Under the pieces are notes generated by a model. That model saw only the letters and a program-made list of their open reading frames with translations. It was not told the origin of the DNA and made no database searches. A stretch of DNA of 64,000 nucleotides, from assembly GCA_017506865.1 (NCBI GenBank), contig JAFCMP010000004.1, positions 124,001 to 188,000 of the forward strand, written 5' to 3'. The stretch is from Tribonema minus. Lineage: Eukaryota > Sar > Xanthophyceae > Tribonematales > Tribonemataceae. A program made the translations under genes and the position numbers. Below, one piece after another: positions 1-64,000 of the stretch (the stretch's first letter is position 1; every line of letters starts with the position of its first letter).

Positions 1-39
1 ATGTGTTTATTTAAGGGCAACGACGACTGACATCTAGAC

Positions 40-3000
40 TTATGGCAATCCTTTGCCATCCTCTGCTGCCTTTTCTTTATCTGGTCGTTTTGCTCCTCTC
101 CGGCGCTTGTGTTTAGCTCCCCCTGCACTTGCAGCTGCTCTAGCCGCTGCGGCCACATCAGAGGCCTCCTTGTGTGCGCGCTTCTTTGCAGTTTTTCTGC
201 AGTACTGCTCCTGCATGGCTGCCACTTGCGCCTTGAAGGCATCGCTATCCTGTAAGCTGACCTGTGACGTGTGAAAATATACAAAACACAACAGCATCAA
301 GACCCTTGTTACTGGAATTGCCACCACCTCAAGGAAAATTGATACAGATACTACGTTTTTACGCATGCACAGGGCCGCACTTCAGCAATGCTGCGTACAT
401 GAACATGGCATTAGGATGCTTTGCTTCAATTGGCGTTGGCGGCGTGCGTGGCGATCGCCTTGCACGAGCCATTTGTCGCTGCTTGTCGACGTACAGTCGA
501 CAGCGCGAGGCTGCTGCGCCCTGATGCACCCATCCAACACCTGTCAAAGGCGCGATGCTGTGCAATGACATGCAGCTCAAAGGAACGAAGCTGTGAGGCC
601 GATGGAGGTCTCTTGCCTCAGTGTTGACAGTACACGGATAGTTACGGTACGTGATCAGTGCTCACTACAGATGGTGGCTGCTTTGGCAGTGCGAAATGCG
701 TGGCCCTCTACAAGCTGCAGGTACCGTTTCAGCAATTATGTAAAGCGAGTCGGATTTGCTTTCTGTTGCATCACGAGCTGTGCATGTGCGATGCACTCAC
801 TGCTTCAGACCCTGAAAGGTGGCAGTGCTTAGCTCTGCATGGCCAGCTGCGTGGCAAAGCGTCATCATACACGCTCTCCGCTCCTCTCTACCATCCCAAT
901 GTGAGCGTATGCATTGCCCCCGTAGGACATCGTTGATTGATTGCTCAGGAACGGGGCTCGCTGTCTGCAGCGTTATCCCATTCACTAGTTTTGCATCTGA
1001 TTCCAATGACTTGAGGTTGATTTGCAGCAGAGTTTGCAGCTTTTGACTGCAAGAAACTGCAGTTGCCATTCAATGGTACTGTTATTGTGGCGACTATCAC
1101 TACGATCTTTTGATTCGTTTTCATCAAAGGTGCGCCTGTGGCACCGCGAACGATGGTACTTGCAGAAGCCACCACTTGAACCCAGATGTGGGTCCTTGAG
1201 TAACCGCACACACTGCACTGCAATCTTTGTCGTGGAAATAACGTGCTAGTGCCCGATGAAACCGCCCAGATTCATTCACATGATGTCATATCTGGAGAGG
1301 AAATTTGCGACAGGTGGTATCGGGCTGCACGTGTCACTACACTATAATACTTGTAGGCAAAGCCTATGGGCCTGCGAGCGAAGCTGACGTGATCTGTGCC
1401 GGCCCATAACCTCCGGTTAATCCTGCTCTGATGTTAAAGCTGGTGTGTTTCAGAATCACTACCTCATTGAAAAACTTTGAAATGATACAGCAACCAACTA
1501 CAGGTACTAGTACACTATAGTGTGGGGGACAGTCGCTTGCGGATGCTTTGTTGAGGGTGATATGGGGGGCCCGGTGAACCACCGTCCCGCTCATCAAGGA
1601 GGCGATGCTTTGCTTAGTTATATAGCCTTTCTTTCTAGCGTCAGCGCCTGGCGCCCAGTGACTCCCTCTGCTTATCTTTATGATATCGGGGTTCACGTAG
1701 ATAGCTACAATCTCCAGTTCAGGGCCCATCATGGTAAGGGCCTGCATGAACACTTTGAGATGGAGTCTGCGTGGAGCTGGGTGGCCCTAAGACGGGTCTG
1801 CCTGTGGGGGGAGAGTCTTGTAGCTTTGTTTGGTATCCCTGCTAGTATGTGGGGGACAGTCGCTTGCGGTTGCTTTGTTGGGGGTGATGTGGGGGGCGGG
1901 GTGTGGTGTGCAAGCTTTGCATGCTACATCCAAGAGTGAGAACAAGGCGACACACCTACAACATGGCATTTCCCCAGCCACAAGTGGAATATGATAAAAG
2001 TACACTATAGTTTGACAGAGTCTTGACGGATAAAGTGTTCGATTTTCCCAGTTGAGACAACGCAACAGTCCAGCTGATGCCCCGTAGACTCCCACTGACA
2101 GAATGCCTGGTGCTGCACTATATGTACAATCAAGTCCTGCTTTATGTACTGCCCAAGATAGTATGTTTGCCAAACACAGACGCAAATGATGGTTATTCAA
2201 TTTGGTATTACCCGGTCACAGTACAAACCCACCAGCCAGCCAGATGTGCATTGCACGGCATGCCTGAGCAGCACCTGGTGCCGCAGTGCTGCTTATTTCC
2301 TGGTACAGCCATGCCAGAGGCAGCGTGAAGGCATAGCACTGCAGTGCACTACTAGCAGCAGCAGTGCACTGCAGTGCACTGAGCGCAACTGGGGCGGTTG
2401 CACTGCAATGAAGCCGAACCGGACATGCACAATGCTGCCTTGGCTAAGTTATAAGAGGATTATGCTGAGGTCCAGTTACATCACCTCTCTGCATGACCTC
2501 CTCGAGTCTCCTTCATCCTTACCCTGCTTCTTCTTGCCTCCAAAGATAGCGCCTCGTCGATCACAGTGGCTCGCACAATGGTCATACATACAGCACAGGA
2601 CCGAACAGGACGGTCACTGCTGGCACCATCACCATGGCTGGAAGTGTAGCTAGTCCCACCTAGGAGCGCCAGTAGCACACGCGCGCCTTTTTACTTCGGT
2701 TAGGATCCAGGAACAGCAGTCTGAGACTCCCGATGGCCACTGCTCGAGAAGCCAGCCGCCATAGCTGCAAAGCTGATAGTCCTTCACTTTAGAGCGCTAA
2801 GCCAGAGGCATGCAGGGCTATTGCGTGTGTGTGCTTTCGCTTTGCTCGCTCTCAAACTCGAAAGTAAATTTCCCAGGAAACTTCATTTGTCGAACACAAA
2901 CAAACAAACAAACTTGGGGTCGCCTTCCGGCACATACACGCACGCGCGCGCGGCCTAGATTCTCGCTCTGCTCTGCAAGGCCAGGGGCCCTGCTGCGAGC

Positions 3001-3574
3001 TTCGCTCGCAGATCATGCTTGGTAGGGCATCACTTTCTGGCAGTGGAGCAGCAGCAAGCGGCTTCAATAAATGCATGTACAGTGGCAGAAACCAGCTTCA
3101 AAGGTCAACGCCATCAGTACGGGCTTAACTTCACGCCACATTAGTAACTGTCACTGCTAACACTCACCCAAGTTGAAATCTTTTTGCCATTAAATGACAG
3201 TTTGGCCCGCGCCAGCAGTCTAGTTTCCTGGCTGCCCTCGTCCTGTCCGGCACTCGCCGCAGCTGGTCGTGCACCTGCTGCTGCGCCACCTGCGTCACCC
3301 CGTTTTCCGGCTGCTGCATCCTTTTTGCTCTCCCGTGGAGTTGTTGCCTTCATAGTCAAGTATACCGTCCCCGCTCCCCTGTAACATGCACATCGATGGC
3401 ATGCAAAATGCAGGTGAGCAGTCATGATAACACCATGGAGGTGTACAGTTGCAACTGGCAGAACTGCGTTTCCAGATATGCATGGCGTGCATTGCAGTAC
3501 CTTTCATCACACTGCTGGTAGAATGCCCGAAGCTGGGCAAGGAAGGCCTCAGCCCCGCCCTCCAGCAGCACCAT
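40..3574 (-). CDS. SRP14: Signal recognition particle 14 kDa subunit
   Basis: SRP14 pairs with SRP9 on the Alu domain of the SRP RNA and slows elongation while the ribosome docks at the ER. Three exons are read on the minus strand: 3574-3501, 3378-3168 and 261-40. All joins keep phase and use GT-AG sites. The start reads MVLLEGGAEAFLAQL, close to the family start MVLLE..FL..L. It is followed by GTVYLTMK, then FNGKKISTWVS across the second junction (family: GKKKISTVVS), a helix with DAFKAQVAAMQEQYCRK, and a Lys/Ala-rich tail. The 145-aa size fits the family. An alanine/glycine-rich insert lies between TMK and RLLARAKLSFNGKKIST, in the variable loop. Intron 2 is about 2.9 kb, very long for so small a gene, and carries repeats. 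The next gene upstream, TRM13, is divergent. The identity is firm. Confidence 0.9.
1690..2011 (+). repeat. Dispersed repeat R1, full-length copy
   Basis: The stretch closely resembles 60586-60875 and, at its 3' half, the reverse complement of 3724-3827. Shared landmarks in order are a 'ctccagttcagggc' block, 'gtggagctgggtggcc', 'gggacagtcgct', 'gtgcaagctttg' and a 3' end with 'caagtggaatat'. A partial copy of the middle block also occurs at 1522-1580. The 12-mer GTACACTATAGT stands both at 1510-1521 and 2000-2011, perhaps marking element boundaries. No terminal inverted repeat or coding sequence is apparent. Confidence 0.7.
2338..2390. repeat. Palindromic GCACTGCAGTGC cluster
   Basis: Two nearly identical palindromes GCACTGCAGTGCACT are separated by a CAG run inside SRP14 intron 2. 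The stretch could form a hairpin; no function can be assigned. Confidence 0.5.
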
Positions 3575-3981
3575 TCGCAGCTGCGCGCACTGCCGTAGCA
3601 AGCGCTGTTGCACGCCTTATACGGCCTGTCTCCAGGGCATCAACATCCTGTCGGCAGCTAGCTTCTCTTCTTCCACACACACCTTACACTTCAAGTACTT
3701 GAAATGAAGTTGGAGAAGTTCGAGGGTACTTTTATTATATTCCACTTGTGGCTGTGGAAATGCCATGTTGTAGGTGTGTCGCCTTGTTTTCACTCTTGGG
3801 TGTAGCATGTCAAGCTTGCACGCCGCGAGTGTACCATCCCCGCCCATTCGCAGTCATGGTCAGCAAGTAGAAGCTGTGACGAAAGTTTGGAGCAGCACGT
3901 CTATCCTCGAGCACGCCTAACAATCACAGGGTCGGATTGCGACCCTTTCTGCAGCTGAACACACAGCTCGTTTGAGCGCAG
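3575..3981. promoter_or_regulatory. Bidirectional SRP14/TRM13 intergenic region
   Basis: 407 bp separate the SRP14 start codon (minus) from the TRM13 start codon (plus), so both promoters must sit here or overlap. Much of it (3724-3827) is an inverted copy of repeat R1, so a repeat has settled in or contributes to the shared promoter. No TATA box stands out. Confidence 0.5.
3724..3827 (-). repeat. Dispersed repeat R1, 3' fragment, inverted
   Basis: On the minus strand this matches 1913-2001 closely, including 'ccacaagtggaatat' and 'gcgacacacctacaacatgg'. It lies in the intergenic space between two divergent housekeeping genes. Confidence 0.7.
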
Positions 3982-6139
3982 ATGGATCACGATCAGCAGG
4001 AGCCACGAATCTGTGAGCAGCCTCACCTAGAGGCACAGCCAACTGGTGGTACACCACCAGCCGAAGGCAACGTCAAACCCCTGCGGATCAGCAAGAAGGC
4101 TCAGAGAAAGCTGGCCAAAAAGGACGCAGGGCAGGACTCTCAGGGCACCGGCGACTGGGATGGCTGCAGAATGTGGGTCACCAGGAAAAACCGCTACTGC
4201 AGCCAGCCCAGGAAGCGCGACGCGCAGTACTGTGGCCTGCACCAGCAGGAAGTCTTCGATGCAGAGTCTAGAATTCCTTGCCCGGTCGACGCAACCCACA
4301 GCATCGACAAGGCCAACCTCCAATGGCACCTGAAGATCTGTACCTTTACGAAAACAGCGAGTGATGTTGCTTCCCAGGTCTTCTACAGCAAGGGCATCAA
4401 CAGCGGCCCTCCACTAGCAGGCTCACCGATAGCAGCCGCAGCAGATGTTGCTGCTCCAAATGGCTCTGCTTTTGTGGATCCTGCCTCCGACCCTACTGCA
4501 GCAGACGAAGCCCCAGTTATCGATGCGTCTGCGGTGTGGCGAATGGCCAAAGCCAGCGGCGGCGACATTGGCGGCGAATACCTCTCCGACCTGATAGCGA
4601 GAATCGAGCGCGCCTATGAGGAGCACGTTGGCAGTATCTCTGCACTTCAACTCAGCCCGCCGGAGTGTGAGCCACTGAAGGAGGCTGCGGACGCGGTGAA
4701 GATGGACCTCAAGCGCATGCGCCACATAGTGCAGCAGTCCAGCATCATCGGGCACATGCAGCGGAGGGGGATGGTGCAGCCGGAGCACTGCTACATTGAG
4801 ATGGGCGCAGGTGAGACTGACTGCTGTCCTCATGAGGTGGTATGAGTTTCGTCTGCTGTTGTACTCAATGCTTGGACTTCCATGCAACTGTGCCAGTCTT
4901 GCTGGGCGCTCCTTGGCCCAGTCGCACAGCTTCAGCGGTAGCCATGACATAATTAGATTACCCCATTCTTTATGTTGCTGCATAAGCACGCTCAGTTGGC
5001 GCGCTCACACCAGACTGTGAATCATTTCAGCAGTAACATGCTGCACTGCTCTACGTGCAGAGCACTGCTTGAGTCGCACACCCGACTCCCTTCCGCAGTC
5101 ACCAGCATGATGTCAGTCATATGTTGAACGCATAACACGCACCTATACCTACCCATACCCCCTATGTGCATACCCCAATGCTCTCTTCAAAGGCCGCGGA
5201 CTCCTGGGCCTCGCCCTGGGCCTCACCTACCCCGACTCCGACATCCTCCTTGTGGATGGCGCCAAGCCACGTAACGCCGGCGACAAGGGGCTGCGCGCTA
5301 AAGGCAACCCCCCCTTCCGCGCAAAAGTCGACATCCGAGACCTTGACGCTGGCAAGCTGCCGCTGCCGCAGGGCAAGCGCGTCGTCATCGTGGCCAAGCA
5401 CCTGTGTGGCGTAGGAACAGATCTTGCGCTGCGCGCCGCGCTTACGCTGGCGCCTGCAGCAGCGCTCAACGGCCAAGCGAGGGACCACAGCGGCGGCGGC
5501 GGCGGCAGCGGCGCCAGTGATTGCGGCGGCGCCAGCAATTGCGGCGGCGGCAGCGGCAGCCGCGCCAGTGATTGCGGCAGCGGCAGCGGCAGCAGATTTG
5601 CGGCAGCGCACGGTCTCGCGGGCGTCGCGATAGCCACATGCTGCCACCACTGCGTCAACCTCACGGACTACGTGGGGCGCGCGTTTGCTGAGCGCTGCGG
5701 CTTTGACAAGCGCGATTTCGCCGCCATTGGCCGACTCGGCGGCTGGGCCACTACATTTGGCCCGGAAGGTGGCGGTCGCAGGCCTGGCAGCAGCAGCGGC
5801 GGCGGCGCTGCGCAGCGCGAAGGTGGCGGTGGCGATGGCGATGGCGATGGCGATGGCGATGGCGGCAATGAGCACAGCGCGAGCGATAGCGGCATAGGGT
5901 GTGAGGGGGGGGGGGCTGTGCGTACCGACGCTGAGCGGCGAGAGATTGGTCGCAAGTCTAAGGCGCTCATTGACTGGGGGCGCAAGGAGTATTTGGAAGG
6001 CCTGGGTATGGAGGCGGAGCTGGTGTACTTTTGCGACCGCGCGTTTTCCCCCGAAAACTGCCTGCTGCTGGCGTGGTTGCCAGGTGTGAGCCCCGAACAT
6101 TGCGGCAGCGGCACTGCTACCGCTTCATGTGGCTCTTGA
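3982..6139 (+). CDS. TRM13: tRNA 2'-O-methyltransferase TRM13
   Basis: TRM13 methylates the ribose at position 4 of certain tRNAs using S-adenosylmethionine. Two exons, 3982-4810 and 5193-6139, join in phase through the SAM motif (IEMGAG|RGLLGLALG) and give 591 aa. Visible parts: a CCCH finger (Cys62, Cys73, Cys84, His87), a CHHC U11-48K-type finger (Cys100, His106, His116, Cys120), the SAM motif near 273-281, VIVAKHLCGVGTDLALR, then ATCCHHCVNL, and a C-terminal IDWGRKEYLEGLG with FSPENCLLLAWLP. This is the full TRM13 order. Two low-complexity inserts are unusual: a Gly/Ser/Ala/Cys-rich block (about 5490-5600) and a GDGD run (5831-5863), both inside the catalytic domain. The last residues after LAWLPG read through a possible donor (GTGTGAG at about 6083), so the extreme C-terminus could differ. 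Confidence 0.92.
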
Positions 6140-7041
6140 GATAATGATATGGTAATATCATTTAAACCATGTGCTGTATTGGTATTTGTTTCTTCAAGAT
6201 GGTGTTGAAGTGCTGCATTGCCTGCTGCTGCGAGAAGGCATCAGGCAGTAAACGGCCGCTGGCACTATGGTTCTGCTGGCACCACAATGGTTGACAACTT
6301 CAACGTACATGTGTAGGGTGCATGTGTGCTGTGCTCAATTCTCATTTGCGCAGCAATGACTCATTGCGATGCACACCGTAGACCTGGAACTCCAGAGCTG
6401 TGAGAGCCCCCTGAGAGATCAGCGCGGGTGACGACACTTAATGTCGAACAGGTATCAAGATGCGTTGCATCACTTCCATTCAGGTACCGGGATGCGTTGC
6501 ATTGGCAATGCCTGGGCACACAGTCGTGAATGTGGCGTAGTGACATTGCAAGCATAAGGAAGCAATGGCAGCAGCTGTACCTGTTTCCCTTGCAATCGTT
6601 GCTGTGCTATTTCTCAATGGTCTGCATGCATAGCAACAGCTCTACGGCATCAAGCAACTGTGCATCTTCGACCAATAATGCATGCGGCAGTGCTGGCTTT
6701 CTGACGCGCACACGCTCATTGCACCATGCAAGCTGGGGGAGCGGAGCACCAGGATGAAAAACATTCATTCCAGTACAAATACAATCGCGTAGTCATTACA
6801 GTTGATGTGTGTTGCGCAAAGCGCCTCTGTATGCAGCGCTGCCATATGTGCCTTGTACGACTGCGCACAATGAGGATCATGTGCGAAGAATATATCCTCC
6901 CTGTTGCAAAAACTGCTGTAAGCGCGCCTCAGGGCAAGATGCGCTACTGCCTGTGATGGTGTGCCAGATGCCTGTTGTATGTTGCAGCCTGGCGATCATG
7001 TGTCGACACTATGTGTCTCAGCGCGATTGCTACAGCAGCAC
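6140..7041. other. Intergenic region between convergent TRM13 and KEA
   Basis: About 0.9 kb holding the 3' ends of two converging genes. Open frames here are short and unlike any family; I see no gene, RNA or clear repeat. An ATAATGATATGGTAATATCAT stretch just after the TRM13 stop is AT-rich and partly palindromic and may belong to 3'-end formation. Confidence 0.4.
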
Positions 7042-10000
7042 TCAGTCTACGAGCGGTGCAGCACCAGCAGCGGCAGCGGCGGGCTCCTGCTCTGTCTGGC
7101 CAACGATGTCGACAATTTCGCCAATCTCAATCCGCCCCATTTCGCCCACGGCTGCGCCGTCGAGATCTGCCTCTGAGTAGCCGTCGTCCTGCGCGAAGCA
7201 ATCCCACAACAGAACGCAATAAAGGAGTTCAGCTCAAACTTCAACTTTGAAGCTGATGATGCTGCATCCATGCAAGTGAGCAATCACGGCGAAAGAAATC
7301 GGTCCTCGGACTTCAATTGTGAAGTTGGTGAAACCGCGTGTGAGTAACCACAGCGGGGTCGCCTGCCGACCAATCAACAATGAGGAGCGGACCATCAGCG
7401 CTGGTCAGACGCATATCAGTCACAACACCAAAAAAGTACTTGCTGCAGTGCTCAGCAGCACAACATGCATCAGCGCTCAGCAGCAGTTCACCACGCAGTC
7501 AGCGCACCCAGCACCGGCGCCACACCAGTCACAGACACACACGACACGCACTGCAGCAGTGCTCATCAGTGCGTGTCAGCGGTCCGCAGCAAAAAACGCA
7601 TCAGCGCTCCCCCTCGCCAGAGCGGCACCAGTAACAATACGACCCCCTTGTTGCAGCAGCGCTCATCATCATAGGTCAGCGCTCGGCAACAACACGACCC
7701 TCTTGCTGGAGCAGCGCTCATCATTATAGGTCAGTGATCAGCAGCCTTTTAACACAGAGTCAGCGAGCCCAGCACCTGTGCCGAACCAGTCACAATACAG
7801 CAGTGCTCGTCATTATACGTCAGCGCTCGGTAGCACGAAATGCGACAGCAGCAGCAGCAGCGCCCCCCCTCGCCTGCGCGGACCAGTGACAACACAATAC
7901 GTCCACCTTGCTGCAGCAGTCTCATCATTATACCGCAGCGCTCATCATCATAAATTAGCGCTGAGCATTACAAAAGCATCACAAAACGCGTCACCGCTCC
8001 CCCTCACCTGCACTGACCAGTCCGGCAGCAGGCAGACCGTCACCCCCAGATCCTCCTCCGTGATGTCCTCCAGGTGCAGCGACGACACCCCCTGCGTCAC
8101 CTGCACCCCCGCCTCCTCTATCACGCGCGCCGGTATGAGCCCCGAGGCCACAAAGTTGCTCGGCGCCAGCTGCTCCGCTGAGAATTTGGCGGAGAATTCG
8201 CGCTTGATGCCACCCGCCTGCGAGAGGCGCGCGAGCGTCTGGCGCAGCTCCACCTTGGCCGCCTGGATGTCGTACGTGCGCGGCACGCCAAAAGACTCAA
8301 GGAGCTCCGAGCCGAGGCGAATGGAGATCTCGCTGAGATCGGAGACGACGGCTGTCGCGCCCTCCTCTTGCAGCCGCCAGTACTGCTCGTAGTCGGTGGC
8401 GCGCGTGAAGATGGGGGTGAGCGGGTAGGCTGCGCGCAGCCGCTCGACGGCGCTGACGGCGAGGTCGTGGTTGGAGTAGGTCACGACCAGCGCCTTGGGG
8501 TTGTTGATGCCGGCCGTTTCAATTACCTTGGGCTGCGAGCCGTCGCCGTAGTATACGGGGTACCCTTTCTGCGAGATGATGGAGAGTCAGCAGTTGAAGT
8601 TGCGGATGCATGTGAGGTGATGGTCCATTGAGTGTACTTCAAAGGTGATACATCTTCAAACAGCTAATGAAGAGTTGGCAGTTGAAGTTGTGGACAGAGC
8701 TTGCGGTGGCGGTGGTGAATGGCTGCAGCCCTCCGTTGGAATGTGTAGTCAAGTAACACAGTCAAGTGGATACCATTGCCTGCTGTTATACATTGCACAA
8801 TGCGCAGTGTCCTTGCGCTGGAGCGTCATCAATGAGTATGTCTTCAGTACTTGAAGTATGCTGAAGCATGATCGAGAGCCTGAGCTAAGGCTGTGTGATG
8901 TTGACAGAGGTGCACATGAGCTCCTTGAAGCCAGCAATCGTACGTGAAGTATAACAATAGTAAGAGAGATCAATCGACTAGCCACACATCGCATAGTGCA
9001 CCCTCTACTGCATCGGCAGGGGCCAATGCTGCCCCTCTCCCCCGCTTTCCCCGCCTATTGACTAGCTCGATTGTTACGCTTGCAATATAGCATCCATTGA
9101 GACAGACATGCACGTGAAGGAACAGTGTGTTTGCAATGCGTCAGCGCCATAATCAGCGGCCGTCTTTGTCATCAGTTGTCATACTGCTAGCAGTTTCGTC
9201 AGGTCTGTACATGGGGGCAGGTATGCATGTATGCGCGACGCACCTTGCGGCTCTCGCTCACGCGCTTCGGGTTCAGATCGAACGCAATGAACTTGGCGTT
9301 GTTCAGCGCGTTGCTGACTGTCGGTGAAGATATCAGGCTCCCCACTATCTGCCCCACGGGACCAAACCCACAGATGACCACCATATCTCGTCCCTCAACA
9401 CCTTCCGGATTGTCCTCCTCTGCAGATTTGACGCCATTCTGCTCATCTAACTCATCGAGATATGCGCCCAGGCGGTCTCCTGCTTCTGCTAAAACTGGCG
9501 TTAGCGCCATGGAAAGCACCACCGTACTGGCGAGAAACGGGGGGGGAGGGGGGGGGGGGGTAGCAGTGGGTGAAGTCAGGGGAGAGTCACTGACAGCAGG
9601 GAAGCATAGCTCAGCTCAGTGAAGTTCAACAGCGTCCATCAGACTGTTGGCGTACTTCAATGGCAGCAGCAGTGCAGGTGGTCGAAAAAAGGTAGGTGGG
9701 CGCAGACGTATGCAGTTGCAGTGGAGTCGCTATGCTTTGACAAGTAATCATGTGAGTGCCACTCTCAAAACATTGAACAGCAGTCCCCTTTCTGGCTGAT
9801 CAAGCCTTTCAAGAGCTTTGACCAGGTATCAATAGCATGATATTGCCGCCCCATTATTTAGCCAAAGGAGTCATTGAAAGCCGCCAAATGCAATGATGCC
9901 AGCATAGGTGAAATGTAGCTGCCAGTTCTGCGAAGTATGAAGTTGATTATGGGCAAGTCACTGCTACTTGAAGAAGCACCACCGCAGAACTCACCCCACG

Positions 10001-12228
10001 AGCAGCTTGTCGAGCGTCATCGGCAGCACATTAAGCTTCTGTGCGAGCGTCAGCACGACAAATGCAAACTCCCCCCCGCCGCTCAGGATACTCCCCACCC
10101 TCACCGACTCCCCCTTGGTCAGGCCGAACAAGGGGCACACCAGGCTGGTGATGACCCCCTTGATGAGCAACAGACCCCCCAGCAGGCCTATGACCGTGGG
10201 CCACTGCTCCAGTAATAGCCCCGGGTCAACTGACGCGCCTGTTGTCATGAAGAACAGTCCCAGGAGCAGTCCGCGGAATGGCGCAATGTCGGCCTCCACC
10301 TGCAAGCAAACACAATGCAGCAGAACATGAACAAGTGCAATACAAGGCTATGCGTGCATGCGCACACTTGCTTGCCGTTGTTGGCAGTAGTGGTTGTTGT
10401 AGCTATCCAGTGTGTTGTGAAGTAGGCGCCAAATAACCTCAAGGATGTTGCCAGCATCGCAGCAACAGCCGGGACATGGCACACGATCATAGGCTTCATT
10501 GTGACAAATGCTCTCGGCGCTGATGCGTGCTGACAAACAATAGAATTACAGCAAACACCTGCACGACGCACAGACACGCACACGTGCACACAACAACACA
10601 CATCTTAACTCACCTGCATGCGGTAGTTGGTCTCCGCCAGCAGCGTGCCCGCAATAAACGCCCCCAGCGTACTGCTCAGCCCCAGCGAGTCCGTCAGCTC
10701 CCCAATGCCAATCGCCACCAGCAAGCACAGCGCGACAAATGTCTCCGTGCTGCGCGCCGCGGCCACGGCCTCAAACAGCCGCCGCAGTATCACGCGCCCC
10801 AGCACGAGAATGCCCGCGAGTCCGCCTATCGCCTTAACGGCGGTGAGCGCGAGCATGCTGGCCTGCAGGCCCAGGGGCACGTCGCGCTGCTGGTTTTCGA
10901 TGATGGGCAGCAGCACCAGCAGCGGCACCACGGCTATGTCTTGGAGGAGGAGGACGCCCAGGGTGGCCTGGCCCGCGCGCCCGCGCAGCAGGCCTTTCTC
11001 CTGCAGGATCTTCAGCACAAAGGCGCTGCTGCTCAGGCTGCGGAGGATGGGGAGGATGGGGGAAGAGTTGTGGTTCCTCTCAGTGTTCAGCATGCGCAGC
11101 GTGAAGGGGTGGTCGTGCGCGTGGAGACGTAGCGATGCAGCTGGAATGGCGCTGTGTACAGTGAGGTGAACGCTGACAGTTGCAATCTTGGAGTAGGGAA
11201 CTGCTAATAGCAGCCCGACTGACATGACAGCAAGGAACATGTCCACATGTTGCCTGACACACACCCCCATTGTCATAAGCAGCATGTCATATGTGTCAGA
11301 TGGCATGGGCCTACTGTGCTGCCAGCGGTTGCCAACAATATGCTGTGCAGATGCTTGTTCGTCCACAGCAAAGCGCATGCAGGAAGCTGGGCTCGTACTG
11401 CAGGCTTTGCAACCGTCAGCGCCGACACACGTGCTGCAAGCAAGAGCATTGCCAGAATGAAAAGTGTCAGACGCATGGCACATACCTGAGCGCAGCCCCA
11501 ATGACCACAGCTTCGTCCAACCTGCTGATGTTCACCAGGGCATCTGGAGATTTAAACACCAGCTCCAGCAGCTGCACGCCGCCAACGAAAGGGAAAGCTC
11601 CGAAGGCTGCCGTGCACAGCAGCACCTGCAACGTTCCCAGGCCGAATGCATACTTCCCCAGCGCCTTGAGCCTATCTAAGCTGAGCTCGAGCCCCTGCTC
11701 GAACAACAGGAATGTGATGCCAAGCTCGCCAAGCGCATTGAGATCTCGTAAGTCTTTGATGGCGCCCACGCCCTTGGGCCCTAGGATCAGCCCCGCTGCC
11801 AGAAAGCCCAGCACCGGGCTGAGGTTGAATCGTTTGGCTATAGGGACGATGGCCACTGTAGCTGCTAAGAACTTCAGAGCATCCGTCCCCAAAGCTGCCA
11901 TGCCTGTTACGTCGCCCTCCAGCCCCGACATGCGGAGCGCAGAGGATCCACCACGATGAGCATGGCTCCTGAAAGTGTCCACTGCACGACCTGCTGTCCA
12001 CATGTGGAGCGCAGAGGATCCACCACGGTGAACATGGCTTCTAACAGTTTCCACTGCACGAGCTGCTTTCCACGTAGCTTCGCCATTACCGCGATGTTGG
12101 CTACTGATGCGGCGCTGATGATGACAGCAACATCTGCGCAAGCCAGAAAAAGGAGCCACCAGAAGCGCCCCGGCGCCGCGCAATACCAGGCATGGCAGCA
12201 GAGCTGCACACACCACAGGCCTGCGCAT
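7042..12228 (-). CDS. KEA: Plastid-type K+/H+ antiporter with KTN/RCK domain
   Basis: A CPA2-family potassium/proton exchanger with a C-terminal NAD-binding TrkA-N (KTN) domain, like plant KEA1-3 and bacterial KefB/C, expected to set ion and pH balance across a plastid membrane. Six exons (12228-11486, 11037-10614, 10299-9995, 9526-9244, 8568-8008, 7188-7042) close in phase and encode 820 aa. The N-terminus MRRPVVCAALLPCLVL...GALLVAPF looks like a signal peptide with an ASAFAP-like end. The membrane part runs from about residue 100 to 490 with LGFLAAGLILGPKG, LLLQDIAVVPLLVLLP (the QD pair typical of KefC/KEA) and FFMTTGASVDP. The Rossmann motif GFGPVG is near 540, followed by the KTN fold. 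The last exon is acidic (DDGYSEADLDG) and ends in an Ala run. A 24-aa tandem repeat sits in the presequence region. The sub-branch of KEA is not resolved. Confidence 0.9.
7430..8007. repeat. Degenerate tandem array in KEA intron 5
   Basis: The intron next to the exon ending at 8008 is filled with imperfect copies of 'cagcgctcatcatcata' and of a block resembling the exon/intron junction itself ('cgctccccctcacctg...gaccag'). Copies of the junction-like block occur near 7600-7632 and 7858-7892. The array looks like local duplication of the splice-donor region followed by divergence. Confidence 0.6.
11929..12072 (-). repeat. 72-bp tandem duplication in KEA exon 1
   Basis: 11929-12000 and 12001-12072 are two 72-bp copies differing at roughly a dozen positions. 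They encode a 24-residue repeat with the core HRGGSSALHM / HRGGSSALRM, placed between the plastid presequence and the first membrane helix. The frame is kept. Confidence 0.85.
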
Positions 12229-12552
12229 CACCTCCGCTAGCGCTCTGGCATCGTGTGCTTGTCCTGCTTCTAGTCATTCAACGCAGCTCTCAGTGACTCG
12301 ACAACACCTAAATAGACCTCTTCTACTCGACAGAACTCCCCCCTCTTCTCCCCCCCCTCGAGCACCCTCTATCTACCGCCTCTCTTTTGCTTGCTGCTCA
12401 GTGAGGAGCAGACTACCTTTGCGTCTTTGCAAGAGCAGCGGAGTGTCGGCGTTGCCAGCTCTAGGCTGTAGCAGCTGCAGCAGCGCAGGAGGGTCCTGTT
12501 GGATACCCCCATCTGAAAGGAAGGAGCAGCTTGCAATACACAGGCCAACATC
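12229..12552. promoter_or_regulatory. Bidirectional KEA/U2AF2 promoter region
   Basis: 324 bp lie between the KEA start (minus) and the U2AF2 start (plus). The stretch is very pyrimidine-rich on the plus strand around 12320-12370 and has no plain TATA box. Both genes must draw their core promoters from it. Confidence 0.5.
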
Positions 12553-15500
12553 ATGGCAGGTACGTCCCCGCGGTCGCTCTGCAACGACAGCATGTGCATT
12601 CATTCATTGGTGTCAAAGTTCATTGGATTTGCTGACTTTTTTGTGGTCGCACAACACGACATCAGCTTGACAAATCCTGGATTAAGTTCGGGTTGACGGT
12701 AGACACAGCAATCCTGGGCCATGCCATCGCATTCCCCTACACGGGTTCTTCCTGCATTTCATCTGCCATTTGCTAATCGATGACACAGCATATGAACACA
12801 CGCTTGAATCAAGTAAAAAATTTGCTGTGCACACAGTCCAATCTGCTGCACAAATGGCTGGCATCATCTTTCTTCTGGTGCTCCGCGCGCGCCAGTGCCA
12901 GCGTAACGATTGCCACATTTCCTGGAAAAGAAACATCTCGAAGCTACAGCAGATTCGCCGCCGCTGCTCAACCAGCAGCAACTTTGCATGTGACCTTGTT
13001 ATGTACCAATCAGATACTTGTTGCCCTCCAAGCTCACGACGACCCCTGATGTCGGCATCCATTCAGCAGTGCGATGATTGCCCCACCACCAGATGTGCAG
13101 CGATTCGTTGTTCTCCCCATCAGTGCTTCAGCCGCCATCATGCCCACATGTACCATTCCAACCCCCTGCCCCCCCCAAAACAGGTCGCGGCCGTGCCGCC
13201 ACGCTCCCGGCGTGGATGATGAATGACCCCAACGCCGCGCAGGCCGCGCTCGCCTCGCAGCCCTCCTACGCTGGCGCTGCGCCAGCTCTCGGCGCCGGCA
13301 CGAAACACATTACGTACATGCCCCCAGGGCAGCCGCAGCAGTTTGCGGATGCTGCGCCTCGCCAGCCCACTTACGGTTCGGCGCCGCCGCCAGGGGCTTA
13401 TGGCGCTCCGGACAGGGGGGGGGGCATGGATAGGGGGATGGATCGCAGGCGCGACAGGAGCCCGGACAGGCGCGGCGGTGCCGGCGGCGGGTACGGGGCG
13501 AGGGATAGAGGAGGTGAGCTGCTGTGCCCGTTTGGGGTGGGGGTTGTGAGGGTTTGAAGTGCCTGGCACACGTGCAACACGTGGGTACATTAATGACGCT
13601 CTTCTTGGTATGGGCGGCAGCGAGGTCAGGCATGGACGCCGCACAAGCGCATCTGGTGCGTTGCAATATACATACTGTAGCATGAGAACGTGCTTGTTTA
13701 TGGTGGCATAGCAGCACCTACAGATTTGGTGTGTTGAAGCATACATACTGTAGCATGACAACGTGCTCATGTACAATAGCACCTACAGATATGGCACGGT
13801 TGAAGATCCCTCTGAAAGCACTTCCGTTGTATGTAAAGGACTGCCGCTGTTTGGTGGTGGTCAAACATTTCAAATGTGACGTCGGTTCACTACAGTACAT
13901 GGAATGCTGTCAGATCGTTTCACTACAGTACAGGGGCTTGATGCCCTCGACAGCATCCAGTTGTATGAGATTCATCAACGTGCAGCGCTCTGGTCATATG
14001 CAGACGCAGCAGCCATGGAAGCTGCCCTAATTTCACTCGACACAAGAATGCCGCCAACCTTAGCCCTGCCCCTCCTTCACCATCAGCCACAATGACCCCC
14101 GCCCGAGCCCCTTCGTGCCAGAGCCTGTGTTAAAATTAGGGCTTAGGGTTAGGATCAGCTGCTGGTGCCATCCTCAAGTAAGATTCGCACCATGACACCA
14201 CTTGCATTGTGACAATGACAACAAGCAGGGTACGACCGCGGCGGTGGCGGCGGCGGAGGGCACGGCGGCGGCGGCGGCAACCGTGAGCCGCAGTACGGGC
14301 AGAGCAGCCGCCGCAACCGCCGCGAGCGCAGCACGAGCCGCGACAGGGAGCGCCGCGAAGAGCGCCGCCGCCGCCGCAAGGAGCGCGGCAGCAACTTCGA
14401 CGTGCTCCCGGAGGGCATGGACGAGGCCACGGCCAATCAGATCGCGGCGCAGGCGTTCCTGCAGCAGACGCTGCCCGCGGCGGCGGCGGCGGCGGCGGTG
14501 CCGCTGCCGATGGGCGGCGGCGCGGCGCCGACGATGCAGCAGACGCGCCACGCGCGCAGGCTGTACGTGGGGAACATTCCGCGCGTGCCGGAGCAGGAGG
14601 TGCAGCGCTTCTTCAACGAGGTGCTCACGCGCGCGCTGGGGGGGCGCCAGGAGAGCGACCCCGTGGTGTCGGTTTACCTCAACCAGGACAGGGGGTTCGC
14701 GTTCGTGGAGCTGCGCAGCGTCGCGCTCACGACGGCGGCCATCCAGCTGGACGGCCTCATGTACGGCGACATCTCGCTCAAGATACGGCGCCCGAGCGAC
14801 TACAACCCGTCGGCGGTGCCGTCCGAGTTCACGAACGAGGTCGTACACCTGAACCTCAGCGCGCTGGGCATCGTGTCCAACACAGTCCCCGACAGCCCCA
14901 ACAAGGTCTTCATCGGCGGCCTCCCGTACCACTTGACGGAGGAGCAGGTGAAGGAGCTGCTGAGCGCGTTTGGCGCTCTCAAGGCGCTGCACCTGGTGAA
15001 GGACGCCGGCGCGACCAACTCCAAGGGCTACGCGTTCTGCGAGTACCAGGACCCCGCGGTGACGTCCATTGCGTGCGAGGGCCTCAACGGCATGGCGCTG
15101 GGGGACAAGACGCTCACCGTGCGCAAGGTGAGGGGGCACGCGCTGAGCGTTGCTGTAGGGGGGTTGAGGGGGTGGGTGAAGGGTATTTTGAGGGTCCATT
15201 GAGGCTGTGGTTGCAGGGGGCAGTGCTCAGCAGCCAGTGCTCAGCATGTGTGCGCATTGCTTGCATGTGTGCGCATTGCTTGGGCTGCGCACTTGACGGC
15301 CGGACTCAGGTAAGGTCTTTGTGATGAGGTAGGTATCTGGCGATGAGTAGTAGGCATCTGTGATGAGGAAAAGCGTCTGTGATGAGGTGAAGTGTCTTTG
15401 ACGAGGTCAGTCCTCGTTGCTGCTCAGATCTGAGCGCTGCTGCATGCAACAGTGATCAGTTGCTTTGAAGTCTCATAAGTCACTGTATGTCAGCCAGTGA

Positions 15501-16982
15501 CTGGCGTATATGGCACCAGGATCATATCAACATATGAGCACTCTGCTGAGAGAGATTCAGCTTTGCTCGTGCTTACTTCTTCATTGATCCATACAATGTT
15601 CAACACCAAAGAGCAAAACTTCATGTGTGACTATTGGACTGGTTTCTTCAAATTCACATAGTGAACGAAGAATTCATGATTACGAATGAACAACTGACAC
15701 CCCCCCCTTGCCCCCCTCTTTGCAACAGGCCAACGTCGCGGAGGCGCAGGGCGGCGCATTCCCCTACGCAATGGACGCATCCGCGGTGCCCGCCGGCATC
15801 AGCGCCGCCGCGCCAAGCGCTGCCGAGGCGCTCATGCTGGCACAGGCCATGGCAGCGCTCGACCCCACGGCGCACAAGGCGGTTACGGAGAGCGCAGAGG
15901 CGGCGACGGTGGTGCGCACCATGGCGCCCACGCGCGTGCTGGTGCTCATGAACATGGTCGGCGAGGAGGACCTCAAGGACGACCAGGAGTACACCGACGT
16001 GAGTACAGTGTACAGCTGGGTGTACTCTGCTGGTGTACTCACGTCGGTGTACTGCTGCTGCTGCTGTGAGGGTAGTTGTGGCGCGTATCCCACAGTGTGT
16101 ATGTGCACGGTGTGTGTGTGTGCTGCTGCTGCGCTGATGTGATGTAGCTCTGCTATTAAGGTGCTTCCAGCGTGCACTTCAGATACTCTCTTCACTTCAA
16201 CAATTGGTAGTGATGAATCCGCACATTCTCCTGCCGTCGCCGGGGCGTTGAGCAATGTTTCTTAGCACAAACTTCAGGTGTTGACACTCCAGTGGGACAT
16301 ATTATATGCTGCTGCAGTGTCTGTGATTTGGTCGGAGGGACCTTTCGTTCATGGACACAGCACAAGATCCGATCAATGCTCGCACATTGAATGCTGTGCT
16401 GTGCAAAGTGCGCTGCACTGCACATTAGAGTGCCCATTGTCAGCCCTAGCGTCCATCCCATTTGCGCATGCGCATGGACAGTGACACCACTGTTACTGCA
16501 CACATGATGGCGGTGATTTTGACAGCCGTCATGCATCTACTGCATTACGATGTACAACAGTGTCCCTCTCAACCTAACCACAAGCCCTTGCCAACTGTAG
16601 GTGATTGTGCTTCACACACACTTCTCCATCCCCTGATGCTGCATTCGTGCATTTACATCTGCAGCCGCCTTTCGATTGTGCAGCTTCGGTGCAGCACTGT
16701 CCTTCATCACGATTCAACTCAATCGCTTGCCCCCCCCCCCCCCCCCCCAAATTACAGATCCTGGAGGATGTGCGGGACGAGTGCAAGCAGTACGGAGAGC
16801 TCAAAACGGTCATCATTCCGCGCCCGGGGGAGACGGGCGTGGGCAAGGTGTTCCTGGAGTATGCAGAGGTGCAGCAGGCACAGGCCGCGGCGATGGCGCT
16901 TGCGGGCCGCCAGTTCGCCTCCAAGATAGTCAAGGCGCAGTACCACGATGAGAGTCGGTTTGCTGCGCGCGATCTGGCCTGA
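12553..16982 (+). CDS. U2AF2: Splicing factor U2AF large subunit
   Basis: U2AF65 binds the polypyrimidine tract and recruits U2 snRNP to the branch site. Five exons (12553-12559, 13184-13513, 14229-15127, 15729-15998, 16758-16982) close in phase to 576 aa. Exon 1 is only seven coding bases (ATGGCAG), giving MAGRGRAATLPAWMM. A Gly-rich then Arg-rich RS-like stretch follows (about 120-165). RRM1 starts near 221 (RRLYVGNIP, RGFAFVEL), RRM2 near 337 (NKVFIGGLPYHL, KGYAFCEY), and the C-terminal UHM near 479 (RVLVLMNMV, GVGKVFLEY). This is the canonical U2AF2 order, about 100 aa longer than the human protein. Several of its own introns end in long C tracts (e.g. 19 Cs at 16730-16748). The identity is firm. 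Confidence 0.93.
13668..13805. repeat. Imperfect direct repeat in U2AF2 intron 2
   Basis: Two copies of about 65 bp, 13668-13735 and 13739-13805, share 'catactgtagcatga.aacgtgct' and 'agcacctacagat.tgg'. They lie wholly in the intron. Confidence 0.6.
14134..14152 (+). repeat. Short telomere-like TTAGGG motif
   Basis: The sequence TTAGGGCTTAGGGTTAGG lies in U2AF2 intron 2. Similar short tracts occur at 49490-49504 (GGTTAGGGTTAGGG) and, inverted, at 52135-52149 (TAACCCTAACCCTAG). Confidence 0.6.
15318..15410. repeat. Minisatellite-like array in U2AF2 intron 3
   Basis: About five imperfect units around 'catctgtgatgagg' (variants gtatctggcgatgag, cgtctgtgatgagg, tgtctttgacgagg) run head to tail. 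Not coding. Confidence 0.6.
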
Positions 16983-18473
16983 GCGCTGGGGGGGGGGGGG
17001 GAGGCAGCAGCGCTCATACCAAGAGAGGTGTGTGTGTGCTGAGGCATGTTTGGGGGGCGGGGGGGGGGGGGCTCGACGTGCGAGTGATAGGAGAAAGATG
17101 GTTAGGGGTCTGGGGGTGTCAGGCAGAGAATAGGCGGTGGTTTGCAGGGGGAAAGGGGCGGGGGGGGGGGGGGGGGGGGGCGAGTTTTCAACTCGCTAGC
17201 ACAACATGCAGCACTTGCGGCAATCTGGGTGACAGGGAGCCTGTGCCAAAAGTGGTTATGGCTGAGCATGGCTGCAGCTCAGCAGCTGTCAGGGGTCGTT
17301 TTTGTTTGGCCATGCTGCCTCTAAAGGGAGATGCAGTATTTATAAAGCAAAGCACACAGCAAATTTGAAACGACTGGGATAAACTCTTTCACTGCGTGCC
17401 ATGTCATGAATTGTGATGGCTTGTCGAGCGTAACAAGATTGGCCAACATTTTATCATGGTCCAGCATGTGTCTGCGAGATGTCAACAACTGCCTGTTGTG
17501 TACATACACCACAACATCAAATTACGTTCTTGAGGTACTGTGCCGCTGACAATTGCACTTTGCTGAGAGATGTAGGCAAGAGGCAGACAGTGTACAGTTG
17601 AAACTGCCCAAGAGCACTTGCATTGATGTGAATATAATCAGCATTAGGTCAGAGGCAAAGTGGTTGGCATTGCAGCACGACATGAGATCGTACCTGCCCA
17701 CGCATAACTGTATGCACATGCCCGCAATCAGAATGCACCGTACACTCGAAGCGCACCACACAGTGTTGGCAAGTGTGCTCTAAATGTGGAAACCGGCAAC
17801 GGTCGATCTGTACACATGTCACGCTCACAAAATGCTGGCATGAACGCATGGCATGAATCACCAACAAATGATTCAATGACCTGTTGCCAACTCCTTTTTC
17901 CTGGGACCTGTTGCCAACTCCTGCTTTTCTGGTAATGTGGCAATCTGATGATCATACTGAAACATATGTAGATACACTGACACACAAACAACAACATGTG
18001 CTGCCATGACAAACCAGATTGCGAGTGCAACAATCGCGGACAACAGGCAAAGAAGAAGAAGAAAGCAGATGGCCAGCAGTGACTCAGAGGATCAATGCAT
18101 TCATATGCCACATGCAGCGGCACTGCTACCAAGGGCATGTGCGCCGTGCGTACCGATCCAACAGTCGTCAAAAGCAAACGCGCGTCTGCACCAAATGGGG
18201 CATGTGGTGAGGTCGTGTGCAACTGCGGAAGTTACAGCATGGGTGGGTGTCCCACAGGCAACACGGCTGCGGCTGCTGCTTGATTGCAGGCTACAAAACT
18301 GCAACACACTGTGCCGAGGCTGCTCGACAACTACGCACTGCTGACCGGCAAGCAGTGTCGCGGCAGCGCACGAACGCGACTGCTGTGGTACCACGGGCAC
18401 AACTTTTAGTTTACTAGAGAGAGGCAGCGACAGTGCTGCCATGGCAGCAGCCTGCATCACACCGGATATAAAC
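16983..18473. other. Intergenic region after U2AF2, with G homopolymers
   Basis: A 1.5-kb space between U2AF2 and UPM1. The first 200 bp carry three long G runs (about 16989-17001, 17058-17070, 17161-17180) close after the U2AF2 stop, which could form quadruplexes or affect 3' processing. The rest is of mixed composition. I see no supported gene. Confidence 0.4.
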
Positions 18474-19568
18474 TTACTTGCGTACGCGCTGCAGTACCTG
18501 CGCTGCCGCCGCGGCAGCGACAGGAGCAGCAGCAGCAGCAGCCCCCGGCAGCCCATCCCCCACTGTAACCGCAACACGGTCATCGTGCCGCAGCGCCACG
18601 TCCTGTATGAGCCCCTGAGCATCGCCATGCAGCACGCGCACGACGTCGCCGACGATGATGGTGGCGGGCGCGCGCACCGCGTGCTCCGTCGCCACCGCCG
18701 TGATGGTCTCCACGGTCGCCTTGACCGTGCGCTGCGTGGGTGTAGATGCGCTTTCGACGATGGCCACAGGGGTGGCTGCGGGGTACCCCCGGCGCATCAG
18801 GTCGGCGCAGAGCTCCTTGAGCCTGCCCACTGCCATGAGGAAAACGGCCGTCTGCTCCGGGTGGTAGTCGCTGATGTCGGGAGTGCCGTAGTCCTTGGCG
18901 TAGCCGGTGCCCAGGACGACCTGGTTGGCAACGCCCCTGTGCGTGACAGGGATGCCCGCCAGCAGCGGCGCGCCAAACACGGAGCTGATGCCGGGAACGA
19001 CGGAGCACTCCAAGCCCCACTTGCGCGCCTCGAGGATCTCTTCCCCTCCTCGGCCGAACACAAAGGGATCCCCGATCTTGAGCCGCACGACGTTCTTGCC
19101 GGCGTCCACGCCCTCCTTTACCCATCGGTAAATCTCCTGCTGAGCCTCCTCTGCGCAGCCGGGGTGCTTGCGAGCGACACGGAGGTCGCCCTCGACCAGG
19201 TCTAGTATCTCTTTGCTGACTAGCCGATCAGCAATCACCAGATCTGCTGTTGCCAGGACACGCACTGCCTTGACCGTGAGCAAGTCGGGATCTCCGGGAC
19301 CTGCGCCGACTAGTGTAAGTGTACCTGACGGAGGGATGGTGGCGGCGACGGTGTCCGGAGAGACGCAGGACATGATGGTAACCGCGTACCGCTGCCGCTG
19401 CTGCCGCAACGTGGAATACGGTAAGTGGGCAGCATGGCGTGACGAAGCTGATGTTGTCGCCAGTGCTCGCTGATGATGCACTGATGCGAAAGCCTCCGTA
19501 GATGGCACTGCGACAAGGCAGGCGCAGGCCACCGTGATGGCGGCAGGACGGCCGCGAACAAGCCCCAT
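18474..19568 (-). CDS. UPM1: Uroporphyrinogen-III C-methyltransferase, plastid
   Basis: The SAM-dependent enzyme (SUMT) turns uroporphyrinogen III into precorrin-2, the branch point toward siroheme for nitrite and sulfite reductases. It is a single 364-aa exon. The presequence MGLVRGRPAAITVACACLVAVPSTEAFASV is a signal peptide ending in an ASAFAP-like EAF|AS site, so plastid import is expected. The enzyme core carries LTLVGAGPGDPDLLT, RLKIGDPFVFGRGGEE and VVPGISSVFGAPLLAGIPVTHRG, all SUMT signatures. There is no fused CysG dehydrogenase/ferrochelatase or HemD domain, so later siroheme steps are encoded elsewhere. The C-terminus ends in an Ala/Val-rich tail outside the enzyme fold. The lack of introns is unusual among its neighbours. 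Confidence 0.92.
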   Translation of the reverse strand: MGLVRGRPAAITVACACLVAVPSTEAFASVHHQRALATTSASSRHAAHLPYSTLRQQRQRYAVTIMSCVSPDTVAATIPPSGTLTLVGAGPGDPDLLTVKAVRVLATADLVIADRLVSKEILDLVEGDLRVARKHPGCAEEAQQEIYRWVKEGVDAGKNVVRLKIGDPFVFGRGGEEILEARKWGLECSVVPGISSVFGAPLLAGIPVTHRGVANQVVLGTGYAKDYGTPDISDYHPEQTAVFLMAVGRLKELCADLMRRGYPAATPVAIVESASTPTQRTVKATVETITAVATEHAVRAPATIIVGDVVRVLHGDAQGLIQDVALRHDDRVAVTVGDGLPGAAAAAAPVAAAAAAQVLQRVRK

Positions 19569-20311
19569 GATTCAGGTGTGTGTGGAGCTGGAGCGATTAT
19601 GCGGATGGTGGGACTTGCTGCTGATGGCTGTCTAGTGGCTCGTGTGTGATAAAACCAGAAAAAACAGTGATCTCTCCTCTCACGAAGTTGCCTCAGTTGG
19701 CGTCTGGTACAGGGAAAAGGCTTGCCTCTCTCGCGGCAGTTCAGATCAGGTGACGTGAACTTCCAGGTGAAGGCGAACTTCCAGGAACCGTTCACGAAGC
19801 TATTTCAGGCTTAACAGCGGACGATGGAAATGATCCTGGTTCACCTCCCTGTTGAATTTGCAATGCCTGCTGATCACTTCAAATGTGTGCTGCTATGATG
19901 TGCGCAAATTTGTTCGACAGCAAGGATGTGTTGGGTCTCAGGCAGAGGCCGTTTTGTGAGACTTTTAACTACGTGGAGCTGATGAACCCTGCCAGCAGCA
20001 AGGCTCAGTCAACTCGTGCAGCTACCCCATATGCAGCAGCACAACACGCTTTCATCATGAAAATAAGAAACGCCAATTGGATCCCGAAGCACAGCCAGAT
20101 GTGCACACATGAAACTCAACGTTGGTGCCATTTATTATCGCTTACAGCGGTCTTGTGATGCGTTGCGCTCAATGGCGCTGTGATATGCCAAGTCATAAAT
20201 CTTGCCAATCATGTTTTTTTGCGGCTCGTACCTGCGAGTCAAATATACTACATGCCTTGCCACGACCCGCATGAGTGGCTAAGTTTTGACGACTTTCCAT
20301 GCGGCCATGAG
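19569..20311. other. Intergenic region upstream of UPM1
   Basis: 743 bp between the UPM1 start and the stop of the next minus-strand gene; it must contain the UPM1 promoter. Near 19757-19800 the phrase 'gaacttccagg' is repeated. No gene seen. Confidence 0.4.
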
Positions 20312-22255
20312 TTACTGCAGCGCATCTGTGTTTGAGCATATCTTCAGTACATCGTCAAGACTGTTCTTAGCCAGCGTCAGACTCCGCAGAGCCTCCCTGG
20401 CATCCTCGTCATTGGCCGCAGCGCGCACGCCCCCCAGGGTAATGAGTATGTCAGCTGCAATACCATATCTCCTTATCGTCCCAACGGCAACCTGCAGCAG
20501 CATAGATTCACAGCAGAAGGGGTGGCAGTGCTCAGAGGTGTGTGGCTTATTGCTCAGCGCTGTGACCGGCATGCACCGTGCCGTTGAATGTGTGTGTGCG
20601 CGCAAGCGTGAACACCGCAGGCCGACGTTCATGCACACATACATGTGTATAAGCCACAGCAGTAGAGGGAACAGTACTGTACAGCTGGAAGACGCAAGTG
20701 ACGCTTGACACAGAAAAGCGTACTAGACAGACAGAGAGCAACTTTGCTGACAGAAAGCAGTGCGCGCACCCTGCAGGAAGCATCGACATGGCTTGGCATG
20801 ACAAAATGCGACAGACAGCGCAATTTGCAGGCAGGCCAATACTGCAGGCGACGGAGGCCCCATTAAACGCTGCAGTGAGTTTGGTCGCTGAGCTGATGTG
20901 CACCTTGTCTTCTCGCTCCAGCACGTTGGAGTTGACCAGATTAAGAAGGCTGCGCGCACATGCAACAAGGCGAGCAGCTTCGTAAGTGCCTATCACAACA
21001 CCTGTTGGTGATTGCACGCTATAATGAAACAGCACGCGGCAGCGGACTGCATCCTCCCTGTGATGATGGCAATGCTCACGCAGGCATGCGCAGCAACATG
21101 CAGCACTGAGAATACACCAGCAGCATAGGTACCTTTGCTCCAGTGTAGAGGCGGGTGGTCCATCTAGCAGTTCACCTAGGTCATCCCAGCTCTTGGCTTT
21201 GATTACTCCCTCTGCTTGATCCAGCACAGCGCGAGCTTGTTTCAGGTTGCTATACGCTGCCTGTCCTTTGCGGGTGTCGATTTTTTCAACTGCTAACGCC
21301 GTCGACGGCCAGGTAGCGATGGCCATGCCTGCAACACCAGTGGTGGACAGACACGGTCAAGTTGTGACGAGGTGCACTATGCGAGAGGTCAATTGCCTAC
21401 ATGCCACACGGCAACCTTGGCTCATGTGCTGGTGCGCGACCCGGAAAGCCAGCAATGTAGGAAGCGAGCAATAGCGTCGGAGAAAGCTAACCTCACCACA
21501 CACCTGCTGAAGCAGCGACAGCACTGCCGACATCTGTCAGCAGCTTTCGTCTTGGCACGCTGTTTGCTGTCATGGTGGTAGTATGTTGCGCATGGCGTCC
21601 TGGCGCTGACAGCACGAAACCATGCGTCTGGCTGCTCAGCAATGCAGCAAGCACGAGCCAGATGCAGGGCATCGTGCAGCCACAGCTTGTGGGTTTTTTT
21701 GCTCACCACGTCATTGAAGTTCAGAACTTCAACTTCAGGTGAACCGAAAAAAGTTCTCCTGCATGCTTTTCAGATATCGATATATATCCTGGTTGTGGCC
21801 ACCCGCACTTACCAGACCTTCAGGATACCATATCTGAATATGCCAATTTTGACGAGCGACCCAAAAGTTGTCATGCACACATCAATCCAGTACACATCAG
21901 ATACAAACCCACGGGCAACAAATGACGCCAGAAATATGGACAGACAAAAGTCAAGTTGACCATTAATGGATGTCCATTGCTGTGTTAAATGTGTTGCTGC
22001 AGTAACACCCCCCCCTCCCAGTCTTTGCACACCTGCCGTGCGCCGAGCACGTGTGCAGCGCCCCCGACAGGTGCCGATGACCCTAAGGCAACTGCCACAT
22101 ACAACCAGTATGCGTTTCGATAACACGCATACACAAGCAAGGGCGGTGCGGCGAGGCAGGGGCGGGGGCAGGGAGGGGGCTTCGAGTGCAGCACGTGCAG
22201 CCGATAGCCTAGGCATCAGGCAAGCAAGCCACACTAAGCTTAGGTAGATGGACAT
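20312..22255 (-). CDS. Putative thylakoid-lumen protein, PsbQ/Psb31-like candidate
   Basis: Four exons (22255-22135, 21328-21133, 20949-20853, 20491-20312) close in phase to 197 aa; the donor of exon 3 (GTCGCC) is weak. The N-terminus MSIYLSLVWLACLMPRLSAARA is a signal peptide. A second targeting signal follows: PRRTALAC|MAIATWPSTALA, a twin arginine with a hydrophobic core and an ALA cleavage site, typical of Tat export into the thylakoid lumen. The mature part (from VEKIDTRKGQAAY) is about 140 residues of amphipathic helices, including KQARAVLDQAEGVI and DAREALRSLTLAKNSLDDVLK. Small helical lumen proteins of this size include the photosystem II extrinsic proteins PsbQ and, in diatoms, Psb31. 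I cannot tell whether this is one of them. The start lies only 72 bp after the rps15 stop on the same strand. Confidence 0.7.
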
Positions 22256-22327
22256 CCCACGGCCACTGGACCAAAATAGAAAAGAAAAAGACACAGCGGC
22301 TGGCCCTTGCGGTTAGCTGCGTTGAGC

Positions 22328-25023
22328 CTACTTGGCCTCTGCGACTTCCTTGCTGCGCTGTTGAAGTGCGCGCGTCTGCAGCGCGGCGGCGCGCAGCATG
22401 CCGATCTTGGACTTTGTGTTTTTGAAGGAGGAGTACTTCTGTTCACGCGACTGCACGGCGCTGCGGGGCTTGAAGCGGATGCCCAGCGATGCGCACAGCT
22501 CCAGGCACCTCTCGGCATCGTGCTCAAACTTCAAGAGTGCAAGGCAGGGGGGAGGGGAGATGCGAACAGGGGTAAGTACACGAGAGACTGGGAGGGATGG
22601 GGAGAAAACGTGTGGGGATCAGCTGAACAGAACAGAGTATGGTATCGCGTTGGTTGTACCTCTTATAATAGCAACAGCCACAGCGACTGAGGTACTGTAT
22701 TGGACTGCATGCGCGCAGGCTACGCAGTGAGCATTACACAAGGTAAGCAACTGCGGACTGAGGTACACCGCTGATGACAATTGCTGCAAACAACAAGCCA
22801 TACAACGACCGAACGGAATGCAAATGTCACCTCAAAGCCATTTGTCTCCAAAATGAATGCATGAGCGCATGAAAGATTTTGCCTCACGCATCGTGATCAC
22901 ATCACATGCATCATGATCATCCCATCATCACAGCATATACCTACCAGAAAGTTGAGCTGTGACCGCCGCTTGTTGACCAGGGCAATCAGACCGCGCCTGC
23001 TGTGGAAGTCCTTGGGGTGTGTCTGCATGTGCTTGGTGAGGTAAATGATCCGCTCTGTCATGATGGCTACCTGCAGGCGTCCATGAAAAAGAAGAAAAGC
23101 GGCAGTGTCAACATGGTGCTGCGAACACAATATCTGCCGCAGCTGCGCTGATTACAGTGGCGGCATCGTGCACCTCACCATAATATACATACTTCCTGTT
23201 GCTTGTCTTCTGCAAACTCACACTGCGGCGATTTCATACAATCATAGGGCTTCTGGTAATGGCCACCTTCGTATATGATGCACCCAGCATATGCAGTCTG
23301 TCACAGCAACATCAATCGGCTCATGTGCGCACTCGTCTCGACCAAGGGCATGCCACATGATGAGTTACTGCAACTGGACTGCAGCTAATGGGAATTTGTG
23401 GAATGCTGTCAACAGGGTGTCGGTAACTTGAAAGCCACAGCTAGATTAGACCTGATCCTGTACATCTATGACGAGGTAGGCAGCGGCGCAGGCACACCAG
23501 CATACCCATTCAGCTTCTGTCATGAATTGCGCACCCCGGCTGTGCCTATGTCTACTTTGAGTGCAGCAACCGCATGACCAACGACTGCAGGACATACTTG
23601 TCAAAGACACATGAGGTTGCATTGCTAGATGCACAACCCAGATGCCGTGATGGGAAAGAATTGATCATAGAGATATTGAGTGATACAACGTTAACTTGAA
23701 GTCTCATTGATGTGACGGCGTGCAGCAGCTGCAACCTACACTCCCACACACGGAGCGCGGTTGTGGTGCTAATTTGACGCAGCCGGTTATGCTTTCAATT
23801 TTTCTGAGTTGATGTTGCTTTGTTCGGCGTGAGCCGAGTCATAGTAGATGGAGCCATCAAGGACAACCTGCTCTAATTTGGTGCACAATATTGCACTAAG
23901 TTCAACACAATTGGCCTCCTCAACTTCAACCATCAACTGCCTTGGGTACTAGCTTACACCCATCCTGACGGCCTGTGTTGTGCATTCAGCGAAAACCTTC
24001 AAGGAAAGGGCCAATGAAACTATGCATGTTTATGATATGCCTTTGGGGGGCTTTAGAAAAGGCTCTTATCAATGGCCCAGCCTTTTCACTCCTCAACTGA
24101 TTGAAGAAGTCACACGCTGTTGCCCACTCAGGCATCTGCATGTCGGAAGATGTTTCAAACACTCTGGCGATATTGTACCTGACAATGTGAGTCTACACTT
24201 GCGCACGTGGAAGTTCATGTTTGCTATACAACAACCCCTGGGTACATGACTAATTTCCACGATCTTGGTGTGCTTTTGGTTGGTCAGGCCTGACACAGAA
24301 AGCAAGTCTCAAACAGCCCATCACCCGTCCAAATACATCGGAATTGGACTATGTTGTGCCTGTACATTGGCAGTGGATGGCTGACAATTGGCAGCAATCC
24401 TATACCTATATGCCTGTCGCAGCAGTTGCTGACATCACGCAAGATCACAACAACACAAAGAAGCCGTGCTGTCTGTCCGCCCATCGCACCTGCACCTCCG
24501 CCGAGCCAGAATCGTTATCGCTCCTCTGCCACTCCCTTCGGGCCGCCTGCATCGCCAGACGGTTCAGGTAAGGCTGGCGAGGCTCCAGATCGGCATCCTC
24601 CTTGTCCTCTGACAGCACCGAGTCCAGTGCCTCCAGATCCGCAAGCACGTCCGATGCAGAGTCGCTCATGCGCAGCGGTGCCGCCACTCGCTGCTGAAAA
24701 GCAGAGGGACGAAAGCAGAGAGCACAGCAGTTGGCGATGTCAAGTGCAACGTCAACACCACTTTGTGGTCAAAACGTGTGAAGTTTACATAGCTTCGTGC
24801 GCAGAGCTCACAAGCAAGTGGGCTAGAGAATGGAGTATGATGCGATGCATGCAATGTTTCCCGTTGACGTAGCAGATTAGGTCGCATCTAGGGTAATGCA
24901 AGGGTGTCAACTTACCTGAGTGCATGTACGCGCGACTGCGGGCGAAGCCGCCATGAAAGCAGCCACGCCATTGACAGCGGCGACAAGGACAACAACGAGG
25001 AGGGCGGCCTTGGAAGCGCACAT
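22328..25023 (-). CDS. rps15: Plastid ribosomal protein uS15, nuclear-encoded
   Basis: A bacterial-type small-subunit protein that contacts helix 22 of 16S rRNA. Four exons (25023-24916, 24693-24490, 23070-22945, 22528-22328) close in phase to 212 aa. The presequence MCASKAALLVVVLVAAVNGVAAFMA has a signal peptide and an AAF site for plastid entry. The S15 core begins with GSAEVQ|VAIMTERIIYLTKHM (family: [21 protein letters not shown]), then THPKDFHSRRGLIALVNKRR, SQLNFL|FEHDAERCLELC and a C-terminal basic extension of about 40 aa. The four exons follow recognisable protein blocks. From memory, red-lineage plastid genomes generally lack rps15, which would fit a nuclear copy. Downstream, the lumen-protein gene begins 72 bp away. 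Confidence 0.9.
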
Positions 25024-26447
25024 GATACACAAGCTGTGGCTTGGCTTCCTTGCGCCTGTGTGGTGTGCGTAGTGCCGGTGTGGTTGAGGGGGCAGCAGCT
25101 TTCATGTATGCGCAATTGAAGTTCACACTAAAAAGACCGAGTAATCAACGTACGTAACTCTGTATGTGCCCCCCCCCCACTGCCATTTGGAGTCGTGAGT
25201 GGTCATCTATACATACTGAACGCAGGTGTACAGCAGGTGTGTGTGATGCAAGCACATACAGACCTTGGTAGATGATGATTCCAGCTGCAAATCAACACTC
25301 CACAGCCCGTTGCCCAAGGAAGTCCAACAAGTTGGAACGCCCTAACTTGTATGACGGGTCTGGTTTGGGTATGACGTCCGCCAGATTTATAGGAGGGTTT
25401 ATATGCATGCAACAAAACTAACACAAACTGCGCGTCCGCTAAGATGTGCTTTACCCATTGGCAGATGCATTGATGCCGGCAGCAGCATCGGCCAGTCATG
25501 CTGATGAAATTTGACATGCTTGGCAGTATCCCTCACGCCAAATGGCGTGCGACAGACAGATTTCGAGCCATACTGATGAATCAATGTATTACATGATATA
25601 TGTTGCTGCCAGTTGAAGCTCGTAGCATCAGCTTTAAAACACAGCTGCGTTGATCAAGTTTGTGGGCATGCATTCGCTGACAAATTGATGGCCAGTTTGC
25701 TCAAAACACAGCAGGCAACAACCTGGCATCAATTAGCACAGCAATCTGTGACACCAACTCAATGGTTGTTGGAGAACCAATAGGTGCATAGACATACCAG
25801 CTCAAAGCACAGCAGGCAACAATCCGGCATCGACCAGCACAGCGATCTGTGACACCAACTCAACGATTGTTGAAAAATGCACAATCTGTGACACCAACTC
25901 AACGATTGTTGAAAAAAAAATTGTGCATAGCCGTGCCCAGCCATATATTTAAATGGAAACCAGAGGGCCTGTGGCCACATTGGTTGCCACAGGCAACTAT
26001 GTATAGTCGAAACTAGTGGTAGTATGTACTCATTGCGGCACAGTGGCAGACCGTGCATTATACATGCATACACAGGCCTGCTGCTGATGGCTGCTGTCAT
26101 GTGTGTGCACTTGGCAGACGGTTCTTACCAAGTAGTAAATCATTGCGACACAGCGTTGGCGCACCATGTGGCATAGCATCTGGCGACCACGACAAGCTGC
26201 TGCCTTGAAACTGTCAGTGTCTCAAAGTGCCAGTGAGCAGTGGCAGCGCAGTCCAACGCACCGCGTGACCATTCGGACTGCCATCACCCGCCGTGCAAAT
26301 CGCTGTCACACTGCATCGTGCTGTGCCGACGTCGACCAACCAATCCATGATGTTTGCTGGTACTGCCTGACAGCCTAGGCAGCGGCTATTCCCAGTCGAC
26401 CAGTGCTCGTTGCCATTATGCCATCCTCACACGAGAGCATCGTGATT
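25024..26447. other. Intergenic region between rps15 and the acyltransferase
   Basis: 1.4 kb with no supported gene. It must carry the rps15 promoter, adjacent to 25023, and the acyltransferase 3' end. A three-copy repeat occupies 25700-25925. Confidence 0.4.
25700..25925. repeat. Three-copy direct repeat 'atctgtgacaccaactcaa'
   Basis: The block 'aatctgtgacaccaactcaa.g.ttgttg' appears near 25743, 25842 and 25887. The first two copies also share upstream 'cacagcaggcaacaa' and 'agcacagc'. It ends at an A run (25913-25920). Not coding. Confidence 0.7.
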
Positions 26448-29400
26448 TCAAATGGCCGTGTCTGCCTGCTCGATAGTTGCGTCGTAGGCCTTGATGGCGC
26501 CGGCCACAGACAGCAGCCGTCGCGCGACGCGCATGGCGGGGTACCTGAGGCAGCAGCGCTCAGCAATGAGGATGCGTCAGAGGCGACCACAGGCGCACTG
26601 AGGTTGCGATGAGATCAGGGCTTGCTCCAGCAAAAATGGGTCTCGATTGAGCGCATCCGCATTTCTGGGTCATGCATGGTGCAGCACCTGTGATGTGAGC
26701 TGCTGATCGGCAAGACGCAAATGCTCTTGCGAGAGTTCATATCACTGTGTCTCAATGTTTCTCGATAAACCAAAGAGGTGGCTGTACGCCAGGGTTTAGT
26801 TGAGGGGTTACATATTATGCAAGACAGACTGTCGCGCACAAGGCAGTTGTTAAGCAGCAGCCGGGCGCCATCAGCATTGCAGCGGCAGCGGAACTGAAAT
26901 GGCAAGACGGGGTGATGATGAGGCAACCACTATCGGCCCACCCATGAGCAACACAATGGGCTCTCGTTCAACTTCAGCTTCTGCCGCACAAAACACCTTT
27001 CATTGCAGTAGGGCAACTGAGACCGAGGCGACCTGGCCCTGATTGCCTCTGTTGTTATCATGATAAGAAAATCTCTACGGCATTGCCCAACGGTGTCATA
27101 CCAATGCTCAACTGCAGCTTCACAAGACACCTCCATGGCAGCGGAACAATCAGCCAAAACATTCCACGGCTATGCTCACTTAATGATGCAAACCATGCCA
27201 TGCTCTAAAGCGACACATCATGACATTGCCCGGCAGAGTCACTCTACGGCATTGTTTGATGTTGTCATTTCACGGCGATAAGTGTCACTCTTCGTCATTG
27301 CTTCAGCATGTGTCACTCCACCGCATTGCTGCAAAGTGCCATTGAACGGCGTGGCATTGCTCAACGGTGTCACACCATGGCATTGTTCAACAATGGCAGT
27401 CTTTCGCATTGCTGTTGAAAAAAAAACCGGTGCGTCTACCCCACAAAATTGATGGAGATTGTAGCTGACCTGTTTGGGTCTTGTGTTTGGACGCGCTGCA
27501 GAGCCGACAGCAGGTGCTGAACGCTGCCTCTCACATCTTCATAGAGCTCGAGGCACTTGGCATTGCACTCCCAATCGCCGCCGTATTTTGCTGTGCTGAT
27601 GGGCTCGCCTGCAGGCAGCATAGGTGTGTGGACTGTGAATCAGGATGAACTGTGAGTGGACTTTTTCTGCACTGAGCAATGCACTCCCCAGTCACCGCCG
27701 CACTTTGCAGTGCTAACGGCAGGCAGCAAAGGTGTATGGACATTATTAGGTGCAATTTTACGAATGTTACTGTATGCCTTGTAGCTGTACAGCGTGAAGA
27801 GTCAATGTGTATGGTGAGTGAAGTATTCATGTGAAGCATTGGCAAACGATGGTCTGGCTGTGCAGATGGGTGCAAACAGCCATGAGTTTGAATTGACGAG
27901 TAGAATGTGAACATCATGCGTATTGTGATTCTGCACAGGTGATAGTCGCCTGATGATGTCCAGAAATAATTGAATCTTTGGTTGTACGTGGACACATGCG
28001 TATGTGGGTGTCACGTCAGAACTGCATCGCAGCATTCGATGCAGGATTTGAAATCAACTGCCAGAGTTGTGACTTGAACTATGGTAGAGCAAAAACATCA
28101 GCTCAACACTGGGGCACAGGCAATCAAAGCGCTGGCCATGTCTACAGTATGCCTATTGTGTCAGCTGCTATTGTCTTGCTTCCAACAGTTGCAACTTCAA
28201 CAATTGCAACGGCAAGACATGCCTGATGTCACTCACGGCATGGCAACAACAAGCACAGCTCACGCCAACCCAAACCCTGAAGCCAGCCCCACTCACCAAA
28301 CGCAAAGTACTGGCGTTGCATGCCGTTGAGAGGCAGCAGCAGCGGCAGCCGAATGTCCGGGCAGCTAACTTCAAGTACGCGCAGCCACCATGCCACATCC
28401 AACGATCCAATGGAGTGGAGGCTATTTTCAAGGCCGATGGACGCAAAGGGGACTACCACGGCGCCGTGTTTCACGGCCATGCGCGTGAAGCCCTGCGGGT
28501 GGGGTGAGGGGACGTGCGTGAACATGCGCGTGAATCGCAGACGTTGAAGTGAGAAGATCACGTGTGTGAGACGCTATTGCGAAGCTGAAGTGCGTGAATC
28601 ATGCGCGTGAACCGCTGATGTTGACGTGAATGTATTCATGCGCTCGCGAAACTGCCGCTGGAATGGATGGAAGCATTGCAGTGACATGCGCGAGAAAGTG
28701 ACCGGAAGAGTGTGAAAGCGGCAAGAGGGCGAGAGATGACATGGTGCTGCGGCATGCCACTACAGCCGCCAATGCAGAATGCACGCTGGTGAAACAGGCG
28801 AAGCACTGTGTGGGCAACATGGCACGTCGGTATGACATGAAACCAAAGGACATTTGATTCTTTGCATGAGATTTTGCAGATTTGAAAGAAAACAGCAAAA
28901 ACATTTGATCGCAAGCCCAGCTAAGCCACCATAGGCCCTGTTCCCCACAATCAGGCCTTTATTAGTGGACACAAATCGTTGAGGTTGGACTTGAAGTTGG
29001 AGATATGCAACTGTGCGTCTGTACACAAATCAGCCCGTGCTATACAGGCTGCAGCAACAGCACATCTCCTTCTGCTGGGCACCCTACAGCCGCACATACT
29101 TAGAAGTACTTCGAAGCGCCAGGCTTCGTGCAGTAGTAAGGTGCATGCAGACGGGCTCCGAAACTGACTGAATATTTCAGGCAAAGCCATCGGCAAACTA
29201 CAACTTGAGCCTTACATGAGTGCAACTCACACGCATTGTGGTATGTAGGTGAGCAGCTTACCGGCATTCTTACCATGCTTGCATTCCACTTGAGCTGCGT
29301 GCGGTCGTCTTCACCACCACCGGGGTAGAGCAGCTGCCATTTGCCATGTGACATGAGCTCTGCGCACTTTGCAGTGGTGCCTTTCACGCCGCCGAGTGAC

Positions 29401-30775
29401 TCTGCACCATGAAGCAGAGTGAGCGGCGAGTGTAAGCGTCAACTTTGCGCTTGTTTATTGAAGAGTTCAGGTCTGTGGAGTTGAATAGAAGAGAGGTGGG
29501 TACTCAACACAGCGCAGTGCACTGCGTGATGGAGACGTCATTATCAATGAACACGCTGCAGTATGCGGTACATGTACATTGAGGTCACCCTTGTTCATGT
29601 TCAAGTTGCTGCACGTGGACCATGTAAGAGAGGCGGCAGCGCGTAAATATGTCCTTTCTACGCATCAGCGTGGCAGCAAGATGATGGAAAGCGAACTTGT
29701 AAGACATGACAAGTGCCTACAGCTCTGCGGGTGTTGCACCGTCATCTCAGGTGATAACTGTCATGTGCAGCTCAACTGAAGGGCTCTGCATCATAGTTGG
29801 GTCGGTGCAGGAAACACAGAATTACGCATTGCTTTTACTGACTATTTTAGTATTAGTTAAACCAGTATATGCTGTATGTCACTCACCAGCGAAGAGCGTC
29901 CACATGGGTATGTTGTCCAGGCCGGCCTCATACAGCGTATGCGGGCAAACCCCCGTATGCCTGTGCACTTCGTACAGTATTGGCAGGTGGTCCAATCCAT
30001 GAAATGTGTGATTTCCCACCAGCAGCACCGGCGCCTGCGCCGCCGCTGCTGCGCCGCTGCCCTTGTCAACATCGCTGCCACCCGCAGCCGCTTTTTCGCT
30101 AACATCCTCTCCTGCTGGCACACCACCAGTGTCGCCTAGCGCAGCAGCAGCGGCGGCGCGGTGACTCGCCACTGCCTCCAGGTGGCGAACGCCCAGCACA
30201 ACAGGGGGGTTGAGGACCCTAAATGGGAGGGACAGGAGCTGCAGCAGCAGCCATGGCGGGAGCTGTGGTGCCCTGTGTCTGGCTGCACTGGATCCGATGG
30301 AGAGGTTCAGTAGCGTTTTGGCAAATTTGATGCCGATGGCGATGGGCCACAGAAGCAGCCCTAGGCTGACCTGAAGCCTGCAGTGGACAGCAAAGGGCAA
30401 CGTAGTTAATACCATCTGCGGGTGTATCTGCAAGGTAGCATCGCCTGCATGAGCTGAAGCGCAGCAGCAGCAGCAGGCAGCAAAGTGACACGTAAGGGCA
30501 GAAGCACATGGTGGACATCTCACGCTGCAAATGCGCCGTGATGCGCATTTGCACAATGATTACGAGTCGATGTACCTGCTTAGCTCCAACTCTTCTCTTG
30601 TAGGTGCCCTGGCCACCTTGGACTGCCTGCCAAGCCGTCGCAGCTCGCGCGCAGCTCTTGCTGCGGATTCCGACATGTGGAACTCAAGAATATCCGCTAA
30701 TGAGCCGCGCTGAAGGCCTTCACGATGTGCTATCTGTGCATTCTCCTTCAGCAATTGCTCTGTCACCTGCAGCAC
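26448..30775 (-). CDS. LPLAT/DGAT-like acyltransferase (5' end unresolved)
   Basis: A glycerolipid-type acyltransferase that should move an acyl group from a thioester donor to a lipid alcohol. Six exons (start-30576, 30377-29887, 29401-29274, 28492-28297, 27608-27470, 26544-26448) join in phase, giving at least 416 aa. Motif I is VLLVGNHTFHGLD, motif III is LLYPGGGEDDR, followed by GFTRMAVKHGAVVVPFASIG and RQYFAFG|EPIST. This motif set resembles the phytyl-ester-synthase/DGAT-like branch. An Ala/Gly-rich insert precedes motif I. The N-terminal exon (VTEQLLKENAQIAHREG) has no convincing ATG or targeting signal: the open frame runs upstream to about 30825 and no upstream exon was found. The plant-type N-terminal hydrolase domain is absent. 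Substrate and location are unknown. Confidence 0.78.
27071..27420. repeat. Degenerate CGGCATTG / GTGTCAC array
   Basis: Within the last intron of the acyltransferase gene, about ten imperfect units combine 'cggcattgc', 'caacggtgtcac' and 'gtcactc', spaced about 25-40 bp and ending in an A run. It looks like an old minisatellite. Confidence 0.55.
28500..28640. repeat. 'catgcgcgtgaa' repeats in acyltransferase intron
   Basis: The motif 'gcgtgaa.catgcgcgtgaa.cgc.gacgttga' occurs twice (28512-28550, 28590-28628) next to the exon starting at 28492, which itself contains 'catgcgcgtgaag'. The array appears to derive from the exon edge. Confidence 0.5.
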
Positions 30776-31038
30776 CTTGCCACTTGGGAGAAAGTTGAGG
30801 TTACACTTGATGTTGAAGTTTCATTCAGAAGAACTGAAGGAGGAACAAAACCTCCATTTTGTTCAGTGAGTATGTGTTGAACTCAGAACAAGTGAGAAAC
30901 CCCCCAGTTTTTGAGTCGTGTCATTTTGTGTCACGTGTCATATCGGTGCAAGTCAGTAGGCAGGCAGTGGGGCAGCAGTCACCACAGGTCAAGTAAATGG
31001 TGCACTCAAAGAAAGTCAAGCGCGAGAATATACGAGCT

Positions 31039-34000
31039 TCATGAACCATTCGTTGTGCCAGAGGACTGAGGTTGGTCGGCTGCAGCTTCATTCGTTGTGC
31101 CAGAGGACTGAGGTTGGTCGGCTGCAGCTTCGTCCCTGCGGCTGAACCTCCGCGTATTGGTCAGTGGCTGCTGTGGACCGCCTGTGGCTACGCTCCTTGG
31201 TCTGCCGACCTTTCGAGCGCCATCGCCAGCAGCAGCACTGCCTGCAGGCGCCTGTGCCGCTGGCGGTCTTGTGCGCACCGGCGCTCTTTCACCTGCTGGT
31301 TGTTGAGCGGTGCCGCGGGCCGCCTCAGCCGTCGGCCTCTGCGCATTTGGCTGCGTCTGCTGAGCCATGCTACGAGTGCGCGTGCCACCGGATTGCGGCG
31401 CCTGTGCCGCGCTGCGAGCGCCACGCTGCGGAGCACTGATGGACTGTGCAGCAGGTGGCGGAGGCGGCGGCGCCTGCGCTCTTGCAGCCGCTGTTGCCTG
31501 TTGTCGCGGAGCGCGCGCTTTGCTGAGCGCTGCTGCTGGCGCGGCAGCCGTCGCAGCTGGCTCCTCGCTGACAGCTAACGCTGCTGCAGTTACAGGTTCC
31601 TGAGCAGTGCCATCATCTGCTGACTCTGGCGCGGCGGCGTCGCCCGCCTTTTTGCGCGGCTTGCGGGTGGCCTGGGGCTTCTGGGCGGCAGCTGCGCTGG
31701 CCTGCAGCTCGGCGACGACTTGGGCCAGCAGCACATTCGTCTGACGTTGCTCTGACACCAACTGCAGCGCAACAGGAGGATTAGAAAGGGGTGTGCGAAT
31801 CAATGTACTGTACTGATGAGCTCTGGCGAACACTGCAGGTGACGGACATCATTGCTAGCAGCATCATTGCTGCGCATCAACTTGAGGTATGAAAGTGTCT
31901 TTCACCAAAGCAGTCGGTGCAGGCAGGCACTGCTGACACGGTTGCTGGGCAGATGAAGATGTACGGGTAGCTTGTTGCGTGCATGAAACACGTTTCGAGG
32001 AACAAGTGCTATTAGCACTACGCTGGTTGGCATCATGGTAAGTCACTTACGGCAAGCGTCAATGTTGCACCTTTATAGCCACTACGAGCTTTGCTTCAGG
32101 CTTATGTACACAACAATATTGTTGATGTTGCGTCCACTGCATATGGGCAGTGCACAAATGAGCACAACAGACCTGGCATCACCCTTGCCATGCCATATAT
32201 AGCAATGGTCAAGAGTCTAGGTAGAAAGCGTAAATCAAACAGTTTATTCAATGGCCTACCCACGTCCACTTGAAACTGACCTGCTCCATGACCCGCTGCA
32301 AACGCGCCAGTCCAGCCCCCCCCTCTTCGCCCATGCCTCCAACTTCAACACCACCAGCGCTCAGCCCGGCAGCACCGTTCACCGCCTTCCCCGCCTGAGC
32401 CCGCTCCGCAGCCGCCTTAGCATACGTGGAACTCCGCTTGCCACTGCCCGCAGCCTCCACCGCACCTGCGTGTGCAGGGGGCTCTGCCGGCAGTGAAACC
32501 GACGGCCCAGGGTCACCGGTGGCAGCGCTCACAGGTGGCTGTTTCGGAGCGTTGGCGATGCGGAGGCGCTGAGGCGTGCTGCCTGCGTTGTCTTTGGGCA
32601 TCAGTGACGCCCCCCTGCCCGCCATCCCCTTGTTGAGGTAGCGCCCGGACGGGTCTCTGCGATATGGGGAGGCGGTGATGCTCAGCGACACTGGTCCGCG
32701 CTTGAAGTTGTGAAAGTGTAACCGACATATTGAGACGGGCAGAGAAGCCGTGACATGCGAGCGAGGCGGTGCCCAGAGCTGCGCCTGCCACGTGTTTTGC
32801 CACGCTGATCTGTAGTATGTATGCCACAGGGTATGTGTATGAGGCGGATCACTTCACCAGGTACGGTACTACTGTAGGCACCTTGCTGAGCGTGTGGAGG
32901 CAATTCCACAAGTATGTAACAAGCGCGCAAGCTCAGGTTGAACAGATGCTTGCAGACATGTGTGTATGCGTTTGTGCAAGGCCTTGATGCAGGCATCAGC
33001 ACACAGCACCCACGCGTAATGGTGACTGTACAGCCACTCTGTATTGTTGACCCTATGTGCGCACTTATGTGCTGTCATCCTGCAGCAGCATCACGATTCA
33101 TGGAAACGTATCAAAAGATTGTAGAGCTCTAGGTGACAAGGAGTGGTTAGCAGCCAGTGCCATCCACCATTCACCGTGGTCGCCGCTGCTGCAGTCATTG
33201 GCCACGAGTCAAACAGTGCCATCATCTCCACTGTAGTCAAAAGACTTCTGTGTGCAAGCTTTTAGCGTTTGTTTCGTATCCAAGCTTGCACTCACGAGCT
33301 TGCGTCCGACATGTCCTGCGCTCTGCAGAGGCTGCAGTATCCCCACAGCTGCACCTCCTCCGGAGTAGCCATCTGGCGGCAGCGCGGGCACACGCTGCCG
33401 TGCTCAAAGAGGCTGTCTGCGCCTGTGTCCTGTGCAGCATTGCTCATCTCCAGCAGCAGCGACTGCACCTGCAATGGCCACGTCATCCAGGCAGAAGCAG
33501 TGTTGATATTACATGCGACACACTCGAGGCAAGAACGGCAACTCGCCTGCTGATTGTTGCACACAGTGACGCAAAGCAGCAAATGCATGAATGCTATGAT
33601 AGAGCATATATCCATTGTAAGCATCGTCCATCAACCCTCAGGTGGTGGCGCCATAGGCACGAGCTTAGGTCAGCTGTCGCCTGCATATGTACATCAGCTT
33701 GTGCACTGAAACGGCACGTGCAGTGTGACACCTACCACACCCTCCTCACCGCTGGCTGACACATAAGACTCCCAGATAATGGCATCTGCAAAGGCACCAT
33801 GACGTGCTCTTGGCCTCTGGGTACACAGCGATCCAGAGGCAAGTGCTTCCCTCAATAGGGTAGAGACCCGCCTCTCAAGATGCTGGCCGTTACTCTGCAC
33901 CCATGATCCTCTTCAACACGTTAAGCCATGGACCTAACCCTGAACCAAGCCTCAAACATTGCTAGTGAAGTTGGCTGGGTCACCTCCATCCAGCAGTTAC

Positions 34001-36597
34001 AGCACCTGTAACTGCCTGCAGCCTCAACTGTAATTATCTTATAGCTTCAGTAGGAAGTGCATCTCGCTGTTCACCAGAATGTTGCATGCCAGCCCAGCCA
34101 TACTAATAGCGCTTGTACCAGCATATTCCGCACTACATACCTGTCCTCTGGCTTGCTCTGTAGCCCTGACGGAGTCAACGCCATCCAGCAAACGGCTGCC
34201 AGCAGTGTCAGGGCTGGGACCATCACCGACTGCCAAGGTGCCATCGCCCTTGGACAGCATTTCCTGGTAAGCCTAGCAGGAGAGCAGAACACGCGAACAG
34301 CAGTGGAACAGCGTTGCAGGTTCAGGAGTTGGCGTGGGTGTTTGAAGTTGGAACTGCCAGAGATTCGGTTTGTGTGGGTTATGCCACGGACAGTGCGCCA
34401 GGCACTGTGACACTTGTTGATGAGTCTATTGATGTACATGATGTATATGAGAGGCGTAGCGGTAGTCTACGGGTGCAGATGCCAATGCAGTCGATCGCTT
34501 CAGGTCTCATGTGCAAAGACTTTGCCTTATTTCTGGCGTAAATACTTGGGAGCGGCATGTGTATGATCTGCAAGAGCAGTTCAAGAAGCAAACTCAACCA
34601 CGTACATAGAGCCCAATGCCGTTTGAAGTAATGCAATTACAAGAGCTCAATTGCACAATCAATCCAGCCATACGTGTTGAGCGTCCAAGTGATGCACCCC
34701 CATCGTGTCATGCCCTGCCATTGCACCCCCTGACGTCAAAGTTGGTAAACGTGGGGTTCAGGTCATAGCAGCCGTGCAAGTCAGTGCCGCACATTCACCA
34801 GCGTAACAGCTTCTATCGTCTGCCATCGCATGTCCTCACTCACACAGTCATGTCAGAGCGTCAAGCATGTTGCGATGCTGATGATTATTCTTTTGATTTT
34901 GATCATGTGTACATGCTGATGCAGGCGTCTTCAATTGACTGGGGTGGTCCAACCTCACCTGATTGGATGCTTGTAATGATGCATCAGAGTTGAACACAAA
35001 TTCCCTGAGGTCCGCGTTGCCATTGACAGCAGCCGGTGCTGACAGAAACAATGAAACACACCATGACAGCCATTTTGGTACACAATCAGTCCATAGAGTT
35101 CACATTTTGAGGGTACGTGACCATGCTGGCTTGACTGTGATCAAGGTGGCAGCTTTCGGCATGAAATCGCAGTACTGCTGCTGTGCTGGACAGCAGCCGG
35201 TGCTGATGGGAACAATGAAACACACAACGACAGCCATATGGTGTTCAGCACACACACAAACCAAGTAGAGTTTGATTTGTGAAGTACATGACAAGGTATG
35301 CTCGCTTGGATGTCAACAGGGTGGCAGTGCTCACGATGACACAGCCGCAAGTGATAGCTTTTCGACGTCTTGCTAATCACCATGCATAAATTTGTAGAAG
35401 GTGTGCCGACGTGATCATTTGATCATGAAGAGATATGTGCTACACTTTCAAAAGAGATGCCATGTCTGCAGGCAGCAGCCCGCAGTTGCGCCCAGACACA
35501 TGGAAGTGAATGAGATGTGTGTTGGGGCAGCCAAGGACGCTGAAATGAAGTTTCTGGACAGTGAATTCCTTAAACCTGAAGTTTTTTGGTACAGCGAGAA
35601 ACAGGATGAATTTTCACATGGTGCTGCGGGCCATGCCATACCACACCATCTCAGCGCAAAACACACAGCCTTGCTGGTTTGTGCGCAATGGCAAGTTGAA
35701 ATTCAGGGTTGCCCACAATCTGCAAATGGACTAGCACACTCTGCTAGCTGCATTCTCGCAAATATAACACCAAAAAATCAGAAACTGTGTGTCTACCACG
35801 CCGACGCTTTGCCTCCAGACTTAGCCTCATGATGCAGCCACAGAAAATAACGCACATCCGTGTCAGTCACCCACCTTTGCGAGGGAAGCGGGTGGCGCCC
35901 ATGAGATTTTTGATGCTGTCCCTCAGCTCTACGCTGAAGTCTCCGTCCTGACCACCATCGCTAGGGTCTGGAGTAACTTTCCCAGTGCTCAGCTCAGCGC
36001 CCGTCACTGCATCTCCAGCTTCCTGTGCTGTTGCGTCAGCGTCCTGAGAGGGCCTGTTGCGCATGGGATTCATTTCGCCCTCCATAAAGCCTTTCTCCCC
36101 GCTAAAGACCTGTGTGACAGGCAGGTGGAGGCGAGTTGTCGAAGGATGTGACAGTGAGGGAGCATTCAACAGCCACGGGGATCATGGTGTGTTTTTCCAC
36201 ACTGGCACTGGCGGGCTCGTGGTTTGTTCATGTGCTTCAAGGTGACGTTCCACACTTGGCCCAGACAACACACACATCCAATTATTCTCGAACGGCCCAG
36301 ACTCATGCCGCAGCACAATGGAGAACTGACCTGCTCATATAGCTCTTCTTGGCTGATGTATGCTGCTGATGTTCTTGCTTGCGGCAAGACGACGGCATCG
36401 CTGTCGCTGTCTGCATCCGGTGCTGCAGAGAGCATAACGGTACGGCTTGCGACGCTGCTGCGAAGCTTTTGAGGGCAAGGACCGGTACCGATTCCAGTAA
36501 AGGCAGCAGCCGGAGGGCTGTTGCAGCACAGGATCACCAGGGCAGCAGCGAAGCACAAGTTGCGTCTGTGCAAAGCTCTATTTCTGACGTGCATCAT
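31039..36597 (-). CDS. Plastid-targeted zinc-ribbon protein, family not recognised
   Basis: Eight exons (36597-36331, 36109-35875, 35038-34959, 34272-34141, 33894-33736, 33468-33296, 32656-32281, 31761-31039) close in phase to 714 aa; an alternative acceptor would start exon 4 at 34263. The N-terminus is a signal peptide ending SPPAAAF|TG, an ASAFAP-like plastid signal. The middle holds one CPRCRQ...YCSLCRA motif (two CxxC pairs 20 residues apart, around residue 280-310), a likely zinc ribbon, preceded by helical segments (ELRDSIKNLMGATRF, HLERRVSTLLREAL). After it come basic and low-complexity stretches, a helical block VMEQ|LVSEQRQTNVLLAQVVAELQ, and an Ala/Pro/Arg-rich tail ending in a 14-aa tandem repeat. 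I do not recognise the family. The zinc ribbon and basic tail would allow nucleic-acid or ribosome binding in the plastid, but that is inference. A helical protein gene lies head-to-head upstream. Confidence 0.72.
31047..31130 (-). repeat. 42-bp perfect tandem duplication in coding tail
   Basis: 31047-31088 and 31089-31130 are identical 42-mers encoding EAAADQPQSSGTTN twice, just before the stop codon of the zinc-ribbon gene. The perfect match implies a recent event. Confidence 0.9.
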
Positions 36598-36840
36598 GAT
36601 TAGCGCTGTGTTTAGGCAAAGCGTTCCACTTCAGATGCGCTCTCACACACTGCAAGCCTCAACCTGCACACTTCACGAGTAACTTCACCTGAAACTTCAA
36701 CGCTTTATCGCATATCCTCGTGTTCTGTTGCAATTGTCGGTGAAGGTAGATCGTCAGGTTTTGCTGACTTGCAGCTCGCGTTAACTTTCAAGCCTGCTCG
36801 ACGGCAGCGAATCATATCGTGTACAGTGCCAGGGAACGGG
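36598..36840. promoter_or_regulatory. Bidirectional promoter of zinc-ribbon and helical-protein genes
   Basis: 243 bp between two divergent start codons (less if the upstream ATG at 36769 is used). It includes CAACTTCA-type motifs near 36680-36705. No TATA box stands out. Confidence 0.45.
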
Positions 36841-37179
36841 ATCATGGGACAACAAGAAGAAGAAGCGCAGCAGCACATCAAAGCAGTACTGGAGCAAGTC
36901 GAAACCTTGTTGAGCGACATAAACTCTGCGGGGCCAGGGCCCGATGAGGTGCATCCATCGGTGAGGCTGAAGCTGATGACGGCACAGACGCTGTTGATGC
37001 GCAACGAGGCCCTCAGGAAGCTGGTGGAGGGAGCGCACAAGACAATCGCGGAGTCCACGGAGAAGGCAGGCAAGGACGACGTCATTGAGAATACCGCCGT
37101 TGCATTACACGAGATGGATACCAATATTGCACATATCGTGCGGATATATGCCAGTCTAGCCCATAGCAATGAACAATGA
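36841..37179 (+). CDS. Small helical (coiled-coil) protein, function unknown
   Basis: A single-exon frame of 112 aa, beginning MGQQEEEAQQHIKAVLEQVE and ending IVRIYASLAHSNEQ. It is nearly all predicted helix with heptad-like spacing (VETLLSDI, LKLMTAQTLLMRNEALRKLVEGA). An in-frame ATG at 36769 would add 24 residues that look unlike the rest, so the later start is preferred. Size and helical content recall small subunits of cytosolic complexes (Mediator, BLOC/BORC, kinetochore), but no signature decides. It has no targeting signal. It shares an upstream region with the plastid zinc-ribbon gene. Confidence 0.65.
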   Translation: MMGQQEEEAQQHIKAVLEQVETLLSDINSAGPGPDEVHPSVRLKLMTAQTLLMRNEALRKLVEGAHKTIAESTEKAGKDDVIENTAVALHEMDTNIAHIVRIYASLAHSNEQ

Positions 37180-38592
37180 AATGTGAGTCTCCAATGTATT
37201 TTTGGGCTAGTGCCTTGACACTGTATTGCTGTGATGTTTTAATCCACAGCAATGTCAGAAGCTGCCTCTGAAGGAAGGAAGCCAGGCCTACCTGCGTTCG
37301 TTCCCGAGTTGAATGTATCTGGCCTGCGTGCATGTTAGCTGATGATGCAAATGCGCAATTGCCTATCGAAAGGTCAGCATGCCATGTGTTGTCAGGCACT
37401 GAAGCTGCAAACCCGAATGACGGAAAGCTGAACTGCGCATCGACGACATGCCGCATGATGCAGTGCAGGTAGGTATGTAGGACCTTGATACATAGTGCCA
37501 TACAGCGGGTTGTCCAATTTTGGCATCAATGTCAAGTGCTGTGCTTGTCGGTCAACTGCAGAGTCAAATGAGCACGCAAGCCATGCTGTGACGACCACTT
37601 GCGCAGCAGATTTGCCAGAATTTTGCAAGACCGTGATCTGATACAGCTCGTAGCAGGCAGAACACTTAGGCAAGAGGTAACCACAGCGCCATGAGCAAGA
37701 TGTTGTTCTCAGAGCAAGATGCTCGACTCCTCTGATAGCGTTTCAAATGCCAGGGACACGCAAATTATGTGTGTGATGGCATCAAGTGGCCAAAAATGGT
37801 TGGCGTGTCAGTATGTGAGCCCGATCGCACGCTATCACTTCTCACTTACAATTTGCACCCATGGAAATAATTTCCCCCACTGCTTGCAGGCCAGACTTAC
37901 TCAGTGTATGCTGTACATCATTTCAAAACTTGTAAGCGTGTAAGCAGTATATGATGGCTTGCGAGTGGCTCAAGCAGTGTATGTACTTTTTATTAATTCT
38001 CGCTCAGGGCGCGAAAAAGCCCAGATGATTGGCATCTAGCTGTACTTTTATTAATTCGCTTCGCAGTGTATGTACCTGTACATACGTGGCTAGCGCCCCC
38101 TCTTATGTAGCGCTTTTGATGAAGTTGAGTTGACCATCACGGTCCTTTTGATTTGTATGATGAGTGCATGTGAAGCTGGACGACTTCACAGTCAGTAGAG
38201 AGCCAGTGTACAGGAGGCCCTGGCATTGTCGTGAGAAGATGAAGCCGACAGAGCTTCAAATACTCAAGGGATGCAGTGGCATGTGCTCCGACAGCTGCTG
38301 CAGGCCATCAGCTGTTGTTGTGAGCAGTGAAGGTTTTTGGAGAGTGATTGACTTCGCTCAACTGTCGTAGGTCCTTCGCTCTGCATCATATGCAGGTGCC
38401 TCGTGCAACCGCTTCGCGCAAAAAAATTGAGGAACTTCGACGTAACCGCAGAATAACGTTTTTTTTTAATGTGTCGCGCCGGGCTCCTGCCGCGTCGAAT
38501 CGGTGGATTGTCGCACCTTCTGGATGACTTTTGATCCTACAGAGCCGCCGTGGTAACCATTCCACACCAATTCATATCATCAAACTGCACAT
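37180..38592. other. Intergenic region upstream of the GPCR gene
   Basis: 1.4 kb with no supported gene. A segment near 37990-38060 ('attctcgctcagggcgcgaaaaa...atgattgg') is repeated, diverged, at 39598-39650 inside GPCR intron 2. A T run and 'gtcgcgccgggctcctgccg' lie at 38460-38490. The GPCR promoter must lie here. Confidence 0.4.
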
Positions 38593-41500
38593 ATGTCGCT
38601 AGCTCAGCTCTTGCTTTTTTTGGCGATAACTGCAGTTGGCGACCTTGGAGCTGCTCTGGGGGCTGAGCAGCAGCCTGTGTGGGCCAGATGCTGTTAAACA
38701 AATGTCGTGGCGGGTTGCACCTGGCGGTGGTCGTCTTTATCAGGCTTTTCGGTCATGGCGTTGCCACCAGCTCCGAGTACCTCGTTTCGTCAAGTTCCAC
38801 GACCGATGCCCCTGCGTTCGAGTACTCCATGCCAGTCCTTGCTGCTGGCGAAGCCACAGTCACGGGCTCATGGCTCTCCGTCACTTCATGGCACGCACGA
38901 AATCTTACGGAGATCAGCTGGGCAGCAGTCCCTAATGTCACACCTCAAGATTACATTGCCGTCTTCGAGGACCGCTATAGCTCTCATACTTGGCTGGCGG
39001 CGTGGAATCCCTGGCTAGCACTGCCGCGGATGAAACCTCCCCGCGGCTACCAGAACTTCACCACACTCACAGACACCCAGTTGTGCAACGTGAGCGAGTA
39101 TCGGTACGATAAGAATGGCTCGTTCTACGAGCCCGCCAAGAGGGCGCAAGGCCTGGTGCTCACGCCAACATGGTTCTACACCAACACCCTGGACCAGAAT
39201 GGAGGCAGCAGCGTGGCCGCCACAGGCACAGCCAGCGTGCATCTTGCGGAGGTGGGGGTTTGGCAGGTGTGCCTCATGAGGAATAGGGGGGCGGGATGCA
39301 GCAAGGTGGAGTGCGTGCAGGTGGACATGTATCAGCCACCGTATGACTATGTGGAGGCTGATGCAATGAGCATCACCGACAGCGTACGCATAAGGTACAA
39401 CCTCGTGAGCCACAACTCGTACCCGACAGGTGAGCAGGCTGGAATATGCAATGGCCATCGTGACAAGCCGGTGGTAATGCTGCCATCGATATGCATGCAG
39501 CGGTTGTGTAAGCGGCAGCGAACAGGGCTGCTGTTGGCTGCTTGCGCTCGTGTCTGGGCTAGTCGAGGAGCCAGCGCACATCGCCCGTGTGCTGCCTAGT
39601 AATTCCTGCTTAGGGCGCGGAAAAAAAAAAATGATTGATGCTAAGTTTGCTGCCAGAATCCACAAATGTACCTTTTGTCCAAGTATCAATACGCATTCTC
39701 GATCAAAACTTACTTGCGACATTGCCAGATCTGCGAATACCAGCATGTCTAGGCCGTGAATGCGCTGGAAGACAGCGTACTTATGCCTGCATACTGTGCC
39801 GCACCATGCGTGCAGCGCGATGATGCTCATGACAGTGCCTGCCGAATGTGCATCCTGCACATGCCTGTCAGTAACACCCTCCGTGCCGCAGGGAAAACGA
39901 ACCTCAGCATAGATTGAGTTGCCTTTCCGCTGCTCTGTTCCACAGACTGGCTCTGGTTTGTGGGCTCGCTGCCAACAACCGCAACTATCTACAACACCTT
40001 TGGAGCCACATGGGACGGATACAAGGAGAACAACTTCTGCTGGGTATACCTCAGCCGAGTGTTTGACGTACAGGGAAAACCTGCAAACAAGAGGTTTCTG
40101 TGCGCACCGGGGAGCCCTGACATCAGTAACCTGAACGGTGTTCCAGCCCTGTCGGTGAGCGCTGCTTGCAGTGTGTATTAACGCTTGCGGTGCAGTGTGT
40201 GGTGTGCACATTGATGCATGATGACAGGGGCTCTGCAGAGTGCGAAAACGTTCAAACTGCATGCAGCGACTTCATGACGACTCGCTTCTCAAGTTACCAA
40301 TCTGACCGTGCGTAAAGGGGGGGAGGGTATCATCATACATCCCAAACAAACACATTATTGCCCTTCGGTAGCAGTGTGGAAAATTGACAAAGCCCTGTTG
40401 ATGGTTTGTAAGAACATGGCTCGGCCGTGCTGTTACTGGCACCCAGGGCCTCCCGGGGCGTAGCATGATGAGTGGTCTGTTATTCAAAGGCTTTGGTAGG
40501 CGCATGCATACTGTTGGCGTTGCGTTTGACAATGCCTTGTGATTCGGACACCTCATGTTGGCATTGCTAGCACCTACCTCGCTTCCATACATTTTGCTTT
40601 GTCGTTTTGTTCTGGTCTGGATGGCCCCTAGGTATGCTTCCATGAGCAGCAGCATGGCACGATGAGTACCAGCTCATTCTTGTGTCACACGCTTGTGGCC
40701 ACGCAGCAATAGATGCAGGGTTTTGACTGTTGTACTTGCAAAGGCGACTTCACTCAATGGCGGCTGAATGGCTCACGCAACATCGCCTGTGAACGACAGC
40801 ACGGGTGCATGCCTGCTTTCACAGTGCACTTCTTCACACATCAAACCGATATGCTGGCTCCAACGCCAGGATGAGACCAGGATGTGAACTCATCATCCGA
40901 TATGACGTCAAGTTGAAGTTGAAGTTGATGCACACATGCTTTTCCTCTTGTGCCAACAGGCACATCAGTGGGGATCGCTGCTCATGGACTCGGGGGGCAG
41001 CGGGAACCTTACGGCGCTGTTTGGGCTACAGGTATGTATGTATGCAAGGCTAACTTACCCTACTAGTACCTGCGCACAAATACGTTGGGTTCGTATTCAA
41101 GAAGCTATGAGTGCGAGGTGGATATGACCTCAAGCATGCCCTTCTTTGTGAATGCATGTGGTTACTTCAATTTTTATCAGTGTGCGACATGCGGTGCACT
41201 ACTTGTTGACATCACCTGTTTGCGCAGCAGCTATGAGAGTTTATGTGTGTGCAAAATCACTGCGGCGAGTTGAGACCAAGCAACAGCTGGCCCAATCTCA
41301 GGTTCACACAACGATGTGCCTGTCTCACTGACAACACCATTGTGAGGATGGTGCGGAAGTCCCCCATCACTATTCACTATCCGGTGCAACCTCCACCAAC
41401 TGACACCATCGCCCTTTTGCACGCGGCTGCACTGCTCACTTTGCAGAATCAATTCACATGGGGCATCATGTCCCACTACTACCTCTGCGGCGTCAAAACC

Positions 41501-44500
41501 GCCATCACCAGCCGCAACACCACCGCCGCCGCCGTCTCTCCTATCCACAACGCGACTGTCACTGCAACGGAGCACTTCGATGTGACGATCAAGCCGGAGC
41601 TAGGGGGCGCACACAACTGCGTTGCGCCGTTCAACGGCACCGGCTTCAATGCGAACATCCGCACCACCGCGGCGGACATGGATTACCTGGATGTGAGCTG
41701 CATTGCATTTGCAACTCTGCAGTTGAAGTTGGTGTTCATTGCTGCACTTCAAGTTGGTGACATTCCCTGGTGACAATAATGTCGGGAGTGTGTCGCTTGC
41801 GCTTGCGCTAGCGCCAGTCAAGTGAAACGAGTTAATGAGCCTCTTCAACCTGCACATGTGGCCTCTGTAGCTACTGTACCTACACCAGTTGTAATGTGCG
41901 CGTCACGCCGTGTTGTGTGACGCATACTCGGAACTGTGTCAACATCTCTGTGTTGTGGTCCAAAGTAGTATCAATGCACGTCACCTTTTACAAAAACGCT
42001 CACTGTGGCGCTCCCATTCACTACTTCAACTTGCACCAGATTCCCGCGACAGTGAGCTTCAAAGGCGGCATGAAGCAGAAGAACGCGGCGGCGACAGTTA
42101 CATCCATACTGCTGCCCGCAGCGGGCACGCATGAGGTCGGAGTGACCCTGGAGAGTCGGGCCAAGCTCAGCTCGTACTCCGTCCGAGTGGAGCCCTCGCA
42201 GGTGTATGCGCAGTCAGCGCAGCAGCTGCCCGGCAACGTAATACCGGCGTCAATTAACACCGGCGGCAATGTCAGCTTTTCCTTTGTGGCACGGGACTTG
42301 TACTTGAACCCCATTGGGAAGGGTGGCGCGCACTTCGAGGCCACCATCGTGAGCGCTGCTAACGGCGTCGCTGCGAGTCAGGGCTCAGCAAACGTCACCG
42401 ACCACGGCAACGGGACGTACACGGTGGATGCTCAGCTGCGCGGCAAGGGCACGGAGGTAAAGTTGAAGTTGAAGTTGGAGCGGGGCGTGCTCCATGTGTC
42501 GCACACACAGATGATCGCCTCTAGTGCAGCCTGTGGGTGGTGGTGAGAATCGTGCTATGCAGCGAGGCTTGTTGCAATATATTGTTTGTTGTGATTCTAG
42601 CCTGTGCGGAGCTTGGTGTCCCACTACCATTTGCATGCGCTGTTGGCAGTTTTGTCATCTGTCACGTATGCAACGCAATGTTGGACCTGCCCCGGTGCTG
42701 CGTGTTTACGCGGCTTTCGAGACATGTTTTGGCACCCCTGCCTGCATGGCAGAGGCTGGTAGCATGGAGTTTGCATGAAGTTTCAGGTCGAGGTGTAAGG
42801 TTAGAGCTTGCGTTGTGGTGGGCCGCAATCAGCGTAGGACAGGAAGCCAATTGAATTGCAAATTCTGATCAGATTCTGTTTTGATTATCCAAGCGTACAT
42901 CAGCACGTGCTACCTCAGGCTTGTCTGTTTGAAAGCACACACTCAAAGTGTACACAATGTCTGGCACTTCTCTCCTGCCGCAGTTCCTTGCGGTCTTCCT
43001 GCCAGCGGTTGATGCGGCGACTGGTGCCATGAGAGGTGCACGACACTTGAGTGTCAGCAACGTCACCACGGCAAGACAGGCAAGTCACCTCAAGCTGTTG
43101 CAGTTTCTGCTGGTCATTTCAAAGAACACTGGAGTGTCAGCAACATCACCATAGTGAGATGGGCAAGGCACTTCAAGTGACTTGTTGCAGTTGGGGCAGG
43201 GGTTATCCCCAGCTCAACTGCGCACAAGCGGCTCGATGTGCCACAGAGGTAAAATGACCATACCATGCAAGCCAACGAGCATCCTGCCAGTTTCAACAAC
43301 ATCGGCAAACTTCAAGTTCACAAACCGCTCCCATGTTTTCCCAGACCAGCACCCACCAATTTGAACTTGAATGCCAGTGATACTGGCGGTACCATGAGCT
43401 GAGCTGTACCGTCACCAGCCCCCTGTCCTCAACCAGCGCCTGCCCCCTCGCTCTGACCATACTTACCTACCCCTCCCCCCCCCCCCAGACCGGCCAGAAC
43501 AGCCACATCCCCGGCAGCCCCTTTGAGATCTACGTCGTGGCCCCCGAGGCCGTCCCCACGTGCGGCGCGGACCGCCTGCGCGTGACCGTCGGCGCGTGCA
43601 AGCGCAACTCCCAGAGGAGAGTCACCTACAGCTTCGACGAGGCCAGCGGCGGCGGCTGCACCGGCGGCAAGCTGCCCGCCGCGGAGCACGCACCGTGCGA
43701 CTCGGTGCGCTACGACTCGTCGCTGGGAGTCGGACTCACGGCGTTCGCGGGCGCCGCCGCGGCGTACGCGCTCGGCGTCATGGCCATGCTCAGGCACTAC
43801 CGCGACAGCTGGGTCATCAAGTACTCGCAGATACTGTTCTGCGCGCTGTTCCTGGGGGGGTGCGCGGCGCTGTCGGCGGTGTCGATACTGCACCTCGGGC
43901 CCGCGACGCCCGCCGCGTGCCTGGCGCGGCCGTGGCTGCAGCACGTCGTGCTCACGTTCACGCTCGGCTGCCTGCTGGTCAAGGCAAGTGCATCCAAGTC
44001 GGGGGTGTTGTTGATTGATGGCAGTGGCTGATGTCAAATTGTACTAATGTAGAAACCATTGCCGTTACCTTGCGGCTGCGCCTGCTCACTGAGGCAGTGG
44101 GTATGTACTAGGGAGGTACCTGTGTCATTGTGGCAATGGATGCGCTGGATGTTGGTATCGGTATCAATGATCGCTATGATGGGCAGCTGCGCCGTTGTGA
44201 CGCAAAGGATGAGCAAAAAAAGTTGTCAGTTGGTGCGCAAGCCATAAGGTGCAGCCGTGTTCACACAGCAGATCTCACCAAGCAGACGCTGTTGTCGTTA
44301 CGACAATGCCAATTACGTGTAGAGGCAGCCATGCCTGACACTACCCAAAACGTGCTGTCCTTCCCTGCCTCCAGCCTTTTCTGACCTCTCACCTCTGACC
44401 TCTCACCTCCTAAGTCTCATGCGCACGCCCCCCCCCATCACACTTTTAAACCTCAACTTGATGTTGCAGGTGCACCGCGCCTACAAGCTGTTCAGCACTG

Positions 44501-46981
44501 GGCTCAAGCGCATGCGGATCTCCAACGCCGAGCTCGTATCGCGCGTCGTCGCCCTGTGCTCCTTCGACATCCTCATACTGACCATCTGGTACTTGGCGAG
44601 TCCCCCAAAGCGACTTATTGAGATGCGAACCATGGGCGCGTTTGCCACTGTGCCGTATGAGGTCTGCCACAGCGACATGAAGGCCTTGGCGATCATCCTG
44701 TGGGCCTACAAGTGAGTTCAACTTGAAGTTGAAGTGTAGGGTAGATCCTGCAAGCGCGCTGCAAAAGTGGTCATTGCGGTTGCAGCGCCGCCTGTACTTG
44801 TATTTGTTACACACACGTCGAGCTGCCACAGCTATATGATTGCGCCCAAACACCGCATGCAGTGGAAGTGGGCTTCTGACATCTTCCTGCATGGCCCACA
44901 TAGCTGTGACACTCAGGAGTTTTTTAATCAACCCCACCCCTATTCCTGACCCCGGTTAAAATTATCATCTGCTGCAAATGATCGGCCACATGGTATTTAC
45001 AGTGATGATAATACAGCCGGACTTATCCATTTCACCCGCATCACATGTTCTGGCACATACTGTGTAGACACTGTTGGACAAGGACTTCACAAATTTCATG
45101 TTGGTTTCTCGACCTGAGCACGTGACACCAGAGAAAGTACTTCGTGATGTATGTGATTATGTGCAACTCATGCACAGCGCTCGAAGCAATCATACTTCCG
45201 ACATTCAAGCAGTCGGTGAGTCAGTGGCACTGCTGCCAAGCCAATGCTAATGCATCTGTCACCAACCAAGGTTCTTCTGGAGGTATTGAAGTTTGTTGCG
45301 CGTCACCTCGCACTGTTGAGCTTACCCCTGCACGTTTGTGTGTGTGGTGCTGCACAGGGGCGTCCTGATTGCAGTGGGCGCATGGCTGGCGTTCAAGTCA
45401 TGGAAGCTGGTGGACACCATAGCTGAGGCCAAACCGCTGGCCGTCAGCATCTACAATATCCTCATGCTGGTTCTTATTAACGCCATTCTGGTCGGGGTAC
45501 TGGGCGACGGCACCATGGGCATCATGGTGCGTGCTTCGCTGCAATTGCAGCCAATTTTTCATCTTTGGGGCCAAATGCTCGGATCTGTGTTGTAACGCCA
45601 GAAGTGGTGTGTTACTGGAAGCAGCAAGAAGCACGTTAGTTAGGTCAAGGTCACTCGTACCTTATGCTGAATGTATCATTGTTTAATGGTTGATATTCAT
45701 GGAGTATCGTGCGTGTGACGTCGTCGAGCAAGCCGTACATCAGTGCACAATAAAGGTTCCGTCCATGTGCAAGTGGGAGGGTCACCAGGGTATGCATGTA
45801 TCTGAGTTTCAATAGCCGACCGCAGATGTGAACTGCCTGTACATGCGTATGCCCCGATGCTGCAGAGCTTGCGTTGCGGCGTCTTTGCAAGTCTCAGTGC
45901 AACACTCTTTGGGGTTTGGCTCTGGTTAGCCAGTTTGCACTCCCAGCAAAACCGATTGTTGTCACAGCTGTGCCAGCATGCTGCCACAGACCAAGTACTT
46001 TAGCCTCATATTTAGAAGCCCACTTTCACACATCTTGCTGACCTTCAGAGGACAGTGCTGACAAGCAGCTTGCGCATGCTAGATGTGCACCGTTCCGTCC
46101 TTAACTGGTGCTGGTCGATGCCCATGGTGTCGGCAAAGCCAACCTCAACTTGTTGCCACGTGGTAGGGCCATCTCCCCTTTACCTCCCGTCATCTGCTGC
46201 CATTTTTAGGGTTGCCAACTGCATATGACGTATCTCCTATTGTACATTCTGCCACTTGCTGTATTCTACTCATGACCTCCCCCCCCCTCCACTGCTCCCC
46301 CTTCTTGATGCCGCTCAGGTGCGAACGATCACCATCAACGTGGGCTGCATCGCCAGCATCTCGCTCATCTTCCTGCCGAAGTGGTACAAAGCGTACATGC
46401 GCGAGGAGCTCAAGGAACTGGGCATTGCCACACCGCCGGTCAAGATGGCGAGTCGCGCACTCACCAGCAGCGCAGGGCAAGATGGCACATTCAGCACGGG
46501 CAGCCAGGGCAACAAGACGCAGCCCAACTCGCCACTCTGGAAGCCACCCGGGCCGCAAAGACTCCCGTCCTCAAACACATACGCTCTTGCAGCAGAATCC
46601 AGCGCCGCTTCAACGGCGCTCGTGGTGAGCGCTGACGTGATGCCGATTGCACGGCGCCGCAGCAGCAGCGGCGGCGGCGGCGGCGGCGGTGGCCGAGGCT
46701 CAGCGCCGCCGTCGCTCATGTCGTTCAAGTCCTTCGACAGCTCGCAGCTGCGCAGCACTCCCAAGAACCCTTTCAGCGACGGGGGCGTCGATGTGCCGTT
46801 GAGCGCTGTCGCACGTGAGCAACTTCAAGTTGAAGGCGGGCGCCAGAGCAGCAGCGTGAGGCGTATGCTTGTGCGCATGTCGTTCAAGGGGACTGCGGAG
46901 ATCGTACCCGTGGCCGATGAGGCGGCGCCGTCGTTAGCACCGCCGCCTGCGCAGCAGCAGCAGGGGCAGGATGAGTTGTAG
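38593..46981 (+). CDS. Class C GPCR with filamin-repeat ectodomain
   Basis: A putative surface receptor with a GABA-B/mGluR-type 7TM domain. Exons: 38593-38678 (tentative), 38744-39429, 39946-40154, 40960-41031, 41067-41147, 41447-41692, 42040-42456, 43489-43983, 44470-44711, 45358-45526, 46319-46981; all phases close at about 1121 aa. It starts with a signal peptide (MSLAQLLLFLAITAVG). Residues about 40-170 (VTGSWLSVTSW...VTPQDYIAVFEDRYSS) resemble the Ig-like N-domain of purple acid phosphatases. A filamin Ig repeat lies at about 480-615, with ARDLYLNPIGKGGAHFEA, DHGNGTYTVDAQL and HIPGSPFEIYVV; a short strand before HIPGSPF may sit in an unfound exon. Seven helices follow (about 655-935), with a GABA-B-like WLQHVVLTFTLGCLLVK|VHRAYKLF and FLPKWYKAYM. 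The cytosolic tail is Ser/Gly/Gln-rich. The ectodomain has many N-glycosylation sequons and no Venus flytrap. One intron uses a GC donor and one is only 35 nt. Confidence 0.82.
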
Positions 46982-47064
46982 AACAGTCTTCGCATACAGT
47001 CTCCACAGCCTTGGCAAGGTTTGTGAAAGTGCCCATTGGTATGGCACTCGTTTTGTGCATCCAA

Positions 47065-47660
47065 TCGCTTCCTGTGGACAGCATTTATCCTCCCGTGTGA
47101 GCAGCCTGGGTTGTACCCTCTCCCCGCAGTACGTAGTAGCCGTTGATGTCAAGTTTGTACTGTCCTACGCAATTGAAGTTCAAAAGCATCAGCGCTCAGC
47201 GCCGCACGAGGCCACCACAGCGTGCCGCCCAAGAAGCAGGCAGTGCTTTGCTACCGTCATCGAGGTTGACCAAAGTTGAAGTGTTCACGCATCGATCTGT
47301 ATACATAGACTTTGACATTGGTGAAGTTTCACTTTTGCATGTCCGTTTCTGTATCACATGGCATCGCTTGATGGAATGCATGTGGCTAGCTTGAACCTCC
47401 CAGTTCAAAGGCCCTCCCTTATACCTCCGCAGGTAGGCGGCGATGGACCCTAGTGCATGCGGCAGGACAAGTGTAGTTGCACTCAAACCGGGTCACCATC
47501 ACCTCGGAGTTATTTGTGCACAAGAGCGTCATGTCACCTCCATGCTCTTCCTGCGTGTGAACCTGTTATAAGCATAAGAGTACGTTCATGCTGCGGGGAC
47601 AAAGTCTTCCTCGCCGCTACTCGTTGCTATCCCACGTCAAGCAGCACCACGGTCGCTAGA
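47065..47660. repeat. Duplicated spacer R2, copy A
   Basis: This aligns in two blocks with 52309-53232 at clearly recognisable but diverged identity. Block 1 is 47065-47283 ('gtggacagcatttatcctcccg', 'catcagcgctcagcgccgc', 'gttgaccaaagttgaagtgt'). Block 2 is 47311-47660 ('tgacattggtgaagtttcactttt', 'gtaggcggcga', 'gggtcaccatcacctc', 'cttcctcgccgct'). It begins just after the GPCR stop and lies upstream of a Crinkler-like gene, as does copy B. Confidence 0.75.
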
Positions 47661-47972
47661 GAATTCTAGAATGAGAATCCTACCCTATCCTCCTGGAGTA
47701 TATCCTCCTGGAGTAATTCTTCAAGCAACTTCAAAGTCAACTTCAACCTCGTTAAAAAAAAAACTTCCCGGGGGACATGCCAAGCCTCCCTGTAATCCGA
47801 ACTTTTGCGTCGTGGTCCTGCTCGCTGGCCCATCTGGCGATCGCCACTTGCAGGTCGGCGTCGTTGGTGCCCGACCGTGGGGCACGAGTGATGGAGAGGA
47901 AGATAGCCTGAAAGTGGCTGAGGATTTTCGTGCTGCATGGTACTGGCGTACAGCGCGCGCCACCCCGTATAC

Positions 47973-50900
47973 ATGAGCGCCTTGCTTTTGGTGCTGGCTC
48001 TGCGCAGGGGGCATCAGGGTGGATTCCCCCTGTGCAACTCTTGTCTAGTCGCAGCTGCCGTAATGATATCCTCGGGCGACGCCCGTCTGCTGCAGCAGGT
48101 ATTTATTCCTTCATCTCGCTGTCGCCGACGTCTGTCTGTCTGCTTTGCAGGTGTATGGTCCCTTCGCGATGCATGCATGATGGAACGCTGTTGGTACTGG
48201 ATATCGACAACGCGCCATCGTCGAAGCTTGCTGCCTGACAGTTTGAACATACATGTTTTGCCTCTTTTTGCGCTGTGCTGACACACACGGTGCGTTGATG
48301 TCGCTTCCATCTTCGCAGCCTTACCACTGCGCCGCACAATAACTCGCGCACTGCCTGACCCCAATCATGACGGCATCGCGTCCCAGCCTGGTGGAAGCGA
48401 TGGCGCGACTTCTATGGAGTCCTTGGACAGCGGTGATGAGGGCGGCGAGCCAGCCTCTCAGTCCGGTCCTGTCGCAGATCTCCAGACCAGCACTCCAGCC
48501 ATTGGCAGCAGTGGTACCGCCAAGCAGGATATTCTGCTAGTCTTAAAAAAACTCAGTGACATCGATGGCAAACTCACGAGCCTTGAAACAAATATCGAAC
48601 AGGCGCACAAAGCTAGGGACGAGAAGGGCAAGGAAGCCGTGTACCGGGGCTACAGCGGCTCGGAGTTGGCGAAGTACCTGGAGGACGAGCGTGAAATGGA
48701 GAAGTTGCTGCTCAAAGAGATGGTGCACCTGTGCCGCACCGAGCTGCTGCTGCTGGCACAGAGCATGGTGGAACAGGGCATGGTGACGCCAACGAAAGGT
48801 GAGTTGAAGTGTCCGATGAGACTGCGTCGTAGCATCGAGTTGTGGGGTACATTTGATGTTGGCACAGGCAGCATCCTTCTTGTCGCGTTTGTCTTGCAGT
48901 ACAGCAGTAATGAGCACTGGCCTCAGCATTTGCGCTGATATACTGTGCAGTCAACGCAATGCCGTCACCAACAACTGACAGTGCTTGTAACAAATGACAC
49001 TACATCGCCAAATAACGTCATACTTCTATTGCTTGTGTGGCACTGAGGTTCCCTTGCATGAGTTGCTGCGTGACTGTGTCCATATGCAAGCATACATGTG
49101 GCTGTAGCGAGTGACTGTTGTGGATTGCAGCTTCTGCACGCTGGAAAGCGTGCATGCGCCCACCACCCTTTCTCCACTTTTGCGTCTGACAACAACATCA
49201 GTTTGCAGTCTAGTAGGTATCATCTGCCTGTGCATGTAACTCAACTGCTAGTTGGCAGCTGGCGCACTGCATGTTGCGAACCTGCTGCCTCATTGCTCAA
49301 GCATTCCCGCTTGTATCCGTCGCTCCCGGTGGCATGGTTGGTCTGCAGGCGAGCATTACATTGAATACATGGCTGTTATATTCTGCTGATTGTGCATATG
49401 TGTTTTATTCTGGTGATGTCAACCGCAAATGCGCTTGCAACTCGTCCTGTAATTGATTTTTTCGCGCCAGCTTTGGTCAGGCACACAAGGTTAGGGTTAG
49501 GGCTACATTCACACATGCTTCAACCAAGTGAAAATGTATGTACAACAGTTACTCTAGATTGTGGGGCTGAGACACTGTGTGGTATCCAGGGCCCCATGCA
49601 CCTCTTTTCCTGCTTTGCCGCCGCTGCTGCTTATCGTTTATGCACAAACTGCTGTGCTGTCATGGCAGGTCGTCGCCTGGCACCAGTTCAAGAATTCTGG
49701 AGAAGCCTACTGCATGCGCAACTGCAGAATGATGGACGTGTGCTGAGACTGCGTGAGGGCACCACATTCCTTGGCAGGCCCAGCCTGGGTGACCGGCTGA
49801 TGATTCGGGACTACTGGTACTCGGCCTTTTATGAAAGGATGGAAGAACATTTCAGGCACGGTGGCCGGGGGGTAGGCATCATTGGCAATGCAGGTGCGGT
49901 TTGCCGAATGTACGTTGGAAACCTTACTGGAAGCACATGATAGGGGTCACATAATGATGATCTGGCTGCACACACCTTGCAAGCATCCGCCTTCAGCATA
50001 CGTGCGCTGCAGTGGGCGAGCTATCTATTCAAGGTCATGGAGGTATGACATCATACACCTGCGACTGCCATTTTGAGATGGCTTGCTGTACGCACCCATT
50101 TACCTCAGTGTGGTTGTCGCCAGTACTACATGCTGTGTCGCACGCATGTTGTCAGCATGTGTCGCATCACCATTGCACCACCAAGAGTATCATGTACATA
50201 CATGCATACTTTGAATTATTTAAATGCACCACCTGCCGTGTCCCGCGCGTATTGTTACACCACCAGGTATAGGGAAGAGCGTCTTTGGCTACTTCCTGCT
50301 GTACAAGTGGGCCTGTGAGCAGAGGAGGGTGGTGGTGCGCATAAGAGGCTGGATGGGCAATCGACCTTATCTATTCTGTGCAGATGGGGTTTTCGAGCTT
50401 GATGAAGACCAGTTTCTCAATGAAATGGAGAAACCTGAGGTCCGGTGAGTGCCTGGACGATCGGTTCTCATGCGTCTGCCATGAGCGTCCACCATTGCGA
50501 GCGTGCCGCCTTTGCAGTTGTGCGTTAAGTGTGGCGAACACATGATGCTGTTGTCACTGCTCAGGCATATTGCATGACATTGGGTTGTCGCATGATTTGC
50601 CCCGTGTGCAGGTACCTCCTGGACAGCATCGACCCTCAGGATCACGGAGTTCCTAACGACGCTAAGCTGGTGTTGATAACGTCTGATCGCGTCACTGGAT
50701 ACGAGGTGCAGTGCCAGAGTATGATTGCATCACTTGAGCAGTATTGTTGCTTACGCTGATGTGGTGATGATAATGATAACCCGATCGTGTCACGCAGGTG
50801 CAGGGGACGAGTGCAACACTATCACTTGAGCAGCAGAAACGGCATCACTACTTGGCTTTGTCTGACGTACGCTGTACTGCAGCACGCAAACATGATGCTC

Positions 50901-51356
50901 TCAAGGTGATGTAGGTGTATTGCCGCAGGCGTCATGGACGTATTGCCACAGGTGTCACTGCACTATATGCTTTGGAAATGCATGCATCAGGGGTGGACCA
51001 CTTCATGCGACTTTGCGTGCCCACTTCCTCCTTGTATGCCAGTATTTCCAGCATGCACTGTAGTATACCAGCCTGTGACATAAATATGGACTGCGAGATG
51101 ATGAGGCTGCATTGCAGAAAATTTTGCTTCCGCTGCACTTCTTGTGCCAAATTGCCTTTGCACTAGTGAAGGTTGACCGCTTGCTCCCTTGCCGCTTGTC
51201 CAAATGTGCCATGAGGAGACCTTCAAGCAGGAAGCGGGCAGCTACATAAAGTTGTGCATGGACAAGTGGGACGCAGACGAGCTGTATCAGGCGAGGGAGC
51301 TGCTCTCACTGGAGATATCGAATTCCGACATGAAGAACCGTAATCTACAGGGATAG
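47973..51356 (+). CDS. Crinkler/RHS-like P-loop protein, copy A (signal peptide frameshifted)
   Basis: Exons: about 47973-48098, 48319-48798, 49669-49893, 50267-50444, 50612-50705, 51216-51356. From exon 2 on, all phases close. The protein has an acidic/Ser N-region (MESLDSGDEGGEPASQSG), a charged coiled coil (DEREMEKLLLKEMVHL), then RLREGTTFLGRPS, MIRDYWYSAFYERM, a Walker A box GNAG|IGKS split by an intron, a Walker-B-like YLLDSIDP, LVLITSD and LCMDKWDADELYQA. This order matches the NTPase of Crinkler-RHS-type proteins known from oomycetes and other eukaryotes. The last exon stops soon after the WxxxEL motif, so the usual C-terminal nuclease or kinase-like module is absent or in unseen exons. 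Compared with copy B, exon 1 has a one-base deletion in 'gctct-gcg', so the signal peptide MSALLLVLAL is out of frame with the rest. It may be a non-secreted version, a pseudogene or an assembly error. Confidence 0.68.
49490..49504 (+). repeat. Short telomere-like GGTTAGGGTTAGGG tract
   Basis: Two and a half TTAGGG units in an intron of the Crinkler-like gene. Too short to act as a telomere; probably an interstitial trace or chance. Confidence 0.55.
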
Positions 51357-52308
51357 CCTCCAATCTGATAGATGACGTCATACTATGGATGTCTTCTCCA
51401 GCTGTCTCCAGGTGCTGCTTTGCTTGCAGTTGTTGACATTTCCGGCATGCAGTGGATCATACAAGTAATCTTTTGGGGTTTTTTCACTTCCTTTTCTGGA
51501 CGGTGGACGAGTACAGCACTACCTTATCCCCTACCCCATGCCCTGACAATTACTGTTATTGGTAGTGGCCACTGCTCCGAGTGACATGTTGGGCAGCCTG
51601 CATACAATTTAAGGACCAATCATGATCACGTGCATCTGCACAGGCTTGTCTTGCCTAACTTCATAAAATGACACGGTGGTGGCTAGCTGTGTATGCTGAC
51701 GCTGCGCTGTTCTCAATTTGACATATCACACGCGAGCTTTGAGCAGCAAGTCAATTGTGATCTGCACGAGGCCGGTATCGACGGGGGGGGGGGGGGGGGA
51801 GTCGCTTTGGTTTCACCGCTAACCCTAGGTCGGAAGCGTGTATTCGACAACGAGCTGTACTCCATGGCAAGAAAGAGCAAGTCGCATTCCAGTCGCCGCA
51901 GATCAGTTGCGCCTGTCTACCAAACGATTTACCCAAGGCTAGCGCCTAAACTAAGCCCTTGCGCCAAACACGTTGCCCCAGTCAGTGGCGCCAGTTGCGG
52001 CAGGTGGCGGCCGTAGTGACTCATGGCACAACTGGCGATACTCGCAAGTTTACTCACGAGTATTACTTATTACTCGCGAGTTTGCTCACGAGTCTTGCCT
52101 AGGGTCAGTGTCTTAGCTCGAGTTAGCCCTCACTGTAACCCTAACCCTAGCCATCATATAAGCTTTTTTGGCCTTAACAGTGATGTAGAAGGACTAGAAG
52201 CCTTTCAGGAGAAGAGTACGCGCCAGTTGCGCCATGGCTACACCAGTTAGCCTGGCCCGGAGCCGAAACTCAGATGCGCCAAGGCTGTCTGAACTTAGGC
52301 GCTAGCTC
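51357..52308. other. Intergenic repeat-rich spacer
   Basis: Nearly 1 kb after the Crinkler-like gene without a supported gene. It contains a G run (51783-51799), a telomere-like tract (52135-52149) and tandem units of 'tactcgcgagttt.ctcacgagt' (52036-52100). The last two lie inside a possible small inverted-repeat element at 51942-52306. Confidence 0.5.
51942..52306. mobile_element. Possible MITE-like element with CTAGCGCCTAA ends
   Basis: The ends read CTAGCGCCTAA (51942 on) and TTAGGCGCTAG (to 52306), an 11-bp inverted pair enclosing 365 bp with internal TACTCGCGAGT palindromes. No clear target-site duplication is visible, so the call is weak. Confidence 0.35.
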
Positions 52309-53232
52309 TGGCTTCCCGTGGACAGCATTTCTCCTCCCGTGTGAGCAGCCTGGTTTTGTACCCTCTGCCCGCAGTACTTAGCGGCCGTTGATGTGTCTGC
52401 AGATTGTGCTGTCCTTGAAGTTCAAAAGCATCAGCGCTCAGCGCCGCGGCCACCACAGCGTGCTGCCCAAGTAGCAGCGCTTTGCTGCCGTCATTGAGAT
52501 TGACCAAAGTTGAAGTGTACATCGCTTGTTGTTTTCCGGAGTTCCAACACCGCGCAGAGTGCCAGCCAGCGGAAGCAGTATGTTCTCCTCCTCACCTTCG
52601 GGTTGCACATCTTGTTGGCCTGACATGATTGCAGAACACCAGACGAGAGTTCCAGCTTGTATGGATGCAAAGGAAGTGAGGTATTCACAGGATGCACAAG
52701 ACACACAAGGTGGTGGAATTGCTACATACAAGGTGGTGGAATTGCTACAGCACGGAGCACTTGCCAGAACACGCAAGAACGTGCCAGAGCGTGCAAGGGA
52801 AACTTCGGAGACTTCTGCAGAATACAGCGACCCTTCTACATATTCCGCCAGAGCTGAATATGCATACATTGCCTTTGACATTGGTGAAGTTTCACTTTTG
52901 CGTCTTCTGTATCCCTTGGCATCGCTTGATGACTCAGGGTATTCATGCTGGCTTGCGGTTTTGAAAGCTCCGAGTTCAAAGGCCCTTCGTTATATCTCCG
53001 GAGGTAGGCGGCGAGTGACCCTTGTGCATGTGGCGTCCCAGGTGTACGTTGCGCTCAAGCGGGTCACCATCACCTCAGCAATGTTATTTGCCTGCACAAG
53101 AGCGTCACCTCCAGCTTGGGGAACTTCTGGTGTTGAGAGCACGTTCATGCTGCAGGCACGAAGTCTTCCTCGCCGCTGATTGTTGCTATCTCCCACGTTA
53201 AACACAATCCAACAGCACCACAGTCTCACGCG
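52309..53232. repeat. Duplicated spacer R2, copy B
   Basis: Diverged duplicate of 47065-47660, interrupted at 52521-52870 by about 350 bp absent from copy A. On the minus strand of both copies a similar frame survives (copy B EVMVTRLSATYT...TCTRVTRRLPPEI; copy A EVMVTRFECNYT...ACTRVHRRLPAEV), hinting at an old exon. Confidence 0.7.
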
Positions 53233-53263
53233 AGACTTAGTTTGGTTTTAGTTTTTAGTCTTT

Positions 53264-54557
53264 TTAATTCATCAGCAAGGCTGTGTGCGCGGCATCTGCC
53301 GCCGCCGCTGTCGCAGTGCCTGCTGCAGCAGGACTGAGAGTGGGCGCACTGCCTCTTGGCGCGGATGGTGCGTGTGCAGCGCTCAACGATGCTACCGCAG
53401 GGCCTGCCAGATGCTGTGCAGCCGCTGCGGCCGCGGACTCAGTTGTCTCGGCGGCCTTGGTGCCAGAAGCTTGTGTGCCGGCACCCTGAGGTCCCTGCTG
53501 CCCATTAATCTCCTGAGCCAGTTTCAACAAGTCGTTTTCGTGGGAAAGGTCCTGGTCAGCAGCGGAAGCAGAAGCACACAGGACATTAGCTGCAATATAC
53601 TACATACACTTAAAGAATCACATGCACCACCTGCAAGTATCATCCCGTCTCAATCTCTTGTTGGAAAACTGGAACTGTATCAGTAGAAGTGCATGCAACT
53701 GAAGGGCAACCTGGAGGCATTCCATGTCAGTGGTTTTCAGCGCTTGAGGGGCACAAGGCATGAGAATAACGCAAGATTTGACTTGCGGCTCTTGTGCTTT
53801 GTGTCAACCGTGTGCTCTGACAGCGCATTTCTACACGCAGCTGAAAGCAAGCTTTACCTACGCCCACGGTACCTGCTGTCAATCGTGCAATCTGAGCAAT
53901 CAAAAAACTTCACCTGATATATTTGCATACGTTGACATGCATATGATACTTGAAGTTTAGGCATGCACAAATGATCAGCTTGAAACGCGTACTTGTCACG
54001 GGAAGAACGCCATGATCTAGTAAGTACCTGCTGCAGGCGTTCTAGACTCCGCTTCCTTAAGTTCAATTGACAAACCCTCATGATGACCAGCCTGAAGATC
54101 CTGCTGATTCCAACTCCCCGACATAGGGCCGTTTTCCTTCACCAGGCTAAGCTCACGACTGAGCGTTGCGCGCACGTGCGCTGGGGGGATGGGATGTCCG
54201 CTGCTGCGCAGTCCGGGCCTCAGGCTAGGAAGAACGTTGGCTGCGCTCGCCATCGCCAACGCTGTCGCCCCCTTTGCAGGCAATTCCTGAAGTTGCTTGT
54301 CCTCAGGCTGCATGCCAATTTTGCGAGCTACGATGAAGACGCGCAGAGCTGGAACTTGCTTGTTGCTGGCCGCTTTCTCGTTATGCTCCACCTTTCAGTC
54401 CCTGAAGAAGGCCTTCCATTCACTTTGCAGATTGGCTTTGATCACAATGGCAAGCATGTCGTCTACCTTCACCTTGCGGTCAAGTAACTCGCGTTGGGTC
54501 CACACCTTCAGGTACGGATTGACAACATCGGAGCCTGCGCCCATAGCCTCAGCCATG
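53264..54557 (-). pseudogene. Decayed minus-strand gene of unknown family
   Basis: From ATG at 54557 the frame reads MAEAMGAGSDVVNPYLKVWTQ to WKAFFRD, meets an in-frame TGA near 54396, then continues in the same frame for about 120 residues (KVEHNEKAASNKQV... to EAESRTPAA) up to a donor at about 54032. A likely last exon, 53544-53264 (DLSHENDLLKLAQEING..., Ala-rich, own stop), follows, but the phase does not fit this donor. The in-frame stop and phase mismatch suggest decay, though an unseen exon could explain the latter. I recognise no domain. Confidence 0.4.
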
Positions 54558-54778
54558 GCTGGAGAGCTGACTGCGCGTGCCGCTCAAGTTGGGCCGCAAC
54601 GCGTGACCGGTTTCACGGGGTACTACATGATCCTATGGGATATCATGAGAAGTCAAGGGACATAACTTCACAGCGGTAGCCGTAATGCATGGCCGGTTTC
54701 ACGGCATGCCACGGCATCCCATGGATTCCCATGGATTCCCATGGGACGAAAAAAGATGAACATTATCTTGCAAATTTG

Positions 54779-55190
54779 TAGTGTTCTGAGCCGGAACTGG
54801 CTCAGCCGACCGGCTTCGGCTAAGCCGGCAAGCCGGTGAAGCCGGTCGGTCAGGCCAACCGAACTTCGGCTTTTTTCAGTTTTCATAGTTATCGGCCTCT
54901 GCATGCGCAGAGATGCCCTTCAACATGAGTGTTAGCACATGGCACTCTCAGAACAGTGCAGGCAGTAGCAGCGTTTGAGCTGACTGCATTCGGAAGTTAA
55001 CGCGAAAGGAAACTAAACTTGGAACTTCTTTGGGGCTGAGTTGTGGTGTGAAGGCGCAACTGTGCTTTGCAGAGCTGATACTTGCCAGATGAATGTCACA
55101 GGAGCCTTGAAAGCCTAGCTACTATTTTGTGCTCACGGCGAGAGCTTTGTTCCGCGCGCATTTGTGACAAAACTCTCGGAAGTTGAACTC

Positions 55191-55262
<72 letters not shown>

Positions 55263-55539
55263 GCGTTCAACGATTTGGCAAGTAGGGCGGTCGCAGAACT
55301 ATATCACTATGCTTGGGCCGACACAAGCTGGCAGCTTGCGACCTCCACAGGAGTGAGCTTCAGAGAAAAGCCCAAGATCCTGTGCCTCGTATAATCAGAT
55401 CCAAGCCGGTATGGCACAAAGCCGGCAATAAAGCCGGTAAGCCGGTTGCCTTGTCTCCACCGGCTAAGCCGGTGAAAGCCGGGCGGTGAGCCCTCACTCA
55501 AGCCGGATAGCCGGTCGGTGGGACCGGCTCAGAACACTA
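54779..55539. mobile_element. Non-autonomous hAT-type element (MITE)
   Basis: A 761-bp element with terminal inverted repeats TAGTGTTCTGAGCCGG ... CCGGCTCAGAACACTA. It is flanked on both sides by the 8-bp target duplication CAAATTTG (54771-54778 and 55540-55547), itself a palindrome. Eight-base duplications and a TAGNG terminus are hallmarks of the hAT superfamily. Both subterminal regions are crowded with AGCCGG/CCGGCT hexamers, likely transposase sites. No transposase frame is present; the interior includes a long (GT)n tract. Confidence 0.85.
55193..55261 (+). repeat. (TG)34 microsatellite
   Basis: About 34 uninterrupted TG units inside the hAT-type element. The Cys-Val 'protein' read through it is meaningless. 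Confidence 0.95.
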
Positions 55540-58011
55540 CAAATTTGTGGCAACTTCAAGGTGGCGCTCATGGCGCAGCTCACGCATGAGTGCGGCGGCG
55601 TGCTCCTTGCCATTGACGGCAGTAATGCCTTCAACGCGCTGTCGCGCTCGGCAGTCCTCACCGCGGTGGCCGAGCATCTGCCTGGCCTGTACGGCTACGT
55701 CGAGCACATCTACGGCCCCGGCCGGGCCCCTTGGCTACAATTTGGCCTAGATGGGCACGCCGACGCCGCCATCATCCTCTCCCAACAGGGCGTGCAGCAG
55801 GGCGACCCATTGGGGCCGCTGCTGTTCGCGCTGGCACTGCGCGGCACCATGGTGGCTGCCCGCGCCAAGTTCCCGCAACTGGCGCTTCCGGGCTACCTCG
55901 ATGACCTCACCATCATGACGCCCAGCTGTGACGCGCCGGTGCTCGACCACGTTGGCCGCGCGTTCTGCTTCATACAACAGGCGCTGAGCGAGCTCAACAT
56001 TCAGGTCAACGTCACGAAATGCGCGGCGGTGGTGCCGGCCTCAGGCGGCGCCCGCGAGCGCGCCGCCGCCGTCTTTGCCGCCGCCAATGTCCCCGTACCA
56101 GTATGTGACGACGGCATCACGCTGATGGGGGTGCCGGTCGGCACCGAGGGCTTCGTGCGCGCGCAAGTGGCGGCGACCCTTCGTGCCCCCGGCACCGACC
56201 GCCTGGTTGCGGAGCTTGTGCAGATGGAGGATGTGCAGGCTGCCTTCTCCATTCTGCGTCTTGCCGTCCCCGCCCGCGCAGGGCATGTCTCGCGCAATAC
56301 AGCGCCATCCCTCACGCACGAGGAGCTACGGCGCTTCGACGCCATCACGCTAGCGGCCGTGGCCGCGCTGGCGCAGGAGCCATCGGCGGGTCTTACGCCG
56401 CCGGCCCACCAGCGCGCGCCGGCGGCGGGTGACGATTGCCGCGGCCCGCCGGCGGTTTCGGCGGCGGCGGCGCCGCCCTCTCTGTGGGCGGCGGCAGTGG
56501 CATGGGTACGCGGCGCCGACTGGGGTGGCGAGGCCCCAGTGACGCTACCAGCACATCAGCAGGTACGCGTGCATCTGCGGCTGGGGAGTGGTGGCTTTGG
56601 CGTGCTGGGCGCGGCGCCCCGTGCATGTGCCGCATTTGCTGCACGTTCCCTCGAGTGCATGGGGCCGGCACTGGCGGCATTTCCAGTCGCGGCACGCAGC
56701 CGCGTCCTAGAGCATGCCCGCTATGGCTTCACCTTCACCCAGATAGCTACCTGCCTGCAGCAGCTGCGCAGCGGCAGCGATGAGGCTGCAGCGGCCCTCG
56801 CACTGCTCCTGCCCACGGTCTGGTACCAGGACTGGCGCCAGGACGACGGCGCATGGCGGGCGCTGCGCGATCTGCTGCAACGGGCAGGCGGAGCTGCGGG
56901 GCCGGGCATGCGGACTCGCGCCGGCGCGCGCCGCGCTGCTGCGCCAGCGGTGGCGCGCGAGCCAGGCTCTGCCCAGGCCCCGCCGGCCGCCGTGCTGCCG
57001 CGGCGTCAAGCGGCGCTATCACGGGTGCTAGACGCAGCGCTCGCCGCCACGCAGCTGCGTCGGCTTGAAGCAGCAAATGCGTTGGAAGCAGTCGCGGCGT
57101 GGCGCAGCGGCGCCTCTAAGGGGGCCATGGGTTTCTTGGCGCAATTGCCGAGCACTGACCCAGCGGAGACCATGTCCCCGCCGGAATTCCGCGAGACGCT
57201 GCGGCGCCACCTGGGCGTGGAGCGCCCCGCCCCCGCTGCGGCGCGGTGCCCCAAGTGCCATAGACCAGTGGACTCGGGTGCCCACCTGCGCCGCTGCACA
57301 CAAGGGCTTAACGTCACGCGACACAACTTGCTCGCAGACGCGCTCTTTCAGATGCTCAAGCAGGTGGCCCACCTCCGCGGTCTCGACCGGGACACCCTTG
57401 CCCCCTTCCGCCGCTACGCGGCGCGCCACGGGTTCAACAAGTTCATGGACATCGTCTTTGGCAGCAACCAGGTCTGCCTTCCAGTCCCTAAAGTGCAGCC
57501 GAGCGCCGACGCGGTAGCAGCAGGCCGGTGCACTAAACTGCGCGGCGGCTTTGAAGTAGCTTGTTGCATAGACGTCACCATACGTGACAGCTCATGCCCC
57601 TCCCGCCTCCGTCAGGCTCAGGGGGGCGCGCGCGATGTGCAGCGCGTGCTTGAATCGGCTTCGCAGGAAAAGATAGACACATACGTAGTCTCAGGGGCCC
57701 TGGACCCCACTACACACACCCTATTTTCCGCAGCCTTTGACCACTTCGGCGCTATGTCACGCGACACCCAAGCGCTGCTACACGCACTCGCCGAGCAGAG
57801 CTCGCAGGGCAGCTACAATCTCGCGCAGCGCGTTGCCTTCTGGCGCCGCCGCACCTCCCTCGCGCTACAGCGCGCGCTCACACGTGTCGTGATCGACAAC
57901 TGGAACGCAGTCATTGCCCCTGATGGCGACGTCAGCGCTTACCGCCGCATCGCACTGTTGCAAGTGCCGCGGCCCTCGCCGGCCAGCGCCGAACCGCCGG
58001 CTCCTCCGTAG
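55540..58011 (+). mobile_element. 5'-truncated LINE-like reverse transcriptase ORF
   Basis: An open frame of about 820 codons to the TAG at 58009-58011. It carries reverse-transcriptase blocks A (VLLAIDGSNAFNALSR), B (QQGDPLGPLLFALAL), C (PGYLDDLTIM, YLDD at 55894-55905), D (LNIQVNVTKCA) and E (ITLMGVPVG). A knuckle CPKCH...HLRRC (57247-57300) follows, then a C-terminal region with FEVACCIDVTIRDSS that recalls the (P)D...DVT pattern of restriction-like endonuclease domains in non-LTR elements. The fingers expected before block A are missing. The frame begins at the hAT element, and the bases left of that element stay in the same frame but do not look like RT. There are no internal stops across 2.4 kb, so the copy is fairly young. 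GC content is higher than in neighbouring spacer. A polyadenylation-like AATAAA lies at 58088-58093. Confidence 0.85.
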
Positions 58012-58124
58012 ATTTAGTTATTGCAAGCCCGATTTATCGTGCGCGCAGCCCATGCGGTCCAGGACATAATATACAACTTCAAGGTCTTAATAAATACAAC
58101 TTCACCTCGATCAGGTGATAGGAA

Positions 58125-58955
58125 ATGATGAGCGCCTTCCTTTTGGTGCTGGCTCTTGCGGTGGGGGCATCAGGGTGGATTTCCCCTGTGCAACTCTTCC
58201 CTAGTCGCAGCTGCCGTGAGGATACTTTCGGGCGACGCCCGTCGGCTGCAGCAGCAGCAGCAGCAGCAGGTATTTTATTCCTTCATCTTCCCCGACGCTC
58301 TTGTCCCACTACGGTCTGCTTTGCAGGTGTATGGTCCCTTAGCGATGCATGTATGATGGAATGCTGTTGTTGCTGCATATCGACAGCGCGCCGTCGTCGA
58401 AGCTTGCTGCCTGACAGTTTGAACATATATGTTTACCTCTTTTTGCGCTGTGCTGACACACACGGTGCGTTGATGTCGCTTCCATCTTCGCAGCCTTACC
58501 ACTGCGCCGCACAATAACTCGCGCACTGCCTGACCCCAATCATGACGGCATCGCGTCCCAGCCTGGTGGAAGCGATGGCGCGACTTCTATGGAGTCCTTG
58601 GACAGCGGTGATGAGGGCGGCGAGCCAGCCTCTCAGTCCGGTCCTGTCGCAGAGATCCAGACCAGCACTCCAGCCACCGGCGGCAGTGGTACCACCGAGC
58701 AGAAACTTCTGCTAGTCCTAAAGAAAATCAGTGACGCCGATGGCCACCTCACGAGACATCGAACAAATTTCGAACAGGCGGAGAAAGCTAGGGAGGAGAA
58801 GGGCAAGGAAGCCGTGTACAAATGCTACAGCGGCTCGGCCTTGGAGGAGTACCTGAAGGACGAGCGTGAAAAGGAGATGTTGCTGCTCAAACAGCGGGTG
58901 CACCTGCGCCGCACCGAGCTGCTGCTGGTAGAGAGCACGGCAGCGGCACAGAAAG
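58125..58955 (+). pseudogene. Crinkler/RHS-like gene, copy B (N-terminal half only)
   Basis: Exon 1 (58125-58269) encodes an intact signal peptide (MMSAFLLVLALAVGASGW) ending in an Ala run. It joins exon 2 (58494-58955) in phase through LPLRRTITRALPD to MESLDSGDEGGEPASQSG and the coiled coil DEREKEMLLLKQRVHLRR. The DNA is highly similar to 47973-48798, near-identical from 58440 to 58680. After the donor at 58956 none of copy A's P-loop exons can be found in the remaining 5 kb, so this copy is truncated or ends in an unrelated exon. Similarity extends past the donor to about 59090. Confidence 0.65.
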
Positions 58956-59728
58956 GTGAGTTGAAGCGTCCCATGAGACTATGTCGTAGCAGCGAGTTGT
59001 GGGATCCATTGGAAGTTGGCGCAAGCAGCATGCTTCTTGTCGCGTTTGTCTTGCAATACAGCAGCGCTGAGCACTGACCTCAGCATCTGTATTGGTGCAG
59101 CAGCAGCGGTCTTGTGCACCTTTGTGTGGTGCCATTGCTCGTCGAGCATTGATACCATCAGGCAGAAAGTCTGATCCATTTGGGTGCAGCGTTTGGCGGT
59201 CATCTTGCTTACAGGGAGCCATGTCACACTATGACAGAAGTCGGTAACGCTGCGCTTGGCTTGCGTAATCTGGCCTGATGTCGATAAAAGCCTCATCAAA
59301 AGGTGCATGATACCACTACCTCTGGTGTGGTACTGGCTGGTGCATCCATCGCCCGCAGCAGCACCAACAAGCGCCGCAGTTTCAGCAGCCGCGGCAGCTG
59401 CTGCGGCCTTGCCAGCACACTGACACGTGCCTTGCTTTTCTGGTTGTGTAGTCCTGCGTGCGTGGGGTGCTGCTTCGCTGCACACTGGCAGCAAACCACT
59501 GGCAGTTGTACTTTGTGCATCGTCCAGCTCAACTGTGAAGGAATCCCACCATGTCTACTCGACTCTATTACTTCCGGGAACGGACACTGGAACGCCCTAG
59601 TTGAGCACTGGGCTGCCCGGTGTATTTTATACTTTTGGGCATGGCCATTCACAATGCTCATTCGAGGTGGCACGAGTAACGTATTGCTAAGCCGCTGATG
59701 TCACAGCAAGAGTTAACGCGCGAGGTTA

Positions 59729-59945
59729 GTGAGGGTGGGCAAGCTGCCCCTGCCTATGCCGCCCCCGAAGGACAGGGGCCCTCCACTTGCACGCCAAGCA
59801 CATGAAGTAGCGCCCACCCGTGGCAGCGCTCCACCTGAACCTATGCGCCGCCATGGGTGGGCGCTACTTCAAGTGCTTGACGCGCAAGTGGGGGGTCCCT
59901 GTCCTTCGGGGGCGGCATAGGCAGGGGCAGCTTGCCCACCCTCAC
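59729..59945. mobile_element. Foldback element with 96-bp arms
   Basis: 59729-59824 is the near-exact inverse of 59850-59945 (about seven mismatches in 96), around a 25-nt loop. The arms are GC-rich and begin GTGAGGGTGGGC. Such a structure fits a foldback MITE or a hairpin-RNA source. Flanks share only AGGTT, so no target duplication is claimed. Confidence 0.8.
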
Positions 59946-60585
59946 CACAAAGGTTTTGTTGCAAGGCCCTCGCCACCTTGGCTAGGTACCTAACGAGTAA
60001 AATGTTCGTACTACAGGCCATATATGAAACGTGCTTCTGTTGATGACACTCAGGTGCTGCCGTCTCAGAATCAGCACCAAGCCAAGTGCTACTGTTTTGG
60101 GTCCAACTGGAGTCAGCGAAACACAACTCTTTGGCTGTATTTGTACATGCGTAGATTATGAGGTGCCTGATCACTCAGTGTGAAGGCTAGCGCTCATACT
60201 GATGATCCTTCCTTTGTTGCTTGGATGTGTTGTGCAAAGGAGAGTCGGCAGGAGGTGATACGACTATTGGAAGCCCTGGTGGCAATGGTCGCCACTTTGT
60301 CTGCCCAACTCAATTCCTCACAAATTTCAAGCCGTTGGGCAGACCAGCAAAACCGCACACACTGAAGGGGGTTACCTTCCGGATTGCGGTCGTTCAACTT
60401 ACATCACGGCAAAGACTTCGCATGTGGGGTTTGAACCGATGGGGGGCAGGCACGTACATATCATGTACAAGCAAGAACGTGGTACGAAAGCTTGTTGACG
60501 TCGAGAGGTGCGGCAGCGAATGCAGCTTGTTTGGTGGGTGGGCTGGGCTTCAGGGCTTGCGGGAGCTGGCGCCAGCAGCCCTCGG

Positions 60586-60875
60586 GTGAATCTCCAGTTC
60601 AGGGCTCATTATGGTGACCTTGGCCCGCAAGATATACTTGAAATGGAAACTGTGTGGAGCTGGGTGGCCTTCAAAGATACGGGTCTGGTTGTGGGGCGAG
60701 AGTCATAGCTTAAAGTTTGCGGGGTATTCCTTCTAGTTTTGTGGGACAGTCGCTAGAGGGTGGTTTGTAGTAGGTATTGTGGGGGCGGGGTGTGGCGTGC
60801 AAGCTTTGTATGCTATATCCAGGAGTGAATACAAGGAGAAACACAGCACAGACGAGTGGAATTTCACAAAAGTAC
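60586..60875 (+). repeat. Dispersed repeat R1, third copy
   Basis: Matches 1696-2001 in the same order: 'tctccagttcagggc', 'gtgtggagctgggtggcc', 'gggacagtcgct', 'gggcggggtgtgg.gtgcaagctttg', 'tggaatt...aaaagtac'. More diverged than the copies at the left end. Confidence 0.7.
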
Positions 60876-63013
60876 ATGTCATGCAACAATACAAACCATG
60901 TGCTAACTGGCCTTGCGTATGACATGTTGCCGTTCATTCCCTGCTGGAGGCGCTTTACTTCTTGGTTTTCCCTTCTGATGTGCCATATGCGTTGCGCCCT
61001 TCAATAATCTGTGCACTTTGGCGGGACGATGTTTAGGTGGGCTTGATGCCGTCTAGAGAATGACCTCACATGCATGCAAGGCAGCAGAATGGGGAGGAGG
61101 GGGGGAGGGAGGTGGCCTGGACCAGAAGTCAATGGCGTAGCTCCACAGACTTCACAATTGCACAGTGTGTAGCTAATAGCAGCAGCACAACCACCAGCAG
61201 CAGTACTGCCCACACACAATGTTATGGGGGCCCAGCGCCGAAGTGCTTCTGCAGCAGCTTCACAGTGGTGTAGGCGCTGCAGCGGTCTCTGCAGTGTACC
61301 TCATGAGCTCCCTTCATAAGCGATCTTCAATAATGCCCGTTACTTGGCAAAAGAGAGGAGGGAGGGAGGGACCTCCAATGCCCCAACTAAGTAGGCTTTA
61401 GCCTATAGGACTTGCTGAACATGCTCACAAGCCGGTACTGTGCACCATGCCGTATCTATCGGTGGATAGCCTCTCCACCCCCTTGAATTTCTTGGGAGGC
61501 ACTTCAAACATGAAGATGTTCCGCCCCCCAAGGTGACATCCCCCCCCCCCCCCTTCAAAGTGTCCAGCAAAGCACACACCGCATGCAATGAAATGGTGAT
61601 TGTATGATGCTGTAAAGTAGCTGCTGCCCGGACTTACCGGAAACAAAAGGCAGGCAGAAGAATACATGGCTGTATGGTGCGCATTCCTCAAGCTTTCAAG
61701 TGCATGCATGACAGGCTTCAAAAGTGCAAACTACTGCAGCAGTTCAACTCAAGTTGTCATTGCACATATGGGAGATGTCTGGCTCTCCCAGCTGGATCCC
61801 ACTGGCACACGCGTGGCGATGTTTGCAGTGCAGTTTGAGACATCACAGTGGAAAGCTCACCAGCCTAGGCTGTGGAGCAAACAGGCAGGTGAGGGCCCCG
61901 GGTTGCCTAACTAATTAATTGTCATAATGCTGGCAAGACCTCTGGGAGGCGCATTGCGATTTCAGCCCCTCTTTTCTCAGTAGTATCAACAGTTGCAGTG
62001 AAGACCCTGGTACCACGTGCACCACCTTGAACTATATTCACAGCCAAACACTCAAAAATGTGTCTTTCAAGGTACCTATGTTCGACAACACTGTGCAACA
62101 AAACACCAATCAGAACAGGTGAATGCTGCGCATGAACTTGTAGGAGCATAGCACCAGTTATCAGAGCAGGTTCAGATATATATGACTATATCACCAATTA
62201 TCATAAGCCATATGGCGATTTAAATTGAACTACTGCAGGCATGCCCTTGTTGTGACAGCATGCATGCAGGTGAATCAGGCTATCATGTGACGCTGTCAAA
62301 ATGCAAACATGCAAGCTGAAAGAGCACAACATGGAGTTAAGCTGCAAAGAACAAATGATGTGATTTGAATGCGAACGCAAGGTCACCGGGTGTCTTATTT
62401 GTAGATGCGGAGAGAAGGCAGCTTGGAGCTTGCACGGCGCTTAACAGGTCTCTAAACTGCTGCTGCTAGCTGTCGGTAGGAAGAGAGAGTACTGAAGCTT
62501 TGCACACCATACTGATGTGCAAATTGGTATGTGACCTGAGAGTTAATCGCACCTGCTTCAACTAAGGTCAAGTGCAGCTCTAGGCACGCATTTAAGGTCC
62601 AAGACGATCTGCCAGGTCTATCTCTATGACCTGGCCTGACTATAAGGTCTCAATCTCACCCCAAGCTGCATCACAGGAAAGAGCCATGGAAGTTGGCACA
62701 GATGCCTGAGGCAAGTTGACACATGCAACTTAATGCCGTAAAACGCACATTGATACCCCAATATCCGCTGAAAGAATGATGCCGTTGGCTCAGGCTGGCA
62801 TCACATATATATATATGTAAACAGTGATAGAAAAAAGTGCGACGCGCTTGTGTGCGTATTTTGCTGCAGCTGCTGACAGTTCTAGTTGTGTCCTGAGCAA
62901 AATACTTGCTGTGCACTTGCAAGCATACATGATCATCACATTGTTGGCTTGAAATAGCATGGCTCTGAAACCCTCCTTGCAAGCGGCGGTGACGACAACG
63001 AAAAGCCGCTCAC

Positions 63014-63165
63014 CGCTGCTGACAGTGGCGTAGTCGTGTAGCCCATAGCTGTATGATGCGTCCAAAGCCTCATCCACCGCGCATGTGACGTATGAAGCGC
63101 CCAAAGCCTCTATCCACCACGCGTATGGCGCGCCGCTGCTGTCGTTGATGCCAACTGCACGCCCC
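63014..63165 (-). CDS. Possible lone exon of an unidentified minus-strand gene
   Basis: Bounded by an acceptor (GGTGCAG, ending at 63166) and a donor (GTGAGC from 63013), this 152-nt stretch reads GRAVGINDSSGAPYAWWIEA then LGASYVTCAVDEALDASYSY and GLHDYATVSSG. It contains an internal duplication (EALGASY / EALDASY). Neighbouring exons were not found; the gene may extend beyond 64000. Family unknown. Confidence 0.35.
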
Positions 63166-64000
63166 CTGCACCATGAGTGCAGTCAGAGGGACCACCAGCC
63201 GCGTCATACCCTTGACAAAACGTGTGCTATTGTGATTGGGTATAGCAAGCTCAATGTCATTTAACAGTGTGATGATTGCGAGGCTGTAGCATACTAGCCG
63301 TTGGCTTGCGGCAGTGCGCTTACGTCAGCCGTGCATGTTACGTTTTTGGGTATGCACCTTGGTTAGCAAGGGTGCATGCATCCCACGGGGGAGTTCTGAG
63401 TACCAATGGGTGCTTGTGATGTCGCAATAGCCCTGCAGGCGGGGGGCAGATAGAGTCCCAGGGACACGTGCAGGTAGAGATGCAGACAATGATGGCTTCA
63501 GCAATGCTCACAGGAAAGGCGCTAGAGCGGCACGTATACGTGCGCAAGAAGAGAGCTGATGATGCTTCCGGCTTTTGTTTACAAACACTGACAATATGCA
63601 CCCAATGTGTTGCAACTTGCAGCCTGTGGCATAAACTCCCCCAGAATCCGACACCAGAAGTTGCAACTTCAACTTGGAAGAAGTGCCCCAAGAGTGAGCT
63701 GCGCTTCAAAGAGCAATGTATGAAAGTATTCAAATCTTTCCTACTGACAGTGTGTATACCAGGAATGCTCCATATTCCCACTGCTAAGTACAGTAATGAT
63801 GCACGGCACGAATTACTGGCACAGCATGTTGCAGTGACTGACCATAAGGGTACATGTCAGCTGCATATGGGAATATCAGCAATTGTATGATGGCAAGCAT
63901 TGCAAAGCAGGCGTTCAGGGCATATGCTTGGCGGTGTTGATTATATGATACCAGGAGCCTCCACTGGCAGCTATGGGTTAGCAGCAGCAGCAGTGTTTAC

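Follow-up and report, generated by a model that had tools for sequence, protein, structure and literature searches.

Animal class C G-protein-coupled receptors (GPCRs) mostly sense small molecules via a flytrap domain. The receptors of microalgae are little known. In diatoms, class C receptors have been described whose seven-helix (7TM) domains are deeply diverged and basal to GABA-B, and a ligand-binding domain was reported in 7 of 16 candidates (available parts of PMC3727952). Two gamete-surface proteins, FUS1 of Chlamydomonas and GEX2 of flowering plants, carry a filamin-like domain (available parts of PMC9187738). Here we analyse a gene in a 64,000-nucleotide stretch of DNA (henceforth the window) that is predicted to encode a complete, GABA-B-like class C seven-helix domain, an assignment confirmed by profile and structure-database searches. 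Ahead of TM1 lies a module that resembles filamin repeats weakly. As one explanation of these observations, which we consider fairly probable, the gene encodes a flytrap-less class C receptor with a filamin-type module before TM1 that works through binding by its ectodomain.

Gene model and seven-helix domain

Reading the + strand of positions 38400-47300, we obtained a nine-exon model (38688-46981, +) that encodes 1084 amino acids; the reading frame is kept across all eight exon junctions, and every intron is of the GT-AG type apart from a single GC-AG one. The stop codon (46979-46981) coincides with the gene end given by an earlier, sequence-only reading of this DNA. As for the start, the frame of the ATG at 38593 (46 codons from 38557) closes at 38694; we therefore placed the start at 38688, which needs no extra intron and gives a hydrophobic N terminus in a hydropathy scan (residues ~8-28).

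Exon 1 (38688-39429, +) comprises this ATG and signal-peptide-like segment, a domain at residues ~55-213 with the motif WLAAWNPWL and no Pfam match, and, in its 3' part, the opening of the next module (YQPPYD) before the donor ACAG/GTGAGC. The second ectodomain module (DWLWFVGSL...) lies on exon 2 (39946-40154, +), placed by splice sites and phase, and is followed by the short ectodomain exon 3 (40960-41031, +; AHQWGSLLMDSGGSGNLTALFGLQ) and by exon 4 (41447-41692, +; YYLCGVKT...), ectodomain sequence without a family assignment. Exon 5 (42040-42456, +) encodes a putative Ig-like segment and then the first candidate filamin-type strands (DHGNGTYTV); its donor is GAG/GTAAAG and its junction with exon 6 is uncertain. 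Exon 6 (43489-43983, +), which ends in the GC donor and sits within a single open reading frame (43381-44028), carries the last of these strands, a Cys-containing linker and TM1-TM3. Exon 7 (44470-44711, +) covers the second intracellular loop, TM4, the second extracellular loop and the start of TM5; exon 8 (45358-45526, +) covers TM5-TM6 with the motifs AEAK and SIYN; and exon 9 (46319-46981, +) encodes TM7 (FLPK), a tail of ~199 residues and the stop.

The proposal that this is a class C GPCR with a GABA-B-like 7TM domain was borne out. In the spliced protein the Pfam family 7tm_3 was found at residues 636-885 with an E-value of 1.4e-41 and 143.2 bits, well above the curated cut-off of 33.5 bits, and spanned profile positions 2-251 out of 251. 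The family was also found by three exon frames singly, namely those of exon 6 (the 43381-44028 frame alone, 3.5e-17), exon 7 (6.2e-7) and exon 8 (2.4e-7); exon 9 alone had no Pfam match and its TM7 fell inside the 7tm_3 match once spliced. Read against GABA-B2, the protein has the pair of extracellular-loop cysteines (in ACLARPWL and YEVCHSD), basic residues in TM3 (K and R in LVKVHRA), an acidic TM6 residue (E in AEAKPL) and a TM7 PK pair (in FLPKW), all of which are class C features (available parts of PMC3727952). By hydropathy, six of the seven helices exceeded our chosen threshold; TM3 fell under it, though it lies within the Pfam match. The nearest PDB structures to the 7TM domain were GABA-B2 (2.3e-15, 60 bits), GABA-B1 (2.5e-12) and mGlu4 (1.5e-10), and structures of GPR156 were also among the matches.

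A second locus and the module before TM1

Searching the genome with 7tm_3 returned two loci, the window gene and one on contig C468 (5 matches), and a query with exon 1 returned the same two (3 matches). The second locus contains pieces matching exons 1 and 3-9 in the same order as the window gene, and the frame following its exon 1 match continues into a counterpart of exon 2 (YPGDWI). Summed over 15 pieces, identity amounts to 280 of 627 aligned residues, and codon positions 1, 2 and 3 differ 270, 222 and 314 times, respectively; a further, overlapping piece of exon 8, the sixteenth, did not enter these sums. Ectodomain pieces are 33-61% identical between the loci: exon 1 matched at 33% over 38865-39269 and 37% over 39264-39425, exon 3 with an E-value of 2.4e-5 and exon 4 with 5.8e-6, and exon 5 and TM7 were likewise matched. 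The joined 7TM pieces of the second locus scored 130.9 bits against 7tm_3. Neighbouring pieces abut there in different frames within the exon 5 and TM1-TM2 stretches, pointing to assembly errors or a pseudogene; the second locus may be a pseudogene.

This comparison bears on the suggestion that the ectodomain is mainly a spacer, with a small ligand (an amino acid, a lipid or other) acting in the 7TM bundle or with constitutive activity. GPR156 is a short-ectodomain class C receptor that is constitutively active. Its presence among the PDB matches and the completeness of the 7TM domain are consistent with such a spacer, as is the finding that only 7 of 16 diatom class C candidates have a ligand-binding domain (available parts of PMC3727952). 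The window ectodomain, however, is long, and the 33-61% identity of its pieces at the second locus is above what would be expected of a freely evolving spacer, so we regard this explanation as unlikely.

Turning to the module before TM1, we found its last strand, HIPGSPFEIYVV, together with TM1-TM3 on one uninterrupted exon (43489-43983), and this filamin-like strand thus belongs to the receptor gene. The Pfam Filamin family (PF00630) has a gathering cut-off of 26.9 bits, and all our scores were sub-threshold: the whole window protein gave 11.5 bits (E-value 0.55), pieces cut from it gave 16.3 and 16.7 bits, and 20.7 bits were reached when ten codons were retained after exon 5. Treated as a single pre-named family among 24,736 models, the E-value of 0.55 corresponds to ~2e-5. 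At the second locus Filamin was the top family with 17.9 bits and an E-value of 0.0055 after a low-complexity insert had been cut out by hand (~2e-7 on the same single-family basis, again with the insert removed by hand); with the insert kept, the joined pieces gave no Pfam family for the module. The match reaches the profile end (93/93) in the same register in both copies, in the second after removal of the insert, and includes DxGNGT and HI(P/S)GSPFE(I/V)YVV in both. These correspond to DxGxGTYxV and HIxGSPFxxxV, which we take to be filamin repeat signatures, and both are kept at the second locus.

The sequence-only reading had described a complete filamin repeat ending in the strand before TM1. 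Motifs and register support a filamin-type repeat at this position, while the 11.5-16.7 bits obtained against a cut-off of 26.9 do not reach family level, and we call the module filamin-type only weakly. Its completeness was not confirmed: exon 5 of the window gene stops short of the F strand, which at the second locus reads YLSVYLI, and we found no convincing microexon in the exon 5/6 gap that would supply it, so that in the window gene this strand is either missing or unplaced. Elsewhere in the genome, filamin repeats adjoin a PA14 domain.

The ectodomain could instead be a generic Ig-like chain (invasin- or Big-type) with a filamin-like motif that arose by convergence. Along with the sub-threshold Filamin scores, competition from other families fits this explanation: Invasin_D3, presumably another Ig-like family, scored 16.9 bits against 16.7 for Filamin when the window piece was cut in one particular way, and Big_3_5 competes as well. 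Moreover, with the ten extra codons in the query, the top PDB row for the module was a bacterial attaching-and-effacing protein (1e-4). Below it stood TRIM71 (0.0015), filamins A and C (0.16-4.8) and, apparently by chance, designed Pizza proteins (0.0042-0.22). Against convergence stand the rows for TRIM71 and the filamins, the match to the profile end through both motifs in both copies, and the single-family E-values given above; on this evidence we hold it to be possible, if somewhat unlikely.

A further alternative is that two adjacent genes were joined, the first encoding a secreted or membrane protein of adhesion type, the second a flytrap-less 7TM protein. In favour of this, our model was built from genomic sequence alone, and exon 5 is separated from exon 6 by a 1 kb intron. 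Against it, the last filamin strand shares an exon with TM1-TM3, none of the eight junctions breaks the reading frame, and the order is the same at the second locus, where one open frame spans the DxGNGT strand, GSPFEVYVV and the start of the linker. We thus consider two genes very improbable.

Flytrap and other ectodomain families

The absence of a flytrap, as claimed from the sequence alone, agrees with our searches. No ANF_receptor (Venus flytrap) profile was listed for the window protein at E-values up to 10, a listing from which HMMER filters remove most matches above E ~0.1. In the genome (158 Mb, 554 contigs), PF01094 (ANF_receptor) had no matches in an exon-by-exon search that was positive in 7 of 14 control genomes; since exons were searched one at a time, a flytrap divided among many exons or strongly diverged could have escaped. 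An N-domain of purple acid phosphatases, also proposed for this ectodomain, was not recovered: neither PF16656 nor PF17808 was listed for the window protein or its cut domains at E-values up to 10, and none of the 25 genomic PF16656 matches falls on the window gene. PF17808 had no matches in the genome and none in the control genomes either, and hence that search is uninformative. Only 7tm_3 and Filamin were listed for the protein up to an E-value of 10, and we found no adhesion GPCR layout (i.e., GAIN/GPS with a class B 7TM domain).

The ectodomain has ~600 residues, with 12 N-x-S/T sequons before TM1. Under a stricter sequon rule there are 11 in 600 residues, compared to a mean of 5.6 in shuffled sequences, and 61 of 5000 shuffles reach 11; the sequons described earlier as dense are therefore in approximately twofold excess, a modest enrichment. 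AlphaFold2 models were made of two ectodomain parts, and both were poor (mean pLDDT of 48 for the exon 1 domain and 40 for the filamin region). The ectodomain is probably a chain of Ig-like modules, a fold that stays putative given these models.

Signalling and comparison with known systems

Potential signalling partners are encoded in the same genome. For G-alpha we found 40 matches; at least 10 places score above the cut-off, although some of these may be haplotype copies. RGS matches number 13 and occupy 12 places. G-protein partners are thus available. G-gamma gave no matches in the genome and likewise none in the control genomes. The genome also has 92 matches to light-harvesting complex (LHC) proteins; the best PDB rows for one of these were fucoxanthin-chlorophyll proteins, and for two others LHCI chains. 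Two rbcL fragments are presumably of the red type. Based on these LHC rows and rbcL fragments, the host is probably an alga of the red-plastid lineage.

In the favoured reading of a flytrap-less receptor with a filamin-type module, the ectodomain would recognise a partner, protein or glycan, borne by another cell, the cell's own coat or the matrix; binding would then move the filamin module and the short Cys-containing linker relative to TM1, and the 7TM bundle, probably dimeric, would in turn activate a heterotrimeric G protein of the alga. Given the filamin-like domains of FUS1 and GEX2 and the filamin/PA14 neighbours in the genome, a role in adhesion or at the matrix is the most natural guess, and it is plausible that the receptor senses a wall, a matrix or a protein partner. 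A more specific version, in which a filamin-type module docked on a GABA-B-like 7TM domain makes an adhesion-type receptor on a class C scaffold that converts contact with a cell or coat into G-protein signalling, strikes us as speculative and distinctly unlikely; if true, such a receptor would be an independent algal counterpart to animal adhesion GPCRs. For the sensing of contact or matrix in microalgae, the window gene offers a concrete candidate that can be cloned.

We did not find a filamin-bearing class C receptor in the open-access journal literature searched (PMC12716839 being covered by its available text), and a filamin-type ectodomain on a class C receptor looks new. The absence of a flytrap is not, as flytrap-less diatom class C receptors have been published (available parts of PMC3727952). 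Diatom and microeukaryote class C GPCRs share with the window receptor photosynthetic hosts and varying N termini, but the N-terminal domains named in the available parts of PMC3727952 are PBP1, 5-nucleotide-C and Cache, filamin not being among them. Similarly, ectodomains that differ from animal ones are common in non-metazoan Glutamate-family receptors, those given in the available parts of PMC12716839 being ANF, EGF, 5_nucleotid_C and Ephrin_rec-like, as opposed to the filamin-type module here. With FUS1 and GEX2, as far as the available descriptions go, the window receptor has in common a putative filamin-like domain on an algal or plant membrane protein, a likeness by domain type. To our knowledge, neither FUS1 nor GEX2 has a 7TM domain. 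Finally, the TM3 lysine, the acidic TM6 residue, the TM7 FxPK motif and the loop cysteines all align with those of animal GABBR1 and GABBR2; unlike these, the window receptor is without a flytrap match and has an unassigned ectodomain that ends in a putative filamin-type module instead. A flytrap-less GABA-B-type 7TM domain with such an ectodomain, in a genome with many G-alpha genes, would suggest that outside animals the ectodomain is only loosely tied to the class C seven-helix domain.

Simple repeat in the receptor gene and its relative

A GTTGAA/CAACTT simple repeat was found to recur in the introns of the receptor gene (at about 40911-40930, 42461-42480 and 44716-44735 of the window), and CAACTTCAACTT was found too in the open F-G insert of the second locus. 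This repeat may have entered coding sequence.

Other genes in the window

On the forward strand, a TRM13 tRNA methyltransferase gene (3976-6136) comprises two open frames, the first carrying zinc fingers and the second the methyltransferase, while a tetrapyrrole methylase (TP_methylase match, E 4.1e-53) lies on the reverse strand at 18477-19571. An open frame of 847 codons at 55468-58008 (+), which matches RVT_1 (reverse transcriptase; E 7.5e-9) and is probably a retroelement, overlaps the window's G+C maximum (0.693 at 56001-58000).

Filamin and PF16656 matches and probable plastid insertions elsewhere in the genome

On contig C101, Filamin matches (L012 and L013) cover two stretches of an open frame of 1512 codons and also fall in an adjacent frame, with a PA14 domain immediately upstream; the product bears filamin repeats and is possibly adhesin-like. 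Matches to PF16656, one of two profiles used when checking for a purple acid phosphatase N-domain, occur at intervals of ~2.35-2.65 kb between 107 and 137 kb on contig C523 and between 1 and 14 kb on contig C439. Many of them score identically, and the series is either a repeated gene in tandem array or a giant repeat protein. Finally, two short rbcL fragments located far from contig ends (L029 on C334 and L030 on C112) are probably nuclear insertions of plastid DNA; both look red-type.
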